Source: Caproicibacterium amylolyticum (GTDB lineage: Bacteria; Bacillota; Clostridia; Oscillospirales; Acutalibacteraceae). Taken from it: a stretch of DNA of 64,000 nucleotides. The notes below the pieces were generated by a model, which did no database searches, had not been told where the DNA came from, and worked only from the letters and a program-made list of their open reading frames with translations. The DNA is taken from assembly GCF_014467055.1 (NCBI RefSeq), contig NZ_CP060696.1:1178001-1242000 (forward strand), written 5' to 3'. Positions 1 through 64,000 of the stretch are shown piece after piece; within the stretch, counting starts at the first letter, position 1; each line of letters starts with the position of its first letter. Both the position numbers and the translations under genes were made by a program.

Positions 1-86
1 CGTTTTTTATTTCCAGAAATATTTGATCAATTAAGCAATATGTAGATTAAGAAAGAGTATTTCTTCGAAGAAAGGAAAAAACGAGA

Positions 87-617
87 ATGAAATTGGCAGT
101 GAATGAAAAAGAATTTTCAATAGAGCAATTATTAGGGAAAGGGAAAGGCGGCTATTCTTATCTGGTTTCTGATGGTGAGAAGGAATATGTACTTAAGCAA
201 ATTCATCACGAGCCATGTGATTATTATCAGTTTGGAAATAAAATAGAAGCTGAAGTGAATGATTATAAACGTTTGGACAGTATAGGGATTCCAATTCCCA
301 AAATGATTGATGTGGATATAAAAAATGAACGTATATTAAAAGAATATATAGAGGGAGAAACAATATATCAACTGGTACTTAATGACAAAATGCAAGCAGA
401 ATATATAGAGCAGGCAAAAGCAATGTGCAAACTTCTTTATCCTGCCAACACAAATATTGATTATTTTCCAACAAACTTTGTAGTGCAGGATGGAATCATC
501 TATTATATCGATTTCGAATGTAACAACTATACAGAAGAGTGGAATTTTGAAAATTGGGGAATTAAGTATTGGTCAAAAACGCCAGAGTTTATGGAGTACG
601 TCCATAATTATAAATGA
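87..617 (+). CDS. Short kinase-fold phosphotransferase-like protein
   Basis: A 176-residue protein with the layout of a small protein-kinase or aminoglycoside-phosphotransferase fold. A Gly-rich loop (GKGKGG, near residues 17-22) is followed by VLK with a candidate ATP-binding Lys (near 51). The catalytic-loop pattern is IDYFPTN (near 125-131), with Asp and Asn spaced as in HxDxxxxN but the His replaced. A YIDFE metal-binding motif follows near 140. It is much shorter than typical kinases (about 250 residues or more) and has almost no C-lobe, so its substrate cannot be named. GAAAGGA lies 12 bases before the ATG. The gene is AT-rich compared with the following host genes, suggesting acquisition. 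It could be a RIO/APH-like enzyme of unknown role; activity is inferred only from motifs. Confidence 0.6.
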   Translation: MKLAVNEKEFSIEQLLGKGKGGYSYLVSDGEKEYVLKQIHHEPCDYYQFGNKIEAEVNDYKRLDSIGIPIPKMIDVDIKNERILKEYIEGETIYQLVLNDKMQAEYIEQAKAMCKLLYPANTNIDYFPTNFVVQDGIIYYIDFECNNYTEEWNFENWGIKYWSKTPEFMEYVHNYK

Positions 618-1108
618 AAACTTTGATTTGTGAAGGGCTCAACAATTTTGAAGCGGTGAGAAGCGCTTGTATGGCATCAAGTAAAGTATATTTGGATTTT
701 ATACTATACGAAATATGAAAAAAACTCGCCGACAGGATTGGCAAGGTTGGCGCACCGAAAACCGAATTGAAATCCAGATTCCTTTTCAAAATGTTTTCCG
801 GGATGTACGCCTCCGGTTGGGACAGCTCCCTGGTGGAGAAGCAATACTGAATCGAGCAGGGCTGAATCAGGAAATAATCGGCTTGACAAACAAGAATTCG
901 TGGGAACGAGACGATGATTATACCGCAAATGAATGAAGGCATAAATTTATTTTTAAAAAATGGGAAGATGGCATTGCACAAATTCCTTTTCAGGCACCGA
1001 AGAATAGCGGATTGCTGATGAAAACAAAATTCTTGATTAAGGCTTTATTGTAACCTCTCCAAAGGGGCAGTCCCTTTTCTGATTTAACAGAAAAACAAAC
1101 TGGAAACA
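618..1108. other. Gene-free stretch before secD
   Basis: About 490 bases with no convincing gene. Short open frames on both strands (for example 715-936 plus and 704-928 minus) overlap one another, lack good ribosome binding sites and resemble no family I recognise. A small hairpin AAAGGG/CCCTTT lies at 1061-1077, just before the secD promoter, and could end transcription from upstream. The stretch may hold decayed coding sequence. Confidence 0.4.
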
Positions 1109-1137
1109 TTGACTTTCCTGTACAAAAAAACTATAAT
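1109..1137 (+). promoter_or_regulatory. SigA-type promoter for secDF
   Basis: TTGACT (1109-1114) and TATAAT (1132-1137) with a 17-base spacer, about 65 bases ahead of the secD start. Close to consensus. Confidence 0.75.
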
Positions 1138-1203
1138 AGACTGTGTTACGTCTGCGAATATGCTTACTTTCGCGGAAAACAAAACACATTGGAGGACTTG
1201 CGC

Positions 1204-2649
1204 ATGAAGCGAGCACGAAAACCGGTCTTTTTCATCGTTGCAATCCTCATCTTGGCCTTTACGTTCGTTTCCATTTCGGGCGTCTACTCTTACAAAGGCG
1301 ATACCAAGACGACCTATGTAAAAGGTGTCGGGGATATCAGATGGGGCATTGACATTAAAGGCGGTGTAGAGGCAACTTTTTCCCCTGAGTCAAACGGAGC
1401 AAGTGTGACAAAGGAGCAGATGGATTCCGCTAAATCCGTTATTGAAACACGGTTGGTACAGAACAACATTACCGACTACGAACTTTACGCGGATTACAGT
1501 CAGCACAAAATCATTACACGTTTTCCGTGGCAGAGCGGCGAAACAAACTTTGACCCGGAATCCGCCATCAAAGAACTGGCGGCTACATCCGTTCTGACCT
1601 TCCGCGAGGGAAGTGAGTATACCAACACCACTACCGGAAGTGATGGACAACCTATTCACACTACGCCAAAAGGCACTACAGCCAGCAGCATATTCCTCAA
1701 AGGCAGCGATGTAAAGTCTGCTCGCTCGGGTGTAACACAGGATTCTTCCACTGGTGCCACCCAGTATGTTGTGGAATTGGAACTGACATCTGACGGCGGG
1801 AAAAAGTTTGCGGATGCGACGAAAAAGGTTGCAAATGCAGGAAGCACGCTGTCTATCTGGATGGATGACACCATGATTTCCTCCGCAACAGTTGATAAAA
1901 CTAAATTCGGTGCCACCGGCATTACTGGCGGCAAGGCGGAAATCAGCGGCAACTTTACTTCTGAATCCGCCACAAAGTTGGCAAACCAGATTAACTCCGG
2001 TGCGTTACCCTTTAAATTAACTGTCAGCAGTTTCAGCAGCATCAGCCCGACACTGGGTGCTTCCTCACTGCAGGCAATGGCATTGGCAGGCATTGTCGGC
2101 TTTATTCTGGTCTGCGTGTTCATGATCTTTGTTTTCCGTTTGCCCGGTGTGGTGGCGGTCATCTCTTTGTGCGGTCAGATGGCACTCTGTTTTGCAGCAG
2201 TGTCCGGATTCTTCCCGTTCATGAAGAGCTTTACAATGACGCTGCCGGGCATTGCCGGTATCATTTTGTCAATCGGCATGGGCGTGGATGCAAACATTAT
2301 TACAGCTACGCGTATCAAAGAAGAACTGTACGCCGGCAAGGCATTGGACTCCGCAATTAAGGCTGGCGACGACAACAGCTTCTGGGCTATCTTTGACGGC
2401 AACGTGACCACAATTCTGGTTTCCGTTATTTTGATGCTGGTCTTTGGTCCAACAAATATTCTCTCCATGATTTTCGGCGCAAGTACAACTGGATCTATCT
2501 ACTCATTCGGTTATACGTTGCTGCTCGGCAATATCGGCAACTTCATTTTCGGTGTGTTTACGAGCCGCGTTATGACAAAGTCACTTTCCGGCTTCAAGCC
2601 CCTGCGCAAGAAGTGGCTGTACGGAGGTGCAATTCATGAAGCAGTTTAA
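1204..2649 (+). CDS. secD: Protein translocase subunit SecD
   Basis: Half of the SecDF proton-driven pump that pulls preproteins out of the SecYEG channel on the outer side of the membrane. An N-terminal transmembrane helix (near residues 8-28) precedes the external P1 domain, which opens with a DIRWGIDIKGGVEATF block typical of SecD. A C-terminal RND-type membrane region contains the GIILSIGMGVDANI segment with the proton-relay Asp. Length is 481 residues, normal for the family. The open frame extends to a TTG at 1189, but GGAGG at 1191-1195 sits inside that extension and is 8 bases from the ATG at 1204, which decides the start. The 3' end overlaps secF by 14 bases, so translation is probably coupled. 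No yajC is adjacent. Confidence 0.95.
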   Translation: MKRARKPVFFIVAILILAFTFVSISGVYSYKGDTKTTYVKGVGDIRWGIDIKGGVEATFSPESNGASVTKEQMDSAKSVIETRLVQNNITDYELYADYSQHKIITRFPWQSGETNFDPESAIKELAATSVLTFREGSEYTNTTTGSDGQPIHTTPKGTTASSIFLKGSDVKSARSGVTQDSSTGATQYVVELELTSDGGKKFADATKKVANAGSTLSIWMDDTMISSATVDKTKFGATGITGGKAEISGNFTSESATKLANQINSGALPFKLTVSSFSSISPTLGASSLQAMALAGIVGFILVCVFMIFVFRLPGVVAVISLCGQMALCFAAVSGFFPFMKSFTMTLPGIAGIILSIGMGVDANIITATRIKEELYAGKALDSAIKAGDDNSFWAIFDGNVTTILVSVILMLVFGPTNILSMIFGASTTGSIYSFGYTLLLGNIGNFIFGVFTSRVMTKSLSGFKPLRKKWLYGGAIHEAV

Positions 2650-3628
2650 GATTCATTTTAGTAAAAACAGCAGGATTTATTATGGCATCTCCATTGGCAT
2701 CATGTTGATTGGCCTGATTTGCAACATTGCGTTTGGCTCTAAGCTGAGCATTGAGTTCCGCGGCGGCACGCAGGTCAAGTATTCTTATACAGATGCTTCC
2801 GGTGTGGTTAATCAGACGGATGTTGAAAAGGTTGTAAAAGACACCGTGAAGCGCGATGCTTCTGTTCTGCTGAACAAAGATGTTAAAAATTCAGCGGGTG
2901 CGGCTGCCAGCAACAAGATTACAGTTGAGCTTTCTGGTTCCGAAGCAATTTCTGTTGATACGCAGCAGCAGCTGGTTAAGAATCTGGCTGCAAAATTTGC
3001 CAACTGCAAATTTTCACTTGATGAGTCCAGCTCTATTAACCCGAGCATGGGTATGAACTTCTTTATCAAGTGCCTGGTTGCTGTAGCAATTACGATTGTG
3101 CTTTTGGTAATTTACGTTGCACTGCGTTTTCGCAAGATTGGTGGTATTGCAGCAGGCTTAATGGCAATCGTTGCTTTGATTCACGATTTGATTATGGTGT
3201 ACTTTACGTTCATCATTTTCCGTCTGCCGATTGACGGTAATTTTATTGCGGTTGTACTGCTGATACTCGGCTATTCGCTGAATGATACGATTATCGTCTT
3301 TGACCGTGTGCGTGAAAACCGCCGTGAAATGCCTGCCAAGACGCCGGTTGGCGATTTGGTGGATCTCAGCATTAACCAGACCTTGACCCGCTCCATTTTC
3401 ACAGCACTCTGCACAGTGATGGTTATTGCGTGCTTGTTCGTTGTTGCGGCATACTTCCAGCTTGAAAGTGTTACCACATTGGCACTGCCGATGATGATTG
3501 GTGTCATTTCCGGCTGTTACTCCTCCGTGTGTATCGCTGGTCCGCTGTATGTTGCATGGATTCAGCACACAGAAAAGAAGGACAAAGGGCAGAACAGCAA
3601 AAAGATTGCTGCCGCTGCGGAAGAATAA
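2636..3628 (+). CDS. secF: Protein translocase subunit SecF
   Basis: Partner of SecD in the SecDF translocation motor. The family block LSIEFRGGTQVKYSY is near residues 30-45, after one N-terminal transmembrane helix. Five more helices follow, with the SLNDTIIVFDRVREN motif typical of the SecF membrane domain. The chosen ATG lies 8 bases after GGAGG (2623-2627). A GTG nine bases earlier overlaps that ribosome binding site and is less likely. The start lies inside the end of secD. A bidirectional terminator follows 17 bases after the stop. Length is 330 residues, normal for a separate SecF. Confidence 0.95.
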   Translation: MKQFKIHFSKNSRIYYGISIGIMLIGLICNIAFGSKLSIEFRGGTQVKYSYTDASGVVNQTDVEKVVKDTVKRDASVLLNKDVKNSAGAAASNKITVELSGSEAISVDTQQQLVKNLAAKFANCKFSLDESSSINPSMGMNFFIKCLVAVAITIVLLVIYVALRFRKIGGIAAGLMAIVALIHDLIMVYFTFIIFRLPIDGNFIAVVLLILGYSLNDTIIVFDRVRENRREMPAKTPVGDLVDLSINQTLTRSIFTALCTVMVIACLFVVAAYFQLESVTTLALPMMIGVISGCYSSVCIAGPLYVAWIQHTEKKDKGQNSKKIAAAAEE

Positions 3629-3645
3629 AGTTCATAAAGAAACAT

Positions 3646-3684
3646 AAAAAAGCCGCCCCGGTGTTTGAACCGGAGCGGCTTTTT
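3646..3684. terminator. Bidirectional terminator between secF and galM
   Basis: A-rich run, GC-rich stem (AAGCCGCCCCGGT paired with ACCGGAGCGGCTT, with one mismatch) and T-run; it serves the convergent secF (+) and galM (-) genes. Confidence 0.85.
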
Positions 3685-3748
3685 GCCCATATGAATTGCT
3701 CAATAGTTTCTTGTTTATCCTTCATTTTTTCAAATGAAACAGGCAATT

Positions 3749-4807
3749 TTAGTTGTTTACTTCAAACTTGTAAGTCGTGCTGGTGTGGAAGGTTTCACCT
3801 GGCTGCAGCAGCGTAGTGGGGAAATTTGCGTGGTGCGGAGTATCGGCAAAGTGCTGTGTTTCCAGGCAGAATGCTGTGTGTGGCTTCATAGGAGAGCCAT
3901 CACGGTTTTTAGCATCGGGGCCAAAGCTGTTTGCAGTGTAAAGCTGCATACCGGGCTGATCCGTAAAGACTAGCAGACGGCGGCCGGTGGAAGCATCATA
4001 AGCTTCTGCGGCTTTCCTGCGGCCAGTTCCGTCCAAAACAAAGTTGTGGTCATAGCCGCCGCAGTCATGCAACGTGGTTTCCAAACGGTAAATGTCCTGG
4101 CCAATAGTTTTTCCAGCACGGAAATCTTCAGCAGTACCCTCTACAGGAAGCAGTTTACCAGTGGGCAGTAAAGCTTTGTCTACCTCGGTGATTGTGTTCG
4201 CATTGATTTTTAGTTCCGTAGAGAGCACATCACGGCGGCAGTCACCGGTCAGGTTGAAGAAACTGTGATTTGTCAGGTTAACGTGGGTAGGCTTGTCACT
4301 GACTGCTGTGTAATCAATCAAAACAGCATTGTCTGTGCTCAGACAGTAGGTAACGGTAACTGTGCAGTTGCCGGGAAAGCCCTCTTCGCCGTCAGCACTT
4401 TTATATTCAAAAGTAATGGAGGGGGCATCATCGTCGTTATCGCGGCACTTGCAGCGCCACGGACGTGCGGAAAAACCGGTTGGGCCGCCATGCAGCGTGT
4501 TTTCACCCTCGTTTTTCGTCAGTATACAAGTCTGACCATTTAGTTCAAACTGGCCGCCTGCAATACGGTTTGCATAACGGCCGACAACTGTACCCTGGTA
4601 GTCACCCACTTGTGCATATTCTTCCAGTGTGCTGTGACCGAGAACCATTTCTCCCAGATTTCCGGCACGGTCAGGCATTAAAATGGACTGAATGCGTGCA
4701 CCGAAAGATAAAACAGTCAGGGAAGCACCGGCTTCATTTTTTAATGTATAGGAACGAATTTCAGTACCGTCCGGCAGAATACCAAATTTTTTTTCAGAAA
4801 TGCTCAT
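3749..4807 (-). CDS. galM: Aldose 1-epimerase (mutarotase)
   Basis: Interconverts alpha and beta anomers of glucose or galactose so that kinases receive the right form. The 352-residue length and family blocks are complete: GRYANRIAGGQF near residue 76, the TLHGGPTGF block near 103, THVNLTNHSFFNL near 178 with the catalytic His, and YDHNFVL near 248. The catalytic Glu is in FCLETQHFADTP near 314. It lies 30 bases downstream of the glucokinase gene on the same strand, so the two probably form a glucose-use operon: the epimerase equilibrates the sugar and the ROK kinase phosphorylates it. The start ATG follows an AGAGGA ribosome binding site. Confidence 0.93.
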   Translation of the reverse strand: MSISEKKFGILPDGTEIRSYTLKNEAGASLTVLSFGARIQSILMPDRAGNLGEMVLGHSTLEEYAQVGDYQGTVVGRYANRIAGGQFELNGQTCILTKNEGENTLHGGPTGFSARPWRCKCRDNDDDAPSITFEYKSADGEEGFPGNCTVTVTYCLSTDNAVLIDYTAVSDKPTHVNLTNHSFFNLTGDCRRDVLSTELKINANTITEVDKALLPTGKLLPVEGTAEDFRAGKTIGQDIYRLETTLHDCGGYDHNFVLDGTGRRKAAEAYDASTGRRLLVFTDQPGMQLYTANSFGPDAKNRDGSPMKPHTAFCLETQHFADTPHHANFPTTLLQPGETFHTSTTYKFEVNN

Positions 4808-4837
4808 CGATTGTTATCCTCTTTTCTGTGAAATTTG

Positions 4838-5794
4838 TTAGGCCTGCCCCAGAAGTGCCGCACCGATAATACCGGCGTCATTGCCAAGCTCCGCAGTGCG
4901 CAGTTCGGTTTGTTTGCCGTTGGGTACCAAAAATACTTCTTTTTCAATATAGGCACGCAATGGCCGCATCAGAGTTTCGCCCTCATTGCAGATACCGCCG
5001 CCGATGCAGATAACGTCTGGCTGGAAAATGTTAATGCAGTTTGCAATACCAGTACCAAGGTCGGCAATGAATTTGTCTACGGCTTCCTGTCCCAGTGGGT
5101 CACCCGCACGCATAGCATCAAAGGCTGTTCGGCCGTCTACTTTCTTCACGTCACCGGCCGGAATGGTCCAGATGGGTGCGTTTTTGTCGGGATTTGCCTG
5201 CATAACTTCCTGCGTGGTTTTAATCAGCCCGGTAGCAGAAGCATAGGCTTCCCAGCAGCCGCGGCGTCCGCAGGTGCAGGGACGGCCGTTCACCGCAATA
5301 ACCTGATGACCAAGTTCACCGGCAGCACCGTTGCAGCCGGAGTAAATCTTACCGTCAATAATCAAACCGCCGCCGATGCCGGTACCCAGCGTAACGGCAA
5401 GGCCGTCGTTGGCACCTTTCAGTGCGCCCGCCATAAACTCGCCGAAAGCTGCCGCGTTGGCATCATTTTCAACCAGTACCTTTTTTCCGTTTAAGCTGTT
5501 GCTGAGCTGGTCTGCAAGCGCGTAGCTGTGCAAGTCAAGGTTGCCGGCAAAGCCAACAACGCCTGCTTTGCTGTCAATACTGCCGGGTGAACCAACACCA
5601 ATCCACGGTACATCGTCCAAAGTCAAGTTTGCTTTTTCAAGCGCCTGCAGCGCGGTCTGCGCAAGCTGCTCGGTCAGTTCCGCTTCCGGGCAGGGTACAC
5701 GGGTGTGATTTTTTGCGCGGGCAACTATTTTGTAGTTTTCATCAACAATGCCTACTGCGATATTGGTTCCGCCCAAGTCAATTCCAAGGTACAT
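4838..5794 (-). CDS. glcK: ROK-family glucokinase
   Basis: Phosphorylates glucose to glucose-6-phosphate with ATP in the cytoplasm. The N-terminal phosphate-binding motif GIDLGGTNIAVG starts at residue 4. VENDANAAAFGE (near 107) carries the catalytic Asp, and TLGTGIGGGLIIDG (near 137) is the second phosphate loop. The ROK zinc motif is present as GRPCTCGRRGCWEAYAS (near 171), with the HxxCxCGxxGCxE arrangement. No N-terminal HTH is present, so this is a kinase rather than a NagC/XylR repressor. Length is 318 residues. An AGGAGG-type site precedes the ATG. It is the first gene of a pair with galM. Confidence 0.93.
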   Translation of the reverse strand: MYLGIDLGGTNIAVGIVDENYKIVARAKNHTRVPCPEAELTEQLAQTALQALEKANLTLDDVPWIGVGSPGSIDSKAGVVGFAGNLDLHSYALADQLSNSLNGKKVLVENDANAAAFGEFMAGALKGANDGLAVTLGTGIGGGLIIDGKIYSGCNGAAGELGHQVIAVNGRPCTCGRRGCWEAYASATGLIKTTQEVMQANPDKNAPIWTIPAGDVKKVDGRTAFDAMRAGDPLGQEAVDKFIADLGTGIANCINIFQPDVICIGGGICNEGETLMRPLRAYIEKEVFLVPNGKQTELRTAELGNDAGIIGAALLGQA

Positions 5795-5911
5795 GATGGG
5801 GCTCCTCCTTATTATATGATTCCATATTCAGGGCATACATGCTCTACAGACAAGTATACCGTTTTAGGGGCAGATTGTAAACAGAGCAGAGGACAAAAGA
5901 ACATGAAAAAA

Positions 5912-5941
5912 TTGAATCTCTTTGCTGGAATGTGCTATAAT
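5912..5941 (+). promoter_or_regulatory. Promoter for the sugar transferase gene
   Basis: TTGAAT (5912-5917) and TATAAT (5936-5941) with an 18-base spacer, in the divergent gap between glcK and the sugar transferase gene. Confidence 0.6.
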
Positions 5942-6024
5942 GCTTAATAAGCTGTGTCTGTTTGCAGCGGTACGACCCCGGCAGGTTCTAAGCCGGATAA
6001 ATTCAAACGAAATGAGGCTTTCTC

Positions 6025-6702
6025 TTGCAATTTGAAGATTTGCCGCAAAGAATGCAGAACCCGGAAACAAAAATGTATTTTGAAAAACTTCAGCAGCACC
6101 ATGCTTCACTGGCGGGCAAGCGTCTGTTTGACATTGTGGTTTCTGCGCTGATGCTGGTCATTCTTTCGCCAATTCTCCTGGTTACCGCGGCCGCGGTCAA
6201 GCTGGATTCCAAAGGACCGGTATTTTATCGGCAAGTGCGTGTAGGACGTTATGGAAAAGACTTTCGCATTTTCAAGTTCCGCACGATGGTGCAGGATGCG
6301 GATAAAAAAGGACTGGCAATTACCGTAGGGGAAGACCCACGTATTACCCGCGTTGGGCATATGATTCGCAAATGCCGGCTGGATGAAATTGCACAGCTGC
6401 TCAATGTGCTGGGAGGTACCATGAGCTTTGTGGGTCCGCGCCCGGAAGTACCAAAGTACGTGGATGTTTATGAGGACGCTTACATGGCGACGCTGCTGGT
6501 ACGCCCGGGCGTAACCGCACCCAGCAGCATCCACTTCCGTAATGAAGATGAGATTTTGGCAGCTTCCCCTGATGACCCGGAGGTCACCTATGTAAAAAAA
6601 ATCCTGCCTACGAAGATGGCACTGAATTTAGAGTATCTGGATTCTATTTCGGTGTGGAGGGATATTAAAATTATGTTCCAAACAGTAAAAGCAGTATTAT
6701 AA
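6025..6702 (+). CDS. Bactoprenyl-phosphate sugar-1-phosphate transferase
   Basis: Initiating sugar transferase of the WcaJ/PglC type, which puts the first sugar phosphate onto undecaprenyl phosphate for surface polysaccharide or glycan assembly. One N-terminal membrane segment (near residues 37-57) is preceded by the KRLFDIVVSALMLV signature. The catalytic core follows: GPVFYRQVRVGRYGKDFRIFKFRTM (near 68-92), then a DEIAQLLNVLGG block and FVGPRPE. At 225 residues it is the short monotopic form without the extra helices of WbaP. The start is probably the TTG at 6025, 7 bases after GAGG; an ATG 30 bases later is the alternative. No other polysaccharide genes are adjacent except the downstream deacetylase, so the final glycan is unknown. 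Confidence 0.85.
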   Translation: MQFEDLPQRMQNPETKMYFEKLQQHHASLAGKRLFDIVVSALMLVILSPILLVTAAAVKLDSKGPVFYRQVRVGRYGKDFRIFKFRTMVQDADKKGLAITVGEDPRITRVGHMIRKCRLDEIAQLLNVLGGTMSFVGPRPEVPKYVDVYEDAYMATLLVRPGVTAPSSIHFRNEDEILAASPDDPEVTYVKKILPTKMALNLEYLDSISVWRDIKIMFQTVKAVL

Positions 6703-6759
6703 AAACGTCATAAGTACCCTTTTCTCTGCATAGGAATGTTAAAAAGGGAGGGGTGCGCT

Positions 6760-7563
6760 TTGTATCTGATATTTAAGAAAAAGCATATTCTTACTGCAGT
6801 GGCGGCAGTTGCTGCGGCTGCAGTCGTCCTGCTGGCTGGACGCGGCTATCAGGCAAGCGTTTCGGCTGCTGCGAAAGCAGCAAATCCCAACTGGGGACTT
6901 AGTTTTCAGGAATCCGGCAAGCCGCCCGTCGGCAATGCAGCACCCGATTATTTGAAAAAATTCAACGCTTTCTTTCTTGGCAACACGGGCGTGAAAAAAT
7001 TATATCTGACTTTTGACTGTGGCTATGAAGCCGGCTATACACCAACCATTCTGGATACACTGAAAAAGCATCATATTAAGGCAACTTTTTTTGTAGTCGG
7101 CAATTACTTGGAAACGAGTCCGGACTTGGTTAAACGCATGGTTGCGGAAGGGCACACCGTGGGCAATCATACATATCACCACTACGATATGTCCAAAATT
7201 TCTGACCAATCCTCCTTTGAAAAGGAACTGCGCACGGTTGCGGAAAAGTACAAGGAAATTACCGGGAAAGACATGACGCGTGTGTACCGTCCACCGCAGG
7301 GCAAGTACAGTGAAGCCAACTTGAAACAAGCGCAGGCATTGGGCTATAAGACGTTTTTCTGGAGTCTGGCATATGTTGACTGGCTAAAAGATAAACAGCC
7401 CAGCCACGACGAAGCATTTCAAAAGCTGCTTCCGCGTACACATTCCGGCGCAATCGTACTGCTGCACAACACCTCTAAAACCAACTCTGAAGTCCTGGAT
7501 GAACTCCTTACCAAGTGGGAAAAGATGGGGTATACGTTTGGCCTTGCGTCCGATTTGAAATAG
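6760..7563 (+). CDS. Polysaccharide deacetylase (PdaA-like), membrane-anchored or secreted
   Basis: NodB-type carbohydrate esterase 4 that removes N-acetyl groups from an extracellular glycan such as peptidoglycan. A short basic start and hydrophobic segment (near residues 8-24) act as signal or anchor. The catalytic motifs are LTFDCGYEAG (the first Asp-bearing motif, in the family-variant DCG form), TVGNHTYHH (His metal ligands), YRPPQGKYS and IVLLHNT. The DCGYE variant is typical of PdaA, which acts on muramic acid residues during spore cortex formation; that role is an inference. The open frame begins at 6736, but GGGAGGGG at 6746-6753 is 6 bases from TTG 6760, which is the better start (267 residues). 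A strong terminator follows. Confidence 0.85.
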   Translation: MYLIFKKKHILTAVAAVAAAAVVLLAGRGYQASVSAAAKAANPNWGLSFQESGKPPVGNAAPDYLKKFNAFFLGNTGVKKLYLTFDCGYEAGYTPTILDTLKKHHIKATFFVVGNYLETSPDLVKRMVAEGHTVGNHTYHHYDMSKISDQSSFEKELRTVAEKYKEITGKDMTRVYRPPQGKYSEANLKQAQALGYKTFFWSLAYVDWLKDKQPSHDEAFQKLLPRTHSGAIVLLHNTSKTNSEVLDELLTKWEKMGYTFGLASDLK

Positions 7564-7567
7564 AAAG

Positions 7568-7624
7568 AACAGCACTTTGAAGTTGCCGCAGTATTTGTGG
7601 TTTCAAAGTGCTGTTCCTTTTTTT
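7568..7624. terminator. Terminator after the deacetylase gene
   Basis: A 12-base stem CAGCACTTTGAA/TTCAAAGTGCTG followed by a T-run. It lies between convergent genes and may serve both, although the T-run favours the plus strand. Confidence 0.8.
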
Positions 7625-7654
7625 ATGAGATTTAACTTATAACTGATTTACTAA

Positions 7655-9334
7655 TTAATTGGACAAGCGATAAGCTGAAAATTCGTGGTAGCCGGAGAAA
7701 AGCTTTTCGGATTTTGTGCGGTTTGAGGCTTCCATAACACGCTTGAGCGTATTTGCATCTTTGGTTGCGATGTAGACGATTAACGGCTTGTCCTTCGGAA
7801 CGTTTCCATTTAGTTCACTTGAGAGGTGGTCAAGATGTTCCGTGAAAGTCAGGTAGGTTTTGGGATAATACATTAGATCAGAATAAAGAAAGTAAGTATA
7901 GGCGTAGTATAATTTGTCATACACGACCAAACAGTCTGTGTTAGCGTGCTGCTGTGCAATTTGCTTTGTCTGCACAGTGTCAGGGTAAAGGTACTCCACA
8001 TGGTTTTTGCCAAGTCCGACTGCACCGGTAATAAAGAAAAGAACAGCGAGTATTCCGCAGCGTACCCGCGTATTGTGCAGTAGGGCACCCAGCAGTATCC
8101 AGAATACAAAAGAAATGAGCAGCTCTATTTGCGGATAAACTGGGAAAACATAGCGGTCAACGTCATAAGGCGCAATTTTCGCAATGATGCAGATATAAAC
8201 CGCACAGGCGATTCCCAACTGTACAAACACGAATAGCTTATTGTTATTTAAAAATTTACCGAGAACATTTTTTGCAGGTGATGTGATGCTTGTTTCGCTG
8301 CTGTTTGTGCGCCGCTTCCTCTGGTAATGCAGTACAAAACAGACAATCAGCAATATGACAAACGCAGCCAGAAAGAAGCGGAACGCTCCGCCCAACAGTT
8401 CGCTGTTTGAAATCGAGAGGTAATTGTGTAAGCGTGACAGCCAATGGCCGCTCTGCGAAATGCGCTCCCAGCTTTCCTTGCCGCGGTAACCGATGAAAAT
8501 ATGTTTCAGGCATTCCGGATAGTATAAAATACCGGCAGCACCACCGCCCACAACACCAATGAGGCACTTTAAAAGGTCTTTTTTCCGCCGCTTTAACAGT
8601 AAATATATAAGCAGCGGTACACCAAGTGTGAAAAGATAAATAATGAAATAATAGTGTGTTAAAAATCCGCAGAAAGCAGTTATGCTGAGTCCAACTGCCA
8701 TACGCCAACCTATCTTTTTCTGTTCAATGATTTGAAAGTCCAGCAAAGTCAGCAGCAGCGTAAAGCAGGTTAACATTGCGTACATACGGAAGTACATAAT
8801 TGAAGAAACAGCTGCGGCACTAAATCCCCAGCAAATATTCGGGAGCAGGGTCTGCCACCCTTTTTTGAAGAATTTTCGTGCTAACAGCCATAAGAGTACA
8901 CTGCTCGCTACAAAGAAAATCAGATTGGTAATGATGCCTGTCCATTTCGTAAAAGTATTTGGCGTAAATGAACTTATGGTATGGAATATAAAGTAATAAA
9001 ATGGGGGATGAACATCCAGACGTTGATTGTAGTAGGTGTGATCATATTGAAAAGCTTCTTCCGGCTGTGTGGTAAGATATTCACGGAAATAGCTGCTGCC
9101 GTGCCAATTCCCCTCGTAATTCGGCTCTTCAGCAAGGAATGGTTTTTTGTTGGTGTTTGCCAGGCCGTAGGTGTAAACTTCATCCGCGTGGTAGCCTGCT
9201 TTCTGCGTGCCAAACCCGACCATTACACCGCACTGGACAGCCACAAGAGCAGCTAATACCACTGCCCAAATTGAAATATGCCATCGAAAGTGTTTTTTGA
9301 AATTTTTTTTGTGCTTGCTTTTTGTGATTGCCAT
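7655..9334 (-). CDS. GT-C fold membrane glycosyltransferase (family 39-like)
   Basis: Integral membrane protein of 559 residues with about ten predicted transmembrane segments and a soluble C-terminal tail. After the first helix (near residues 18-38) comes an outer loop with HADEVYTYG (near 49), matching the acidic catalytic loop of PMT/ArnT-type enzymes, and later DVHPPFYYFIFH (near 107), the usual second loop signature. Such enzymes move a sugar from a polyprenyl-phosphate donor to a lipid or protein on the outer face of the membrane. The acceptor here is unknown. The gene stands alone on its strand, with a spaced GGAGC ribosome binding site before the ATG. Confidence 0.75.
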   Translation of the reverse strand: MAITKSKHKKNFKKHFRWHISIWAVVLAALVAVQCGVMVGFGTQKAGYHADEVYTYGLANTNKKPFLAEEPNYEGNWHGSSYFREYLTTQPEEAFQYDHTYYNQRLDVHPPFYYFIFHTISSFTPNTFTKWTGIITNLIFFVASSVLLWLLARKFFKKGWQTLLPNICWGFSAAAVSSIMYFRMYAMLTCFTLLLTLLDFQIIEQKKIGWRMAVGLSITAFCGFLTHYYFIIYLFTLGVPLLIYLLLKRRKKDLLKCLIGVVGGGAAGILYYPECLKHIFIGYRGKESWERISQSGHWLSRLHNYLSISNSELLGGAFRFFLAAFVILLIVCFVLHYQRKRRTNSSETSITSPAKNVLGKFLNNNKLFVFVQLGIACAVYICIIAKIAPYDVDRYVFPVYPQIELLISFVFWILLGALLHNTRVRCGILAVLFFITGAVGLGKNHVEYLYPDTVQTKQIAQQHANTDCLVVYDKLYYAYTYFLYSDLMYYPKTYLTFTEHLDHLSSELNGNVPKDKPLIVYIATKDANTLKRVMEASNRTKSEKLFSGYHEFSAYRLSN

Positions 9335-9494
9335 TTAGTTGCTCCACTATTTAGTAAAAATATTTCTTTGATTAAGCCCAAATAAATACATATTTAAAGT
9401 ATATTATATCACTTGCGACAAATTATGTCTAGACTATTTACAACTAAAATCCAATTTAGACTTTAAATCCCTAACAAGTAGAGCCAAAATGGCA

Positions 9495-9536
9495 TAAAAA
9501 ATCCCGGAAAGCTAGTTGTTTCATAGCTTTCCGGGG
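9495..9536 (-). terminator. Terminator of tRNA-Leu(UAA)
   Basis: On the minus strand, a CCCCGGAAAGCTA / TAGCTTTCCGGG hairpin followed by a T-run, immediately 3' of the tRNA CCA end. Confidence 0.85.
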
Positions 9537-9623
9537 TGGTGCCGCTGACCGGGGTTGAACCGGTACGATGTTTCCATCGAGGGATTTTAAGTCCCTTGCG
9601 TCTGCCAATTCCGCCACAGCGGC
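9537..9623 (-). tRNA. tRNA-Leu (anticodon UAA)
   Basis: The minus-strand sequence folds as a class II tRNA. The acceptor stem is GCCGCTG/CAGCGGC, with discriminator A and an encoded CCA. The D-arm contains AATTGGCAGA. The anticodon stem-loop AGGGA-CTTAAAA-TCCCT has TAA at positions 34-36. A long variable arm (CGATG/CATCG) and the T-arm CCGGTTCAACCCCGG follow. A long variable arm plus UAA identifies leucine. Confidence 0.95.
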
Positions 9624-9760
9624 ATGGTTAACAATTCAAGCATGTTTTACAGCTTAAAACGCACAAGACTGTCTATTTTTAACACAGTTAATATTAACAC
9701 ATTTTTTACTTAGTGTCAATTTGAAAACGCGGCCTTGGGGGAATTTTTATTGCAAAGCAG

Positions 9761-9802
9761 AAAAATGGCTGGAAACTGAATTATAAGTTTCCAGCCATTT
9801 TA
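9761..9802 (-). terminator. Terminator of the radical SAM gene
   Basis: A 16-base perfect stem (AAAATGGCTGGAAACT and its complement) with A/T runs, 11 bases beyond the stop of the minus-strand gene. Confidence 0.85.
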
Positions 9803-9813
9803 AGTTAACAAAA

Positions 9814-11289
9814 TTACTTTGTCTGCTGTTCTTTCTGACTCTGTTCAAATTCAACGACTTCATCAAAAGAAGCACGCTCTTCTTCCGGAATCAGATTTTC
9901 CGGAAGAACCGTATCGTCACAGCTTACGCAGTGACGGCCATTGATACCGCTTCCTTTCCAAAGGCGTTCGGCGACAGGTGCCCAGCGGAGTGCGGTTGCC
10001 TCACACTTTGCGCAAAGCTCATGCGGTGTTTCCTGGCCGACAAGATCAGTTCCGTGTGCATCTGTTTTGCTGACCATTTCTTCAAGCTTATAGGGGTTAT
10101 CCAGCACAGGGCAGGGACGAAGCATATTTTTGTTGAAAGGCTGGTTCAAGTGATACTGCATGAACAGGGGAGAACGGTAGGCGTCCAGCAGTTTCTTTTC
10201 ACGGATGTTGGAATCAGAATAATGAATGAATACGCAAGGCTCAATGTCGCCGTTTGCGTTGATGTGCAGGTAGGAACGTCCGCCTGCAATGCAGCCGTAA
10301 ACATATTCTGCATCATTCCAGAAGTCCATGGTGAACAACGGCTTGCTGCTGCGGAAATCACGGATACGATGATACATCAGTTCACGCTGTTCAGCAGTTG
10401 CCATCAAATCGGTCGGAGCGTCTTTGCCGATTGGCATATAGGTAAAGAACCAGGTGAAGATAGCTCCCTTGTCGACCATCCAGTCAAAGAATTCTTCACT
10501 GCCAATGGAATCGATATTTTGGCTGGTGTAGCAGCAGGAAATGCCGTATGGAATCTTATGTGCATTCAGTACATCAATGGCTTTGCAGATTTTCTGGAAG
10601 GTACCCTGGCCACGGCGGCTGTCGGTTGCTTCCTCAAAGCCCTCAACGCTGATGGCAGGCACAAAGTTGCCGACACGGCGCAGATCTTCTGCAAATTTGT
10701 CATCAATCAAAGTGGAGTTGGTAAAGCACAAGAAGATACAATCAGAGTGCTTTTCACACAGCTTGATCAGGTCATCCTTGCGCACCAGCGGCTCACCGCC
10801 GGTGTAAATGTACATATATGTACCCATTTCAACGCCCTGATTGATGATGTCATCGATTTCATCAAAGGTCAGGTTCAGCTGGTTGCCGTAGTCAGCAGCC
10901 CAGCAGCCGGTGCAGTGCAGGTTGCAGGCGCTGGTTGGGTCCAGCAGAATCGCCCACGGTACGTTGCAACCGTATTTTTTGCGGTACTCCATCTGCTTTT
11001 TGCCGCCGATGAAGGTGGAATTCATGAAGAAGTTTGTAAAAAATGTTTCCAGCACATGCGGGTCAACACCCTTTACAACACGATAGATCAGATGATTCCA
11101 CGGACTGTTCGGGTCGTCAATAGCCTGATGAAAGGAGTAACGCGCGGCAGCAAAGGTACCATCCTTATCTGCCTTGTCAATCATGTCCATAAGCTTGGGC
11201 AGGTTCTTTTCCGGATCCTTTCGAAGGTAGTTAATGGCTGTTTTTATACCAAACTTTTCAAGCTTTTCTTTTAAGGTGCTTTCTGCCAT
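9814..11289 (-). CDS. Radical SAM protein with C-terminal Cys cluster
   Basis: A 491-residue radical SAM enzyme. The [4Fe-4S]/SAM motif is CNLHCTGC (CxxxCxxC, near residue 119), followed by YTGGEP near 160 for SAM binding. The C-terminal part holds several Cys residues (CVFIHY, CPVL, CAKC and CVSC), a SPASM-like set that may bind additional Fe-S clusters. Its substrate is not evident and the neighbours do not help. An N-terminal region of about 100 residues precedes the SAM domain. The open frame begins 57 bases earlier, but GGAGGA lies just before ATG 11289, which is taken as the start. A terminator follows. The gene is monocistronic. Confidence 0.8.
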   Translation of the reverse strand: MAESTLKEKLEKFGIKTAINYLRKDPEKNLPKLMDMIDKADKDGTFAAARYSFHQAIDDPNSPWNHLIYRVVKGVDPHVLETFFTNFFMNSTFIGGKKQMEYRKKYGCNVPWAILLDPTSACNLHCTGCWAADYGNQLNLTFDEIDDIINQGVEMGTYMYIYTGGEPLVRKDDLIKLCEKHSDCIFLCFTNSTLIDDKFAEDLRRVGNFVPAISVEGFEEATDSRRGQGTFQKICKAIDVLNAHKIPYGISCCYTSQNIDSIGSEEFFDWMVDKGAIFTWFFTYMPIGKDAPTDLMATAEQRELMYHRIRDFRSSKPLFTMDFWNDAEYVYGCIAGGRSYLHINANGDIEPCVFIHYSDSNIREKKLLDAYRSPLFMQYHLNQPFNKNMLRPCPVLDNPYKLEEMVSKTDAHGTDLVGQETPHELCAKCEATALRWAPVAERLWKGSGINGRHCVSCDDTVLPENLIPEEERASFDEVVEFEQSQKEQQTK

Positions 11290-11497
11290 AGGTGATTCCT
11301 CCAATATTATATTCTCAGCATATACAGATGATAATCCATACTGCATATAAGAAAATTTTAGAAAGAAATTTTGATTTTGTCCTTAGACAAGAAATCATTT
11401 ATGTAAAAAAACCTGACAAAATTGAAAAATTGTAACACAGTGAAGTCTGTTGCGGCCCGGGAAAACTCTGCATAAGGCAGGAACAGATTCCGACTGT

Positions 11498-12118
11498 TTA
11501 GTCAGTGTCAGATTCTTTATCCTTGCTTTTGCTTTTTTCTTTTTCCTTTGCCTGTTCCTTCATTTCTTCCTCAAGCTGCTGTTTCTGCTTCTGCAGGTCG
11601 CTTAAAATCTTTTCTGCGGCGGTGCGGCGCGCACCGGCCTCTACGGAAAGCTGCAGTGCCAACTGTACCAGTGCATCTTTACCGTCAGCAGCGGCGCAGT
11701 CAGTACGGCTGCAGACTTCCTGAAATGCTTTTTCCTGCGCGGTGCAGAAGCAGTCATACAGCGTATGCATATCACCGCGCCGTTCCAAGTCATTGAGCAG
11801 CAGGTGTATGTTGGGGATGGACAGCACCTGTTTGAGCAGGCAGAGAATTGTCAGTTGGACAAGGTGGCTTCTGCTGTATTTCTTTTTTTCCGGGCGCGGC
11901 AGAACACCGTCTTTTACATAGTTGTTCACCATGCTGGAGGTGAGCAGGGGACTGCCTTCCTGTTCAAACAGGTGCAGCTGTGTTTCCATGAAAGTGAGGA
12001 CCTGATCCATGTACAGGTAAATTTCCGGAAAACGGTCCCACGGGGTCAGCTCTCCGTCTGCCACCTGATGTGTCCACTGGGAAAGTTCTTCAAGCGGAGC
12101 AAATTCATTCTTTTCCAT
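11498..12118 (-). CDS. DUF1836 family protein (predicted regulator)
   Basis: A 206-residue protein matching the DUF1836 (YkrK) family of Firmicutes. The core segment with MVNNYVKDGVLPRPEKKKYS (near residues 60-79) looks like a winged or MerR-like helix-turn-helix that recognises DNA. The C-terminal tail (from about 165) is a highly charged coiled coil rich in Lys/Glu and Gln. The start ATG 12118 lies within the end of the AraC gene (14-base overlap), so the two are probably translated from one message. The function of the family is not established; regulation is an inference from the HTH-like core and the pairing with AraC. Confidence 0.7.
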   Translation of the reverse strand: MEKNEFAPLEELSQWTHQVADGELTPWDRFPEIYLYMDQVLTFMETQLHLFEQEGSPLLTSSMVNNYVKDGVLPRPEKKKYSRSHLVQLTILCLLKQVLSIPNIHLLLNDLERRGDMHTLYDCFCTAQEKAFQEVCSRTDCAAADGKDALVQLALQLSVEAGARRTAAEKILSDLQKQKQQLEEEMKEQAKEKEKSKSKDKESDTD

Positions 12119-12965
12119 GCAGTAATCCTTCTTTGGCGGTGCTGCCGCTGAACTTGCTGGGCGGCATACCCATGTATTTTTTGAACACGCGCGAAAAATA
12201 AAGCTGATCCGCAAATCCGGCAGAGTAGGCGGCTTCGCCCACTGTCAGGCCGCCGTCTTTTAAAAAAGCGGCGGCCTTGTTGATGCGGTACCGCGTAAGA
12301 TATTCATTAGGCGGCATATTAATATATGCCATGAACAGGCGGTAAAGATGACTGCGCGAAACGCCGGCGCTCTGCGCAATTTTTTCAATATCAATACTGC
12401 CGGCGTAATTGCGGTCGATAAATTGGATTGCCTTTTGTACGTAGCTGTAGCTGTTGTCACTGCTGGGCACATGGGTGCCAAAGGTATCCATCAGTTCCGC
12501 CAGAAAGCGGAGCAGCCCGCTTTCCATGCGTGCTTCTGCACTGCAGGAACTGCCGGAAACAGCAATAATATCCGCCAGAAGCATATGGAAGCGGTTTTCC
12601 GGCGGGCAGTGAAAAACAGGTTCCATGTCCAGAAGCCCAGTCTGCCGCAGCAGGTGTTTTGCGTCGCTGCCGTTGAAACCGACCCAGTCGTATTCCCATG
12701 GGTAGGTAAGGTCAGCCTCATAGCTGACAATGGTGCTTGGCTGGATTAAAAAAGCATCCCCGGCCTGAAGTTCCCATTTTTTCCCGCCTGAAGTAAAGCG
12801 GCCTTTTCCACGCACAATATAATGAATCAGGTAGTGGTCGCGTACAGCCGGCCCCCAGGAGTGAGAGGGGCGGCAGCGCTGCAGGCCGCAGCTGTAAACT
12901 GCAAGTCCCAGATTGTAGCTTTCTCCTTTGTAAGAACGTCGGAAACCATCTTCTGTCATTTTCAT
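12105..12965 (-). CDS. AraC-family transcriptional regulator
   Basis: Cytoplasmic DNA-binding regulator of about 286 residues. The N-terminal half is a cupin-type sensor (LIHYIVRGKGRF, near residues 45-56, and the AGDAFLIQPSTIVSYEAD stretch) that binds a sugar or similar ligand. The C-terminal 100 residues carry the two AraC helix-turn-helix units: IEKIAQSAGVSRSHLYRLF, then VGEAAYSAGFADQLYFSRVFKK. The start is uncertain between ATGs at 12965 and 12959, both behind a weak GTGGTG site; a longer frame reaches 13049. It is divergent from oadG-oadB, making those genes possible targets, and overlaps the DUF1836 gene. Confidence 0.85.
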   Translation of the reverse strand: MKMTEDGFRRSYKGESYNLGLAVYSCGLQRCRPSHSWGPAVRDHYLIHYIVRGKGRFTSGGKKWELQAGDAFLIQPSTIVSYEADLTYPWEYDWVGFNGSDAKHLLRQTGLLDMEPVFHCPPENRFHMLLADIIAVSGSSCSAEARMESGLLRFLAELMDTFGTHVPSSDNSYSYVQKAIQFIDRNYAGSIDIEKIAQSAGVSRSHLYRLFMAYINMPPNEYLTRYRINKAAAFLKDGGLTVGEAAYSAGFADQLYFSRVFKKYMGMPPSKFSGSTAKEGLLHGKE

Positions 12966-13074
12966 CACCACTTGCCCTAGTATCGTATAGCCTATTATAC
13001 TGCTTTTTAAACAGCGTTGCAATGGAGAAAAAGTATGACAAAATAACAATATCTGAAAATCAAATAAAAATAGT

Positions 13075-13103
13075 TTGAAATCAGGCGAAAAATCAGCTAT
13101 AAT
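13075..13103 (+). promoter_or_regulatory. Promoter for the oadG-oadB pair
   Basis: TTGAAA (13075-13080), 17-base spacer, TATAAT (13098-13103). A GC-rich leader with nested inverted repeats (13140-13170) separates it from the oadG ribosome binding site. Confidence 0.7.
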
Positions 13104-13197
13104 AAAAGTACTGCCTGCATCAGCATTATAACTGCAGGTGCGGGCGGCCCTGCCGGGCAGGCTGCCCGGTGAACTTTGCTGTCAGGAGGAAGTCTTT

Positions 13198-13578
13198 ATG
13201 GAAGGACTCAGTAACAGCCAGATTGCTGGAATTGTTATGGCCACAGGTCTGGTAATTGTATTTGTAGTGCTTATTTGTTTGATATTCATTATCAAACTCT
13301 ATGGCGCTGTTATTCAATCGGTGCAGAAAAAGAAACAAATACCAAAGGCGGCAGCTGCGAATGTGCCGGTCCCCAGTGCTCCGGCGGCTGTGCAAAAGCC
13401 TGTTGCTCCGGCAGTGGAAGAAGGCATTCCAACAGAGGTGGTTGCGGCAATCAGCGCGGCTGTTTACACACTGTACGGAAAAGAAACATCTGTTTTGTCT
13501 GTGCGCCGCCGTGTGCGCACAGGTGGCCACTGCGCATGGGGGCAGGCGGGTATTTTAAACAACACGCGCCCGTTCTGA
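13198..13578 (+). CDS. Sodium-pump decarboxylase gamma subunit (OadG-like)
   Basis: A 126-residue protein with one N-terminal membrane helix (near residues 8-33), an Ala/Pro/Val-rich linker (near 47-72) and a C-terminal segment ending in a RTGGHCAWGQAGILNNTRPF-like motif, as in OadG-family small subunits. In the family, gamma anchors the carboxyltransferase to the membrane beta subunit and may bind zinc. AGGAGG is 8 bases before the ATG. The Pro/Ala linker resembles the flexible hinge of biotin carrier proteins, but no biotinyl Lys motif (AMKM) is present. It is followed 50 bases later by oadB. Family assignment rests on topology, tail motif and context. Confidence 0.75.
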   Translation: MEGLSNSQIAGIVMATGLVIVFVVLICLIFIIKLYGAVIQSVQKKKQIPKAAAANVPVPSAPAAVQKPVAPAVEEGIPTEVVAAISAAVYTLYGKETSVLSVRRRVRTGGHCAWGQAGILNNTRPF

Positions 13579-13628
13579 GCACGCTCATTCAGCAAAAGGT
13601 TTATTTTTACTAGAGAGGCGGTATCAAC

Positions 13629-14768
13629 GTGTTTCAGGAATTTCTCAATGCGATTACCGGCATTCTGAAAAGTTCCGGCTTTGCCAGCAGCACTTGGCAA
13701 AACTATGTAATGATCGGGATTGCCTGTGTCCTTCTGTATCTTGCAATTAAAAAACAGTTTGAACCACTGCTCCTGCTGCCAATTGCTTTCGGTATGCTGC
13801 TGGTAAATGTCTTTCCGGGCATTATGGCAGAGCCAACGGCAACGGCAAACGGCGGTCTGTTTTATTACCTGTACCGCGGTGTAAAGCTGGGTATTTACCC
13901 ACCGCTGATTTTCCTTGGCGTTGGTGCTATGACAGATTTTGGCCCGCTGATTGCGCGCCCCTCCAGCCTGCTGCTGGGTGCGGCGGCGCAGCTCGGCATT
14001 TTCATCACCTTTATCGGTGCGCTTGCAATTGGTTTTGACCCGAAAGCTGCAGCCTCTATCGGTATTATCGGCGGCGCGGACGGCCCGACTGCAATTTATG
14101 TGACCAGCAAGCTGAAACCGGAACTGTTGGGGCCAATCGCGGTTGCGGCGTACTCGTACATGGCACTGGTGCCTGTTATTCAGCCTCCGATTATGAAAGC
14201 ACTGACCTCCAAGGAAGAGCGTTCTATTGTAATGGAGCAGCTGCGCCCGGTTTCCAAACTTGAAAAGATCCTGTTCCCAATCATCATTACGGTGCTGATT
14301 TCTCTGCTGCTGCCGGATGCAGCTCCGCTGGTCGGTATGCTGATGCTGGGCAACCTGATGCGTGAAAGCGGTGTGGTTTCCCGTATTTCCAACACCGCAC
14401 AAAATGAATTGATGAATATTATCACGATTTTCCTTGGCGTAACGGTTGGCGCAACGGCAACCGGCAGTGTGTTCCTCAGCGTGCAGACAATCAAGATCAT
14501 TGTCATGGGTCTGGTTGCGTTCTGCATCGGCACGGCCGGTGGCGTGCTGTTTGGCAAGCTGATGTGCAAGGCTACGCACGGTAAGGTGAATCCGCTGATT
14601 GGTTCCGCAGGTGTTTCTGCGGTGCCGATGGCGGCACGTGTTTCGCAGAAGGTCGGGCAGGAAGCAAACCCCGGCAATTTCCTGTTGATGCACGCTATGG
14701 GGCCGAATGTGGCTGGTGTAATCGGCTCTGCGGTTGCGGCTGGTGTCCTTTTGAGCATACTTGGATAA
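13629..14768 (+). CDS. oadB: Sodium-ion-translocating decarboxylase beta subunit
   Basis: Integral membrane subunit that couples decarboxylation of a carboxybiotin carrier to export of about two Na+ ions. At 379 residues with about nine helices it is full length. Family hallmarks are [17 protein letters not shown] (near residue 96), the [14 protein letters not shown] segment (near 144) with the Asp implicated in Na+ binding, and the [21 protein letters not shown] segment near 320. The start is a GTG behind AGAGAGGCGG. No alpha (carboxyltransferase) or biotin carrier gene lies near it, so the substrate (oxaloacetate, methylmalonyl-CoA, glutaconyl-CoA or malonate) cannot be told from this window. 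Confidence 0.92.
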
Positions 14769-14786
14769 AGAGTTCAATTTATGATA

Positions 14787-14825
14787 CTGCAAACGCCCGC
14801 ACAGGCTGTGTGCGGGCGTTTGCAG
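14787..14825 (+). terminator. Strong hairpin after oadB
   Basis: A 39-base perfect inverted repeat (CTGCAAACGCCCGCACA and its complement around a short loop). The T-run is weak, so termination is likely but not certain. It lies 30 bases before pcrA. Confidence 0.7.
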
Positions 14826-14855
14826 TAAATTTGTTCTAAAATATTATGTTAGCTG

Positions 14856-17237
14856 GTGAGATTATTGAGTGAATCCGCACTGCAATTAAGACAGCGGGTC
14901 TTGGAAAAGGAATTTTCCCGCATGAACGAGCGGCAGCGGGAAGCTGTATTTTCTGTGAATGGCCCTCTGCTGGTACTGGCAGGTGCAGGCAGTGGCAAAA
15001 CGACCGTTTTGGTGAACCGTATTGCAAATATTATTCGGTACGGCAGTGCCTATGCGGACGGTACGGCAGAACTGAACAATACAGATACCGAAGCTGTAAA
15101 TGCTTTTTTGGCAGATGGCACACCGCTGCCAGACAGCACCCGGCAGCATTTGGCGGTCAATCCCAGTGCACCGTGGCAGATCTTGGCAATTACATTTACA
15201 AACAAAGCGGCAGGCGAGCTGAAGCAACGTCTGGTTGATATGCTGGGTGATGCAGGCAATGATGTTTGGGCAAGCACGTTTCATTCCTCCTGCGCACGTA
15301 TGCTGCGCCAATATGGCGACCGCCTTGGTTACAGCACCCACTTTACCATTTACGATACGGATGATTCCAAGCGCCTGATGAAAAACTGCCTGAAAGAAAT
15401 GAACGTGGACGAAAAAGTGCTGGCCTGCAAAACGGTGCTCAGCGAAATTTCCCACGCAAAGGACTCGCTGATTGGCCCGAAGGAATACGCGCAGTCCGCA
15501 GGTAACGACAATCGTTTGACAACGATTGCACAGGCATATCAGATGTATCAGCAGCGCCTGATGGAAGCAGACGCAATGGACTTTGATGACCTGATTATCA
15601 ACACGGTAAAGCTGCTGGAGCAGAACAGTGACGTGCTGGCGTATTATCAGCGTAAGTTTCATTACATCATGGTGGATGAATATCAGGATACAAACCATGC
15701 ACAGTATGTGATGATTAAGCTGCTTGCACAGAAAAGCGGAAATCTCTGTGTTGTCGGTGATGATGACCAGAGCATTTACAAGTTCCGCGGTGCCACGATT
15801 GAAAACATCATGAGTTTCGAAAGCACATTCCCCAACGCCAAGGTTATCCGTTTGGAGCAGAATTACCGCTCCACTAAGACAATTTTGGATGCGGCAAACG
15901 CGGTTATTTCCAACAATACCGAGCGCAAGGGGAAAACGCTGTGGACGGAAAATCCGCAGGGTGAGAAAATCCAGACGCATACTGCGCTGAATGAGCAGGA
16001 CGAAGCCGATTACATTGGCAAGCAGATTCTGGACGGTGTGGAAAAGGGAAGAAAGTTCAGCGATTACGCGATTTTATACCGTATGAACACCCAGTCGAGC
16101 GCACTTGAAAAGAATTTTGTAAAGTCAGGCATTCCGTACCGCATTATCGGCGGCTTGCGCTTTTATGAGCGCAAGGAAATTCGCGACATGATTGCGTATT
16201 TGAGCGTTATCAACAATCCAAGCGATGAAATTCGCTTGCGCCGCATTATCAATCAGCCAAAGCGCAGCATTGGCGATAAAACACTTTCTGTTGCATCCGA
16301 AATTGCCGGTCAGATTCATGACAGCGTCTTTTACGTGATTGCCCACGCGGATGAATTTGAGCCGCTGAAGCGTACCGCACCAAAGCTGCTGCAGTTTGCC
16401 GAAATTATGCAGGGCTTTATGGCAATGAATGAAGATGAAAACAGCAGCTTGAGAGAGCTGTATGACGAAATCCTTTCCAAGACCGGTTACATTGCAAGTC
16501 TTGGCAGCCCGCAGAATGATGAAGTGAAAGACCGCGTAGCCAACCTGACGCAGTTGAGTTCCAACATTCAGCAGTACGAGGAAGAAAACGGCGATGAGGC
16601 TAGCTTGGATGGCTTCCTGGAGGAAGTCGCACTGATGACGGATATCGATAATTACGACAATGAATCGGACACCGTAGTCATGATGACCATGCATTCTGCA
16701 AAGGGGTTAGAGTTTCCGGCCGTATTCCTGCCGGGCTTTGAAGACGGTATTTTTCCGGGTGTGCAGGCGATTTATGACCCGGTACAGATTGAGGAAGAGC
16801 GCAGACTTGCATATGTGGCAATTACCCGTGCACGTGAGGAACTATTTATCCTGAATGCGCAGAGTCGTATGATTTTTGGTTCTACCAATCGGAATCGTCC
16901 CAGCCGTTTTCTGAACGAGATTCCGGAGGAATTGACGGAACATACCGCCGCCCGCAGCTGGAAGCAGCCGCAGCCCGGCGTGGTACTGCCGGTTTCCGCA
17001 AAGGAAGTGCGTGCAGCCGCAATGGAATCTGCGCTGCATTTTGGCGCGCCGGAGTCTGCTCACGCTCAGAAAGCACCTGTGTTTAAACCCGGCGATACCG
17101 TGGTACATAGGGCTTTCGGCAAGGGAATGATCCTTTCCACAACACCAATGGGAAATGACACCCTGCTGGAAATTGCTTTTGATACTAAGGGTACCAAAAA
17201 AATCATGGCAAACTTTGCCCATTTGAAACGGGCTTAA
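14856..17237 (+). CDS. pcrA: ATP-dependent DNA helicase PcrA/UvrD
   Basis: Superfamily 1A 3'-5' DNA helicase for repair and replication restart. Motif I GAGSGKTT is near residue 42. The Walker B MVDEYQDTN lies near 272, GDDDQSIYKFRGA is motif III, and VVMMTMHSAKGLEFPAVF and YVAITRARE are motifs V and VI. An insertion of about 35 residues separates motif I from AITFTNKAAGE (motif Ia); I believe this is common in clostridial PcrA. The C-terminus has the PcrA-type Tudor-like segment (GDTVVHRAFGKG), which binds RNA polymerase in the B. subtilis protein. The start is uncertain: GTG 14856 is given, but TTG 14865 behind GGTGAG is equally possible. Length is about 793 residues. Confidence 0.93.
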   Translation: MRLLSESALQLRQRVLEKEFSRMNERQREAVFSVNGPLLVLAGAGSGKTTVLVNRIANIIRYGSAYADGTAELNNTDTEAVNAFLADGTPLPDSTRQHLAVNPSAPWQILAITFTNKAAGELKQRLVDMLGDAGNDVWASTFHSSCARMLRQYGDRLGYSTHFTIYDTDDSKRLMKNCLKEMNVDEKVLACKTVLSEISHAKDSLIGPKEYAQSAGNDNRLTTIAQAYQMYQQRLMEADAMDFDDLIINTVKLLEQNSDVLAYYQRKFHYIMVDEYQDTNHAQYVMIKLLAQKSGNLCVVGDDDQSIYKFRGATIENIMSFESTFPNAKVIRLEQNYRSTKTILDAANAVISNNTERKGKTLWTENPQGEKIQTHTALNEQDEADYIGKQILDGVEKGRKFSDYAILYRMNTQSSALEKNFVKSGIPYRIIGGLRFYERKEIRDMIAYLSVINNPSDEIRLRRIINQPKRSIGDKTLSVASEIAGQIHDSVFYVIAHADEFEPLKRTAPKLLQFAEIMQGFMAMNEDENSSLRELYDEILSKTGYIASLGSPQNDEVKDRVANLTQLSSNIQQYEEENGDEASLDGFLEEVALMTDIDNYDNESDTVVMMTMHSAKGLEFPAVFLPGFEDGIFPGVQAIYDPVQIEEERRLAYVAITRAREELFILNAQSRMIFGSTNRNRPSRFLNEIPEELTEHTAARSWKQPQPGVVLPVSAKEVRAAAMESALHFGAPESAHAQKAPVFKPGDTVVHRAFGKGMILSTTPMGNDTLLEIAFDTKGTKKIMANFAHLKRA

Positions 17238-17245
17238 CGAAATGT

Positions 17246-17285
17246 AAAAAATGGCAGATGCTTTTCACGGCATCTGCCATTTTTA
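17246..17285. terminator. Bidirectional terminator between pcrA and the minus-strand gene
   Basis: AAAAATGGCAGATGC/GCATCTGCCATTTTT stem with A and T runs at either side, between convergent genes. Confidence 0.85.
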
Positions 17286-17286
17286 T

Positions 17287-18099
17287 TTAATCAGAACCTT
17301 CCTGTGACTGTCCGCAGCCACAGCCGCACCCGCCTGTGTCACTCACTCTGGGCGGGAAGAAAGAATCGGTGGGGAAGTCGATGCGCTTAAACATCTCGCA
17401 GGGATTGTCACTGACCGGCGTGCACTCTTTGGTGGGAACACAGAAATCATACGCAGGAATCAGCATCTGCACATTGCGCACAATTTGAACAATGGAGAAC
17501 AGGCCGATTGTCACATAGACACTGCGGCCGCACTCAAAGTCAAAGTCACCGCCGAAACGTTCGCAGATATCGTCCGGAATTTTGAAGCCGGGGCAGCAGC
17601 CGGGGCGGGTGTCACAAATTCTGGCAGAAAGGCCGACCGGTTCTGCTACTTGGCAGACCGCTTTTGGCAGTGCTTGGCTGCCGTTGCTGTTTTCTGTGGG
17701 GTCGCAGCTGCCGTCGCTGGTAAATACCTTTACGTTGCCGTCGCTGCCGTACAGAATCGCTTTCTTGGTAAACAGCGCAATGCCGTCTACCACAATGGGG
17801 CAGGAGGCAGGAGCTGTGTAAACATCCAGAGATACATCAAAGACAAAGGTCATGTCGATAGAATAGAAGCCTTTATTAAATGGAACCGGCTCCATGTTCA
17901 GGTAAACGGTGAGTACCTCTACATTGCGCAGCCTTACACTAACTGCACGCTCGATAATGGGACGCTTTGCTTGGGTAAAGCACACCTGCAGATCCTCTAA
18001 GCAGTCTTTGGCACTGCAGGAGTCATAAACCCTCTGCGCGTCAATGCACACTGCTTCTTTAAAGTGTGCAGAGCGCAGAGCTTCGTTCATTTCATCCAT
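17287..18099 (-). CDS. Cys-rich conserved clostridial protein of unknown function
   Basis: A 270-residue soluble protein with about 20 cysteines and no signal peptide or membrane segment. Near the N-terminus is a CIDAQRVYDSC...KDCLEDLQVCF cluster, and the C-terminus ends in a GGCGCGCGQ metal-binding-like tail. I recall similar proteins with a VYDSCxxKDCLEDL block widely in spore-forming Clostridia, but know of no assigned role. The Cys clusters suggest metal binding or disulfide cross-linking, as in spore coat proteins; this is speculation. The frame opens at a TTG 15 bases earlier, but GGAGG overlaps that codon and is 8 bases from ATG 18099. It is monocistronic and convergent with pcrA. Confidence 0.7.
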   Translation of the reverse strand: MDEMNEALRSAHFKEAVCIDAQRVYDSCSAKDCLEDLQVCFTQAKRPIIERAVSVRLRNVEVLTVYLNMEPVPFNKGFYSIDMTFVFDVSLDVYTAPASCPIVVDGIALFTKKAILYGSDGNVKVFTSDGSCDPTENSNGSQALPKAVCQVAEPVGLSARICDTRPGCCPGFKIPDDICERFGGDFDFECGRSVYVTIGLFSIVQIVRNVQMLIPAYDFCVPTKECTPVSDNPCEMFKRIDFPTDSFFPPRVSDTGGCGCGCGQSQEGSD

Positions 18100-18206
18100 A
18101 TCGTAATCCTCCAATCAGGCAAAATGATTCTTGCTTAGTACCATCTTATGGCGAAGAAAGAAAAACGTTACGGCACAGCGTGTTTTTTCCCGTGCCGAAA
18201 TCAAGG

Positions 18207-18235
18207 TTGAAGTCGGACAGAAATTTTGCTATAAT
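18207..18235 (+). promoter_or_regulatory. Promoter of the thyX operon
   Basis: TTGAAG (18207-18212), 17-base spacer, TATAAT (18230-18235), about 57 bases before the thyX start. Confidence 0.7.
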
Positions 18236-18292
18236 AACATCCATAAAGACAAAAACCGCCCTGCGCGGTACTTTTTGGAGGCTTTTAATCTT

Positions 18293-19069
18293 ATGGCGCA
18301 TGTTGAACTGCTGACGTACACGCAGATGCCGGAAAAAACGGTGGCTTCTGCCGCAAGACTATGTTATTCTCCTTCCGATATTTCTGCGATTCAGCAGGGG
18401 ATGACGGAAGAACGTGTTTCACATTTTATGGATATGCTGACAGCAAACGGACACGAAACGCCGGTTGAGCACGCATCCTTTACCTTTGGCATTGAAGGTG
18501 TATCCCGTTCTCTGCTGGCGCAGATTACCCGGCACCGCATTGCCAGCTTCAGTGTGCAGAGCCAGCGGTATGTTGCTGAAAATCAGTTTACCTATGTTGT
18601 GCCGCCGGAGATTGCAGAAATTCCGGAAGCAAAGGAAGAATATCTGCGGGCAATGGAGGAGGATCAGCGCCACTACGAAAGCTTAACGGCAGTGCTGAAA
18701 GCAAAACACAAAAAAGCATTTCTGGCAGAGGGACTTTCTGAAAAATCCGCAGAACGGCAGGCGGAGAAAAAAGCCATTGAGGATGCGCGCTTTGTGCTGC
18801 CGAATGCCTGCACAACAAAAATGATCTGCACCATGGATGCACGCAGCCTGCTGCATTTCTTCTCCCTGCGGTGCTGCAACCGTGCACAGTGGGAAATTCG
18901 CGAGGTGGCGGAACAGATGCTGTGGCTGGTCAAGAACGTGGCACCGCATCTGTTTGCGAAGGCTGGGCCTGATTGCCTGTACGGTGCCTGCCCGGAAGGA
19001 AAAATGTGCTGCGGCAAAGCAGAAGAAGTCCGTGCACACTATTTTCAAAAGAGGAACGGTGAAGCATAA
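18293..19069 (+). CDS. thyX: Flavin-dependent thymidylate synthase ThyX
   Basis: Makes dTMP from dUMP using methylene-THF, NADPH and FAD. The signature RHRxxSxxxxSxRY is present as RHRIASFSVQSQRY at residues 80-93. The dUMP/FAD-binding region NACTTKMICTMDARSLLHFF (near 174-193) is intact. The ATG with GGAGG 11 bases upstream gives 258 residues; a longer open frame to 18131 lacks support. It overlaps the dTMP kinase gene by one base (TAATG), so product and next enzyme are co-expressed. Tetrahydrofolate is released without oxidation, fitting the 5-formyl-THF cyclo-ligase gene in the same operon. Confidence 0.95.
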   Translation: MAHVELLTYTQMPEKTVASAARLCYSPSDISAIQQGMTEERVSHFMDMLTANGHETPVEHASFTFGIEGVSRSLLAQITRHRIASFSVQSQRYVAENQFTYVVPPEIAEIPEAKEEYLRAMEEDQRHYESLTAVLKAKHKKAFLAEGLSEKSAERQAEKKAIEDARFVLPNACTTKMICTMDARSLLHFFSLRCCNRAQWEIREVAEQMLWLVKNVAPHLFAKAGPDCLYGACPEGKMCCGKAEEVRAHYFQKRNGEA

Positions 19070-19761
19070 TGGGAAAACTGCTGGTGTTGGAAGGGCTGGA
19101 CGGCAGCGGAAAGCAAACACAAACTTCGTATCTGTGCACTGCTTTTCAGACTGCTCAAGCGCAGTACCGCCATGTTTCTTTTCCGGACTACGCGCAGCCG
19201 TCCTCTGCACTGGTAAAGATGTACCTGCAGGGTGAGTTCGGTGCTTCTCCGCAGGATGTGAATCCCTATGCTGCTTCTTCTTTTTATGCGGTTGATCGTT
19301 TTGCATCTTACCGAAAATTCTGGAAAAAAGATTATGACAACGGTATGGTGATTCTTGCGGACCGCTACACCACTTCCAATCTTGTTTATCAGCTGCCAAA
19401 GCTGCCGCGCGGAGAATGGAATGCTTTTACAGAGTGGCTGCTGGACTATGAATATCACCGTTTTGAACTGCCAATACCAGATTTAACGATTTTTCTGGAT
19501 ATGCCGCCAGCCGTTTCTGAGTCTTTGCTTGCAAAGCGGTATCACGGTGATGAGCAGAAAAAGGATATCCATGAAAAGAGCATGACTTTTCAGCAGGACT
19601 GTCGGCAAGCTGCGCTTTACGCAGCACAGAAACTCCATTGGAAAGTTGTGTCCTGCGCTGCAGGCGGTAGCCTGCGCACACCACAGGAGATTCATGCGGA
19701 AGTTTTGCAGATTGTTCGTGAAAACGGTTTGCTGAATCAGGCAGAGACCGCGAAAGTCTGA
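19069..19761 (+). CDS. tmk: dTMP kinase
   Basis: Phosphorylates dTMP to dTDP. The P-loop is LEGLDGSGKQTQ (residues 7-18), with Gln where most family members have Thr. The DRY motif is in ADRYTTSNLVY (near 96). The LID region (AKRYHGDEQKKDIHEK, near 159-174) is somewhat different from the short Arg-rich LID of bacterial types. At 230 residues it is slightly long. The start codon shares one base with the thyX stop. Its position directly after thyX supports the dTMP substrate over other deoxynucleotide kinases. Confidence 0.9.
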   Translation: MGKLLVLEGLDGSGKQTQTSYLCTAFQTAQAQYRHVSFPDYAQPSSALVKMYLQGEFGASPQDVNPYAASSFYAVDRFASYRKFWKKDYDNGMVILADRYTTSNLVYQLPKLPRGEWNAFTEWLLDYEYHRFELPIPDLTIFLDMPPAVSESLLAKRYHGDEQKKDIHEKSMTFQQDCRQAALYAAQKLHWKVVSCAAGGSLRTPQEIHAEVLQIVRENGLLNQAETAKV

Positions 19762-19775
19762 AAGGAGCTTTGAAA

Positions 19776-20318
19776 ATGATTTACGTTTTTTTAGCAAATG
19801 GTTTTGAGGAAACTGAGGCACTTGCACCGGTGGATATGCTGCGCCGCGCCGGTTTAAAAGTATGCATGGTCGGTGTGAATGACGATGAAATCACAGGTGC
19901 GCACGGCATTTGTGTGAAGCCGGATATTGCCGACTGGGATTTTAATCCCGAAATGGAACCGGTTGATATGGTCGTTTTGCCCGGCGGTATGCCCGGCACC
20001 AAAAATCTGGAAGCTGCCCAGTCTGTTCGGGAAGCAGTTGATTGGGCTGTGGAGCATGACAGCTACATTGCTGCCATTTGCGCGGCACCATCTGTACTGG
20101 GCCACTGGGGTGTGCTGAAAGGCCATGAAGCAATCTGCTACCCCGGCTATGAGCCGGAGCTGGGCTGCAAAATCAGCAGTAAGCCTGTCGTACAGAGCGA
20201 AAAAATCATCACCGCCCGCGGTGCCGGTGTTGCTGTGGAGTTTGGCCTTGCATTGGTTAAAACATTGTGCGGAGAACAGAAATCCGAGGAGATCAGGAAA
20301 TCGATTCAATGTATGTAA
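19776..20318 (+). CDS. DJ-1/PfpI family protein
   Basis: A 180-residue protein of the DJ-1/ThiJ/PfpI superfamily. MIYVFLANGFEETEA carries the conserved Glu (near residue 14). The nucleophile elbow AAICAAPSVLG (near 98-108) holds the reactive Cys. ITARGAG near 145 is also conserved. Family members act as deglycases, chaperones or redox sensors; which applies here cannot be told. The ATG follows AAGGAG by 8 bases; a TTG six bases earlier is too close to that site. The 3' end overlaps the cyclo-ligase gene by 10 bases. Confidence 0.88.
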   Translation: MIYVFLANGFEETEALAPVDMLRRAGLKVCMVGVNDDEITGAHGICVKPDIADWDFNPEMEPVDMVVLPGGMPGTKNLEAAQSVREAVDWAVEHDSYIAAICAAPSVLGHWGVLKGHEAICYPGYEPELGCKISSKPVVQSEKIITARGAGVAVEFGLALVKTLCGEQKSEEIRKSIQCM

Positions 20319-20932
20319 AGAAAAACATCAGGGAAATCAAGCAGGATCTGCGCAGGCGCTACCGCACGTATCGGGAAGCGCTTGAGCCTGCCCAAAAAGT
20401 GGAAATGGACGCGGCAGTACGGCGGCGTCTGTTTCGTCTGCCAATTTACCGGAATAACCGAGTCATTTTCATCTATGTCAGTAAGCCAATCGAGGTAGAC
20501 ACAATCGGAATTATTCAGCATGCGCTGGCGCACGGCAAGCGTGTGGCAGTACCGCGCTGTATCCCCGGAACTTATCAGATGCAGTTTTACTTTATTCGCT
20601 CGCTTGCGGATCTGGAGCCGGGAATGTTCGGTGTACTGGAGCCTTCTGCGGAACACTGTCAGCCGGTTGCTGATCTGCGGCACGGCTTGTGCGTAGTGCC
20701 CGGCCTTAGTTTTGACGCGCAGGGTTATCGGCTGGGTTACGGAAAAGGTTATTATGACCGCTTTTTGTCTTCATTTGGCGGGCAGACGGCCGGTATCTGC
20801 TACCGTGCCTGTGTACCGTGGAATTTACCGCATGGGTATTATGACCGGCCTGTAGACATATTGATTACAGAAACTTATATCAGAAAGACGGGCAGCCGTC
20901 CTGCCAGCCGTCAGGAGGAACGCCATGACTGA
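20309..20932 (+). CDS. 5-formyltetrahydrofolate cyclo-ligase
   Basis: Converts 5-formyl-THF to 5,10-methenyl-THF with ATP, returning a storage or by-product folate to the one-carbon pool. An N-terminal KKNIREIKQDLRRRYR basic helix and the C-terminal signature LGYGKGYYDRF (near 149-159) are diagnostic. FVVPGLSFD-like VVPGLSFDAQGYR precedes the latter. Length is 207 residues. The ATG at 20309 lies in the end of the DJ-1 gene with a modest TCAGG site. Its place with thyX fits methylene-THF supply for thymidylate synthesis. It overlaps mltG by 8 bases. Confidence 0.92.
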   Translation: MYVKKNIREIKQDLRRRYRTYREALEPAQKVEMDAAVRRRLFRLPIYRNNRVIFIYVSKPIEVDTIGIIQHALAHGKRVAVPRCIPGTYQMQFYFIRSLADLEPGMFGVLEPSAEHCQPVADLRHGLCVVPGLSFDAQGYRLGYGKGYYDRFLSSFGGQTAGICYRACVPWNLPHGYYDRPVDILITETYIRKTGSRPASRQEERHD

Positions 20933-22208
20933 AAATGAACATCCGCAGCAGTCGCTCAACAGCTTCAGCGGGAATGAGGCAATCAAAGCGGAAGCTGCAC
21001 GGGAAGCTGCCGACGAAAAGCGTGCCAGGCGCAACCACAAAAGGCGGAACAAGGCAAAGCGCAAAAAGAACAGGCGCTTTTTCCGGCTGGTATGGTGGAG
21101 CATGGTGATTTTGGCGGCAGCGCTGCTGGGGCAGTTCCTGATTACCGGACTGAATGATGTGCTTGCCGTTAACCGCGAAAGTGTCAACGTTACCGTTGAG
21201 ATTCCTTCCTCCATTACGGAGAGTTCGATGAAGCCCTCGGCGCTGAAAAAGCTGAGTGGCAGCAAACTGCGTGAAGCACAGGCAAACAATCAAAAAATTT
21301 CCCGTCAGGTCGCCAATATTCTGAAACAGGCCGGTGCCATTGAGAATCCGGACTTTTTCTGTCTGTATACCCGTCTGCGCAAAGCGGACGGCTGTTTCCA
21401 CAACGGCACTTGGCAGATTGACACAAAAACAGATTATGAGCAGCTGGTAAATACTTTTGAATCTAATGAGGGCCGCAAGGATGTTGTGAAGGTTACAATA
21501 CCGGAAGGTCAGAATGCACTTGAAATCGCACAGCTGCTTCAAAAAAACGGTGTGGTTTCCTCGGCGCAGAAGTTCTTGGACGTGCTGAACACAGACGCGT
21601 TTGACGATACTTACACCATGGCCACCAATATCAAGAGCCTGACGGGCCGTTATTATAAGTACGAGGGTTATCTGTTCCCGGATACGTACGAATTCTATCA
21701 GGATGAGGACCCGCAGAATGTCCTGCAGAAAATGCTGGATGACACCAACGACCACCTGACAAAGCAGATTCGGGACAAGGCCCAGGAACAGAATATGACG
21801 CTTGATCAGCTGCTGACCATGGCTTCTATCATTCAGGCGGAGTCCGCAGATACTTCGGACATGCTTAATGTTTCGTCTGTACTGTACAATCGTCTGAAAT
21901 ATGGGGACAAGTATCAGATCCATACACTGGACTGTGACTCGACCTCGTACTATCCGTATCGTTCCAAGAGTACGGTGCCGGCGGATAAAGGCAAAAATTA
22001 CAAGAGCAAGTACGATACCTACACCATAAAAGGCTTGCCGGCAGGCGCCATCTGCAATCCGGGTATGGCGGCAATCAATGCGGCGCTGAATCCGAATGAG
22101 ACAAGCTATCTGTATTTCTGCCACAATCCAAAGACCAAACAGGCATATTACGCCTCCAGCGCGGAGGAGCATGCCGATAATTTAGCAGAGGCGGGACTGA
22201 CTTCATGA
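20925..22208 (+). CDS. mltG: Endolytic transglycosylase MltG (YceG)
   Basis: Membrane-anchored lytic transglycosylase that cuts nascent peptidoglycan strands and sets their length. It has a highly basic cytoplasmic N-terminus (near residues 20-50, many Arg/Lys), one transmembrane helix (near 53-74), a LysM-like stretch with VTIPEGQNALEIAQLL, and the catalytic YceG domain. EGYLFPDTYEF, ASIIQAES (with the catalytic Glu) and the KGLPAGAICNPGMAAINAALNP block are all present. Length is 427 residues. AGGAGG precedes the ATG. The stop overlaps the next gene as ATGA. Co-location with a PBP fits a cell-wall role. Confidence 0.93.
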   Translation: MTENEHPQQSLNSFSGNEAIKAEAAREAADEKRARRNHKRRNKAKRKKNRRFFRLVWWSMVILAAALLGQFLITGLNDVLAVNRESVNVTVEIPSSITESSMKPSALKKLSGSKLREAQANNQKISRQVANILKQAGAIENPDFFCLYTRLRKADGCFHNGTWQIDTKTDYEQLVNTFESNEGRKDVVKVTIPEGQNALEIAQLLQKNGVVSSAQKFLDVLNTDAFDDTYTMATNIKSLTGRYYKYEGYLFPDTYEFYQDEDPQNVLQKMLDDTNDHLTKQIRDKAQEQNMTLDQLLTMASIIQAESADTSDMLNVSSVLYNRLKYGDKYQIHTLDCDSTSYYPYRSKSTVPADKGKNYKSKYDTYTIKGLPAGAICNPGMAAINAALNPNETSYLYFCHNPKTKQAYYASSAEEHADNLAEAGLTS

Positions 22209-23437
22209 AAGCAATAAGACCAGCCCCCCATTTGCCGGAGCTCCTTTCTCCGGCGGGGGATATGGAACGTTTGAAAGCGGCTATCCAGTTCGGTGCGGAT
22301 GCCGTTTACCTGGCCGGAACGAATTTTGGCATGCGCAGTGCGCCGTCCAATTTTTCACCGGAGCAGCTTGCCGAGGCGGTGGAATTTGCACACAGCCGAG
22401 GCGTACGTATTTATTTGACAACCAATATTATTCCCCGTAACAGCGATGTGGAGGGCCTTGAGCCGTTTCTCCGCATGGCACGGGACGCCGGTGTGGATGC
22501 GTTCATTGTAACGGACCTAGGCGTTATGGCAGCAGCAAAGCGGGTCGCACCGGGGGTGGAAATCCACATTTCCACGCAGACCGGTGTGGCAAATTATGCC
22601 GCGGCGCGCCAGATTTACGATATGGGTGCGAAGCGTGTGGTGCTTGCACGTGAGCTTTCACTGGAGGAAGTGGCAACGCTGCGCGCAAAGACACCAAAGC
22701 AGTTGGAAATTGAATGCTTTGTGCATGGCGCTATGTGTGTATCTTTTTCTGGGCGGTGCCTGCTCTCCAATTACTTTACCGGTCGCGACGGCAATCATGG
22801 TGACTGTGCGCAGCCTTGCCGCTGGAAATATGCACTCTGTGAAGAAACGCGTCCCGGTCAATATCTGCCGATTATGGAGGACGGGGACGGAACGTACATT
22901 TTGAATGCCAAAGATATGAATATGTCAGAACATATTCCAGAACTGCTGCGTGCCGGAGTGGACAGCCTGAAAATTGAGGGCCGTGCAAAGTCTGCCTACT
23001 ACACCGCAGCTGCAACGAACGCCTACCGTCGTGCGCTGGATGATGCCCTTGCAGGAAACCCACTGACACCGTGGGTAACGGAGGAACTCGACAAAATCAG
23101 TCACCGGCAGTACAGCACCGGATTTTACTTTGGCCGTCCCAACCAAAACGTTGATCTTGGCAGCTATGTGCGCGACTACGAAGTAGTTGCGGTATGCGAG
23201 TCTTACCAGAACGGCGTAGCAGTGCTTTCACAGCGCAACCGCTTTTTCCGCGGCGACACGGCTGACATTCTTGAGCCGGGCAAAGCACCGTATCAAGTAA
23301 GGATGGATCATATTCAGAACGGCGACGGCGAAGAAATCGAAGCGGCAAACCATGCGGTCATGCGTGTGCTGCTGTATACCGATACGCCGATTGCGCCGGG
23401 TGCACTGCTGCGCGTAAAAAAAGATTTGGATTCGTGA
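22205..23437 (+). CDS. U32 family peptidase / tRNA hydroxylation-type protein
   Basis: A 410-residue U32 (PrtC/TrhP-like) protein. LPELLSPAGDMERLKAAI opens the TIM-barrel part, and the U32 signature ECFVHGAMCVSFSGRC (near residues 176-191) is followed by the conserved Cys pair in GDCAQPCRWKY. In this superfamily TrhP forms take part in prephenate-dependent 5-hydroxyuridine formation in tRNA, while others are called collagenases. The Cys set suggests an Fe-S cluster and favours an RNA-modification role, but that is inference. In many Firmicutes two U32 genes are paired (yrrN/yrrO); only one is here. The start overlaps the mltG stop. Confidence 0.85.
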   Translation: MKAIRPAPHLPELLSPAGDMERLKAAIQFGADAVYLAGTNFGMRSAPSNFSPEQLAEAVEFAHSRGVRIYLTTNIIPRNSDVEGLEPFLRMARDAGVDAFIVTDLGVMAAAKRVAPGVEIHISTQTGVANYAAARQIYDMGAKRVVLARELSLEEVATLRAKTPKQLEIECFVHGAMCVSFSGRCLLSNYFTGRDGNHGDCAQPCRWKYALCEETRPGQYLPIMEDGDGTYILNAKDMNMSEHIPELLRAGVDSLKIEGRAKSAYYTAAATNAYRRALDDALAGNPLTPWVTEELDKISHRQYSTGFYFGRPNQNVDLGSYVRDYEVVAVCESYQNGVAVLSQRNRFFRGDTADILEPGKAPYQVRMDHIQNGDGEEIEAANHAVMRVLLYTDTPIAPGALLRVKKDLDS

Positions 23438-23444
23438 ATAAAAT

Positions 23445-23485
23445 CACCTCTTTTTGGGAAAACTTTCTCAAGGGAGGTGCTTTTT
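23445..23485 (+). promoter_or_regulatory. Inverted repeat that can mask the PBP ribosome binding site
   Basis: CACCTC (23445-23450) pairs with GAGGTG (23474-23479), which overlaps the GGGAGGTG ribosome binding site of the next gene and is followed by CTTTTTATG. It could act as a weak terminator or hold translation down. Confidence 0.4.
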
Positions 23486-25108
23486 ATGCCAAAGTCCGCA
23501 AAACGAATTTTAATCTTATTTACAACGATGCTGCTGCTTTTTACATTCTGTGCGCTGCGCGTAATGGGTTTGTCTATCTGGGATGAGTCGCTGGCAAAAA
23601 CTGCGGTCACACAGCAGACACTGACGCTAACTTTTACAGCAGGGCGCGGAACGGTCTATGACCGAAATCTGCAGCCGTTGACCGGTGGAAAAACCTCCTT
23701 CATTGCTGCCGTCGTGCCCAGCAAAGAAACTGCTGCCGCACTCAGCAAGGTACTTTCTGCGCAGCAGATGAGCAATGTTTATGAACAGATGAAAGGCGGC
23801 GCTCCTTTCCTGACAAAATTGGACGCACCGGCGCAGACAGACGGAATTTTGTGTTTCCCACAAACAGAACGTTATCCTGAACGTGCATTGGCAGCACATA
23901 TGGTGGGATATTTAGACAGCAGCGGGTGCGGTGTAAACGGTGTGGAAAAATCCTTTAACAGCCTGCTTACCTGCGGCAGCAAAACCACGAAAATCACCTA
24001 CTCTGTTGATGCTCTGCGCCACCTGCTGCCAGGGGAAACAGCCAAGGTGGTTACAACAGCAACGGGGGTTGCAAGCGGCGTAGTGCTTACGCTGGATAAA
24101 AATCTGCAAAAGATTGCGGAGGACAGCGCCGCTGACCTGAAAAAGGGCGCGGTTGTCATTTTAGAGGCCGGTACAGGCAATATTCTGGCATCTGCCAGTG
24201 TGCCAAATTTTTCACCGGAGGATGTTTCGGCTGCGCTGCAAAGTACGGATGGCGCTTTGGTGAATCGCGCACTGCAGCCGTACAGCGTTGGTTCGGTGTT
24301 TAAACTGACTGCTGCCGCTGCCGCATTGGAACATGGTGCAGACCCCAATGCCAAATATACCTGTACCGGCAGCGAAACTGTAGACGGCCTGCAGTTTCAC
24401 TGCTACGACGGAAAGGCACATGGCGTGGAAACAATGCGGGAAGCGATTGCAAAGTCCTGCAATTCCTATTTTGTAAAGCTGATGCAGAACGTGCCGCAGG
24501 CGCAGTTCTTAACCATGGCACGTTCACTTGGATTTGGGCAGAGTATGGAGATTGCACCTGGGCTTTGCAGCAGTGCAGGAACTCTTCCAACACTGGAGGA
24601 ACTTGCAAACAGACGCGCACTTGCGAATTTTTCTTTTGGGCAGGGAACCCTGACGGCAACGCCGCTGCAGATTGCCGCAATGGTGAACGCGGTGGCTTCG
24701 GGCGGTATTTACACGCAGCCAACGCTTTACGCGGGGCAGGCCGATGCTTCCGGCCACCTTTCCGTACCGGCCGACCACACGAAGGGAGTGCCGGTTATTT
24801 CCCGCAAAAACGCGGAACTGCTGTGTTCCTTTATGCAGGACAGCGTGGCATACGGTACCGGACACTCCGGACAGCCGGTACATGTGAAAGCGGCGGCCAA
24901 AACCGCTACTGCACAAACTGGACATTTTACGGACGGCAAAGAGGATGTTATTTGTTGGTACGCGGGTTTTTTCCCAGTGGATACACCGAAATATATTGTG
25001 ACAGTTATGGCAGAGGGCGGGGACGGCGGTGGTGCGACCTGCGGGCCGGTCTTTCAGAAAATTGCGGATGCATTGTATCCGAATGAGATTGACAACCCGG
25101 TTGATTGA
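23486..25108 (+). CDS. Class B penicillin-binding protein (FtsI/SpoVD-like transpeptidase)
   Basis: Peptidoglycan DD-transpeptidase with one N-terminal anchor helix (near residues 7-27), a dimerisation-type domain and a C-terminal penicillin-binding domain. RGTVYDRN near 54 opens the pedestal region. The catalytic SxxK is SVGSVFK (near 262). SCNSYF (near 319) is SxN. The third box reads KTATAQTG (near 476) instead of KTGT. The length of 540 residues is short for SpoVD or PBP2, and no PASTA domains follow. The start is ATG 23486 behind GGGAGG; a GTG nine bases earlier overlaps that site. The last codons contain the alaS promoter. It could serve division, elongation or sporulation; the operon (mltG) suggests general wall growth. 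Confidence 0.85.
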   Translation: MPKSAKRILILFTTMLLLFTFCALRVMGLSIWDESLAKTAVTQQTLTLTFTAGRGTVYDRNLQPLTGGKTSFIAAVVPSKETAAALSKVLSAQQMSNVYEQMKGGAPFLTKLDAPAQTDGILCFPQTERYPERALAAHMVGYLDSSGCGVNGVEKSFNSLLTCGSKTTKITYSVDALRHLLPGETAKVVTTATGVASGVVLTLDKNLQKIAEDSAADLKKGAVVILEAGTGNILASASVPNFSPEDVSAALQSTDGALVNRALQPYSVGSVFKLTAAAAALEHGADPNAKYTCTGSETVDGLQFHCYDGKAHGVETMREAIAKSCNSYFVKLMQNVPQAQFLTMARSLGFGQSMEIAPGLCSSAGTLPTLEELANRRALANFSFGQGTLTATPLQIAAMVNAVASGGIYTQPTLYAGQADASGHLSVPADHTKGVPVISRKNAELLCSFMQDSVAYGTGHSGQPVHVKAAAKTATAQTGHFTDGKEDVICWYAGFFPVDTPKYIVTVMAEGGDGGGATCGPVFQKIADALYPNEIDNPVD

Positions 25109-25117
25109 GTTTATAAT
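25089..25117 (+). promoter_or_regulatory. Consensus promoter for T-box-alaS
   Basis: TTGACA (25089-25094), 17-base spacer, TATAAT (25112-25117). It overlaps the last codons of the PBP gene and drives the T-box leader. Confidence 0.8.
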
Positions 25118-25140
25118 AATTTTAATAAATATTTGAAAAA

Positions 25141-25352
25141 CAATGAAGGGTAAATGCTTTCGCGAAACTGCACAGAGAGCCGGTAAAATGGTGCAAGCCG
25201 GTCTTTTTCGCAAAAGCTGAGCCGGCCCGGAGTTCCCCGCGATGAGCGGCGGCGTTTCCCGCGTTAAGGGTAAGAGAGGCGCTTTGCAGCGCAATTTGGG
25301 TGGTACCACGGGTGTTCCCGTCCCATTGCGGACGGGGGCGCTTTATTTTTTT
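25141..25352 (+). promoter_or_regulatory. T-box riboswitch (alanyl) upstream of alaS
   Basis: The leader shows the T-box parts in order. The AGAGAG motif of stem I (25174-25179) is followed by a GCCGGT/AGCCGGT hairpin. A candidate specifier GCT (alanine, 25216-25218) comes next. The conserved T-box sequence TGGGTGGTACCACGG at 25297-25311 provides the antiterminator bulge. An intrinsic terminator follows (CCGTCC/GGACGG then a T-run, to about 25352). Uncharged tRNA-Ala would stabilise the antiterminator and raise alaS expression. The exact specifier position is inferred from the downstream gene. Confidence 0.9.
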
Positions 25353-25385
25353 GCAAGAATTTAGAAAAGGACGGAGAGCAGTAAA

Positions 25386-28016
25386 ATGCAGTGGATGGGT
25401 TTAAATGAAATTCGCGAAAAATATTTGGAATTCTTTGAGGGGAAGGGGCATCTGCGCCTGCCCAGTTTTCCGCTGATTCCGAAAGACGACAATTCCCTGC
25501 TGCTGATCAACAGCGGCATGGCACCTATGAAAAAGTATTTTACAGGTGAAGTCACCCCACCGCGCAAGCGCGTGACAACCTGCCAGAAGTGCATCCGTAC
25601 CGGCGATATTGAAAACGTCGGTATTACCGACCGCCACGGTACTTTCTTTGAGATGCTGGGTAACTTTTCCTTTGGCGATTACTTTAAGCATGAAGCAACC
25701 GCGTGGGCGTGGGAATTTTGCACCAAGGTCATGGAAATGCCGGTAGATAAGCTTTGGGTCACCATTTATCAGGATGACGATGAAGCGTTTGACATCTGGA
25801 CAAAAGAAGTCGGCGTTGCCGCTGACCACATTGTCCGTCTGGGCAAAGAGGACAACTTCTGGGAACATGGCCCCGGCCCCTGCGGTCCCTGCTCGGAAAT
25901 TTACTTTGACCGCGGTCCGGAACACGGCTGCGGCAAGCCTACCTGCGGCGTTGGCTGCGACTGTGACCGCTATGTTGAATTCTGGAATGTTGTGTTCTCC
26001 CAGTTTGACTGCGACGGACACGGCGGCTACCCGCCGATGGAACACCCAAACATCGATACCGGCATGGGTCTGGAGCGCCTTGCCTGTGTGATGCAGAATG
26101 TGGACAATTTGTTCTTAGTCGATACCGTACAGAATATTATTAAAAAGGTCTGCGAAATTGCAGGCACTGAGTACGGCAAAAACAAGAAAAATGACGTTTC
26201 CATTCGTGTAATCACCGACCACGTGCGTTCTGTAACCTTTATGATTGCAGACGGCATTATGCCCTCCAACAACGGCCGCGGCTATGTTCTGCGCCGCCTG
26301 CTGCGCCGTGCCGCCCGCCACGGGCGTTTGCTCGGTATTGAACGCTCTTTCCTGACAGAAGTTGCCGAAACCGTGATTCACGAAAGCTGCGGTGCTTACC
26401 CGGAACTTTCTGAAAAGAAAGAAATGATTATGAAAGTCATTTCTGTTGAGGAGGAGAGCTTTTCCAAGACGATTGATCAGGGCACCGCGTTACTGAATGA
26501 TATTATTAAGAATAATAAGGGCACCGTTATTTCCGGCGAAGATGCCTTTAAATTGAGCGATACCTACGGCTTCCCAATCGACCTGACCAAAGAAATTGCC
26601 GGCGAAAACGGCATGACAGTCGATGAAGAAAGCTGCCGCAAACTCATGCAGGAGCAGCGCCAGACCGCACGTGCTGCACGCAAAAACGCGGGTGCGGAGT
26701 CCTGGGCAGGCGAGAGCGACCTGCTGAAAGGTGTGCCGGAAACAGAGTTCCTCGGCTACAAGGAAAAGACCGCGCAGGCAAAGGTACTTGCTATCGTTGC
26801 CGGCGGTAGCCGTGTGGAATCCGCTGACGCGGGCGACGAAATCGGCCTTGTGCTGGACTGCACCACATTCTATGGTGAAAGCGGCGGTCAGGTAGGTGAT
26901 ACAGGCGTTATCAATGCGGACGACGCGGTTCTGGATGTCAACGACACCACCAAGAACCACGCGAAAAACTATATTCATCACTGCACCGTGCAGGCGGGTA
27001 CCATTCGTGTTGGTGACAGCGTAAGTGTGCAGCCAAACTGGGAACGCCGCGAAGCTATCATGCGCAACCACACAGCGGCACATCTGCTGCAGGCGGCTCT
27101 GCGCAAGGTGCTGGGCACCCATGTGGAACAGGCAGGCCAGTTGGTCAGCGAACAGCATGTCCGCTTCGACTTTACCCATTTTGCCGCGCTGGCTGCGGAA
27201 GAACTGCAGAAAGTCGAAAAAATGGTGAATGACATCATTCTTTCCGCCGTGCCAGTTGAAATGCGTGAAATGCCGATTGAAGAAGCAAAAAAGCTGGGCG
27301 CAATGGCACTGTTCGGCGAAAAATACGGCAAGGTTGTGCGTGTGGTATCCGCGGGCGATTTCAGTAAGGAATTCTGCGGCGGTACCCATGTGGACAACAC
27401 TGCAAAGCTGGGTCTGTTTAAGATTCTTTCTGAAACAAGCGCAGCTGCCGGTGTGCGCCGCATTGAGGCGGTTACCGGATATGGCGTTTACAATCTGCTG
27501 AACGACAGCCTGAACACCATTGACCAGACTGCCGCAGTGCTCAAGCTGAACAACACAGCGGATTTAACCGCACACGCGGAACAACTGATGGCGCAGCTCA
27601 AGCAGGCGGAAAGTGAATTGGAAAAGGTGAATGCCAAGATGGCAGGCCAGCAGGTCGAACAGCTGATGGCTTCCGCAAAGCAGGCAGGCAGTGTGCGTGT
27701 CTGCACCGCGAAACTGAACGGCGCGGATGCCGCGGCTCTGCGTACCATGTGCGACAAAGTGCGTGACAGTGCACCTGATATGGTTGCAGTATTTGCCGGT
27801 GTCAATGGTGCAAAGGCAAACATTGCAGTCGCTGTTGGCAAAGACGCGCTGACAAACGGTGCACATGCTGGCAAAATTGCAAAAGCGGTTGCGCAGTTTG
27901 CAGGCGGCAACGGCGGTGGCAAACCCGACTTCGCGATGGCAGGCGCTAAAGACCTGACAAAGCTGGATTCCGCGCTGAATGCCGCGTGCGGGGTTGTGGA
28001 AGAACTTGTAAAATAA
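25386..28016 (+). CDS. alaS: Alanyl-tRNA synthetase
   Basis: Charges tRNA-Ala in the cytoplasm. The class II catalytic core includes motif 1 (FPLIPKDDNSLLLINSGMAPMK, near residues 28-49), RTGDIENVGITDRHGTFFEM (near 71-90) and GMGLERL (near 225). The editing domain has the metal-binding HTAAHLLQAALR block (near 560), with the partner CGGTHVDNT near 666. The C-terminal C-Ala region is present (GGNGGGKPDFAMAGAKD). Length is 876 residues, full size. The ATG at 25386 follows CGGAGAG; a second ATG nine bases later would also fit. It is regulated by the T-box leader. No clear intrinsic terminator follows the stop. Confidence 0.97.
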   Translation: MQWMGLNEIREKYLEFFEGKGHLRLPSFPLIPKDDNSLLLINSGMAPMKKYFTGEVTPPRKRVTTCQKCIRTGDIENVGITDRHGTFFEMLGNFSFGDYFKHEATAWAWEFCTKVMEMPVDKLWVTIYQDDDEAFDIWTKEVGVAADHIVRLGKEDNFWEHGPGPCGPCSEIYFDRGPEHGCGKPTCGVGCDCDRYVEFWNVVFSQFDCDGHGGYPPMEHPNIDTGMGLERLACVMQNVDNLFLVDTVQNIIKKVCEIAGTEYGKNKKNDVSIRVITDHVRSVTFMIADGIMPSNNGRGYVLRRLLRRAARHGRLLGIERSFLTEVAETVIHESCGAYPELSEKKEMIMKVISVEEESFSKTIDQGTALLNDIIKNNKGTVISGEDAFKLSDTYGFPIDLTKEIAGENGMTVDEESCRKLMQEQRQTARAARKNAGAESWAGESDLLKGVPETEFLGYKEKTAQAKVLAIVAGGSRVESADAGDEIGLVLDCTTFYGESGGQVGDTGVINADDAVLDVNDTTKNHAKNYIHHCTVQAGTIRVGDSVSVQPNWERREAIMRNHTAAHLLQAALRKVLGTHVEQAGQLVSEQHVRFDFTHFAALAAEELQKVEKMVNDIILSAVPVEMREMPIEEAKKLGAMALFGEKYGKVVRVVSAGDFSKEFCGGTHVDNTAKLGLFKILSETSAAAGVRRIEAVTGYGVYNLLNDSLNTIDQTAAVLKLNNTADLTAHAEQLMAQLKQAESELEKVNAKMAGQQVEQLMASAKQAGSVRVCTAKLNGADAAALRTMCDKVRDSAPDMVAVFAGVNGAKANIAVAVGKDALTNGAHAGKIAKAVAQFAGGNGGGKPDFAMAGAKDLTKLDSALNAACGVVEELVK

Positions 28017-28361
28017 ATTACTGAAGCTTGCATATCTTTGCGGGAAAGCTTATAATATTTCAGTTGATGTACGTTACAGTAAAGTTTTCGTCAGCCTCGT
28101 GTGCCCCGAATGGGGTGTGTTCACAAGGCTGCAGGTGTGGGCAGCGCCCACGGTACAATTTTTGAGAGTGCTGACTGAAAAGTCAAAACCCTGGGCTTGC
28201 AGTTCAGACTGTTTCTTATGCTACTAAGGTCAAGGAACAAGGTCGTGGCGGGCTTTACCCCACACCCCTGGTCGCTTTTTAAGAAATCGACGGAAAGTAT
28301 AGTAAAGACAGTTGAATTTGACTTTTGTTTCAATAAAAAAGAAGTGAAAGGAGGAAAAAGC
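28017..28361. other. Intergenic region alaS-HIT gene
   Basis: About 345 bases with no gene. It contains an AAGCTT inverted pair soon after alaS (28023-28051), the dispersed repeat described separately at 28077-28160, and AT-rich sequence before the HIT gene ribosome binding site. No clear promoter was found. Confidence 0.5.
28077..28160. repeat. Dispersed intergenic repeat, copy 1
   Basis: The segment CAGTAAAGTTTTCGTCAGCC, then an ACAAGGCTGC core and a GTGGGC/GCCCAC hairpin, matches the layout of 47203-47319 (CAGTGAAGTTTTCACCAGTC, AACAAGGCTGC, GTGGGGCGCTGCCCCAC). This copy carries an extra CCCC/GGGG hairpin (about 28104-28115). It is a non-coding, structured, REP- or MITE-like sequence. Confidence 0.55.
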
Positions 28362-28700
28362 ATGGACTGCATATTTTGCAAGATTGCTTCCGGCGAAATT
28401 CCAAGCACACGCGTTTATGAAGACGACCTCTGCGTCGCTTTTAAGGATTTGGAGCCGCAGGCACCAGTGCATATTCTGATTATTCCGCGCGAACACATTG
28501 TTTCCGCGGCAGAAATTACACCGGGAAACAGCTCCATTGTTGCACACATTTTTGAAGTCGCCGCGAAGCTTGCCAAAGACAACAGGCTGAAAAACGGCTG
28601 GCGTATTGTCAGCAATGTGGGTGAGGATGGCGGTCAGTCCGTTAAGCATATGCACTTCCACCTTTTGGGCGGGCGTGCTATGGCGTGGCCTCCCGGCTGA
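28362..28700 (+). CDS. HIT family hydrolase (HinT-like)
   Basis: A 112-residue histidine-triad protein, complete for the Hint branch. CIFCKIASGEIPS opens the protein with the usual zinc-type Cys pair. HILIIPREHI is near residue 39. The active-site triad HMHFHLLGGR (HxHxH, near 95-104) includes the nucleophilic His. Hint enzymes hydrolyse nucleoside phosphoramidates such as AMP-lysine. AGGAGG stands 6 bases before the ATG; a longer frame upstream to 28197 crosses the intergenic repeat and is rejected. Confidence 0.93.
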   Translation: MDCIFCKIASGEIPSTRVYEDDLCVAFKDLEPQAPVHILIIPREHIVSAAEITPGNSSIVAHIFEVAAKLAKDNRLKNGWRIVSNVGEDGGQSVKHMHFHLLGGRAMAWPPG

Positions 28701-28784
28701 TGCGTACAGACAGAAAAAGAAGGAATGCGCGGCGCAAAGCTGGCTTCCTTAAAACATAATTATTGCAGAAAGGCCGGTTTTTTC

Positions 28785-29351
28785 GTGAATCAGATTAAAA
28801 CAATAGACGGCAGACAGTATTATCATATGACAATCGCAGGCTGTGAGCGTGACCTGCCGCTGTGCCCAATCAGTGACACCATGAACATTGCCGGATTTGT
28901 AATGCTGGGTGATGTTGAAATTACCAAGGCCAGCGCGGCGGAACTGCTCAAACGCTGCCCGGAACATGATGTTGTGGTAACTGCGGAAACCAAGGGTATT
29001 CCGCTTTGCTACGAAATGGCGCGGCAGGGCTGCGGCCGCTACATTGTTGCCCGCAAGAGCCTGAAATCCTATATGCGCAACCCGATTCATGTGCAGGTCA
29101 AGTCCATTACAACAGACCATGTGCAGGAACTCTACCTTGCCGAGGATGATTATAAGGGCTTAAAGGGCAAGCGTGTGCTGATTGTTGATGATGTTATCAG
29201 TACCGGCGAGTCACTGGAAGCGATGGAAAAGCTGGTTGAACAGTTTGAGGGCAACATTGTTGGCCGTGCGGCTGTACTGGCTGAGGGCGATGCACAGGAC
29301 CGCAAGGACATTATCTTCCTTGAGCCGCTGCCGCTGTTCAGCAAAGAATAA
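28785..29351 (+). CDS. Phosphoribosyltransferase (adenine/xanthine PRT-like)
   Basis: A type I phosphoribosyltransferase of about 188 residues. The PRPP-binding motif VLIVDDVISTGES (near residues 129-141) is intact, preceded by a VVVTAETKGIPLCYEMA block equivalent to the purine-PRT hood/flexible-loop region. These enzymes join a nucleobase to PRPP. The closest known types by layout are adenine and xanthine PRTs, but the base cannot be assigned. The start is chosen as GTG 28785, about 12 bases after AAAGG. An in-frame ATG at 28725 without a good ribosome binding site would add 20 residues. The gene sits between the HIT gene and comEC. Confidence 0.8.
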   Translation: MNQIKTIDGRQYYHMTIAGCERDLPLCPISDTMNIAGFVMLGDVEITKASAAELLKRCPEHDVVVTAETKGIPLCYEMARQGCGRYIVARKSLKSYMRNPIHVQVKSITTDHVQELYLAEDDYKGLKGKRVLIVDDVISTGESLEAMEKLVEQFEGNIVGRAAVLAEGDAQDRKDIIFLEPLPLFSKE

Positions 29352-29374
29352 TTTGGCAGTTTGGTGATTTAAGT

Positions 29375-31603
29375 ATGAAAAGGCCGCTTGCGTTGGTAGG
29401 TTTTACATATCTGCTGACACAGGCGGTTTCTGTTTTTCTGGGAGCCGCTGGCGCGCTGCTTTTGGGAGCGGGCTGCCTGCTTCTGGGATTGCTTTTTTTG
29501 CTGCTGCACCGAGGGAAAAGGACCCAATGCATGGTGCTGCCGGTGGCGGCATTCACGGCGGCAGCGGCGTGTATGCTTTTCTTTTTCAGCAGTACGCCCT
29601 TTTCTCAGGCGGCAGAAGAATATGCAGGAAAAACGATACAGCTGACTGGTGTTGTAACGGATGCACCGGACTATTCCAGCGGAAAGCCACACTATACGCT
29701 GCAGGTGGAAACCTGCGGAGGCAGGGCAGATACACCACTTGTCGGCAGAAAAGTGCTGCTTACCTCCGGTGAAACTTTTTCGGCGGAGCAGTTTGACCGT
29801 GTAACAGGAGATGTACGCCTGAGCGCGCCGCTTTCTGACGGATATTTTTCCCGAAAAAACAGTCTGCTGGCGGATGGCGTCGTTTTGCAGGGGCACCTGT
29901 ACGAATTTCAGCCATATACGGTGGAAGCGGCTCAAATTCCATTTTGGCAGGCACTGCCATACCGTATCCGTCAGGGACTGCTTGACAGTTTCCTGCAGGA
30001 CCTGCCGTCACTGGAGGCTTCACTTGTCAGCGGTGTGCTGGTAGGGGAGAAGCAGGCAATTCCGGCCGCGGTTTCCAACGCGTTCCGCAGTTCCGGCGTT
30101 TCGCATCTGCTTTCAGTTTCCGGCCTGCATATGGCAACCGTTGCACAGATGCTGCTGCTTTTGCTGGGACTTTTTCCACTGCCGCGCAGAGCAAAATATG
30201 TGTTGGCAGGGGTAGGTGTGGTGTTCTTTATGGGCATCACCTGCTTTGTACCGTCTGTTATGCGCAGTGGAGTTATGTATTTGGTGCTGTTGTGCGGCGG
30301 GTGCTTTTACCGAAAGGCGGACAGCCTGAATTCACTGGGCTTTGCCTTACTGCTGCTGTGCCTTGCGAGTCCCTTTGCGGCGGCGGATATCAGTTTGCTG
30401 CTGAGTGCCTCAGCAACGCTGGGAATGATTCTTTGTATGCGGCCGGTGCAGCGGTTTCTTACTGCGCGTGCGCCGAAGGGACGGTTTCGCCGCAGGCTGC
30501 TGAATGCTGTTATTGGTACGGTGATGACTTCACTTTCGGCAGTACTGTTTACACTGCCGATTTCTCTGTTAGTGTTTGACGAAATGTCGCTGGTTTCGCC
30601 GTTGGCGAATTTGTTGGTGCTGACACCCTCCGGTTGGATGATTTATGCCGGTTTTGCGGCGGCATTTCTTAGCCTGATACCGCCGCTGAATGCGATTTCT
30701 GCATTGGTCTGGAAACTGACGGATGCACTTGCAAAGTATCTGATTGCCTGTACCGAATGGTGTAAATCACTGCCGTTTTCCAGTGTACCGACGGACTATC
30801 GCTTTGTAAAGTTGTGGCTTGCGTGCATGCTGCTTCTGTTGGGTGTGTGCTGCATTTTGTGTCGATGCCATAAAAAACTGCCGCTTCGGCTGACGGCACT
30901 GCTCAGTATTGTGGTGCTGCTGCTCAATTTATTGGTGTATCAGCCGGACGCAAATGCTCTGAAAGTGACCATTGCTGCAAGCGGAGAGGGTGTCAGCGCT
31001 GTTGTTAGCTATGCGGGGCATGGGGCAGTGATCGGCTTTGGTGCAGACAGCTGGCAGACAGAACGCATTCTGCGAAGATGCGGCGTTATAAAATTAGATA
31101 CGGCGGTTGTACTCAGCCTTTCCAATCGGGAGTGTCAGCAGGCCGCTGTGGTGCTGACGGACTTTCACCCTGGCAACGTGGTACTTCCTGCGGGTACGGA
31201 ATTGGACGGTGCCTTGGAACAGGTGGTTACAGCTAGCGCGGGCAGCTGCACAGTTGCGGGCGAACAGGCACAGGCATCTCTCTGGCACAGAAAGGTGCTG
31301 ATGACTGTTGCAAACGGCGCGGCGAATCTGCAGACAGCGGGACTTTCCATGTTGTTCTGTGGGGACAGTGCAAATTTGGAGAACGCGCCGGCGGGGCTGT
31401 TGAACGCACAGGTACTGGTGTGCAGTAGTTTGCCAAAAAGCGAAAACTTGCTGCACACATCGATGACGGTATTGTGCAGCTACCAAAATGCGATAAAATC
31501 GTATGTGCAGCAGCGCCGCGGCCTGCCCAGTATCCTTGGTGGTGGGCAGGATTTGGTGCTGCAGCCGAAAAACGGCGCGGTGCGCATAAGGAGGAACGAC
31601 TGA
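29375..31603 (+). CDS. comEC: ComEC/Rec2 DNA-uptake channel with degenerate MBL domain
   Basis: Membrane channel for single-stranded DNA import in transformation. Two to three N-terminal helices lead to an OB-like external domain (near residues 85-185). The Competence domain follows, with the typical SGVSHLLSVSGLHM signature (near 240-253) and many helices to about 520. The C-terminal 220 residues occupy the place of the beta-lactamase-like domain, but the HxHxDH metal motif is missing (LSLSNRECQQAA stands where it is expected). So the nuclease-like site is probably lost. Length is 742 residues. The stop overlaps the holA start (TGATG). The T4P locus 2 kb downstream could supply the uptake pilus. 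Confidence 0.88.
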   Translation: MKRPLALVGFTYLLTQAVSVFLGAAGALLLGAGCLLLGLLFLLLHRGKRTQCMVLPVAAFTAAAACMLFFFSSTPFSQAAEEYAGKTIQLTGVVTDAPDYSSGKPHYTLQVETCGGRADTPLVGRKVLLTSGETFSAEQFDRVTGDVRLSAPLSDGYFSRKNSLLADGVVLQGHLYEFQPYTVEAAQIPFWQALPYRIRQGLLDSFLQDLPSLEASLVSGVLVGEKQAIPAAVSNAFRSSGVSHLLSVSGLHMATVAQMLLLLLGLFPLPRRAKYVLAGVGVVFFMGITCFVPSVMRSGVMYLVLLCGGCFYRKADSLNSLGFALLLLCLASPFAAADISLLLSASATLGMILCMRPVQRFLTARAPKGRFRRRLLNAVIGTVMTSLSAVLFTLPISLLVFDEMSLVSPLANLLVLTPSGWMIYAGFAAAFLSLIPPLNAISALVWKLTDALAKYLIACTEWCKSLPFSSVPTDYRFVKLWLACMLLLLGVCCILCRCHKKLPLRLTALLSIVVLLLNLLVYQPDANALKVTIAASGEGVSAVVSYAGHGAVIGFGADSWQTERILRRCGVIKLDTAVVLSLSNRECQQAAVVLTDFHPGNVVLPAGTELDGALEQVVTASAGSCTVAGEQAQASLWHRKVLMTVANGAANLQTAGLSMLFCGDSANLENAPAGLLNAQVLVCSSLPKSENLLHTSMTVLCSYQNAIKSYVQQRRGLPSILGGGQDLVLQPKNGAVRIRRND

Positions 31604-32655
31604 TGGCGGAATGCCGAGAAGGGGACCTGAAAAAACAAATAGAGGCCAATACGCTTGCCGGTGTGTACTTTCTGTATGGTGAAGAAAAATATATGGTGTC
31701 GGTTTGGGCGCAGCGGCTGATCAAAAAATCAGCGGGCAAGGACTTTTTGGACTTTAATTTACAGCGTTTTACCGGAGATGTACCGGCAGATACTTTGGAC
31801 GATGCTGTGCAGGCGCTGCCGTTTATGGCACAGCGAAAATGTGTGGCAGTGGCCGACCTTGCGCTTGAAGGACGCACGCCTTCTGAAGTGAAAAAGCTGC
31901 TGGAATTGCTGGACGATGTGCCGGATACCACAGTGCTGGTGTTGTACTTTGCCGCAAGCGACCCGGCACTGAAAAAGGATAAAAAGTGGAAGGATATTTT
32001 TGCTGTCTGTAAAGAAAAAGGCACTTGCATTGCCTGTATGCGCCGTACACAACAGGACTTGGAGCGGTTGTTGATTTCGGCGGCGGGGAAGCGCGGCTGT
32101 ACCCTTTCCAGAACGAATGCACAGCGAATGTTTCGATATGTCGGCAGTGATTTGACTGCATTGCTGAATGAACTTGAAAAAGTCTGTGCGTTTACCGGCG
32201 GCGGGGAAATCAGCAGTGAAACGATTGATAAACTGGTAACGCGCAATCTGGAAACACGCGTATATGACCTCAGCAAGGCGCTGCTGGCCGGGCGGTATGC
32301 GCAGGCTTATCAGACACTGGGGCAGCTTTTGGACCAGAATGAGGAACCTGTGCGAATTTTAGCGGTGCTTTCCGGTGCATACATCGATTTGTACCGTGTG
32401 CGTACCGCACTGCAGAGCGGTGAAACCGCGCTGGAGCCTGCAAATCATTTTGAGGAATATAAGCGTCGGGAGTTCCGTCTGACAAATGCGGAGCGCGATA
32501 CGCATAACCTTTCCACACAGATGCTGCGAGCCAGTCTGGATGTACTTTTGCAGGCGGATTTGGACCTAAAGGGTTCCCGCACAGACAGCCGCCTGATTCT
32601 GGAGCACACACTTGCGCGGCTGCTGGTGATAGCCGGAGGGGAGGAGAACGCTTGA
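31603..32655 (+). CDS. holA: DNA polymerase III delta subunit
   Basis: Clamp-loader subunit that opens the beta clamp. GVYFLYGEEKYMV (near residue 20) is the N-terminal HolA motif, and the protein has the length (350) and helical C-terminus (VRILAVLSGAYIDLYRV, near 247-263) of the family. It lacks a functional P-loop, as expected for delta. AGGAGG precedes the ATG, which overlaps the comEC stop; the comEC-holA order is common in Firmicutes. It overlaps the next gene by 4 bases. Confidence 0.9.
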   Translation: MAECREGDLKKQIEANTLAGVYFLYGEEKYMVSVWAQRLIKKSAGKDFLDFNLQRFTGDVPADTLDDAVQALPFMAQRKCVAVADLALEGRTPSEVKKLLELLDDVPDTTVLVLYFAASDPALKKDKKWKDIFAVCKEKGTCIACMRRTQQDLERLLISAAGKRGCTLSRTNAQRMFRYVGSDLTALLNELEKVCAFTGGGEISSETIDKLVTRNLETRVYDLSKALLAGRYAQAYQTLGQLLDQNEEPVRILAVLSGAYIDLYRVRTALQSGETALEPANHFEEYKRREFRLTNAERDTHNLSTQMLRASLDVLLQADLDLKGSRTDSRLILEHTLARLLVIAGGEENA

Positions 32656-33257
32656 CAAAACTAAAAATTAAAGAAGCAGTTGTGGTGGAAGGCAAGTATG
32701 ATAAAATCAAGCTTTCTGCGTTGATTGACGGTCTGATTATTGAAACGCATGGGTTCGCCATTTTTCGGGACAAAGAGCAGCTGGAATTGCTGCGCCGTCT
32801 GGCAGATAAGCGCGGCCTGCTCATTCTGACAGACAGTGATTCTGCTGGCTTTTTAATCCGCAATTTTCTCAAAGGCGCAATTGACCCGGAGAAAATCAAA
32901 AATGCCTATATTCCCGACATTTTCGGCAAGGAAAAGCGGAAGGCAGCACCTGGAAAAGAGGGGAAACTGGGGGTAGAGGGCATTCCGCTGAATATTTTGC
33001 GTGAGTGCTTGAAAAAAGCAGGCATAGAAAGCGACTACAAGGCTCCACAGGGGCGGCAGATTACGAAAACAGATTTGTACCTGCTGGGTCTTTCCGGTGG
33101 CAGTGAGAGCGCCCAGCGGCGTCGGTTGGTGCAGAAAGCGCTGGATTTGCCGGAACATCTGTCTGCCAATGCGTTGGTGGAGGTTCTTAACACGCTGACA
33201 GATTATGAAGCACTCTGCGAGCTTTGTTCCACACTGTTTGCGGAAGATTCCATATAA
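32652..33257 (+). CDS. Toprim-domain ribonuclease M5-like protein
   Basis: A 201-residue protein with an N-terminal Toprim domain. VVVEGKYDKIKLS (near residue 10) carries the catalytic Glu, and LLILTDSDSAGFLIRNFLK (near 56-74) the Asp-x-Asp metal site. RNase M5 trims the 5S rRNA precursor; the C-terminal part here resembles the DUF4093 version found in Clostridia. The start is TTG 32652, which shares bases with the holA stop and follows a GGAGGGGAGGAG tract. Whether it truly processes 5S rRNA is an inference from family. Confidence 0.82.
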   Translation: MTKLKIKEAVVVEGKYDKIKLSALIDGLIIETHGFAIFRDKEQLELLRRLADKRGLLILTDSDSAGFLIRNFLKGAIDPEKIKNAYIPDIFGKEKRKAAPGKEGKLGVEGIPLNILRECLKKAGIESDYKAPQGRQITKTDLYLLGLSGGSESAQRRRLVQKALDLPEHLSANALVEVLNTLTDYEALCELCSTLFAEDSI

Positions 33258-33258
33258 A

Positions 33259-33291
33259 AAGCTCTGCGGAAATCCAATCCGCAGAGCTTTC
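33259..33291 (+). terminator. Terminator of the comEC-holA operon
   Basis: AGCTCTGCGGA/TCCGCAGAGCT stem directly after the stop, followed by TTTC. Confidence 0.8.
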
Positions 33292-33312
33292 ATTACCTAT
33301 TAAAGAAGTATG

Positions 33313-33349
33313 ATAATAAAAAACCGGCAGATAAAAATCTGCCGGTTCC
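33313..33349 (-). terminator. Terminator of tRNA-Leu(GAG)
   Basis: On the minus strand, AACCGGCAGAT/ATCTGCCGGTT then a T-run, just 3' of the tRNA. Confidence 0.85.
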
Positions 33350-33353
33350 ACTT

Positions 33354-33438
33354 TGGTGCGCGAGACGGGACTTGAACCCGTACGTCATACAACACACGCC
33401 CCTCAAACGTGCCTGTCTGCCAATTCCAGCACTCGCGC
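33354..33438 (-). tRNA. tRNA-Leu (anticodon GAG)
   Basis: On the minus strand the acceptor stem GCGCGAG/CTCGCGC is followed by A and an encoded CCA. The D-arm AATTGGCAGA, an anticodon stem CACGT/GCGTG around TTGAGGG (GAG at 34-36), a long variable arm and the T-arm ACGGGTTCAAGTCCCGT complete a class II leucine tRNA. Confidence 0.93.
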
Positions 33439-33519
33439 ATTTCAGCGACGTGTATTATTATAGCACTGTCACTGGTAAAATGTCAACGGTATTTCGGCAA
33501 AATATGAATTTTTTTTGCC

Positions 33520-34773
33520 TTAGTTTCCGCCGGCCACAACTGAGTACATGCCGAACATCGGCATGACAATGGAAACAATGACGGTTCCAACAATGACCGC
33601 AATGATAATGGTCATTGCTGGTTCCAACATGGTAGTCAGTCGTTTGGCGCTGTCATCTGTCTGGTTTTCGTATAGGTCGGCCATTTTCTCCATGGTTTCA
33701 AACAGCATGCCGGATTCTTCGCCTACCTGTACCATAGAAACGAGAAGAGGATCGAAGATGCGATACTTCGCCATAGAAGTGCTGATGGCAGAACCAATGC
33801 GCACATCATCCGTCACTTCTTTTAGCTGGCTTCGCATGAATTTATTGGGGATTACTTTCGAGGAAATTTCAATGGCGCGTACGATTTCAACACCGGATTC
33901 CACCAGTGAAGACATCGTTCGGCAAAAACGTGCAATGTACGACTGCCGCAGCAGCGTGCCGATAACCGGAATTTTCAGCATCATGCGGTCAACCGCAGTG
34001 GAAAAGGCTTCTACACGTTTTTTCAGCAGGTAGAAGGTGATGATAAACGCGGCAATGCCCAGTACAACAAGATACCACCATGTGGTTAAAAAATTTGAAA
34101 TTGCCATGATGTTCTTTGTAAGTGCAGGCAGGTCAGAACCGAATTGCTCAAAAACAAGTGCAAAGTTTGGCAGCACCATTGCATTCATAATAATCATTAA
34201 AAGGATTGTGAGTGCAAGCAGAAAAGTGGGGTATCCCATTGCATTGCGGATTTTTGAAGTAATCAACAGCTCTTTTTGCAGAATATCTGCACAGCGCTCA
34301 AAAGCGGTGTCCAAGCGGCCGTTGGTTTCGCCGCTCTGCAAAATGTTGACCACAATTTCCGGAAATGCGCGAAACTTTGCCATGGAAACAGAAAGTGCCG
34401 TGCCGGTAAAGAGATCGTCATTGATTTCCAGCAGAACTTTCTTTATGCGCTTATCCCGTTCGCCGTCTATCAGCACACTCATTGCTGTGGATAGAGAAAC
34501 GCCGGACTTCATCATGATCCCCATCTGGTGCAACATGGTCATTAGCTGTTTTTTGGGAATTTTTATGTTGTGAATGTCGGAGGAGCCGAGCTGTTTGGAC
34601 CAAATAGAATCAGCTTCTGCATCACTGCCGCCTGCTGCGGTCAGTTCCAGTGCAATCAGCCCTTGTTCCTGCAGCAGAGAAATTGCCTCTGCTTTATCAT
34701 TTGCGGTAATCTGTCCGCGTGTTTTTCGATTCTTTGTGTTAACGGCGAGATATTGATATTGCAATGCGGACAC
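33520..34773 (-). CDS. pilC: Type IV pilus inner-membrane platform protein PilC/GspF
   Basis: Platform protein on which the pilus ATPases act. The 417 residues contain two GspF domains: one near 65-190 (LHQMGIMMKSGVSLSTAM, then LQSGETNGRLDTAF) and a repeat near 270-395 (MSSLVESGVEIVRAIEI, then VQVGEESGMLFETM). There are three membrane helices near 180-200, 235-255 and 385-405. It is the last gene of the minus-strand T4P operon, 5 bases after pilT, so coupled to it. N-terminal LAVNTKNRKTRGQITA is the usual entry of the family. Confidence 0.93.
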   Translation of the reverse strand: MSALQYQYLAVNTKNRKTRGQITANDKAEAISLLQEQGLIALELTAAGGSDAEADSIWSKQLGSSDIHNIKIPKKQLMTMLHQMGIMMKSGVSLSTAMSVLIDGERDKRIKKVLLEINDDLFTGTALSVSMAKFRAFPEIVVNILQSGETNGRLDTAFERCADILQKELLITSKIRNAMGYPTFLLALTILLMIIMNAMVLPNFALVFEQFGSDLPALTKNIMAISNFLTTWWYLVVLGIAAFIITFYLLKKRVEAFSTAVDRMMLKIPVIGTLLRQSYIARFCRTMSSLVESGVEIVRAIEISSKVIPNKFMRSQLKEVTDDVRIGSAISTSMAKYRIFDPLLVSMVQVGEESGMLFETMEKMADLYENQTDDSAKRLTTMLEPAMTIIIAVIVGTVIVSIVMPMFGMYSVVAGGN

Positions 34774-34778
34774 CTCCT

Positions 34779-35813
34779 TTACCGTTTGTAGTCTTCGATA
34801 TATTCGGCGGCGGTGGCGGCAGTGATTTTTCCGCCGCGCTGCAATTCGCTGATGCTTTTGTCCATGGTAATCATTCCCTGTGCCACACCGGTCTGCATGG
34901 CCTGCAGAATATTTGCCGTGCGTCCTTCCCGAATCAGGTTGCTGATGGCGGGGGTGACAAACATCATTTCAAACGCGCCGATGCGGCTTTTGCGGTCGGC
35001 TGTTGGCAGCAGCCTCTGTGAAACAACACTTTTCAGCACCATGGAAAGCTGTGTGCGGATTTGCTGCTGTTGTTCCGGTGGAAAAACGTCGATTAGGCGG
35101 TCAATCGTTTTGGCGGCACCAATGGTGTGCAGGGTGGAGAGTACCAAATGTCCGGTTTCGGCGGCGGTTACGGCAATCGCGATAGATTCCAGATCCCGCA
35201 TTTCACCCACCAGAATAATGTCTGGGTCTTCCCGCAGTGCGGCCTTCAGCGCCCGCGCATAGGAAACGCTGTCCGCACCGATTTCCCGCTGGTTAATCAG
35301 GCAGTGTACGGGCTGGTGCAGGTATTCAATGGGGTCTTCAATCGTAATGATGTGACTACTGCGAGTTTTGTTAAACTCATGAATAATGGCGGCAAGCGTG
35401 GTGGATTTGCCGCTGCCGGTGGGACCGGTCACCAGTACCAGTCCATCCCGCAGGGAAAGGATGCGGTCAATCGACTGGGGCAGATGCAGGTCCGCAATAT
35501 CAGGTGTTTGGGCGTTGATAATGCGCAGCACCAGTGTGACCCCACGTGTCTGCCGCATGGCGTTTACGCGGAAGCGTCCGCAGCCGGCCAGCTCTGCTGA
35601 GGCATCCACATCGCCGCTCGTGCAGAATTCTTCGTATTTTTCCGGGTTCAGGCAGTGCTGAATCATGACACTGACCGCTTCCGCAGTCAGCACAGGTTGT
35701 TCAAGAAAGTGCATTTCTCCGTTAATTCGGTAAGCAGGACGATTACCGGAGGCTAGGTGAATGTCAGAAGCGCCCGCTTCTACACCGCCTTTTATCAATT
35801 CCAGAAACTCCAT
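34779..35813 (-). CDS. pilT: Pilus retraction ATPase PilT
   Basis: Hexameric ATPase that disassembles pilin subunits and retracts the pilus. The Walker A GPTGSGKSTTLAAI is near residue 131, the Asp box IITIEDPIEYLH near 156, Walker B DPDIILVGEMRDLESI near 193 and the His box ETGHLVLSTLHTIGA near 218. N-terminal GASDIHLASGNRPAYRINGE is the PilT-type PAS-like domain. The length of 344 residues fits PilT and not PilB. It lies between pilB and pilC. Its presence implies a dynamic, retractable pilus for twitching, DNA uptake or adhesion. Confidence 0.93.
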   Translation of the reverse strand: MEFLELIKGGVEAGASDIHLASGNRPAYRINGEMHFLEQPVLTAEAVSVMIQHCLNPEKYEEFCTSGDVDASAELAGCGRFRVNAMRQTRGVTLVLRIINAQTPDIADLHLPQSIDRILSLRDGLVLVTGPTGSGKSTTLAAIIHEFNKTRSSHIITIEDPIEYLHQPVHCLINQREIGADSVSYARALKAALREDPDIILVGEMRDLESIAIAVTAAETGHLVLSTLHTIGAAKTIDRLIDVFPPEQQQQIRTQLSMVLKSVVSQRLLPTADRKSRIGAFEMMFVTPAISNLIREGRTANILQAMQTGVAQGMITMDKSISELQRGGKITAATAAEYIEDYKR

Positions 35814-35837
35814 ATGTTCCAGCTCCTTTTTGGCAGA

Positions 35838-37508
35838 TTAAAACTGCATGCTGCTGACTTCCAGCATTTCCTCAATGGAAGTGATGCCGTCCCGCACAAT
35901 CTGCTGCAGGTTTTCGTTGAGGGTCGTCATACCTTCCGTACAGGCAACCTTGCGTACTTCCTCCTGACTGCTGCCGTTTATGATGCAGGCTTTAATGGCG
36001 GGGGAAAGGGGCATGACTTCGTGAATAGCGGTGCGGCCAAGGTAGCCGCGGCCGCTGCAGTAGCTGCAGCCTTTGGCGTGGTAGAGCGTTTGCTTTGCAT
36101 CTTTCGGCAGGCCAAGCAGGGCAAGCTCCTGTGCATTTGCAGGGTAGGCCTCTCTGCAATGTGGGCAGAGCCGGCGCACCAGGCGCTGCGCAATGACGCC
36201 TAACATCGCGGCAGAAACCATGAATGGCTCAATACCCATGTCCATCAGGCGGATAATTGAGCTGGGAGCGTCGTAAGTGTGCAGGGTGGAAAGTACCAAA
36301 TGACCTGTAATTGCGGCGCTGCAGGCAATCTGGGCCGTTTCTGCGTCGCGGATTTCACCGACCATCACCACATCCGGGTCCTGCCGCAGAATGGAGCGCA
36401 ACACAGCGGCAAAGGTCAGTCCTGTGCGGGAGTTTACTTCCACCTGCGTAATGTTCGGCAGAATCATTTCTACCGGGTTTTCGGCGGTGATGATGTTGAT
36501 GTCGTCCCGCATGATTTCTTTGAGCGCGGTGTACAGGGTAGTGGATTTGCCGCTGCCGGTCGGGCCGGTCAGCAGGATAATGCCGTGGTTGTTGTGCAGC
36601 ATTTTATTGAACTTTACAAGGTTTTCCGGCAGAAAGCCGATGTCCTCTTTCACCAGTGAGAAGCCAAGCGCGGTTGTAATTCGAATAACCACTTTTTCGC
36701 CGAAAATGCAGGGCAATACGGAAATACGCATATCAATTTCTTTTTCATTGATTTTGTAGTTAATGCGTCCGTCCTGTGGAACGCGCTTTTCCGCAATATT
36801 CATGCCGCCGATAAATTTAATACGGGAAACAACAGATGGTGCAAGTTCCGAGCGGGTTTCCATGTACAAAATTAAGTGGCCGTCCACGCGGAAGCGGATG
36901 CGCATGGTCTTTTCCTGCGGCTCAATGTGAATATCGCTGGCTTTCATCAGCACGGCCTGCTCAATCATGTTGTTGACAAACCGGATAATTGGCTGGTCGC
37001 TGCCGGAGGTGATTGCCTCCGCCTGTGCGTCCTCCTGCTTGGTGGAAAGTTCTTTTGCGGCCGCAAAAGCTTTTTGAGTGGTGTACAATTCGCGGATTTT
37101 CGTTTCGATTTTTTCCCGTTCAGCGATAACCGGGTTAATTTTTAGTTTGGTGTAAATGGCAATGTTGTTAATGCCATTGTAGTCCAGCGGGTCTTCCACG
37201 GCAAGGGTCAGCACACTGCTTTCCCGCTTGACGGGTGCCGCGTGGGTGGAGCGCGCCAGTTCCTCCGGCAAAAGTGCAGAAAGTGTAGGGTCAATGGTAA
37301 TCGAAGTCAGGTCGAGGTAGGGAATGGAAAGCTGCTGCTCCAGTGAGCGGATAATCTGCATTTCTGTTAAATATTCATTTGAAATCAGGATTTCACCCAG
37401 ACGCATTTTAGAGCTTTTCTGCTGTTCCAGTGCCTGCTGCAGCTTTTCTTTGGTCAGTACACCGGAGTTTACAAGAATTTGTCCAAGCTTTAAATTTGTA
37501 ATTTTCAT
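35838..37508 (-). CDS. pilB: Pilus assembly ATPase PilB/GspE
   Basis: Hexameric ATPase that powers pilus extension. An N-terminal MshEN-type domain (LGQILVNSGVLTKEKLQQAL, near residues 7-26) may bind c-di-GMP in relatives. Then come the catalytic motifs: Walker A GPTGSGKSTTLYTAL (near 316), the Asp box NIITAENPVEM (near 341), Walker B DPDVVMVGEIRDAETA (near 380) and the His box TGHLVLSTLHTYDAP. The zinc-binding tetracysteine CPHC...CSYC (near 471-503) marks an extension rather than retraction ATPase. Length is 556 residues. It is followed by pilT in the same operon. Confidence 0.94.
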   Translation of the reverse strand: MKITNLKLGQILVNSGVLTKEKLQQALEQQKSSKMRLGEILISNEYLTEMQIIRSLEQQLSIPYLDLTSITIDPTLSALLPEELARSTHAAPVKRESSVLTLAVEDPLDYNGINNIAIYTKLKINPVIAEREKIETKIRELYTTQKAFAAAKELSTKQEDAQAEAITSGSDQPIIRFVNNMIEQAVLMKASDIHIEPQEKTMRIRFRVDGHLILYMETRSELAPSVVSRIKFIGGMNIAEKRVPQDGRINYKINEKEIDMRISVLPCIFGEKVVIRITTALGFSLVKEDIGFLPENLVKFNKMLHNNHGIILLTGPTGSGKSTTLYTALKEIMRDDINIITAENPVEMILPNITQVEVNSRTGLTFAAVLRSILRQDPDVVMVGEIRDAETAQIACSAAITGHLVLSTLHTYDAPSSIIRLMDMGIEPFMVSAAMLGVIAQRLVRRLCPHCREAYPANAQELALLGLPKDAKQTLYHAKGCSYCSGRGYLGRTAIHEVMPLSPAIKACIINGSSQEEVRKVACTEGMTTLNENLQQIVRDGITSIEEMLEVSSMQF

Positions 37509-37521
37509 GAGAATCCTTCCT

Positions 37522-38256
37522 TTATACGGTCAGCAGTGCGGTGTACCAGCTGAGGAATGCAGAGATTTCGCTGGAAAAGGCTGTGACTGCCGCTGCCGCA
37601 AAACAGATAGAGGGGCCAAACGGCAGGTACAGTACTTTCCCTTTCAGCCTGCCGCGCGTGGTCAGGTACAAAATGTGAATGAGCGCAAAAATCAGCGAAA
37701 AAAGAAACAGCGGCAGAATTCCGGAAAGCCCGCTAAGTGTGCCTACCGCCGCAAAAAGTTTCAAATCGCCGCCGCCCATTGCTTCCTGATGAAACAGTAC
37801 GTGACCGAGCAGTCCCATCAGCAGAATGATGCTTGCTCCGGCGGCGGTTCCCAGCAGGGCATTTAGCAAATGTGCGCCTACCGTACCGGAGGGAGCTGCC
37901 AACTGATAGAACAGTGCCAGAACAAATAAATTTCCGGAAAACTGGTCGGGAATGATGCGATAGCGCAGGTCTGTAAATGTAATCCATAAAAGCGGCAGTA
38001 CAGTACCTGCAGCCGCAAAAAGCTGCAGACAAACACCATACTGGAAAAAGTACAGCAGGAACACACTTGCTGCCACAGCGGAAAAAACAGTGCCGTGCGG
38101 AAAAAAATATACGCGCTTTTCCAAAAGGGAAGCATCCGGCTGCTCATCATAGTCGCACAGCCACCAGGCCGGAATTCGGTTTAAAAGCAGAACACTTGCG
38201 CCGCCTGCTGCCAGCCCAGCTGCCAGACACAGCAGGATGGCTGCGGCGGCATTCAC
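37522..38256 (-). CDS. pilD: Prepilin peptidase (A24 family) PilD
   Basis: Integral membrane aspartyl protease that removes the leader of prepilins. The two catalytic Asp sites are seen as WITFTDLRYRIIPD (near residues 91-104) and GGGDLKLFAAVG (near 161-172, the GxGD motif). About seven helices are present. The N-terminal cytoplasmic loop is short and lacks the paired CxxC motifs of the N-methyltransferase domain (only one Cys, in RIPAWWLCDYDE), so mature pilins may not be methylated by it. The stop overlaps the start of nothing, but the start overlaps the pilO-like stop by 4 bases. Confidence 0.9.
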   Translation of the reverse strand: MNAAAAILLCLAAGLAAGGASVLLLNRIPAWWLCDYDEQPDASLLEKRVYFFPHGTVFSAVAASVFLLYFFQYGVCLQLFAAAGTVLPLLWITFTDLRYRIIPDQFSGNLFVLALFYQLAAPSGTVGAHLLNALLGTAAGASIILLMGLLGHVLFHQEAMGGGDLKLFAAVGTLSGLSGILPLFLFSLIFALIHILYLTTRGRLKGKVLYLPFGPSICFAAAAVTAFSSEISAFLSWYTALLTV

Positions 38257-38849
38257 TTAGAAGCAGACGAGGAGGACGAGGCAGTCTGCTGTGCCGCACC
38301 GAAGTAATAAAGAGACAGGGACAGGTTTACGGAAACGGTGGAAGCATCCTTTCCGGAGGGTGTGAACTGTACCTGATTGACATAATACGCACCTGCGGAT
38401 TGCTTTTCAAAGTAATCCAGCAGTTTTTGCAGCTGCGGTACCGTACACATGGTTCCGATTGATACATCAACACTGTAAAGCTGCTCTTTTTCGGAAGAAA
38501 TTTTTCCGGCTACAGCGGCGGGATTTTGCAATTCTACCTTGGAAGGTGTGATTCCGGCAGTTTTGCAGGCTGTGTCAACATCGTCGGCAGCCTTGCTGCT
38601 GGTGATTGAGTTTTTCTGTTCACTGCTTTTTAGCTTTTCCTGCAGAACTGTAATATCTTTCCGCATAGCGTTGCCCTGTGTTATCATATTTTCAAAGTAC
38701 TGAATCTGCTGCGTGTTTTGCAGGTGTGTTTGTTCCATCTGCGTATTTTTTTCAGAAATCGGTACGTACACAAAATTGAAATAAATCAGTAAAGCAACAA
38801 CAAGCAGCAGCAGGTAAATCAGGAAGCCGGATATTCTTTTGTTTTTCAT
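38253..38849 (-). CDS. PilO-like pilus alignment protein
   Basis: A 198-residue bitopic protein: short cytoplasmic start (MKNKR), one transmembrane helix (near 8-27), a coiled coil (near 35-85) and a C-terminal ferredoxin-like domain with VPQLQKLLDYFEKQSAGAYY (near 131-150), ending in a Ser/Ala tail. This is the PilO plan: it binds PilN and forms the periplasmic-side alignment complex in Gram-negatives. In Firmicutes the same parts link PilM/N to the envelope. The start is ATG 38849 behind GGAGGG; the ATG shares one base with the pilMN stop. Sequence identity to PilO is not obvious; assignment rests on topology and position. Confidence 0.75.
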   Translation of the reverse strand: MKNKRISGFLIYLLLLVVALLIYFNFVYVPISEKNTQMEQTHLQNTQQIQYFENMITQGNAMRKDITVLQEKLKSSEQKNSITSSKAADDVDTACKTAGITPSKVELQNPAAVAGKISSEKEQLYSVDVSIGTMCTVPQLQKLLDYFEKQSAGAYYVNQVQFTPSGKDASTVSVNLSLSLYYFGAAQQTASSSSSASK

Positions 38850-40462
38850 CAGTTGCTCCCTCCGGTGCTGCTGGTTTTCCAGCTTGTGAATTTTGCAGGG
38901 GTCAGCGTAAAACTGCAAATGCAGCTGCTGTTTGCCTGTATGCTGACGCTGAACGGAATGGAAACGGTAAAGTAGCCGTTTTGTTCAATGCTGTGGCGCA
39001 GTTCCAAGTATTTTTCGTAGTTAGAAGTGGTGAAGGTCAGCGCGATTTGCCCGGTTGTGTTGTCAATAGAACAGGAACTTACGGAGGTAACTTCTTTAAA
39101 AATCTGCGAATCCAGCTGATTGAAAATTTCTTCGGCTGTACTTTTGCCAAAGGGGAGAAGCGCGCGGTCGGCTTCCAATGCTTTCAACTGCTTTTGCAGG
39201 GAAACTTCCTTATCGTGAAGTGCCTGCACCTGTGAAAAGGCCGGATTCGCAAGTAGCTGTTGGTCAAGTGCCAGCTGATTCTTTTGACTGATATATTTGA
39301 TTGGTTCAACTGCCATCAATATTGCAGCCGCCGCACTGATACCGATAATCAGAACCATTTTGATGAATCCGGCATCCGATTTTTTTTGCACCAGTGCGAT
39401 GAAGTCAAGGTTGTCCTTTTTACCTGCCTGCAGGATACCGTTGAAAGTAAAAAACGCATCAGCGGGGTAGCCTGCCTGCAGCGTTTCAGAGGTCGGCAGG
39501 GGAAGTACTTTGGTAGCTTCCGGGAGTTCACTAATGCTTTTTAGCGGAACGTCCAGCCCCTGTGCGTCCCAGTAGGCGCGGTAATTTGAAAGAGACGCAA
39601 GTGCGCCGCACAAAATGATTCCGGTAAGTTCCATACGCTCGCTGGAAAGCACCATGCGCAGATTGCGCACGGCTTCCTCGATGCTGGCATTCAGCAATGT
39701 GGTGATGCGGCGCATGGATTCACCAGTGATGGAGAGTGAACCGGTTTCGCCAAGAGAAAGCGAACGTGCAATTTTTACGGCTTCTTCATAGCTGCAGGCG
39801 CGGTCCTCCTGTACAATGTCCACAATGTCATCAAACACGCCCTCAAAGGAATGCGAAAAAACCGGTAAACCATTGTGCAGAATCAGCAGGCGCGTTCTTT
39901 GAAAATCCAAGTCCAAAATGGCCGCCTCCATTTTGTGGTTTGCAGCAACTACTTTGGCAGCATAGATCAGCCCGGCGATTGGCGGAACAGCGCGGTAAAT
40001 CTGCAGCCCCTCTGCTAGAAAAGCCTTGCGCAGCGCGGCAATAATCGTTCCGCGCACAGCAAATAAGGTACTGGTGAATTTGCCGGTCAATTCATTCAAA
40101 AATCCATATTCGCAGTTTTGTACGATGTAACCGTCGGTGCCCTCGGAAAGCACCGTTTCGGCTTCCAGCTTTGCAAACATGGGCAGATTTTGCGGCTTGC
40201 AGGGCAGATGTTGGTATTCTGCACAGACAATATGGTCATTTTCCAGACAAAACACAATTTCTCCGCTCAAGCCGTCGTTTTGGATGCACTGCTTCACAAA
40301 CCGTGCCAGCAGTGCAGGGCTGTCCAGAGCCTGTCCGTCTTTCAATTCCGGGCGCAGTTCATACTGCTGCGGAATGCCGAAGAGTCTGCGACCGCCTGAA
40401 TTTGCGGTAACCGGAGTCAGCAGCAGGCTTCGGTTGGAAATTTGAAGAATCAGCAGCTTCAA
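38849..40462 (-). CDS. pilM: Fused PilM-PilN pilus assembly protein
   Basis: Residues 1 to about 350 look like PilM, an actin/FtsA-fold cytoplasmic ATPase-like protein (SHSFEGVFDDIVDIVQED and GIILCGALASLSNY are typical elements). A single transmembrane helix (MVLIIGISAAAAILMAV, near residue 365), a coiled coil (near 395-430) and a small ferredoxin-like C-terminal domain then match PilN. Normally PilM is soluble and binds the first residues of a separate PilN. Here both are one chain of about 537 residues. The frame opens at GTG 40525; TTG 40462 with GGTGG 8 bases upstream gives a PilM-like N-terminus and is preferred, though the start remains uncertain. Confidence 0.75.
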   Translation of the reverse strand: MKLLILQISNRSLLLTPVTANSGGRRLFGIPQQYELRPELKDGQALDSPALLARFVKQCIQNDGLSGEIVFCLENDHIVCAEYQHLPCKPQNLPMFAKLEAETVLSEGTDGYIVQNCEYGFLNELTGKFTSTLFAVRGTIIAALRKAFLAEGLQIYRAVPPIAGLIYAAKVVAANHKMEAAILDLDFQRTRLLILHNGLPVFSHSFEGVFDDIVDIVQEDRACSYEEAVKIARSLSLGETGSLSITGESMRRITTLLNASIEEAVRNLRMVLSSERMELTGIILCGALASLSNYRAYWDAQGLDVPLKSISELPEATKVLPLPTSETLQAGYPADAFFTFNGILQAGKKDNLDFIALVQKKSDAGFIKMVLIIGISAAAAILMAVEPIKYISQKNQLALDQQLLANPAFSQVQALHDKEVSLQKQLKALEADRALLPFGKSTAEEIFNQLDSQIFKEVTSVSSCSIDNTTGQIALTFTTSNYEKYLELRHSIEQNGYFTVSIPFSVSIQANSSCICSFTLTPAKFTSWKTSSTGGSN

Positions 40463-40536
40463 AACAGATGCCACCACACTTTCTGAAAAATTCGGCGAGT
40501 GAGCCGTTTGACTGCCGGTCCACACAAGGGAAAGTA

Positions 40537-40575
40537 AGAAAACAAGCCCCGGTTTTCGCGGGGCTTGTTTTCTTT
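40537..40575 (-). terminator. Terminator between pilA and pilMN
   Basis: AGAAAACAAGCCCC/GGGGCTTGTTTTCT stem around a short loop, ending in a T-run on the minus strand. It lies 20 bases after pilA and before the rest of the operon, so pilin is likely made in excess over machinery. Confidence 0.85.
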
Positions 40576-40594
40576 GGGGAAAAAATTATGTAAG

Positions 40595-41083
40595 TCAGGT
40601 TGATGATGTTGCAGAGGATGCACTGGATGCATTGGTGTCGGGAAGTACGGATATTACAGTAGTACCTTTTTCTATAGCCTTCGCATTCGCTGGTTTCTTG
40701 TCATTATCAGATGTGTAAATTTCATTTCCATCTGAATAATAGGTTTGGTTTGCGCCTCCTTTAATTCGGCCAGTCATATTGTCCAGACCAACTAAACCCT
40801 CATGTTTCAGGGCTTCATCAACAGTTAATGTTGAAGCATCAACATTCCATGTGCCAGACTTGGCTTCGGCATAAGCAGACTTCAGCGCCATCTGTACAGT
40901 CTGCGCGTTGGAAGCGTTTGTGTTCTTGTTTGCCGTGTTAATAACGTTTGTGATAGTTGGAATTGCAATCAGCGCCAAAATTGCGAGAATTGCAATAACT
41001 ACGACTAGCTCAACCAGGGTAAAGCCTTTTTTGTTTTTCTTTTTTGCCAGAGTGGACTGCATTTTCGTCTGAATTCGGTTCAT
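40595..41083 (-). CDS. pilA: Major type IV pilin precursor
   Basis: A 162-residue prepilin. The leader ends in a KKNKKGFTLVELVVVIAILA class III signal (cleavage after Gly 20, Phe +1, Glu +5), followed by a hydrophobic helix that packs in the pilus core. The globular head is small and ends in a Ser/Thr/Ala tail (SASSATSST), a possible glycosylation region. The leader of about 20 residues is long for type IVa. AAAAGGAGA precedes the ATG. It is first in the minus-strand operon with its own downstream terminator, which fits the major pilin. Confidence 0.93.
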   Translation of the reverse strand: MNRIQTKMQSTLAKKKNKKGFTLVELVVVIAILAILALIAIPTITNVINTANKNTNASNAQTVQMALKSAYAEAKSGTWNVDASTLTVDEALKHEGLVGLDNMTGRIKGGANQTYYSDGNEIYTSDNDKKPANAKAIEKGTTVISVLPDTNASSASSATSST

Positions 41084-41501
41084 TTCGACTATCTCCTTTT
41101 AGAAAAATAATATGTTGATGAATCACAATTTAGGAATCAAAAAGCAAATATGAAGTAGGACTAACCGACATATTTCGTTTGAATATGTAAATCAATCCTA
41201 AATCTCTAGTTGCATTTTAAAACAGACACGTAAAAAAGTCAGTAGATTTATTGGATTTTAGAACCAAAAATTTAACCGATATATTCTGCATAATGTACAA
41301 ATTAATCAAAATCATGTGCTATAAATTGATTTATTTTCAAAATGCACTTGAAAAAACGAAACAGTAATTTTATAATTGGAATTATTCATATAGTTATCTG
41401 CAAAGCAAAAAAGTATTTGTCAAAATCACAATATAGATACATAGCAATAAAAAATAACAAAGTCGAAAACGATCGCTTGCACATTTGAAAAGGTGGTTTG
41501 C
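41084..41501. promoter_or_regulatory. AT-rich divergent control region of the pilus locus
   Basis: About 420 bases between divergent pilA and the large pilin-like gene, with no gene inside. It is markedly AT-rich. Two imperfect copies of TAACCGAYATATT...AATC lie 111 bases apart (41162-41197 and 41273-41307) and may be regulator sites. Promoter hexamers are not clear enough to assign. Confidence 0.5.
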
Positions 41502-43478
41502 ATGAAGAAAAAATCTCGGCAGGGTGCGGCGCTGGTTTATGTAATAACCGTGACAGCAGTTTTAATGATTTTGGTAACTGGGCTAGTCTTTTTGGCGGGT
41601 ATTAACCTGCACTCTTCACAAACGTCGCTCGCCGCGCGGCAAGCCTATCTGGATGCAAAGTCGGCAGTCGAATATGGCCGCGCTTATGTTTCTCTTTACG
41701 CACAGCAGGAGAAACAGCAAGCAGAGAATGGTATGACTTTAAAGTGGATTGCGTCCGCCGGCGGAGCAGATGTTTACAACATTAACCAAAAGGCGGCAGT
41801 CACCGCCGCACAAACGGGAAATTTACCGGCACAGTTTGGAATTTACATAGGGAACAGTCAGGCGGCATCTTTCAGCAGAGATGCCACAAAAGATCCTGCT
41901 ATGCTTAGCAGCGGTCCAGCAGTTAGTGACTGCGACATTGGCAGCCTGCAGGCCAGCGTTCCTTATCATTACAAGGGAATTACACAATCCGATGGTGCCG
42001 CGGCTAACCGTGTATATAAAATGAATTTCCGTTTTCAGCAGCCGTTTTTTACACAGGTGGTACACCAAAAGCCGAAACCGGAAACCACAGCGGCTAAAAT
42101 AAACGGTTTTTTGCTGCCCGGCTCCAATTATGGTGCTCATACGGTCATTCCAAATATTAACTCAAACAGTCCCTACATTACACCCAATGCATATTCTGTG
42201 TATCCGGTTGTTGTGTGGAACATGATGCAGGGACCCAATAATTTGGACGAGCAGACCCGGCAGCAGTGCAGCCTGACAGCACCGGAGGTTTACCTGATGT
42301 GCAAGCCAAAATCTCTGGCTTACTATGATACTTCTTACGGCAGGCTGGTTACCGACTTCGTCTGTTTTAACGGCAATGTTTCCGGACAGGACTACCGTGC
42401 AAATCCCACGTCTAATGCTCATGAAAGCAAGTTCCTGCTGCAGAGCCGCACAGTGGGGCAGCGCGGTGTCATTTGTTTTGCCAATGACTGTACAGTAACG
42501 GTGGATGGCAATCAGCTGAAGCGGACATTTACCATTCCCAAAGGGTATTATTATTTTAAGGATGGCATGAATCTTTATGATTTGCACAGTGACCTGCGCG
42601 ACTTTAACGGCAATCAACTGTTGGAACCTGTAGCGGAGGAGAAATTGCCTGCCTCTGTCAGCAGTACGCGGGTAGAAACGATTCAAGACTGCTATGATTC
42701 GAAAGACAACAACTATCCACGCGGCTTGATTCAGGGCAATGCGGAAATGCAAAATTCCACATGGAATCTTTGCGCCTACTGGGCTGACAGCTACGGCAAT
42801 CTTTCCGGTGGATTGCCCAGCAGCAATTATAACGGACACAAAGGGGAGCTTTCCAATGTTTCAGCTTTCCTTTATGTTGCTTCTTCGCGTAGTTGGGGAA
42901 ATGCTTTTTCAGATACCATGGTGGATGATGCGAATTGGAAGGATTTTCATTTTACGTTGAAGGACTTTGGACTGTCTACAGGTTGGTCCAACGCAGAACA
43001 AGAGGCACGCAAAAAATTCGGAGTCTACCGGGCAAAGGATATTTTCATGGAATATGTCAACAGCACGGAAGGGCTTATCGTACCAGCGGGCAGTACAATC
43101 GTGCTGCAGGCAAACTCCATGTGGTTCAACAGCACCCGCACAGACGGCACGCTTGGCGGCGGACTGCCGCTTACTGCAGGGGACGCAGGCAGCAAGCTGT
43201 ATTTGACTTCCCTGAATTTTCAGGATGCTGTTTCACTTACGGTTCCGGCAGACCTGCAGGTGAACTATGCCGGAACAACCTATACCATTCGGGCGGGTAC
43301 GTATTCCGTGGCAAACAAACTGAATCTTTTCAGCGACGAAGCCAAAGCTTTCTTTGCACAGCATCAAGAGGAAAACAAGTCTTCATCCAGTGAAAGCGGC
43401 GGCGGTACGGAATCCGGAAGTACATCATCGGCAGAAAAGGTCAATACGGAAGGCAGTGGTTACTATACGCAGGGATAG
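41502..43478 (+). CDS. Large pilin-like surface protein (PilX/tip-type candidate)
   Basis: A 658-residue protein with a basic N-terminus (KKKSRQGAALVYVITVTAVL, near residues 2-21) followed by a hydrophobic helix to about 37. The GAALVYV start and position resemble PilX/GspK-type minor pilins, which cap the fibre, but the Glu +5 is absent. The large extracellular part is rich in Asn, Ser, Gly and Tyr and holds segments such as GVICFANDCTVTVDGNQ and VPAGSTIVLQANSMW, suggestive of a beta-rich fold. The C-terminal 40 residues are Ser/Gly/Glu-rich. No known adhesin family is recognised. ATG 41502 follows AAGGTGG. It is first in a divergent minor pilin set. Confidence 0.7.
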   Translation: MKKKSRQGAALVYVITVTAVLMILVTGLVFLAGINLHSSQTSLAARQAYLDAKSAVEYGRAYVSLYAQQEKQQAENGMTLKWIASAGGADVYNINQKAAVTAAQTGNLPAQFGIYIGNSQAASFSRDATKDPAMLSSGPAVSDCDIGSLQASVPYHYKGITQSDGAAANRVYKMNFRFQQPFFTQVVHQKPKPETTAAKINGFLLPGSNYGAHTVIPNINSNSPYITPNAYSVYPVVVWNMMQGPNNLDEQTRQQCSLTAPEVYLMCKPKSLAYYDTSYGRLVTDFVCFNGNVSGQDYRANPTSNAHESKFLLQSRTVGQRGVICFANDCTVTVDGNQLKRTFTIPKGYYYFKDGMNLYDLHSDLRDFNGNQLLEPVAEEKLPASVSSTRVETIQDCYDSKDNNYPRGLIQGNAEMQNSTWNLCAYWADSYGNLSGGLPSSNYNGHKGELSNVSAFLYVASSRSWGNAFSDTMVDDANWKDFHFTLKDFGLSTGWSNAEQEARKKFGVYRAKDIFMEYVNSTEGLIVPAGSTIVLQANSMWFNSTRTDGTLGGGLPLTAGDAGSKLYLTSLNFQDAVSLTVPADLQVNYAGTTYTIRAGTYSVANKLNLFSDEAKAFFAQHQEENKSSSSESGGGTESGSTSSAEKVNTEGSGYYTQG

Positions 43479-43491
43479 GAAAAAATGCGGC

Positions 43492-43995
43492 GTGCGTTTT
43501 CTGTGCGGCAAGCGCGGCGCTACACTGGTTGAATTAATTGCGGCGGTGCTGATCCTTGCGGTGGTTGTTCTGGCTGTTTTCACCGGCATTACTGCTGCAC
43601 AGAATTCGATTTATGCCAACAGCGCACAGAGTAAGGCTGCCGCACAGGCACAGAGCATGGCGGATACTCTGATGAATCTTGTGAAAAAAGATGGTGTGGC
43701 AGCGCAGCTTTCGGGTACTGCCTATCCGGCAGGTGACACCAAAAAAACGACCGATGCGTCAGTGACTTTTCCACAGACAAACGGCAAAAAATATCAGTAC
43801 CGCATTACCCGGGCCAGCACAGATGAATATTTGTATCATTTTGAGGGAAAAAATCCAAGCGACCCGAAAAAAACAATTTCAGCGGAAGCTTCGGCAAATT
43901 TAGAACTTTATAAAATAGAAGTGGCTGTCACTTATCCAGGGACTACCGCAACCAGCTGCGTGCAGCTGACGGCCTATGCAGCTAAGACTGCCTGA
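43492..43995 (+). CDS. Minor prepilin
   Basis: A 167-residue prepilin with a short leader: CGKRGATLVELIAAVLILAV (near residues 5-24) has the Gly cleavage site, hydrophobic core and Glu +5 (Ala at +1 instead of Phe). The head is about 130 residues without recognised domains. The start is GTG 43492, 13 bases after the previous stop with an AGGGATAGGA purine tract upstream; the longer open frame runs back inside the preceding gene and is not supported. It is co-transcribed with the large pilin-like gene. Confidence 0.8.
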   Translation: MRFLCGKRGATLVELIAAVLILAVVVLAVFTGITAAQNSIYANSAQSKAAAQAQSMADTLMNLVKKDGVAAQLSGTAYPAGDTKKTTDASVTFPQTNGKKYQYRITRASTDEYLYHFEGKNPSDPKKTISAEASANLELYKIEVAVTYPGTTATSCVQLTAYAAKTA

Positions 43996-44003
43996 AAAAT
44001 GAT

Positions 44004-44089
44004 TTGCAGATGGAAAGGAAATAGCTTATAATTGACACAACACCCAACTTATTGAGTTGTAGGGGCAAGCCTGCCGCAGCCGTTGTGCG
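44004..44089 (+). promoter_or_regulatory. Internal promoter and structured leader of the last minor pilin gene
   Basis: TTGCAG (44004-44009), 17-base spacer, TATAAT (44027-44032). The RNA after it can fold into a three-way junction: P1 CACAAC/GTTGTG (44036-44041 with 44082-44087), P2 CAACT/AGTTG (44045-44059) and P3 GGCA/TGCC (44064-44075). It ends before the AAGGGAG ribosome binding site. No known riboswitch class is recognised. Confidence 0.4.
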
Positions 44090-44106
44090 AAAGGGAGTGA
44101 CAGCGA

Positions 44107-44670
44107 ATGAAACTGCGCAGCAAAAAAGGCCTTACGCTGGTTGAACTGATTGTTACAGTTGCGTTTACAGCAGTAGTCATGGCAGCTGCCTGTACTGCAT
44201 TGTATGCAGCAGCAGACAGCAGCCGCAAAGCTTCCGCAAATGCAACCGGTCAGCAGAGTGCTAGCTTAGCGGAAAGTTATCTGCGTCGCTACGCTGCAGT
44301 TACGACCAGCGTTTCACCTAACAGCGGAGATGTAAAAGGGAAACCGGCCATTCGTCTGTCCTTGACCGCAAACGGTGAAGAACCCGCACTGCTGATTGAG
44401 CAGAAAGTATCGTCCACAGAAACTTGGCAGCGAACAGCTTTGGTGGACAACATTGCACAGCTGCAGCTGACGGTGCAGGAGGATGGCTCCCTTGGTTATG
44501 CAATTTCCTCGCAGGATACCGCATATACTTATACTGCGTCGCGCAATTCTGCATTTACGCAAAGCGGTGGCATTGTGCTGAACAACTGCTCCGGGCTTGG
44601 CGCGTATCGGTACCGGCTTACAGAAGGTGCGGTTTATATGGTACTGCCTGCGGACTCTGCCGCTGGCTGA
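44107..44670 (+). CDS. Minor prepilin
   Basis: A 187-residue prepilin with leader MKLRSKKG and mature start LTLVELIVTVAFTAVVMAAA (Glu +5 present), the signature of a GspJ/PilW-type minor pilin. The globular part (near residues 60-185) has no recognised domain. AAGGGAGTG lies ahead of the ATG. It follows the other minor pilin after 111 bases that hold a possible promoter and folded leader, so it may be expressed separately. Confidence 0.85.
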   Translation: MKLRSKKGLTLVELIVTVAFTAVVMAAACTALYAAADSSRKASANATGQQSASLAESYLRRYAAVTTSVSPNSGDVKGKPAIRLSLTANGEEPALLIEQKVSSTETWQRTALVDNIAQLQLTVQEDGSLGYAISSQDTAYTYTASRNSAFTQSGGIVLNNCSGLGAYRYRLTEGAVYMVLPADSAAG

Positions 44671-44742
44671 ACAGCTTTGTTTTATTTACAAATGATTAAG
44701 AAAGGAAAGAGTACCGATTCTGTGTATTCAAAATAGAACCGT

Positions 44743-45501
44743 ATGAAGTTGATTTCATGGAACGTCAACGGCCTGCGTGCCTGCCTGAAAAAAGGTTTTC
44801 TGGATTTTTTTGCGGCAGAGCAGGCGGATGTTTTCTGCATACAGGAAACAAAAATGCAGCCGGAGCAGGCAGAAATAGAACTGTCCGGTTACCGTCAGTA
44901 CTGGAACTCTGCAGAGAAAAAGGGCTACTCCGGCACAGCTGTGTTTACACGCAGGGAGCCGCTTTCGGTTGCTTATGATATTGGTGACCCGGCGCATGTG
45001 GGGGAGGGGCGCAGCATTACGCTGGAGTTTCCGGAATTTTATTTAGTGACGTTTTATACGCCAAATGCACAGCAGGAGCTGGCACGAATCGATTACCGCA
45101 TGCAGTGGGAGGATGCCGCACGCGCTTATCTGCTTTCTTTGGACGCGAAAAAGCCGGTCGTCCTCTGTGGTGACTTGAACGTCGCACATGAAGAAATTGA
45201 CCTGAAAAATCCGGCGCCGAACCGCGGAAACGCCGGATTTTCCGACCAAGAGCGTGAAAAATTCACCGAGTTGCTGCAGGCGGGCTTTACGGATACCTTT
45301 CGGAAGCTGCATCCGCAGCTGGCCGGTGCCTACAGTTGGTGGAGTTACCGCTTTCACGCACGGGAAAAGAATGCGGGCTGGCGTATTGACTATTTTCTAA
45401 CTTCGAACCGGCTGTTTCCACAAGTCAGAAGCAGTGAAATCCTTTCGGAAGTTTACGGCAGTGACCACTGCCCGGTGCTTTTGGAGCTTGACGCTGACTA
45501 A
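44743..45501 (+). CDS. xth: Exodeoxyribonuclease III (AP endonuclease)
   Basis: Mg2+-dependent endonuclease for abasic sites, with 3'-5' exonuclease activity in the family. Motifs: ISWNVNGLRA (near residue 4, metal-binding Asn), FCIQETKMQ (near 31, Glu), GDLNVAHEEIDL (near 143), and the C-terminal GWRIDYFLTS and YGSDHCPV with the catalytic Asp-His. Length is 252 residues. The ribosome binding site is poor: the AAAGGAAAGAG tract is about 35 bases upstream, so initiation may be weak. It is not obviously linked to the pilus genes before it. Confidence 0.94.
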   Translation: MKLISWNVNGLRACLKKGFLDFFAAEQADVFCIQETKMQPEQAEIELSGYRQYWNSAEKKGYSGTAVFTRREPLSVAYDIGDPAHVGEGRSITLEFPEFYLVTFYTPNAQQELARIDYRMQWEDAARAYLLSLDAKKPVVLCGDLNVAHEEIDLKNPAPNRGNAGFSDQEREKFTELLQAGFTDTFRKLHPQLAGAYSWWSYRFHAREKNAGWRIDYFLTSNRLFPQVRSSEILSEVYGSDHCPVLLELDAD

Positions 45502-45528
45502 TTTTTTTGCAGGCAGGTGTTTTACAGA

Positions 45529-47139
45529 ATGGAACTTACGTTTTATGGTGCTGATAAAGAAGTTACGGGCAGCTGTCACTGCCTGACCGTGAACGGAAAG
45601 CATATTTTAATCGACTGCGGACTCCAGCAGGGTGCAGATGAAACGGACAACAGCAAACTGCCGTTTTACGCTAATTTGGTTGATTATGTTTTGGTTACAC
45701 ACGCACATATCGACCACACTGGCAGGCTTCCGCTTTTGGTGAAACAGGGTTTTCAGGGCGAGATCCTTGCAACGCAGAAAACGGCTTATTTAATGGACAT
45801 TATGCTGCGCGACAGCGCCCATATACAGGAGATGGATGCCCAGCAGGCTATGCGCAAGGGTCGCCGTGCGGGCAAAAAACCGAAGGCACCATTGTACACA
45901 GTGGATGATGCGTTAGCAGCCATCAAGTTGATACAAGGCTGTGAATACGGCGAAACAGTGGAGCTCTGTGAGGGTGTGCGTGTTCGCTTCAACGATGCCG
46001 GCCATCTGCTTGGCAGCGCTTCTGTGGAAGTTTGGGCAACAGAAGACGATGTGACCAAAAAGCTGGTTTTTTCCGGCGATATCGGCAACAAAGGCCAGCC
46101 GATTATCTGTGACCCGCAGTATATGCATGAGGCAGACTATGTAGTGATGGAGTCTACATACGGTGACCGAGAACATGAAAAGACAGAGGATTACGCGAAA
46201 GTATTTGCGGATATTATTGACCAGACGCTGACAAAAGGCGGTAATGTTGTCATTCCGTCCTTTGCAGTGGGACGTACTCAGGAATTGCTGTACTTCTTCA
46301 GAGAAATCAAGGAACGCCATTTAACACCAGGCAACCCTAATTTTCCGGTCTATGTGGATTCTCCGCTAGCAGCAGAAGCAACTGCTATTTACAGCAGCGA
46401 CCTGCACGGTTATGTGGATCAAGAAACGGCTAATTTAATTGACAGCGGGTTTAAACCGCTGCAGTTTTCTAATCTTCACATCACGGAAAGTGTGGAGGAA
46501 TCAAAGTCACTGAATGAGGACGGCGTTCCCAAGGTAATCATCTCTTCCAGCGGCATGTGTGAAGCGGGACGCATCCGTCACCACTTGAAGCACAACCTTT
46601 GGCGGCCGGAGTGCGCGGTGGTATTTGTCGGCTATCAGGCAGGCGGTACCTTGGGCCGCATGCTGCTGGATGGTGTGGACAGTGTGAAACTGTTTGGCGA
46701 GCAAATTGCTGTAAAAGCGCATATTTACAATTTTCGTGCGATGTCTGGTCACGCTGATCACACCGGTCTGCTGGAATGGATTGGTTCTTTCCCAACCAGT
46801 GTACAAAAAGTATTTGTTGTGCATGGTGAGCGTCAGTGCTGTGAAAGTTTCACAGCGGAACTGTGTACCAAGGGTTATGATGCTTATGCACCCAATTTTG
46901 AAACAGCATATGATCTGCTTGCCGATCGCGTGACTGAGGAGGGTATTTCCCCGGAAAGGCTGCATCCGGCACGTCCGGCAGATTACAAGAGCAAGTATTA
47001 TTCGCCGGTATATGCGCGTTTGGTGCAGGCGCAGAAGCGTTTGGAGGAAGTTGTGCAGCATAACGAGGGTGGTACCAACAAAGACCTTGCCAAGTTTGCA
47101 GACCAGATTTTGGCGCTGTGTGAAAAGTGGGACAGATAA
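45529..47139 (+). CDS. Metallo-beta-lactamase/beta-CASP RNA-processing-type hydrolase
   Basis: A 536-residue zinc hydrolase. The MBL motif VTHAHIDHTGRLP (HxHxDH, near residues 53-65) is intact, with further ligands in NDAGHLLGS and FSGDIG. The beta-CASP insert has VVMESTYGDREH (motif A-like), VVIPSFAVGRTQELLY and ISSSGMCEAGRIRHHL. The MSGHADHTGLLEW segment supplies the late His motif. The family includes CPSF73-like RNA endonucleases and ribosome-associated exonucleases; it lacks an N-terminal KH domain. The C-terminal 60 residues are helical. ATG 45529 is chosen; a GTG four codons earlier overlaps the likely AGGTG site. Confidence 0.88.
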   Translation: MELTFYGADKEVTGSCHCLTVNGKHILIDCGLQQGADETDNSKLPFYANLVDYVLVTHAHIDHTGRLPLLVKQGFQGEILATQKTAYLMDIMLRDSAHIQEMDAQQAMRKGRRAGKKPKAPLYTVDDALAAIKLIQGCEYGETVELCEGVRVRFNDAGHLLGSASVEVWATEDDVTKKLVFSGDIGNKGQPIICDPQYMHEADYVVMESTYGDREHEKTEDYAKVFADIIDQTLTKGGNVVIPSFAVGRTQELLYFFREIKERHLTPGNPNFPVYVDSPLAAEATAIYSSDLHGYVDQETANLIDSGFKPLQFSNLHITESVEESKSLNEDGVPKVIISSSGMCEAGRIRHHLKHNLWRPECAVVFVGYQAGGTLGRMLLDGVDSVKLFGEQIAVKAHIYNFRAMSGHADHTGLLEWIGSFPTSVQKVFVVHGERQCCESFTAELCTKGYDAYAPNFETAYDLLADRVTEEGISPERLHPARPADYKSKYYSPVYARLVQAQKRLEEVVQHNEGGTNKDLAKFADQILALCEKWDR

Positions 47140-47145
47140 ATACGC

Positions 47146-47186
47146 AAAAAGAAGCGACACTTTCAAAGGAAGTGTCGCTTCTTTTT
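47146..47186 (+). terminator. Terminator after the beta-CASP gene
   Basis: AAAAAGAAGCGACACTT/AAGTGTCGCTTCTTTTT stem with T-run. Confidence 0.85.
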
Positions 47187-47202
47187 AACTTTTTGTTTTT
47201 TT

Positions 47203-47319
47203 CAGTGAAGTTTTCACCAGTCTTGTGAACAAGGCTGCGAAGTGTGGGGCGCTGCCCCACAATCTTATTCCACAAGCAGCTTTACGGTCGAGAGATAAGA
47301 CCCGCAGGCGAAACTTTTA
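47203..47319. repeat. Dispersed intergenic repeat, copy 2
   Basis: It starts GAAGTTTTCACC and ends GGCGAAACTTTT, giving near-inverted ends, with an inner GTGGGGC/GCCCCAC hairpin and an AACAAGGCTGC core shared with 28077-28160. It is non-coding and lies between convergent genes. Confidence 0.55.
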
Positions 47320-47332
47320 TTGAAAGGGTCCT

Positions 47333-48607
47333 TTACGATTCTGCATTCATGTTCTCACGCGCAACTGCAAGCATTAGTTTGATGCGGTTTTCCTGGTTTA
47401 CTTTGGTAGCGCCTGGGTCGTAGTCTATCGGGACAATGTTTGCCATTGGATTGACTTCCTTGATTTTACGAATCATGCCCTTACCGACAATGTGGTTCGG
47501 CAGGCAGCCGAACGGCTGGGCACAGATAATGTTTTCGAAGCCACATTCGGCAAGTTCCAGCATTTCCGCCGTCAAAAGCCAGCCTTCGCCCATTTTTGCA
47601 CCATAGCCGATAACACCCTTTACCAACTCGTGCACATGCGTAAACTCGGTGGGGGCAAGAAATTGGGGATAGGGTTTGAATACTTCTGTAATAGAATTCT
47701 GCATTTTCGTGACATACTTGAAGAGCATCTCAGAAATAGCAGAGGGGATGGGGTTGCCGCCGTAAAGCATGACATCATCCGGACGGTGCTCCAGCATGAA
47801 CAGCAGGAAGTTCATCAGGCCAGGCACATTTACTTCACAGTCCTGTTCCGCAAGGAAATCCTCCAGATTATTGTTTGCAAACGCAGCGTATTTTACATAA
47901 ATTTCGCCGACGATGCCAACGCGCACTTTCGGTATTTTCTTTACGGGAACCGCGGCAAAGTCCTTCATAATCAGCTTGAGGTTTTTGCACTGTTCACTCA
48001 TGCCGATGCCCTTGCCATGTGTAAACTGATCGTTCAGCTTTTTGGTCCAGCTGTCCAACAGCACCTCACTTTGGCCCTTGGTGACTTCGTAAGGCTTAAT
48101 CTGATTATTTAAGCACATCATGGTGTCGCCGTAAACCACACCTGCCAGCAGGCGGCGGATGATGCCGAGGTCAATGGAGAAACCAGGGTTCTTTTCCAAC
48201 CCGACAAGGTTCAGGCTGATAATCGGAATTTTATCGAAATTTGCCTTGTGCATGGCTTTGCGCAGCAAATGAATGTAGTTGCTTGCGCGGCAGCCGCCGC
48301 CGGTTTGTGTCAGCAGCAGTGCTGTGTGGTCAAGGTCATATTTGCCGGAGTGCAGTGCATCCAGAAACTGCCCGATTACCAGCAGAGCGGGGTAGCAGGC
48401 GTCGTTGTGTACATACTTTAGGCCCTCCTGCACAACTGCGGGGCCGCTGTTTTCCAACAGCTCAATTTTGTAGCCCGCATTGCGCAGCACGCCAACGAAC
48501 AGCTTAAAGTGTACCGGCAGCATCATGGGGATGAGAATGGTGTATTCCTCTTTCATCGCTTTAGTAAAGAGGAGCCGCCCGTTATTGTCGTATACTAATT
48601 CTGCCAT
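47333..48607 (-). CDS. 2-hydroxyacyl-CoA dehydratase activase-associated protein (C-terminal part of the split system)
   Basis: A 424-residue protein matching the C-terminal portion of very long clostridial activase-type proteins (BcrA/BadF ATPase plus DUF2229 plus dehydratase-like region). Recognisable blocks are NDACYPALLVIGQFLDAL (near 67-84), TQTGGGCRASNY (near 100) and ICAQPFGCLPNHIVGKG (near 350-366), each with Cys residues suited to an Fe-S cluster. Such proteins resemble subunits of 2-hydroxyglutaryl-CoA dehydratase, but the true reaction of the fused family is unproven. It starts 12 bases after the larger gene in the same reading frame, separated by two in-frame TGA codons. Confidence 0.8.
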   Translation of the reverse strand: MAELVYDNNGRLLFTKAMKEEYTILIPMMLPVHFKLFVGVLRNAGYKIELLENSGPAVVQEGLKYVHNDACYPALLVIGQFLDALHSGKYDLDHTALLLTQTGGGCRASNYIHLLRKAMHKANFDKIPIISLNLVGLEKNPGFSIDLGIIRRLLAGVVYGDTMMCLNNQIKPYEVTKGQSEVLLDSWTKKLNDQFTHGKGIGMSEQCKNLKLIMKDFAAVPVKKIPKVRVGIVGEIYVKYAAFANNNLEDFLAEQDCEVNVPGLMNFLLFMLEHRPDDVMLYGGNPIPSAISEMLFKYVTKMQNSITEVFKPYPQFLAPTEFTHVHELVKGVIGYGAKMGEGWLLTAEMLELAECGFENIICAQPFGCLPNHIVGKGMIRKIKEVNPMANIVPIDYDPGATKVNQENRIKLMLAVARENMNAES

Positions 48608-48619
48608 ATTTCAGTAACC

Positions 48620-51535
48620 TCACTGTTCCAACGCAGCAAAAAGACTGCGCAGCCGAATCTTTACGGCACCCAGATTTGTGATTTCGTCAATTTTAATTTG
48701 CGTATAAATTTTATCGTGCGCTTCCAGAATACTGCGCACTTCGTCTGTGGTAACAGCATCCAGACCACAGCCGAAGGAAACCATCTGCACCAGATTCATG
48801 TCGTCCTGTGTGGAAACATACTCTGCAGCGGAGTAAAGCCTTGCGTGGTAGGTCCACTGGTTCAGCACATTGACAGGTTCTTTATCCATGCGCTCTGCCA
48901 CCACATCTTCACTGACAACGGCAGCACCCAGGCTGGTGACTAGCTTGTGAATGCCGTGGTTTACCTCAGGGTCAAGGTGGTACGGCCGCCCTGCAAGCAC
49001 GATAATCTGTTTATGTTCCAGACGTGCGCGGTCGATGATTTCGTCGCCCTTTTTACGGATGTCTTTCATGTAGTCATCATAGGCTTTGTAGGCGGCGTCT
49101 GCGGCAAATTTCACTTCTTTGAGTTCAAACTTGCTGTCAAAGTGTGAATTCAAAATTTCCGTCATCTTTTTCGGGAAATCGTGTGGGCGGTGAATACCAA
49201 CATAATCATTAATGAAGTTGACGCTCTTAAGCTGCGGCATGTTTGCGGCAAGCACTTCCGGATAGTAGGCAACTACCGGGCAGTTGTAGTGGTTGTCACT
49301 GCGGTGTTCATCAAAGTTGTAGCTCATGCAGGGGTAAAAAATGTTTTTGATGCCCTCATCCAGCAGCTTCATGATATGACCGTGTGCCAGCTTTGCGGGG
49401 AAGCAGACCGTGTCGCTTGGAATGGTGCTTTGCCCTTCAATGTACAGTTCCCGGTTGGAAAGGGGAGAAGTTACTACTTCAAAACCGAGCATAGAGAAAA
49501 ATGTGTGCCAGAACGGCAGCAGTTCATATAGATTCAGTGCCATGGGAATGCCGATTTTGCCGCGCTTTCCGGCAGGCACCGGCACATAGGACTGCAGCTT
49601 GTTCAGCTTGTATTCAAACAGGTCGATATCCGCACCGGCACTGCTGCGCTTGGTGACCGGACGTTCACAGCGGTTGCCGCCGATAAAGCGCCGTCCGCCG
49701 TCAAAAATGTTGATGGTCAGGCGGCAGTTGTTGTTGCACAGGCCGCAGTTGGTCACCTTGACTTCGTGCTTAAAGTTTTCCAGTTCTTCCATGGAAATCA
49801 GAGAAGAAGAATTTTCATCGCGGCGCAGTGACTTCTGCATTGCGTAAACCGCCGCGCCGTAGGCACCCATCAGGCCGGAAATATCCGGGCGCACCACATT
49901 GACGTTCATTTCTTTTTCAAACACACGCAAAACCGCGTCATTTAGGAAAGTACCGCCTTGCACAACGATATTGCGGCCAAGTTCCTCCGCAGAGGAAACG
50001 CGGATTACTTTGTACAGTGCATTTTTTACAACACTGACGGAAAGTCCCGCGGAAATGTCCTCTGTGGTGGCACCGTCTTTTTGTGCCTGCTTTACCTGAC
50101 TGTTCATAAAGACGGTACAGCGGCTGCCGAGGTCTACTGGATGCTTTGCAAACAGACCCATTTTTGCAAAGTCTTCAATTTTATATCCCAGTGTGCTGGC
50201 AAAGGTCTGCAGGAATGAGCCGCAGCCGGAGGAGCACGCTTCGTTCAGGAAAATGTTGTCGATTGCGCCGTTGCGGATTTTAAAGCACTTCATGTCCTGG
50301 CCGCCGATGTCAATGACAAAGTCGACGTTTGGCATAAAACGTTTGGCGGCAGTAAAGTGCGCAATGGTTTCTACAATGCCAAAATCCAAGTTAAAGGCGT
50401 GCTTCAGCAGTTCTTCACCGTAACCGGTGACTGCAGCAGCCGTGAATTTCAGATCGGGACGCGCTTTGTACAGGTCAAGCAAATATTCACGCACGATTGG
50501 CACCGGGTTGCCGGCATTGCTGCGGTAAATGCTGTCCAGAATCTGTCCGTCACTGCCCATAACAACTGCTTTAATGGTGGTGGAACCGGAGTCAATACCA
50601 AGATATGCAGGACCTTTATAGGCAGCAAGATCTCCGCGCGGTGCTTTGCACTGACTGTGGCGTTCAATGAAAGCATCATATTCTGCCTGATTCTTAAACA
50701 GCGGTTCAATGCTGCGGAAGTTGCCAGTTCTGCCGTAGGAGGCAATGTTTTTCAGTGCGGTATCTAAATCAATTTCAATTTCGCTGCTGAAAGCCGCGCC
50801 CATTGCAACGAAGTAAAGACTGTTCTCCGGGCAGGTGCCGGTTGTTTTCAGAGCTGTGTCAAATGCGCGCCGCAGACCGCTGAGGAATGTCAGCGGTCCG
50901 CCAAGGTACAGAATGTTGCCGGTAATCGGGCGCCCCTGTGCAAGGCCAGCAATGGTCTGATTTGCCACAGCGGCAAAAATGCTGGCGGAAAGGTCACTTT
51001 TGCGTGCTCCCTGATTCAACAATGGCTGGATGTCACTTTTTGCAAAAACACCGCAGCGGGAAGCAATGGTGTAAATTTTTTCGTATTGAGCGGAAAGCGT
51101 GTCCATGTCCTGCAGGGAAATGTTCAGTAAAGTTGCCATCTGGTCGATAAAAGCGCCTGTCCCGCCGGCGCAGCTGCCATTCATACGGACTTCTGTGCCG
51201 CCGGTCAGGAACAAAATTTTTGCGTCTTCACCGCCCAGCTCAATAATACAGTCGGTTTGCGGCAGCAGGCGGCCGGTAGCAATGCGGGTGGCGTAAACTT
51301 CCTGTACAAAGGGCAGGCTGCAGGTTTCACTGATGCCCATACCGGCTGAGCCGGAAATTGTCAGCTGTGCTTCTTTGCCGCAGATGACTTCATTACGGAT
51401 TCTGGTAAGCAGTTCGGTCATTTTTTCAGTAATTTGCGAGTAGTGACGCTCATAGGATTTGAAAATAATTTTATCTTTGTCGTCCAGCACAACACTTTTG
51501 ATTGTGGTGGAGCCAACGTCGAGTCCAATCTTCAT
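48620..51535 (-). CDS. Tandem HgdC/BcrA-type ATPase activase with DUF2229 domain
   Basis: A 971-residue protein. There are two ASKHA ATPase domains: IGLDVGSTTIKSVVLDD at the N-terminus (near 3) and LGIDSGSTTIKAVVMGSDG near residue 307. Each has a Cys motif typical of Fe-S bridged activators (CAGGTGAFIDQMA near 126 and CSSGCGSFLQTFA near 435). A DUF2229 domain (GIPMALNLYELLPFWHTFF, near 660) follows. In characterised relatives, HgdC uses ATP to push one electron into a 2-hydroxyacyl-CoA dehydratase. No dehydratase alpha/beta genes lie here, so the partner may be the following gene. ATG 51535 follows AAAGGGG. Confidence 0.87.
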   Translation of the reverse strand: MKIGLDVGSTTIKSVVLDDKDKIIFKSYERHYSQITEKMTELLTRIRNEVICGKEAQLTISGSAGMGISETCSLPFVQEVYATRIATGRLLPQTDCIIELGGEDAKILFLTGGTEVRMNGSCAGGTGAFIDQMATLLNISLQDMDTLSAQYEKIYTIASRCGVFAKSDIQPLLNQGARKSDLSASIFAAVANQTIAGLAQGRPITGNILYLGGPLTFLSGLRRAFDTALKTTGTCPENSLYFVAMGAAFSSEIEIDLDTALKNIASYGRTGNFRSIEPLFKNQAEYDAFIERHSQCKAPRGDLAAYKGPAYLGIDSGSTTIKAVVMGSDGQILDSIYRSNAGNPVPIVREYLLDLYKARPDLKFTAAAVTGYGEELLKHAFNLDFGIVETIAHFTAAKRFMPNVDFVIDIGGQDMKCFKIRNGAIDNIFLNEACSSGCGSFLQTFASTLGYKIEDFAKMGLFAKHPVDLGSRCTVFMNSQVKQAQKDGATTEDISAGLSVSVVKNALYKVIRVSSAEELGRNIVVQGGTFLNDAVLRVFEKEMNVNVVRPDISGLMGAYGAAVYAMQKSLRRDENSSSLISMEELENFKHEVKVTNCGLCNNNCRLTINIFDGGRRFIGGNRCERPVTKRSSAGADIDLFEYKLNKLQSYVPVPAGKRGKIGIPMALNLYELLPFWHTFFSMLGFEVVTSPLSNRELYIEGQSTIPSDTVCFPAKLAHGHIMKLLDEGIKNIFYPCMSYNFDEHRSDNHYNCPVVAYYPEVLAANMPQLKSVNFINDYVGIHRPHDFPKKMTEILNSHFDSKFELKEVKFAADAAYKAYDDYMKDIRKKGDEIIDRARLEHKQIIVLAGRPYHLDPEVNHGIHKLVTSLGAAVVSEDVVAERMDKEPVNVLNQWTYHARLYSAAEYVSTQDDMNLVQMVSFGCGLDAVTTDEVRSILEAHDKIYTQIKIDEITNLGAVKIRLRSLFAALEQ

Positions 51536-51772
51536 GTGGAACCCCTTTCTCCCGCACAGGCGGAAATGGATGAAGCTGCAGCTGTCCTTTTGACAGTACA
51601 ATTATTAATAAAATTTAAATTTGATGATAAAAACAGCCATACTATATATAGAAAAGGTCAGCACAGCCGCAAAAATACGAACAATCATTATATTTTATCG
51701 TTTTGGGAGGTATCTGTCAAGCCAGCGCGTTCACGGAAAGAGCCTTGTTTTGCCATCAAATTTTGTTAGTAC

Positions 51773-51801
51773 TTGCCCGCTTTTGAATTTTGGGTTATAC
51801 T
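51773..51801 (+). promoter_or_regulatory. Promoter of the cyclophilin gene
   Basis: TTGCCC (51773-51778), 17-base spacer, TATACT (51796-51801). Confidence 0.65.
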
Positions 51802-51845
51802 ATACTATACATTTAAAAAAGAAATATTTGGAGGTACTCTCAGTT

Positions 51846-52361
51846 ATGCAGAATCCTGTTGTTACATTTGAAACCTCAGCGGGCGCCATTAAGGCAGAGC
51901 TTTACCCCGAAGTGGCACCGAATACTGTCAATAATTTTATCAGCTTAATCAAATCCGGCTTTTATGACGGTACCATTTTTCACCGTGTCATTCCTGGCTT
52001 TATGATTCAAGGCGGCGACCCGGAGGGTACTGGCATGGGCGGCCCGGATTACAGCATTCGCGGAGAATTCAGCGACAATGGTTTCCAGAATGACCTGAAA
52101 CATTCCCGCGGTGTTTTGAGCATGGCTCGCACCATGATGCCGAACTCTGCAGGTAGTCAGTTCTTCTTGATGGTAGCGGATGCACCGCATCTCGATGGTC
52201 AGTATGCGGCATTTGGAAAGGTGACCGAGGGAATGGATGCAGCTGATAAAATCGTTTCTGCCCGCCGTGACCGCAGCGACCGCCCAAAGGAAGATCAGAC
52301 GATGATTAAAGTAACTGTCGAAACCTTCGGAAAAGATTACCCGACACCGGAAAAAATGTAA
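51846..52361 (+). CDS. Cyclophilin-type peptidyl-prolyl cis-trans isomerase
   Basis: A 171-residue cytoplasmic cyclophilin that speeds proline isomerisation in protein folding. FHRVIPGFMIQGGDPEGTG (near residues 46-64) includes the catalytic Arg, and the SMARTMMPNSAGSQFFLMV segment (near 92-110) plus FGKVTEGMD complete the active site. No signal peptide. GGAGG precedes the ATG. It has its own promoter and terminator, so it is monocistronic. Confidence 0.94.
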   Translation: MQNPVVTFETSAGAIKAELYPEVAPNTVNNFISLIKSGFYDGTIFHRVIPGFMIQGGDPEGTGMGGPDYSIRGEFSDNGFQNDLKHSRGVLSMARTMMPNSAGSQFFLMVADAPHLDGQYAAFGKVTEGMDAADKIVSARRDRSDRPKEDQTMIKVTVETFGKDYPTPEKM

Positions 52362-52366
52362 GCTTC

Positions 52367-52389
52367 AGCCGCCACAAGGCGGCTTTTTT
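52367..52389 (+). terminator. Terminator after the cyclophilin gene
   Basis: AGCCGCC/GGCGGCT hairpin followed by TTTTT. Confidence 0.85.
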
Positions 52390-52408
52390 CTGCAGCGAAA
52401 GCTTTTTC

Positions 52409-52437
52409 TTGCCATAGATAGCGGTTTGTGCTATACT
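52409..52437 (+). promoter_or_regulatory. Promoter of yebC
   Basis: TTGCCA (52409-52414), 17-base spacer, TATACT (52432-52437), 34 bases before the start codon. Confidence 0.7.
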
Positions 52438-52470
52438 ATTGAGAGTTATTTTGTCAGGAGGAAATGCAAT

Positions 52471-53214
52471 ATGTCTGGCCATTCGAAATGGAACAATATT
52501 AAACGGAAAAAAGAAAAGACAGACGGCGCTAAAGCAAAAGTCTTTACCAAAATCGGCCGCGAACTCGCGGTCGCAGTAAAAGAGGGCGGCGGCCCCGACC
52601 CGGCCAGCAACTCCAAACTGAAGGACTGCATTGCCAAGGCAAAGGCGGCCAATGTACCAAATGATAACATTGAGCGTATCATTAAAAAAGCCGCAGGTGA
52701 CGGCGACGACACCAAGTATGAAAACATTGTGTACGAAGGTTACGGCCCTAACGGTGTAGCGGTTATTGTCGAAGCACTGTCTGACAACCGCAACCGCACG
52801 GCAGCGGATGTTCGCCATTCGTTTGACAAATTTGGCGGCAATCTCGGCACAACCGGCTGCGTATCTTTCATGTTTGAGCAGAAAGGCGTGCTGGTGATCG
52901 AGCGCGAAGACCATGATGAAGATAAAGTCATGGAAGACGCTCTTGAGGCGGGAGCAGCTGATTTTCAGGCAGATGAGGATGTCCTTGAAATCTACACGGA
53001 GCCGGATGATTTCTCTGGTGTGCTCAGTGATCTGACTGATAAGGGCTATGAGTTTGAAACCGCTGAAGTGCAGATGGTGCCCAGTACTTATGTTAAGCTG
53101 CCGGAAGACAAAGAAGCCAGCATGCAGAAGCTGCTGGATGCACTTGAGGACAATGATGATGTCCAGAATGTCTGGCACAACTGGGAAGCCCCTGAAACAG
53201 ACGACGAAGAATAA
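52471..53214 (+). CDS. yebC: YebC/PmpR family protein; host gene of the integrated element
   Basis: A 247-residue member of the YebC/TACO1 family. MSGHSKWNNIKRKK at the N-terminus, NVPNDNIERIIKKAAG (near 73-88) and YEGYGPNGVAVIVE (near 101-114) are diagnostic. Relatives act as transcription regulators or as translation factors at proline stretches. AGGAGG precedes the ATG. The final 19 codons plus stop lie in a 65-bp direct repeat: the element at 53156-61139 integrated here and kept the protein end unchanged. The gene is intact, but its native terminator has been moved 7.9 kb downstream. Confidence 0.94.
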   Translation: MSGHSKWNNIKRKKEKTDGAKAKVFTKIGRELAVAVKEGGGPDPASNSKLKDCIAKAKAANVPNDNIERIIKKAAGDGDDTKYENIVYEGYGPNGVAVIVEALSDNRNRTAADVRHSFDKFGGNLGTTGCVSFMFEQKGVLVIEREDHDEDKVMEDALEAGAADFQADEDVLEIYTEPDDFSGVLSDLTDKGYEFETAEVQMVPSTYVKLPEDKEASMQKLLDALEDNDDVQNVWHNWEAPETDDEE

Positions 53215-53220
53215 TATTCA
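53156..53220. repeat. attL: 65-bp direct repeat at the yebC 3' end
   Basis: Identical over 65 bases to 61075-61139. It begins inside yebC (ATGATGTCCAG...) and ends 6 bases beyond the stop (...AATAATATTCA). The flanks differ immediately outside on both sides, as expected for recombination core sequences. Confidence 0.95.
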
Positions 53221-53221
53221 A

Positions 53222-53243
53222 GCGGGTTTCGGGACTTTTTAAG
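53222..53243. repeat. Candidate integrase arm site near attL
   Basis: GCGGGTTTC (53222-53230) and GGACTTTTTAAG (53232-53243) recur near attR: GCGGGTTTC directly at 61040-61048 and the 12-mer inverted at 61019-61030. Confidence 0.55.
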
Positions 53244-53342
53244 AATCGTTATTGATTTGAATTGTGGAATCTGTTTTTGGACTCTGCTATATGTTCTACT
53301 TTCATGATTTGACATGATGTATATCATACGGAGGTATGCATT

Positions 53343-54260
53343 ATGCAAGATGGTATGAAAGTTAAGGAATGTATAGCAGAGTTTCTTTATGAGTGTCAAA
53401 TTAGACAGTTCACAAAGAAAACCGTAAAAGGTTATAGAAACGCTTTGAATGTTCTGCAACAGTTTCTTGACAGCAAAGGAGTAGAGCAGATAGAGGATGT
53501 AAATGTTATTGTGCTCAAATCCTTTTTTGCAGAAATGATTAAAACAAATCATAAGGAAACCTATATTAATGGATTATTAAAAGTATGTAGAGCATTATGG
53601 AAGTATCTTTGCGAGCAGGAATATATTACAGTAAATCCTACTTTAAAAGTAAGATGGGCAAAAGAGCCAAAAACAATCATTAAAACTTTTACAGATGATG
53701 AAGTTAAACGGATGCTTAAAGTGTACAGCAAAGGTAAGGACTATTTAAGTATCAGAAATCAGACGGTTATGGAAATGCTGTTTGATACCGGTGTACGTTG
53801 CTTTGAACTTTGCGAGTTATCTAATAAAGCCATTGAGGATAGTTATATTAGAATTTATGGCAAAGGAAAGAAAGAACGTCAAGTAGGATTATCTCCATAC
53901 ATGATAAAGCAAATGATGAAGTATGAAAGAACTTTTAAGGAATTCTTTTGCTATAGAATACCAAAGTATGATAATTATTTTTTGAGCCGTACAGGTAGAC
54001 CATTGACAGTTGTTGCAGTTGAAAATATCGTAAAGCGTTGTGGAATACAAGCAAACGTAAGGGATGAAATAAGGTGTTCACCTCATACGTGCAGGCATTG
54101 GTTTGCACAGGCGCAGTTAAAGAATGGTATTGATGTGTATTCGTTGAGCAGATTAATGGGGCATGAAAATATCAAGATAACACAACGATATTTACAGGGA
54201 TTACAGGATGCGGATGTTGTGAGTAAGTCAATTAAAACGAGTCCGTTAATGAATTTGTAA
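53343..54260 (+). CDS. Tyrosine recombinase / integrase of the element
   Basis: A 305-residue phage-type integrase. The N-terminal SAM-like core-binding domain lies near residues 8-90 (TVKGYRNALNVLQQFL-like pattern). The catalytic domain holds Arg I in DTGVRCFELCEL (near 143), a Lys in the beta-hairpin (YGKGKKERQVGL), HTCRHWFA (His-x-x-Arg, near 241) and LMGHENIKITQRY with the nucleophilic Tyr (near 282). GGAGG precedes the ATG. It lies just inside attL and reads into the element, which is the usual place of an integrase that acts on the flanking repeats. Confidence 0.93.
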   Translation: MQDGMKVKECIAEFLYECQIRQFTKKTVKGYRNALNVLQQFLDSKGVEQIEDVNVIVLKSFFAEMIKTNHKETYINGLLKVCRALWKYLCEQEYITVNPTLKVRWAKEPKTIIKTFTDDEVKRMLKVYSKGKDYLSIRNQTVMEMLFDTGVRCFELCELSNKAIEDSYIRIYGKGKKERQVGLSPYMIKQMMKYERTFKEFFCYRIPKYDNYFLSRTGRPLTVVAVENIVKRCGIQANVRDEIRCSPHTCRHWFAQAQLKNGIDVYSLSRLMGHENIKITQRYLQGLQDADVVSKSIKTSPLMNL

Positions 54261-55243
54261 TCGTCTGTGGGCTTGTTAGAGCGTGTTTTACTGATATTTC
54301 AGTATTAGTTTTAGCATTTGAAATTATATCGGCTTGTGAGGGCATACAGGCAATGATTTATGCCTTGTGAAACAATTCGTGTGAAACATTAATAAAAATA
54401 AGTTGGGATATTGACTGAATAGAATATTATCTGTATGATATGAGAGTGACATTATGCAGGTAGTATTCTTTTTTTATGTGATATGTAAAGGTATAATACT
54501 TTACAGTTAGATGCAAGATGATGTTATGTAAACTAAGTATTACAGTTTTGTAACTATTTGAGTTATAAACTTTCCAATGTTCTTGATTATAAATAGTCAT
54601 ATAGCAGTATATATCAGTATGAATAATTGTATCCGATTTCGGCAACGATTTATCAATTACTAATTACTATCAATATATCCAATAAATATCCAATTTATAA
54701 TATACATAATATACGCATAATTATAATATCATTCATATCTCATCTATTCGGCTCTAGTATTCTGCCTATTTATGTGTTAGCAAGTAGTAATTATACAAAA
54801 TACTTATTTTGCCTAATTAGATTTGTATTTATTGCATAATAAATAGAGTAAATAGCAGTTAATTATTTGTGATAAATGACTAATCATAATGACATATACA
54901 ATATATTGTGTTTATCACAGCGGATAAAGTATAGGAATACAGCCATTCTCTTAATAATTTAGGCAATATCACACCATAAAATAAAAGTTTTATATGATGG
55001 CTATGGATTCAGCGTAAGAAATTGATGGATGATTTATACATATAATATACGTTGATATACAAGGGGAGTAACGAAACGTAACACCCCCTTATTTATAGAG
55101 AGTGCTATAGCAAACACACTTTTTTTCTGCCAATAAAATTTTACCTCTTCTATACTTACAAAATATTTCACAAATATCATAATTGAACTTGAATCTACCC
55201 AATATTTGGTTTACAATTAACGAATAAAGGAGAGAGAAAAAAT
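54261..55243. other. Gene-poor, very AT-rich kilobase in the element
   Basis: Nearly 1 kb without a convincing gene. Two short frames (54427-54645 minus and 54627-54839 plus) have low-complexity Ile/Tyr-rich products and no ribosome binding sites. Hairpins are present: GTAAAG/CTTTAC (54485-54504) and AAGGGG/CCCCTT (55061-55090) around an ACGAAACGT core. It may hold regulatory sites, a replication origin, or remains of deleted early phage genes. Confidence 0.5.
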
Positions 55244-56236
55244 ATGAAAATCAAAAGTGTTTTATCATGTGTTCTATTAGTAAGTATTATGATGTTCTGT
55301 ACTGGATGTTCCTCAAATCATACAGTATCTTCGAGTACTACATCAAAAAGTAAATCAACTAGTTCTACCACAAGTAAAAACGTAAGTTCAGATCAAACTT
55401 CAAGTACTGATTCAGAAATTATACCAGATATTCCTTCTAATATTCAGAATTTCTACAATAATATGGTCAAAATCCATGATAAATATAAATTGGATTTTTA
55501 TTATTCCGCTAGTAATCCAGATAATATTTCCGATAATGATAGCATCAGTATTAATATGAAAAAGTCCATGAGTGACGATGATAACTCAGAATATAAACTT
55601 ACTTATTATAAAAACGATAGTGGAAATTATGAATCAAGTGCAGAAATGTCTATTGATGCTAGCGAGATAATTGAAAATCATACAATTAAACAAATAATAA
55701 TAAATCTATTTTTAACAGTAGATAATAAATTGTCATTACCAGAAGCAAGCAAAAGAACAGATATTTTAATTAATTCATATACAAAGGATTCTGTCAATTC
55801 TCCAATATATTTATCAAATTACATTATATATCTGTCACCTATGGACAGTGAATCGAAAACTGTAACACTGTATTTGAAATCTCGTAATGAAATATGGGAC
55901 AATATTTCAGCGTCTAGTTATCAAAATATTACTAAGCAAGATTATGGAGCCGTGAATACAAATAAAGACAAAAAGTACAAAATAATTGGTACTATTAAAG
56001 ATACTCATTTAAGCAGTGGCGAAGATTCAATTTCAAAAGATATTCAAACCAAAACGGTATATGTTACCGAGTCCCTTAAAATAGTAGATAAGGATAATAA
56101 TGAATATATGGTTGCATATTCATATTTAGACAGACCAGTATTATTTGAAAAAGGGAAAAAATGTATAGTTTATGGTACATTAAGTGGTGAAGATAATCCA
56201 TACCTTAATGCCGATAAAATTGAAATTACAAATTAA
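55244..56236 (+). CDS. Element-encoded lipoprotein
   Basis: A 330-residue secreted lipoprotein. A signal peptide with lipobox FCTGC ends near residue 22, followed by a 40-residue Ser/Thr/Lys linker and a soluble domain. The C-terminal 90 residues (YKIIGTIKDTHL...KCIVYGTLSGED, near 246-320) look like an OB-fold-type domain often seen in small Firmicute lipoproteins. No enzyme motif is recognised. AAAGGAGAGAG precedes the ATG. It is the only predicted surface protein of the element, so host-modifying roles such as superinfection exclusion are possible but unproven. A terminator hairpin follows at 56282-56311. Confidence 0.75.
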   Translation: MKIKSVLSCVLLVSIMMFCTGCSSNHTVSSSTTSKSKSTSSTTSKNVSSDQTSSTDSEIIPDIPSNIQNFYNNMVKIHDKYKLDFYYSASNPDNISDNDSISINMKKSMSDDDNSEYKLTYYKNDSGNYESSAEMSIDASEIIENHTIKQIIINLFLTVDNKLSLPEASKRTDILINSYTKDSVNSPIYLSNYIIYLSPMDSESKTVTLYLKSRNEIWDNISASSYQNITKQDYGAVNTNKDKKYKIIGTIKDTHLSSGEDSISKDIQTKTVYVTESLKIVDKDNNEYMVAYSYLDRPVLFEKGKKCIVYGTLSGEDNPYLNADKIEITN

Positions 56237-56874
<638 letters not shown>

Positions 56875-56885
56875 GGGGTGATATA

Positions 56886-58223
56886 ATGTATAATACGGCT
56901 TATTCTGCCTTTACTGACGCTCTAAAGCGTGAGGGCAAGGTAATTACTGCCTATTCTGATAATGCGTCCTATAACGTTATATTCAGGCGTAATAACGACT
57001 TGAATCAATTAAAGAACCGATTGACAATATTTTATTCTGCCGATTGTGGTATTCACGCGGGACAAATGTTGACCTATGGTAAGAAACATTTTCTTGCCTT
57101 GAATCAGGAAACTCCTGAGAATGATGTATATTATAAATCTAATCTGATTGAAACCAATACAACCATTAATATGATAACCAATGCTGGCGAGGTAAATATT
57201 CCTGTCTATGCTTATGATATTGCCGATGGATTAGGACAAATTAATAATGTAATGTCAGTGATTAGCGGTAATATGCACATTATTGCAGAGCCAAATTCAA
57301 TCACAAAATTATTGGAAATTAACAATCAATTTGACTCTTGTGGACGGCATTGGAAGATAAATAATATAATTGACAAGGATAATATTATCAATTTGTATTG
57401 TGAAGTTATTGCAACCACACCACATACATATACAGTTACTATTACTGCTAATGATTCCTACCATCATGGAGAATCCGCACAACTGACCGCAGTAGCAAAG
57501 CAGGATGATACAGTTATCAATAATATTCCATTTGTATGGACATCCTCTGATACATCTTTGGCAACAGTAGATAATACTGGACTTGTCAATTTCCTTGCAG
57601 ATGGCAGCGTGACTATAACGGCAACATGGACAAGTCAAAACGTAAGTGGCACAAAAACAATAGCGATAACTGAACCTGATACTTATTCTCTGTCAATTAC
57701 TGCCGATGATTCTTATACTACAGCAGACACCCCAACATTAATAGCCAATGCACAAAAGAATGGTACAACAGATTCTACAGCCACTATTACATGGACTTCC
57801 TCTGATACATCTATTGCAACGATTGACAGCACAGGCAAAGTAACATTCCTTGCGGCAGGTAGTGTCACCTTTACTGCTACATGGGTTGAACAAAATCTTA
57901 CTGCCACAGTCACCGTTTCAGTGACACAGCCAGTTTCAGCAGGTATTTGTATTATGACACATAATAATGGCACTCATTATTTAAGCACGAATATACTTTC
58001 CCTTAAAGAGGGTGGTACTGCTATGCCAATTAATGCTTTATTCCAAGATGGCAGCGGTAACACTCTGACTGGTTTAACTCCTGTATGGACTCTTTCAGAT
58101 TTAACAGGAATTACAGCGAGTGATATTACTCTAGTAGCACCTGTGAGCGGTTATCCATTGAGATGTACTGTGCAGATTGCAAGGAATACTGCATTAATTA
58201 ATGCAACGTTTAAATTGCATTGA
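56886..58223 (+). CDS. Phage structural protein with bacterial Ig-like domains
   Basis: A 445-residue protein. The first 175 residues (NAYSAFTDALKREGK-like start; GIHAGQMLTYGKKHFLAL near 61-78) look like a head-closure or tail-adaptor domain. After that come tandem BIG_2-type Ig domains, recognised by repeated WTSSDTS-ATVD-TG-V-FLA-GSVT-TATW units at about residues 212-245 and 295-330, with a third diverged one at the end. Ig domains on phage capsid and tail proteins are exposed and thought to bind cell-surface sugars. The start is ATG 56886 after GAGGGG. The stop is 13 bases before the IS end. Confidence 0.7.
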   Translation: MYNTAYSAFTDALKREGKVITAYSDNASYNVIFRRNNDLNQLKNRLTIFYSADCGIHAGQMLTYGKKHFLALNQETPENDVYYKSNLIETNTTINMITNAGEVNIPVYAYDIADGLGQINNVMSVISGNMHIIAEPNSITKLLEINNQFDSCGRHWKINNIIDKDNIINLYCEVIATTPHTYTVTITANDSYHHGESAQLTAVAKQDDTVINNIPFVWTSSDTSLATVDNTGLVNFLADGSVTITATWTSQNVSGTKTIAITEPDTYSLSITADDSYTTADTPTLIANAQKNGTTDSTATITWTSSDTSIATIDSTGKVTFLAAGSVTFTATWVEQNLTATVTVSVTQPVSAGICIMTHNNGTHYLSTNILSLKEGGTAMPINALFQDGSGNTLTGLTPVWTLSDLTGITASDITLVAPVSGYPLRCTVQIARNTALINATFKLH

Positions 58224-58278
58224 ACTATAGTCAAGTAAGTAGACACAATAATTAGGGAAAACATACTGGAAACAGGAA

Positions 58279-59199
58279 TTAAGCCTGATTCCAGAACAGT
58301 TCTTCTTTCTCGTTAGGTGTTAGCATTCGAAGAGAGCCATGAGGCCTTCTTGAGTTATAGTATCCTTCAATATATTGGAATATGGACAACTGTAATTCCT
58401 GTAGGGAGTGATAAGCTTTCCTGTTGGTTTCTTCTTTTTTTAGATATTTGAAGAAACTTTCACAGCAAGCATTATCAAAAGGATAGCCCTTTTTGGAAAA
58501 TGATTGCACAACATTAAGAGAATCTAGAAGCTGTCGAAATGAAAAAGCAGTATACTGAGATCCTCGATCAGAATGAAACATAAGTCCAGAAGGGCAGTTT
58601 CTTCTATCATAAGCTTTTTTGAACGCAGTCATGACGAGGTCGACATCTGGCTTGCCTGATATGTTCCAGGAGATGACTTTGCGAGAAAATAAATCCATTA
58701 CAATACAAAGATAATACCATTTGCCGGCAACTTTGATGTATGTGAAATCACTTGCCCAGACAATGTTTGGAGTTTGCTGATTGAACTCCTGGTGAAGGTG
58801 GTTGGTACACTCGCCGTTGTCCCGATGCTTATAATTTTTATAAGGTTTTTCGGTGGACATCCGTGGAAGTTTTAGAGTCCTCATCAGTCGGTACACTCGT
58901 CCGACACTGATGTTAATGCCATAATCACGCTGGAGAACATAGGTAATCTTGTAAGCTCCAAGACGTTTGTTATAATCTGCATAGATTTTAAGAATAAGCT
59001 TTGCAATCGTTTGATTGTCTTTTGTACGATCAGCCGGTTCGGTGTTGTAATGCTTATAGTAAGTACTTCGATTAACGCCAAGAACCTTACAAAGGAGCTT
59101 GATATTGTGTTGGAAACGGAGCTTATGAATAGCTTCTAATCGTTGTTTGAGTGTGGCGTGAAGATGGCAATCGCTTTTTTTAGTATAAGGAGTTCCTCC
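58279..59199 (-). CDS. IS3-family transposase OrfB (DDE domain)
   Basis: The frame is open from 59199 to the stop at 58279, about 306 codons, with HTH_21-type sequence (LGAYKITYVLQRDYGINISV) and an rve integrase core. The catalytic DDE residues are in WASDFTYIK, HSDRGSQY and NACCESFFKYLKKE. It has no start codon early in the frame, because it is made as an OrfAB fusion by -1 frameshifting at A7G (59174-59181). It appears intact. Confidence 0.88.
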   Translation of the reverse strand, partial: GGTPYTKKSDCHLHATLKQRLEAIHKLRFQHNIKLLCKVLGVNRSTYYKHYNTEPADRTKDNQTIAKLILKIYADYNKRLGAYKITYVLQRDYGINISVGRVYRLMRTLKLPRMSTEKPYKNYKHRDNGECTNHLHQEFNQQTPNIVWASDFTYIKVAGKWYYLCIVMDLFSRKVISWNISGKPDVDLVMTAFKKAYDRRNCPSGLMFHSDRGSQYTAFSFRQLLDSLNVVQSFSKKGYPFDNACCESFFKYLKKEETNRKAYHSLQELQLSIFQYIEGYYNSRRPHGSLRMLTPNEKEELFWNQA

Positions 59200-59429
59200 T
59201 CAAGCTGAGCATTACGCTTTTGGAGGTCTTTGACCTGCTTAGCAGTTAGTATTTCGCCATCATCCGTTTCGACGATTGAGTATTGTTTAATCCAACGGCC
59301 AAGTGCGGTGATAGAAACGCCATACTCTTTACAGAGTGCTGCTTGTGATTTGCCGCCAGATTGATAAAGGTTGACGAGAGTTCGTTTGAAATCTTCGTCA
59401 TATCGGGTTCCGGTTTTACCAGTGGACAT
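59136..59429 (-). CDS. IS3-family transposase OrfA
   Basis: A 97-residue protein with the HTH_Tnp_1 domain (YDEDFKRTLVNLYQSGGKSQ near residues 9-28, then ALCKEYGVS) and a leucine-zipper-like C-terminal helix (LQKRNAQLEEELLILKKAI). It overlaps OrfB; the AAAAAAAG slip site lies near codon 84. In this family OrfA alone is regulatory and the fusion is the active transposase. Confidence 0.88.
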   Translation of the reverse strand: MSTGKTGTRYDEDFKRTLVNLYQSGGKSQAALCKEYGVSITALGRWIKQYSIVETDDGEILTAKQVKDLQKRNAQLEEELLILKKAIAIFTPHSNND

Positions 59430-59494
59430 GAGTAAGTGCCTCCTTTTGGGTGTCTACTTAATTATAATTGATAGTTACTTCAGGTGTCCACTTA

Positions 59495-59578
59495 TTTAAT
59501 ATAGATCCACACGATGATTTATGTATGGCGGCAGGAATGGGCTTACAGGGAATCAAATGCGGAATTAATTATCATTAA
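59495..59578 (+). pseudogene. 3' remnant of a phage gene, probably terminase large subunit
   Basis: Directly beyond the IS, a frame reads FNIDPHDDLCMAAGMGLQGI, ends with a taa at 59576 and overlaps the portal ribosome binding site. A HDD-x-x-x-A-x-x-x-G pattern at the very end, just before a portal gene, fits the C-terminus of a TerL nuclease domain and the canonical terL-portal order. The 5' part is missing. The family call rests on 25 residues and gene order. Confidence 0.45.
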
Positions 59579-59591
59579 GGAGTGTGATAGA

Positions 59592-60884
59592 ATGGTAGAT
59601 ATGACAAAACCATTTTGGTTTGAAGATGTTCCTTTTGAGCGTGAACACCAACAGCGTATTAGCAACGTGTTAGACATAAAGCAGTATTTTCTGAGAATGC
59701 ATAAGGTGCTGAAACGTCCTGATTTTAAATTTAAAGGTGAAACCTATACAACTGCAAAGATTGTATTGCAAACATTAAAGATTATCGAAAATTTCCATGC
59801 TTCCTACATATTGGGCAATCCTATTTCAATCACAGGCGAGCAGAATATTGTAAAGGAATTCAATAGGATTTATAAAAAGGGGCGTTACAATACAGCAGAT
59901 TATCAAATTGCACAGGATTTGGCAAAGTATGGTAATGCCTTTGAGTATGATTATATGGATAATAATGTAGTGAAACCTCACATCATTCCTAACGAGAGTG
60001 CTTATCCAGTTTATGATGATGCAGAAAATTATATTGCTTTTGTAGAATATTGGAAAGATGCCGATACAGGCACAGCACATTATTATGTATATTATCCTGA
60101 TAAAGTGCAAATTTGGAAAGATAATGTAATGGTTTCTGAAAAACCAAACCTTACAGGATTGCCAATCCATTATGCGTCATTGGATAAGACAGCATATAAT
60201 TTCTTTGGTGATAGTCCGATGAATGACTTAATTCCTATTATGGATAAAATTGAAAATCTGCTATCAAAGTTGGATGATGCTATTACTACATTATCAATGA
60301 ATCCTCTTGGTGTTTGTGCTGGACGTGCTACAGATGCAAGTGTAAGTAAAGATATGTGCGGCGAAATGCTTGTATTTGAAGCAGGTGGCGGCTTTAAGTA
60401 TGCTAGTGCTACACTGGATTATAATAGTATAAAACTGGAATTGGACAATCTTATCCAACAGTTGTATACAATCGCTTGTGTGCCGAGTGCAGTAGTAGGA
60501 CAAAGCAATATTGCTAATGTAAGTGAAATTTCATTGAAATTGTTATTTAGTCAGAGCGACAACAGAGCGAAGCAAATGACTAAGGTGCTGAAAGATGGAT
60601 TTTACCTGCGCTTTGAATATTTTAGGAAATTACTGGCATTACAAGGCAAGACATTTACAGATGATGATTTTGATGAAGTAGATGTCACATTCAATTACAA
60701 TCGTCCAGTTGATACACAAAGCATGATTAACGAACTAAAGACACAATATGATATGGGTGCTATTTCTAAGCAAACAGTTATTGACCTTAGTCCATATACG
60801 ACTAATACAGCGTTGGAGATGCAACGACTACAGGATAAAGATGAAGTCCCAATTCAGGACAACAAGAATGATGTAAAAATTTAG
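59592..60884 (+). CDS. Phage portal protein (SPP1 gp6-like)
   Basis: A 430-residue portal, the dodecameric ring for DNA entry in tailed phages. Signs are KGETYTTAKIVLQTLKIIENFH near residue 50, AKYGNAFEYDYMD (near 116), the SPMNDLIPIMDKIENLLSKL clip/stem region (near 212-231) and SALVGQSN-like SAVVGQSNIANVSEISLKLL (near 303). Length is near that of SPP1 gp6 (503). AAGGAG is 8 bases before ATG 59592; a longer frame upstream contains the IS border and is rejected. It looks complete, yet the capsid genes that normally follow are absent; attR begins 190 bases later. Confidence 0.85.
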   Translation: MVDMTKPFWFEDVPFEREHQQRISNVLDIKQYFLRMHKVLKRPDFKFKGETYTTAKIVLQTLKIIENFHASYILGNPISITGEQNIVKEFNRIYKKGRYNTADYQIAQDLAKYGNAFEYDYMDNNVVKPHIIPNESAYPVYDDAENYIAFVEYWKDADTGTAHYYVYYPDKVQIWKDNVMVSEKPNLTGLPIHYASLDKTAYNFFGDSPMNDLIPIMDKIENLLSKLDDAITTLSMNPLGVCAGRATDASVSKDMCGEMLVFEAGGGFKYASATLDYNSIKLELDNLIQQLYTIACVPSAVVGQSNIANVSEISLKLLFSQSDNRAKQMTKVLKDGFYLRFEYFRKLLALQGKTFTDDDFDEVDVTFNYNRPVDTQSMINELKTQYDMGAISKQTVIDLSPYTTNTALEMQRLQDKDEVPIQDNKNDVKI

Positions 60885-61018
60885 TGACGTATAGCACAGT
60901 TCCCATATTGCAATGCTATCCCCATAATGCTATAATATTCAACATGAGTTGTTACAAAAAATCATTATAAACAATGATATACGTCATGCCGAAAATGAAG
61001 CAAATTAGTATAATGAAA

Positions 61019-61048
61019 CTTAAAAAGTCCAGTGTTTATGCGGGTTTC
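61019..61048. repeat. Candidate integrase arm sites near attR
   Basis: CTTAAAAAGTCC (61019-61030, exact inverse of 53232-53243) and GCGGGTTTC (61040-61048, direct copy of 53222-53230) sit 27 to 56 bases inside attR. Confidence 0.55.
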
Positions 61049-61074
61049 AAGGTTATTTGGCTTGTTAAATCCAC

Positions 61075-61139
61075 ATGATGTCCAGAATGTCTGGCACAAC
61101 TGGGAAGCCCCTGAAACAGACGACGAAGAATAATATTCA
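61075..61139. repeat. attR: 65-bp direct repeat
   Basis: A perfect copy of 53156-53220. It encodes the last 19 codons of yebC without a gene in front and is followed by chromosomal sequence with the former yebC terminator. Confidence 0.95.
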
Positions 61140-61155
61140 GTTGCGTAAAGATGTG

Positions 61156-61187
61156 GTCCCCTGTTTGCATTGCAGACAGGGGACTTT
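61156..61187 (+). terminator. Displaced native terminator of yebC
   Basis: GTCCCCTGT/ACAGGGGAC stem (with an inner TGCA/TGCA pair) followed by TTTGTT, 17 bases beyond attR. In the unoccupied site it would lie about 25 bases after the yebC stop. Confidence 0.8.
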
Positions 61188-61266
61188 GTTAGTCTAATAA
61201 ACAGCGTGGCAAATGAATCACATAAATTCTATGATTCTATAATGAGTCTCAAAATCAAATCTCATG

Positions 61267-61295
61267 TTGAAACGTCTGCCAATATGTGATATAAT
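61267..61295 (+). promoter_or_regulatory. Promoter of the small gene at 61320
   Basis: TTGAAA (61267-61272), 17-base spacer, TATAAT (61290-61295), about 25 bases before the ATG. Confidence 0.65.
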
Positions 61296-61319
61296 TCGAG
61301 CATCTTAACAAAAGGGAAG

Positions 61320-61616
61320 ATGAAAAAGATGAAAATAAAGTTGTATGTTAAACTTCAATTCAAAAATTCACTCCAATTCCGCTTCTTGAGGAAAGAATAT
61401 GAAAGCAACTGCATTCCACATACAGGGGACTATATTGAGGATCCATATTTTGCAGAGCCGGATGGATTCGAGATTGCACGAACAATAATAAATTATCGAG
61501 ATGATTACTGTAATGTCTATGTGAAGCCATTTGTAATTAATGACGATAACGAAGCCCAGATGGAACAGCAGATTGAGTTGGCAATGGCACAAAACTGGAA
61601 AATTGACTTAATTTAA
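61320..61616 (+). CDS. Small protein of unknown function
   Basis: A 98-residue soluble protein with no recognised motif; the N-terminal 25 residues are basic and the C-terminal helix acidic (DNEAQMEQQIELAMAQNW). AAAGGGAAG precedes the ATG at a short distance, and a near-consensus promoter lies directly upstream, which supports a real gene. It is AT-rich like the integrated element but lies outside attR, so it may belong to an older insertion. Confidence 0.55.
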   Translation: MKKMKIKLYVKLQFKNSLQFRFLRKEYESNCIPHTGDYIEDPYFAEPDGFEIARTIINYRDDYCNVYVKPFVINDDNEAQMEQQIELAMAQNWKIDLI

Positions 61617-61643
61617 AGTGGATACTTACAAAGCAAGTAAAAA

Positions 61644-62462
61644 GTGAAAATTTTAATTTTAGGAGCAAGCGGGTTGGTTGGCAGAGCGCTTCGGCAAAAA
61701 CTCTTTGCCGAAGATGTTTGCGGTACATATTGCCGCCAGATTGATGCATATCATGCAGATGATAAGATGTTTCGGCTGGATGCAACAGATGGAAACAGAT
61801 TTACAGAACTTCTGCAGGCCGTAAAACCGCAGGTCATCATTTCCTGTATGCGTGGTGACTTTGCGGCGCAGCTTTGCCTGCATAGGCGACTGACTAAATT
61901 TTTGAAAGGAAAAGAAGACAGCCGTCTGATTTACTTTTCCACTGCCAATGTGTTTGACAATTCCCTAACAGCACCACATTATGAAAATGATACGCTGGAT
62001 GCCAAAAGCGAGTATGGCGTTTTTAAAATGCAGTGTGAAGCACTTTTGCGTGAAGCGCTTGGAAGTCGCTGTGTGATTTTGCGAATCCCGGAAGTTTGGG
62101 GAAAAGACTGCCCGCGGCTTTCTGCAATGAAAGCTATGGCGAAAAATGGGCAGGCAATTCATGTTTACGAAAATGATTTTCTTAACTATACGCTGGATTC
62201 GCAGATAGCTGACTGCGTACAGGAAATTTTACAGAAAGATTTGCGCGGCGTTTTTCATGTTGGTACCAGTGATATGTGCTCACATGCAGAATTTCGGCGA
62301 AAAATTGCCAAGCAGTTGCATCTTGCACCGCTGTTTGAAGCAGAACGTTCGGAGGAGAATGCTTTTCAAGCGGTGCTGACAGCCCGCAGTGATTTGCCGG
62401 CAGCGCAGTATTTTACCATAGATATGCTGTTGGACAGACTGTTTCAATCGGAATCAGTTTAA
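61644..62462 (+). CDS. NAD(P)-dependent sugar-nucleotide reductase/epimerase-like (RmlD type)
   Basis: A 272-residue extended short-chain dehydrogenase. The Rossmann motif ILGASGLVGRAL is at residues 5-16, LDATDGNRFTELLQAVKPQVIIS (near 45-67) fits RmlD, and the catalytic YxxxK appears as YGVFKMQCE (near 130). YFSTANVFD (near 97) holds the catalytic Ser/Thr. The substrate is probably a sugar nucleotide. The start is a GTG with a weak AAGTAAAAA upstream, so initiation is uncertain. No other nucleotide-sugar genes are adjacent. Confidence 0.78.
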   Translation: MKILILGASGLVGRALRQKLFAEDVCGTYCRQIDAYHADDKMFRLDATDGNRFTELLQAVKPQVIISCMRGDFAAQLCLHRRLTKFLKGKEDSRLIYFSTANVFDNSLTAPHYENDTLDAKSEYGVFKMQCEALLREALGSRCVILRIPEVWGKDCPRLSAMKAMAKNGQAIHVYENDFLNYTLDSQIADCVQEILQKDLRGVFHVGTSDMCSHAEFRRKIAKQLHLAPLFEAERSEENAFQAVLTARSDLPAAQYFTIDMLLDRLFQSESV

Positions 62463-62498
62463 ATCAATTTGGGCATAATAAATTTTCGATGGCAGGTA

Positions 62499-62580
62499 TT
62501 GTCTGGCAGAAAACTTTATGCTATGATAGCCTATGAGAAGAATATTTTTGCTGGGGAGTAGGTACTCTACTCCTGTTTTT
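62499..62580 (+). promoter_or_regulatory. lemA promoter and leader hairpin
   Basis: TTGTCT (62499-62504), 17-base spacer, TATGAT (62522-62527). A GGAGTAG/CTACTCC hairpin (62555-62573) followed by TGTTTTT lies between the transcription start and the lemA ribosome binding site, resembling an attenuator. Confidence 0.5.
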
Positions 62581-62595
62581 GTATCTGGAGGATTT

Positions 62596-63252
62596 ATGAT
62601 GAACGAAAATTTCAGTAATGGTCAAAATGGTGCGCCAATGTATCAGACACAGCCCCGCCGCAAAATGAGCACCGGCGGCATAATTGGTATCGGCATTCTG
62701 GTGGTCATTGTTATTTTGGTGATTGCATCCATCAGCACTTACAATGGTCTTGTAACCAAACGGCAGAATGTAAAAACACAGCTTTCACAGATTGACACGG
62801 AGCTGCAGCGCCGCAATGACCTGATTCCGAACCTTGTGAACACGGTGAAAGGTGCGGCAAATGTAGAAAAAAGCATCTATGACGACATTGCCAATGCACG
62901 CACAAAGCTGGCTGGTGCCAGTTCCGTAAAGGAAAAAGATGCAGCCAACACAGAACTGGACGGTGCAGTCAGCCGTTTGCTGGTCGTTGCGGAACAGTAT
63001 CCAACGGTGCAGTCCAACAGTCAGTTCCGTGACCTGACCGTGGAACTGGAAGGAACGGAAAACCGTATCCGCCAGACACGCGGCAAGTACAATACCGCAG
63101 CAGGAGAGTACAATGCGGATATTCAAAAATTCCCGACAAGCCTGATTGCAAATATGACCGGTTTTCGGGAGGCGGATCTTTTCAAGGCAGATGACTCGGC
63201 TACCAAAGTACCAACCGTGGACTTTTCCAGCAGTACTGCGTCCACAAAATAA
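62596..63252 (+). CDS. lemA: LemA family membrane protein
   Basis: A 218-residue LemA protein. A short cytoplasmic or polar start, one transmembrane helix (near residues 30-50, GIIGIGILVVIVILVIASI) and the long helical LemA domain follow, with the hallmark blocks QIDTELQRRNDLIPNLVNTVKG (near 73-94) and ENRIRQTRGKYNTAAGEYN (near 155-173). The exact function is unknown; LemA often pairs with TPM-domain proteins, as here. GGAGG is 4 bases before ATG 62596 and 7 before ATG 62599, so the second may be the true start. Confidence 0.93.
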   Translation: MMNENFSNGQNGAPMYQTQPRRKMSTGGIIGIGILVVIVILVIASISTYNGLVTKRQNVKTQLSQIDTELQRRNDLIPNLVNTVKGAANVEKSIYDDIANARTKLAGASSVKEKDAANTELDGAVSRLLVVAEQYPTVQSNSQFRDLTVELEGTENRIRQTRGKYNTAAGEYNADIQKFPTSLIANMTGFREADLFKADDSATKVPTVDFSSSTASTK

Positions 63253-63276
63253 GAGGGCAGTTAGGGTGGAAAAATC

Positions 63277-64000
63277 ATGAAACAAGGAATCAAACGGTTG
63301 GCATGCGCTTTTTTGTGTGTTCTGGTGTTTGCTGCTTCTGGCATTGCGGCTTTTGCTGACGGTATTCAGGTACCAGAGCCTACCACAAACTTTGCAAATG
63401 ACTTTGCCGGAGTTCTTTCCCAAAGTACCAAAGACCAAATCAATGCGGAAAGCAAAAAACTGGAAAAAGAAAAGGGAATCCAGTTCGTCGTAGTAACCGT
63501 GGAGAATCTAAACAATGAGTCTGTTGAAGACTATGCGAATGCACTTTTCAGCAAGTGGGGCATTGGCAGCAAAGAAACAGATAAAGGGCTGCTTTTGCTG
63601 CTTTCAACAGGTGACAGAAAGGATAAGATTGAAGTCGGCAACGGCCTGCAGGGCGACTTGACAGATGTAGAAGCAAAGGATTTATTGGATACTGGAAAAT
63701 CTTATCTGAAGAAAAATGACTTTGATGCCGGTATCCGTGAGATTTATGTAAAGACGCTTGGGAAATTGGGCATAGAAGCATCAGAGATTTCAGCTCCGGA
63801 AAATAAAGAGGAGAATAATATTCCAAAGTCATTTGTAAAAGTAGGTACTGTAGTTTTTATTCTCATTATTGTACTTCTCAGCCTTTTTGGTGGTCGGCAT
63901 CATCACCATCATTATTTTGGCGGCGGTTTCGGTGGCTTCGGTGGTTTTGGTGGCTTTAATGGCAACGACGATACATTTTTCGGCGGTTCCTCCGGTGGGG
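63277..64000 (+). CDS. TPM-domain (YgcG-like) membrane protein, partial at window end
   Basis: An open frame of 241 codons running off the window. There is a signal peptide (near residues 1-28, cleavage near AFADG) and a TPM domain (near 35-165) with NDFAGVLSQSTKDQINAES near its start and GKSYLKKNDFDAGI near its end. A transmembrane helix (near 191-207) precedes a low-complexity tail GGRHHHHHYFGGGFGGFGG and beyond. This tail matches YgcG-type proteins, which end in Gly/Phe-rich sequence. AGGGTGGA precedes the ATG. It follows lemA by 24 bases, a conserved pairing in many bacteria. Confidence 0.88.
   Translation, partial: MKQGIKRLACAFLCVLVFAASGIAAFADGIQVPEPTTNFANDFAGVLSQSTKDQINAESKKLEKEKGIQFVVVTVENLNNESVEDYANALFSKWGIGSKETDKGLLLLLSTGDRKDKIEVGNGLQGDLTDVEAKDLLDTGKSYLKKNDFDAGIREIYVKTLGKLGIEASEISAPENKEENNIPKSFVKVGTVVFILIIVLLSLFGGRHHHHHYFGGGFGGFGGFGGFNGNDDTFFGGSSGG

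What the first reader, a model, noticed from the sequence alone, without database searches (positions are those of the whole stretch)
53156..61139. Phage-derived element that uses the 3' end of yebC as its attachment site
A 65-bp perfect direct repeat lies exactly at the ends of a segment with a tyrosine recombinase, and one copy is the end of yebC including the stop codon. The element carries its own copy of the yebC tail, so integration leaves the protein unchanged. Integration into the 3' end of a translation- or transcription-factor gene rather than a tRNA is less usual, and the native terminator is displaced 7.9 kb. Seen directly: repeats, recombinase, displaced terminator. Inferred: mobility.
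Basis: partly seen in the sequence, partly recalled or inferred. Interest (0 to 1): 0.75.

Follow-up and report, generated by a model that had tools for sequence, protein, structure and literature searches.

The report
Decayed phage-like element inserted at yebC
A worn-down phage-like DNA element sits at the end of the bacterial gene yebC, and its intact relatives, which appear to make virus heads but no tails, use the same gene or one other housekeeping gene as their docking site.

Summary
Observation confirmed: a perfect 65-bp repeat (53156-53220, 61075-61139) bounds a 34% GC segment that begins with a tyrosine recombinase; the left copy is the end of yebC. Site-specific integration at yebC is now shown for the family: sibling genome G004 carries a related element at yebC, and relative G010 has the matching empty site. 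An IMG/VR record (L041, 14,853 bp, 99-bp end repeat) carries the attP junction, its arms matching G004's attL and attR. Of 21 integrase places on host contigs, 12 lie just 3' of yebC and 6 just 3' of a GAPDH gene. The window copy is a remnant: an IS3-family copy sits where about 8.9 kb of L041 (capsid, scaffold, primase-like, most of the terminase) is missing. Three full-length relatives (14.75-15.25 kb) carry terminase, portal, scaffold, capsid and an Ig protein; no tape measure was found in them. This suggests a capsid-encoding satellite that borrows tails, like cf-PICIs or MulchRoom; helper dependence is untested. Integration does not always leave YebC unchanged: in G278 its last residues differ.

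The parts
52471..53214 (+). yebC (target gene); its end from about 53164 on is inferred to come from the element
   Evidence: NF001030 / TIGR01033 / PF01709 hits
53156..53220 (+). attL: left copy of the 65-bp perfect repeat; inferred crossover window 53164-53177
   Evidence: crossover window from six elements
53343..54260 (+). tyrosine recombinase (integrase) of the yebC/gap clade
   Evidence: PF00589 E=1.5e-28; phrog_1 integrase; tree and neighbours
55244..56236 (+). 330-aa ORF with a lipoprotein-like N-terminus (by reading); no family hit
   Evidence: no hit in Pfam, PHROGs, NCBIfam; no tblastn match below E=0.88 in eight related loci
56524..56874 (+). 116-aa conserved protein of the head module, possible head-tail connector (inferred from its place; no database hit)
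   Evidence: 85% identical in G004, 84% in L041, 41% in L071; structure model inconclusive
56886..58223 (+). Big_2 (Ig-like) structural protein, cut at its C-terminus by the IS3 element
   Evidence: PF02368 E=2.5e-18; phrog_215 structural protein with Ig domain; ends short of its relatives, IS starts at 58221
58221..59509 (-). IS3-family insertion sequence at the deletion junction; no target-site duplication here
   Evidence: NF033516; ten full-length copies in the genome, this one included; flanks
59510..59578 (+). last 22 codons and stop of the large terminase gene (remnant)
   Evidence: HDDL...GINYH* matches the end of L041 TerL
59592..60884 (+). portal protein (SPP1 gp6-like)
   Evidence: PF05133 E=5.1e-50; phrog_64; 87-88% identical in L041/G004
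61075..61139 (+). attR: right copy of the 65-bp repeat
61155..61185 (+). hairpin, probably the native yebC terminator, displaced to the far side of the element

Best explanation
The segment 53156-61139 is the remnant of an integrative element of about 15 kb. Its tyrosine integrase recombines a circular form into the 3' end of yebC, inside the codons for the Q-N-V-(W/Y)-H stretch near the YebC C-terminus, and the element brings its own copy of the last codons (about 16 residues here), so the gene keeps a usable end. Full-length relatives carry terminase, portal, scaffold and major-capsid genes, and a primase-like gene or a replacement, but no recognised tail genes. The likeliest lifestyle is therefore a satellite that builds its own small head and borrows a tail from a helper phage. 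In the window copy an IS3-family element marks a deletion of the genes between the Ig protein and the end of the terminase gene. Shown: repeats, integrase, empty site (sibling), attP record, recurrence at yebC, gene content, missing genes. Inferred: excision in vivo, that the IS caused the deletion, head size, helper dependence, present immobility of this copy.
For: Empty site: in G010 yebC runs straight into a kinase-like gene; G004 has a 9,286-bp element between the same genes; joined G004 flanks match G010 at 176 of 183 positions without gaps. attP: L041 (14,853 bp, 99-bp end repeat) holds one yebC tail between portal and integrase, its arms matching those of G004 attL and attR (97.5% over 730 bp and 97.6% over 288 bp). 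Recurrence: of 21 integrase places on host contigs 12 lie 3' of yebC and 6 lie 3' of a GAPDH gene, all 18 on the same strand and 132-386 bp away; 3 lie near neither. Full-length relatives: 14,754 bp (L041), 15,250 bp (G278), about 15.1 kb (G265, at the GAPDH gene with a 77-bp perfect repeat), with one gene order. Capsid genes: MCP phrog_544/267, scaffold phrog_172, TerL phrog_2. No tape measure (phrog_28) in the L041 and L063 records, nor inside the G278 and G265 elements, while the 32.9-kb contig of L071, with the same head genes, has one (phrog_4211, E=5.5e-89). Missing genes: the Ig protein ends short and only the TerL end remains at an IS3 with ten copies in the genome and no target duplication, though 5 of 7 other copies read have one.
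Against: No empty site for the window's own locus was found. Two other IS copies also lack a target duplication, so deletion by the IS is only suggestive. A tail could be built from proteins that no library recognises: the 116-aa and 258-aa proteins have no informative hit, structure models of the 116-aa and Ig proteins were poor (pLDDT 59.9 and 62.4), and the first gave no PDB match at E<=0.001. The Ig protein also matches tail families, through its Ig domains, and a 91-aa holin-like protein has an insignificant tape-measure hit (E=0.022). Six prophage regions of the hosts share no detectable genes with the element, so no helper is identified.
Confidence: 0.75

Rival explanations
1. The intact relatives are complete miniature phages whose short tail is made of unrecognised proteins (Ig protein, 116-aa protein), and the window holds a decayed one.
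For: The element encodes portal, terminase, capsid and an Ig protein that could serve as a tail or receptor-binding part; Ig domains match tail families; a holin-like protein is present (phrog_4898, E=2e-6).
Against: Homologues of the 116-aa and Ig proteins occur with the same head genes in a 32.9-kb contig that has a tape measure, which fits a head or neck role; no endolysin and no other significant tail match among the 12 L041 and 8 L043 proteins scanned.
Confidence: 0.17
2. The window segment is just a full-size siphophage prophage that lost its tail genes by deletion, with no satellite stage.
For: The window copy clearly lost genes at an IS3 element; head genes resemble those of larger phages.
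Against: Three full-length relatives of nearly the same size and gene order, one of them a record with end repeats, lack a tape measure; separate losses giving the same layout are unlikely.
Confidence: 0.07
3. The repeats come from an assembly duplication or a local duplication of the yebC end, unrelated to an integrase.
For: None found.
Against: A second genome, G004, has its own 60-bp repeat and an empty-site relative; attP record; the similarity starts at the same codon position (-8) in five of six elements.
Confidence: 0.01

Closest known systems
Capsid-forming PICIs (cf-PICIs)
   Same: Integrated element with own capsid, portal and terminase that depends on its helper only for tails (passages of PMC10690885 and PMC11389934).
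   Different: No head maturation protease and no convincing HNH endonuclease detected here; a scaffold protein instead; no helper known. The defining paper (Alqurainy 2023) is not held.
MulchRoom, capsid-encoding satellite of a Streptomyces phage
   Same: Tyrosine integrase plus small and large terminase, portal, major capsid, scaffold and head-to-tail adaptor; virions with small heads and long tails thought to come from the helper (passages of PMC10690885).
   Different: MulchRoom is reported to lack primase homologues; L041 and G265 have a protein with a CHC2 zinc finger hit (for L041; same cluster in L044). Sequence relation was not tested.
Larger uncultivated phages such as L071 and L084/L073 (IMG/VR contigs of 32.9 and 33.4 kb)
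   Same: Same head genes: MCP 51-54%, TerL 47-49%, portal 51-52%, 116-aa protein 40-41% identical to L041.
   Different: L071 carries a 2,316-aa tape measure and further virion proteins; an ORF of the same cluster is in L073.
Named phages in the INPHARED collection
   Same: Distant homologues only.
   Different: Portal: 1 record, 24.5% identity. MCP: 71 records, all below 60%, best of the 12 listed 28.1%. Integrase: 298 records, all below 60%, best of the 10 listed 30.8%.

Membership tests
Element integrated by a tyrosine recombinase into a gene 3' end | Integrase gene next to one attachment site | tested here: met
   53343-54260, 132 bp from the yebC alignment end
Element integrated by a tyrosine recombinase into a gene 3' end | Direct repeats with one copy forming the gene end | tested here: met
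Element integrated by a tyrosine recombinase into a gene 3' end | Empty site in a relative | tested here: met
   for sibling G004 against G010; not found for the window's own locus
Element integrated by a tyrosine recombinase into a gene 3' end | Excised circular form with attP | tested here: met
   for relative L041: 99-bp end repeat and one yebC tail; circularity inferred from the end repeat; nothing seen for the window copy
cf-PICI | Major capsid, portal, large terminase encoded | tested here: met
   in L041; in the window only the portal and a TerL remnant remain
cf-PICI | Small terminase | tested here: inconclusive
   156-aa gene before TerL, placed as TerS; best hits E=0.011 (RusA) and 0.026
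cf-PICI | Head maturation protease | tested here: not met
   none detected among 12 L041 and 8 L043 proteins scanned; a diverged one could be missed
cf-PICI | HNH endonuclease | tested here: inconclusive
   only weak hits (best HNH family E=0.0025) of a 76-aa zinc protein in L043
cf-PICI | Head-tail connectors | tested here: inconclusive
   116-aa protein by position only; no hit or usable model
cf-PICI | No tail genes | tested here: met
   no tape measure; tail-family hits only through the Ig protein, plus one insignificant hit at E=0.022; unrecognised tail proteins not excluded
cf-PICI | Helper phage supplies tails | not testable with these tools
   hosts carry tape-measure genes elsewhere; no direct link
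MulchRoom-type satellite | No primase homologue | tested here: not met
   CHC2 zinc finger in L041, E=7.3e-5, 22.9 bits, slightly below Pfam's cut-off of 24.9
Complete temperate siphophage | Tape measure gene | tested here: not met

The most novel reading that the evidence does not exclude
A separate lineage of tail-less, capsid-encoding satellites, apparently of Clostridia, served by an integrase clade that reads the conserved C-terminal codons of housekeeping genes: yebC or, after one switch, the GAPDH gene. The satellite replaces the end of the host protein with its own version, so that a conserved host factor ends in satellite-encoded residues. The same integrase clade also carries largely unrelated cargo into yebC in other families of the class.
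Probability: 0.5. Interest if true: 0.65.

Novelty: new variant of a known kind. Interest (0 to 1): 0.5.

Why it matters
It adds two protein-coding attachment sites, yebC and the GAPDH gene, that my searches of the held open-licence papers did not find described, with a natural specificity switch between them inside one integrase clade. That makes it possible to ask which integrase residues choose the target. It also points to tail-less, capsid-encoding elements with no close relative among 50,697 phage records. The different YebC end in G278 suggests that such integration can edit a conserved host factor.

Tried and rejected
Assembly or chance duplication: rejected by the sibling repeat and the empty site. 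Empty site for the window's own element: the ORFs right of attR were compared with about 8 kb around yebC in eight relatives and 18 kb in G004; the only match was weak (23.6% identity, E=1.8e-8, a 603-aa ORF about 6.7 kb out, in G003), so no empty site. 'Full phage with tail': no tape measure in L041 or L063, which may be fragments. Structure route: models at pLDDT 59.9 and 62.4; no Foldseek match at E<=0.001 for the first, the second was not submitted; profile searches against PDB sequences gave nothing convincing for the 116-aa protein and mostly Ig-type matches for the Ig protein. MCP search in 394 order genomes gave 0; the tool warned that no genome known to match was in the draw, so it shows little. 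G398: its repeat extends left of the usual edge; kept in the comparison, unexplained. Helper search by shared genes in six host prophage regions: none at E<=1e-3. Left out of the tree: G004 (split), G458, G520 and G779 (broken), L078 (no hit at 1e-10). Left out: L037, the second part of G004's split integrase. Papers: PMC4398514 and PMC9453066 (passages read) mention yebC without an attachment site; PMC3877243 and 22 of the 23 papers were seen as listings at most (20 listed). Not done: a scan of the cargo for defence families (one search failed).
Full report
What is there. One search confirms the 65-bp perfect direct repeat at 53156-53220 and 61075-61139 (spacing 7,919). The whole genome holds only these two places. 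yebC runs 52471-53214; the repeat is its last 59 nt plus 6 nt. Between the repeats lie, from left to right: a tyrosine recombinase (53343-54260), a lipoprotein-like ORF without any family hit (55244-56236), a 116-aa ORF (56524-56874), a protein with Big_2 Ig domains (56886-58223), an IS3-family element on the other strand (58221-59509), the last 22 codons of a large terminase gene, and an SPP1-type portal (59592-60884). GC between the repeats is 34.1%, outside the element 48.9%. The hairpin at 61155-61185 is where yebC's own terminator would be expected.

Integration is shown in a sibling. The integrase was searched in 300 family genomes (5 with E<=1e-40). G004, of the same genus, has its integrase (split by a transposase gene that looks IS30-like, by reading only) right after yebC, and a 60-bp perfect repeat 9,286 bp apart. 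In G010, also of the genus, yebC is followed directly by the kinase-like gene (name by reading) that lies beyond G004's right repeat. BLAST of the two regions gives 96.4% over 1,149 bp on the left and 94.6% over 7,159 bp on the right, and the joined G004 flanks align to G010 at 176 of 183 positions without gaps. This is the empty site. It was found for the sibling, not for the window's own element: in nine relatives the ORFs right of the window's attR were not found near yebC, apart from one weak match (23.6% identity).

The free form. An IMG/VR record, L041 (14,853 bp; 99-bp identical ends, so 14,754 bp if circular), carries portal (87% identical to the window's), 116-aa protein (84%), Ig protein (67%) and integrase (65%). 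One yebC tail lies between portal and integrase; its arms match those of G004's attL and attR (97.5% over 730 bp and 97.6% over 288 bp). From the D codon on, the tail encodes the same residues as G004's YebC end, with four synonymous differences (read). A further viral record, L060, shows portal, yebC tail and a kinase-like gene that resembles those after yebC in G010 and G035 (by reading), so an integrated right end. A yebC tail was found in 2 of the 16 viral records with a related portal that were looked through (L041, L060); most of these are fragments. End repeats can also arise from terminally redundant DNA, so circularity is inferred.

A clade of integrases that uses yebC or the GAPDH gene. 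Integrase relatives came (10 of 394 order genomes at E<=1e-30; 6 of 391 class genomes); the draws overlap. Of 22 loci given, L041 is free; of the other 21, 12 lie 3' of yebC, 6 lie 3' of a GAPDH gene and 3 lie near neither (a second, broken match in G458, and two integrases of about 30% identity). All 18 are on the target gene's strand, 132-386 bp beyond the aligned gene end. In a 17-row tree the GAPDH users form one clade with support 100/100; the yebC users need two label changes. Cargo differs in the yebC elements of G732 (8,450 bp between anchors), G949 (12,108) and G398 (6,659): apart from the integrase, one search finds only weak matches, a small-terminase-like one in G779 (E=6.9e-5) and a replication-gene one in G398 (E=9e-5). 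So the integrase clade serves several kinds of element.

Where the exchange happens. attL and attR of six yebC elements were compared. In five of six the similarity starts at the same place, 8 bases before the Q codon of the Q-N-V-(W/Y)-H stretch (Q-E-V in G949); in G398 it reaches further left. Intersecting the exact blocks leaves 14 bp from that Q codon, window 53164-53177. Mutations after integration could shift this. It implies that the remaining bases of the 65 serve to restore the coding end. In G278 the YebC end reads ...WENPEEE, while its right copy, the presumed former end, reads ...WENADDGEDEE: the protein was probably changed by the integration.

What the element was. Clustering of ORFs from 16 loci, with the L041 and G265 ORF lists, gives one order in the full-length relatives: integrase, 116-aa protein, Ig protein, holin-like protein, scaffold, major capsid, XRE-type regulator, 258-aa and 71-aa proteins, primase-like gene (a different gene in G278), a small gene, a putative small terminase, large terminase, portal, att. 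Sizes are 14,754 bp (L041), 15,250 bp (G278) and about 15.1 kb in G265, which sits at the GAPDH gene with a 77-bp perfect repeat. Assignments: MCP, scaffold, TerL; CHC2 zinc finger E=7.3e-5, slightly below Pfam's cut-off. PHROG scans of 12 L041 and 8 L043 proteins gave no tail family except through the Ig protein, and one insignificant tape-measure hit at E=0.022; L041's portal and integrase and the G265 proteins were not scanned. A tape-measure model (phrog_28) finds nothing in the L041 and L063 records, which may be fragments, and in G278 and G265 only matches away from the element. By contrast the 32.9-kb contig of L071, with the same head genes, has a tape measure. The hosts G000, G004, G278 and G265 all have tape-measure matches elsewhere, so tails may be available, but six such regions share no genes with the element at E<=1e-3.

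How it most likely works. After entry the circle recombines at yebC; the gene gets the element's own end; the integrase then lies downstream of yebC without the native terminator, so read-through from yebC could express it (inference). On induction, probably by a helper, the element replicates, packages about 15 kb into its own head and takes a tail from the helper. The last steps are inferred from gene content and from cf-PICIs and MulchRoom (passages of PMC10690885 and PMC11389934). It is not filed as a cf-PICI: no protease was detected, HNH is unconvincing, helper dependence is untested.

State of the window copy. The Ig gene runs into the IS3 left end, short of its relatives, and the terminase resumes at the IS right end; in L041 coordinates about 8.9 kb lies between these points (my arithmetic). 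The IS has ten full-length copies in the genome, the window's included. Of eight copies whose flanks were read, five have a 3-4 bp duplication; the window's and two others have none, which fits, but does not prove, a deletion by the IS. G004 also lacks the middle genes, with other breakpoints.

Novelty. Paper searches with yebC and attachment site/integrase (1 paper, listing), prophage/integration site (1 paper, passages) or integrative (23 papers, 20 listed, 1 read by passages), and with GAPDH gene plus attachment site (0 papers), found no description of these sites (open-licence papers only). Named phages are distant. This is a new variant of a known kind: known recombination logic and a known satellite-like strategy, with new target genes and an uncultivated lineage.

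Noticed in passing
L116 (G265 contig C10), L137 (G265 contig C20): G265 holds a full-length element of the same family at the GAPDH gene and a second, partial copy (portal, terminase, replication-gene replacement) on a 6.9-kb contig.
   Followed up: partly
L138:13095-16548 (G293): Terminase and portal 47-50% identical to L041's lie downstream of an ORF that looks like lysyl-tRNA synthetase (by reading only); this integrase did not match there.
   Followed up: no
L147, L063 and L078: Relatives with the same capsid genes but another tyrosine-recombinase-like ORF (L078, L147) or a serine-recombinase-like ORF (L063), by reading only; the capsid module seems to change integrases.
   Followed up: partly
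L041:10587-11819, L042:7212-7976, L044:10259-11737: Families of 40-190 bp direct repeats, some with short ORFs, shared in kind by several elements; role unknown.
   Followed up: no
L043:14314-14785: Five copies of a 39-bp GC-rich repeat, 55-250 bp apart, between integrase and head genes of the G278 element.
   Followed up: no
window 55244-56236: 330-aa lipoprotein-like ORF (27.6% GC) with no family hit and no clear match in eight related loci; possible cargo gene.
   Followed up: partly
L045 and L049 (G153): A second contig starts inside yebC with a different tail: either attR or an empty allele in the same sample.
   Followed up: partly
window 61320-61616: 98-aa ORF just outside attR matches phrog_17183 (E=9.1e-10), a viral family of unknown function.
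   Followed up: no
elements in G732, G949, G398, G779, G153 and L040: yebC elements of other genera also carry a small resolvase-like serine recombinase ORF (by reading the list).
   Followed up: no
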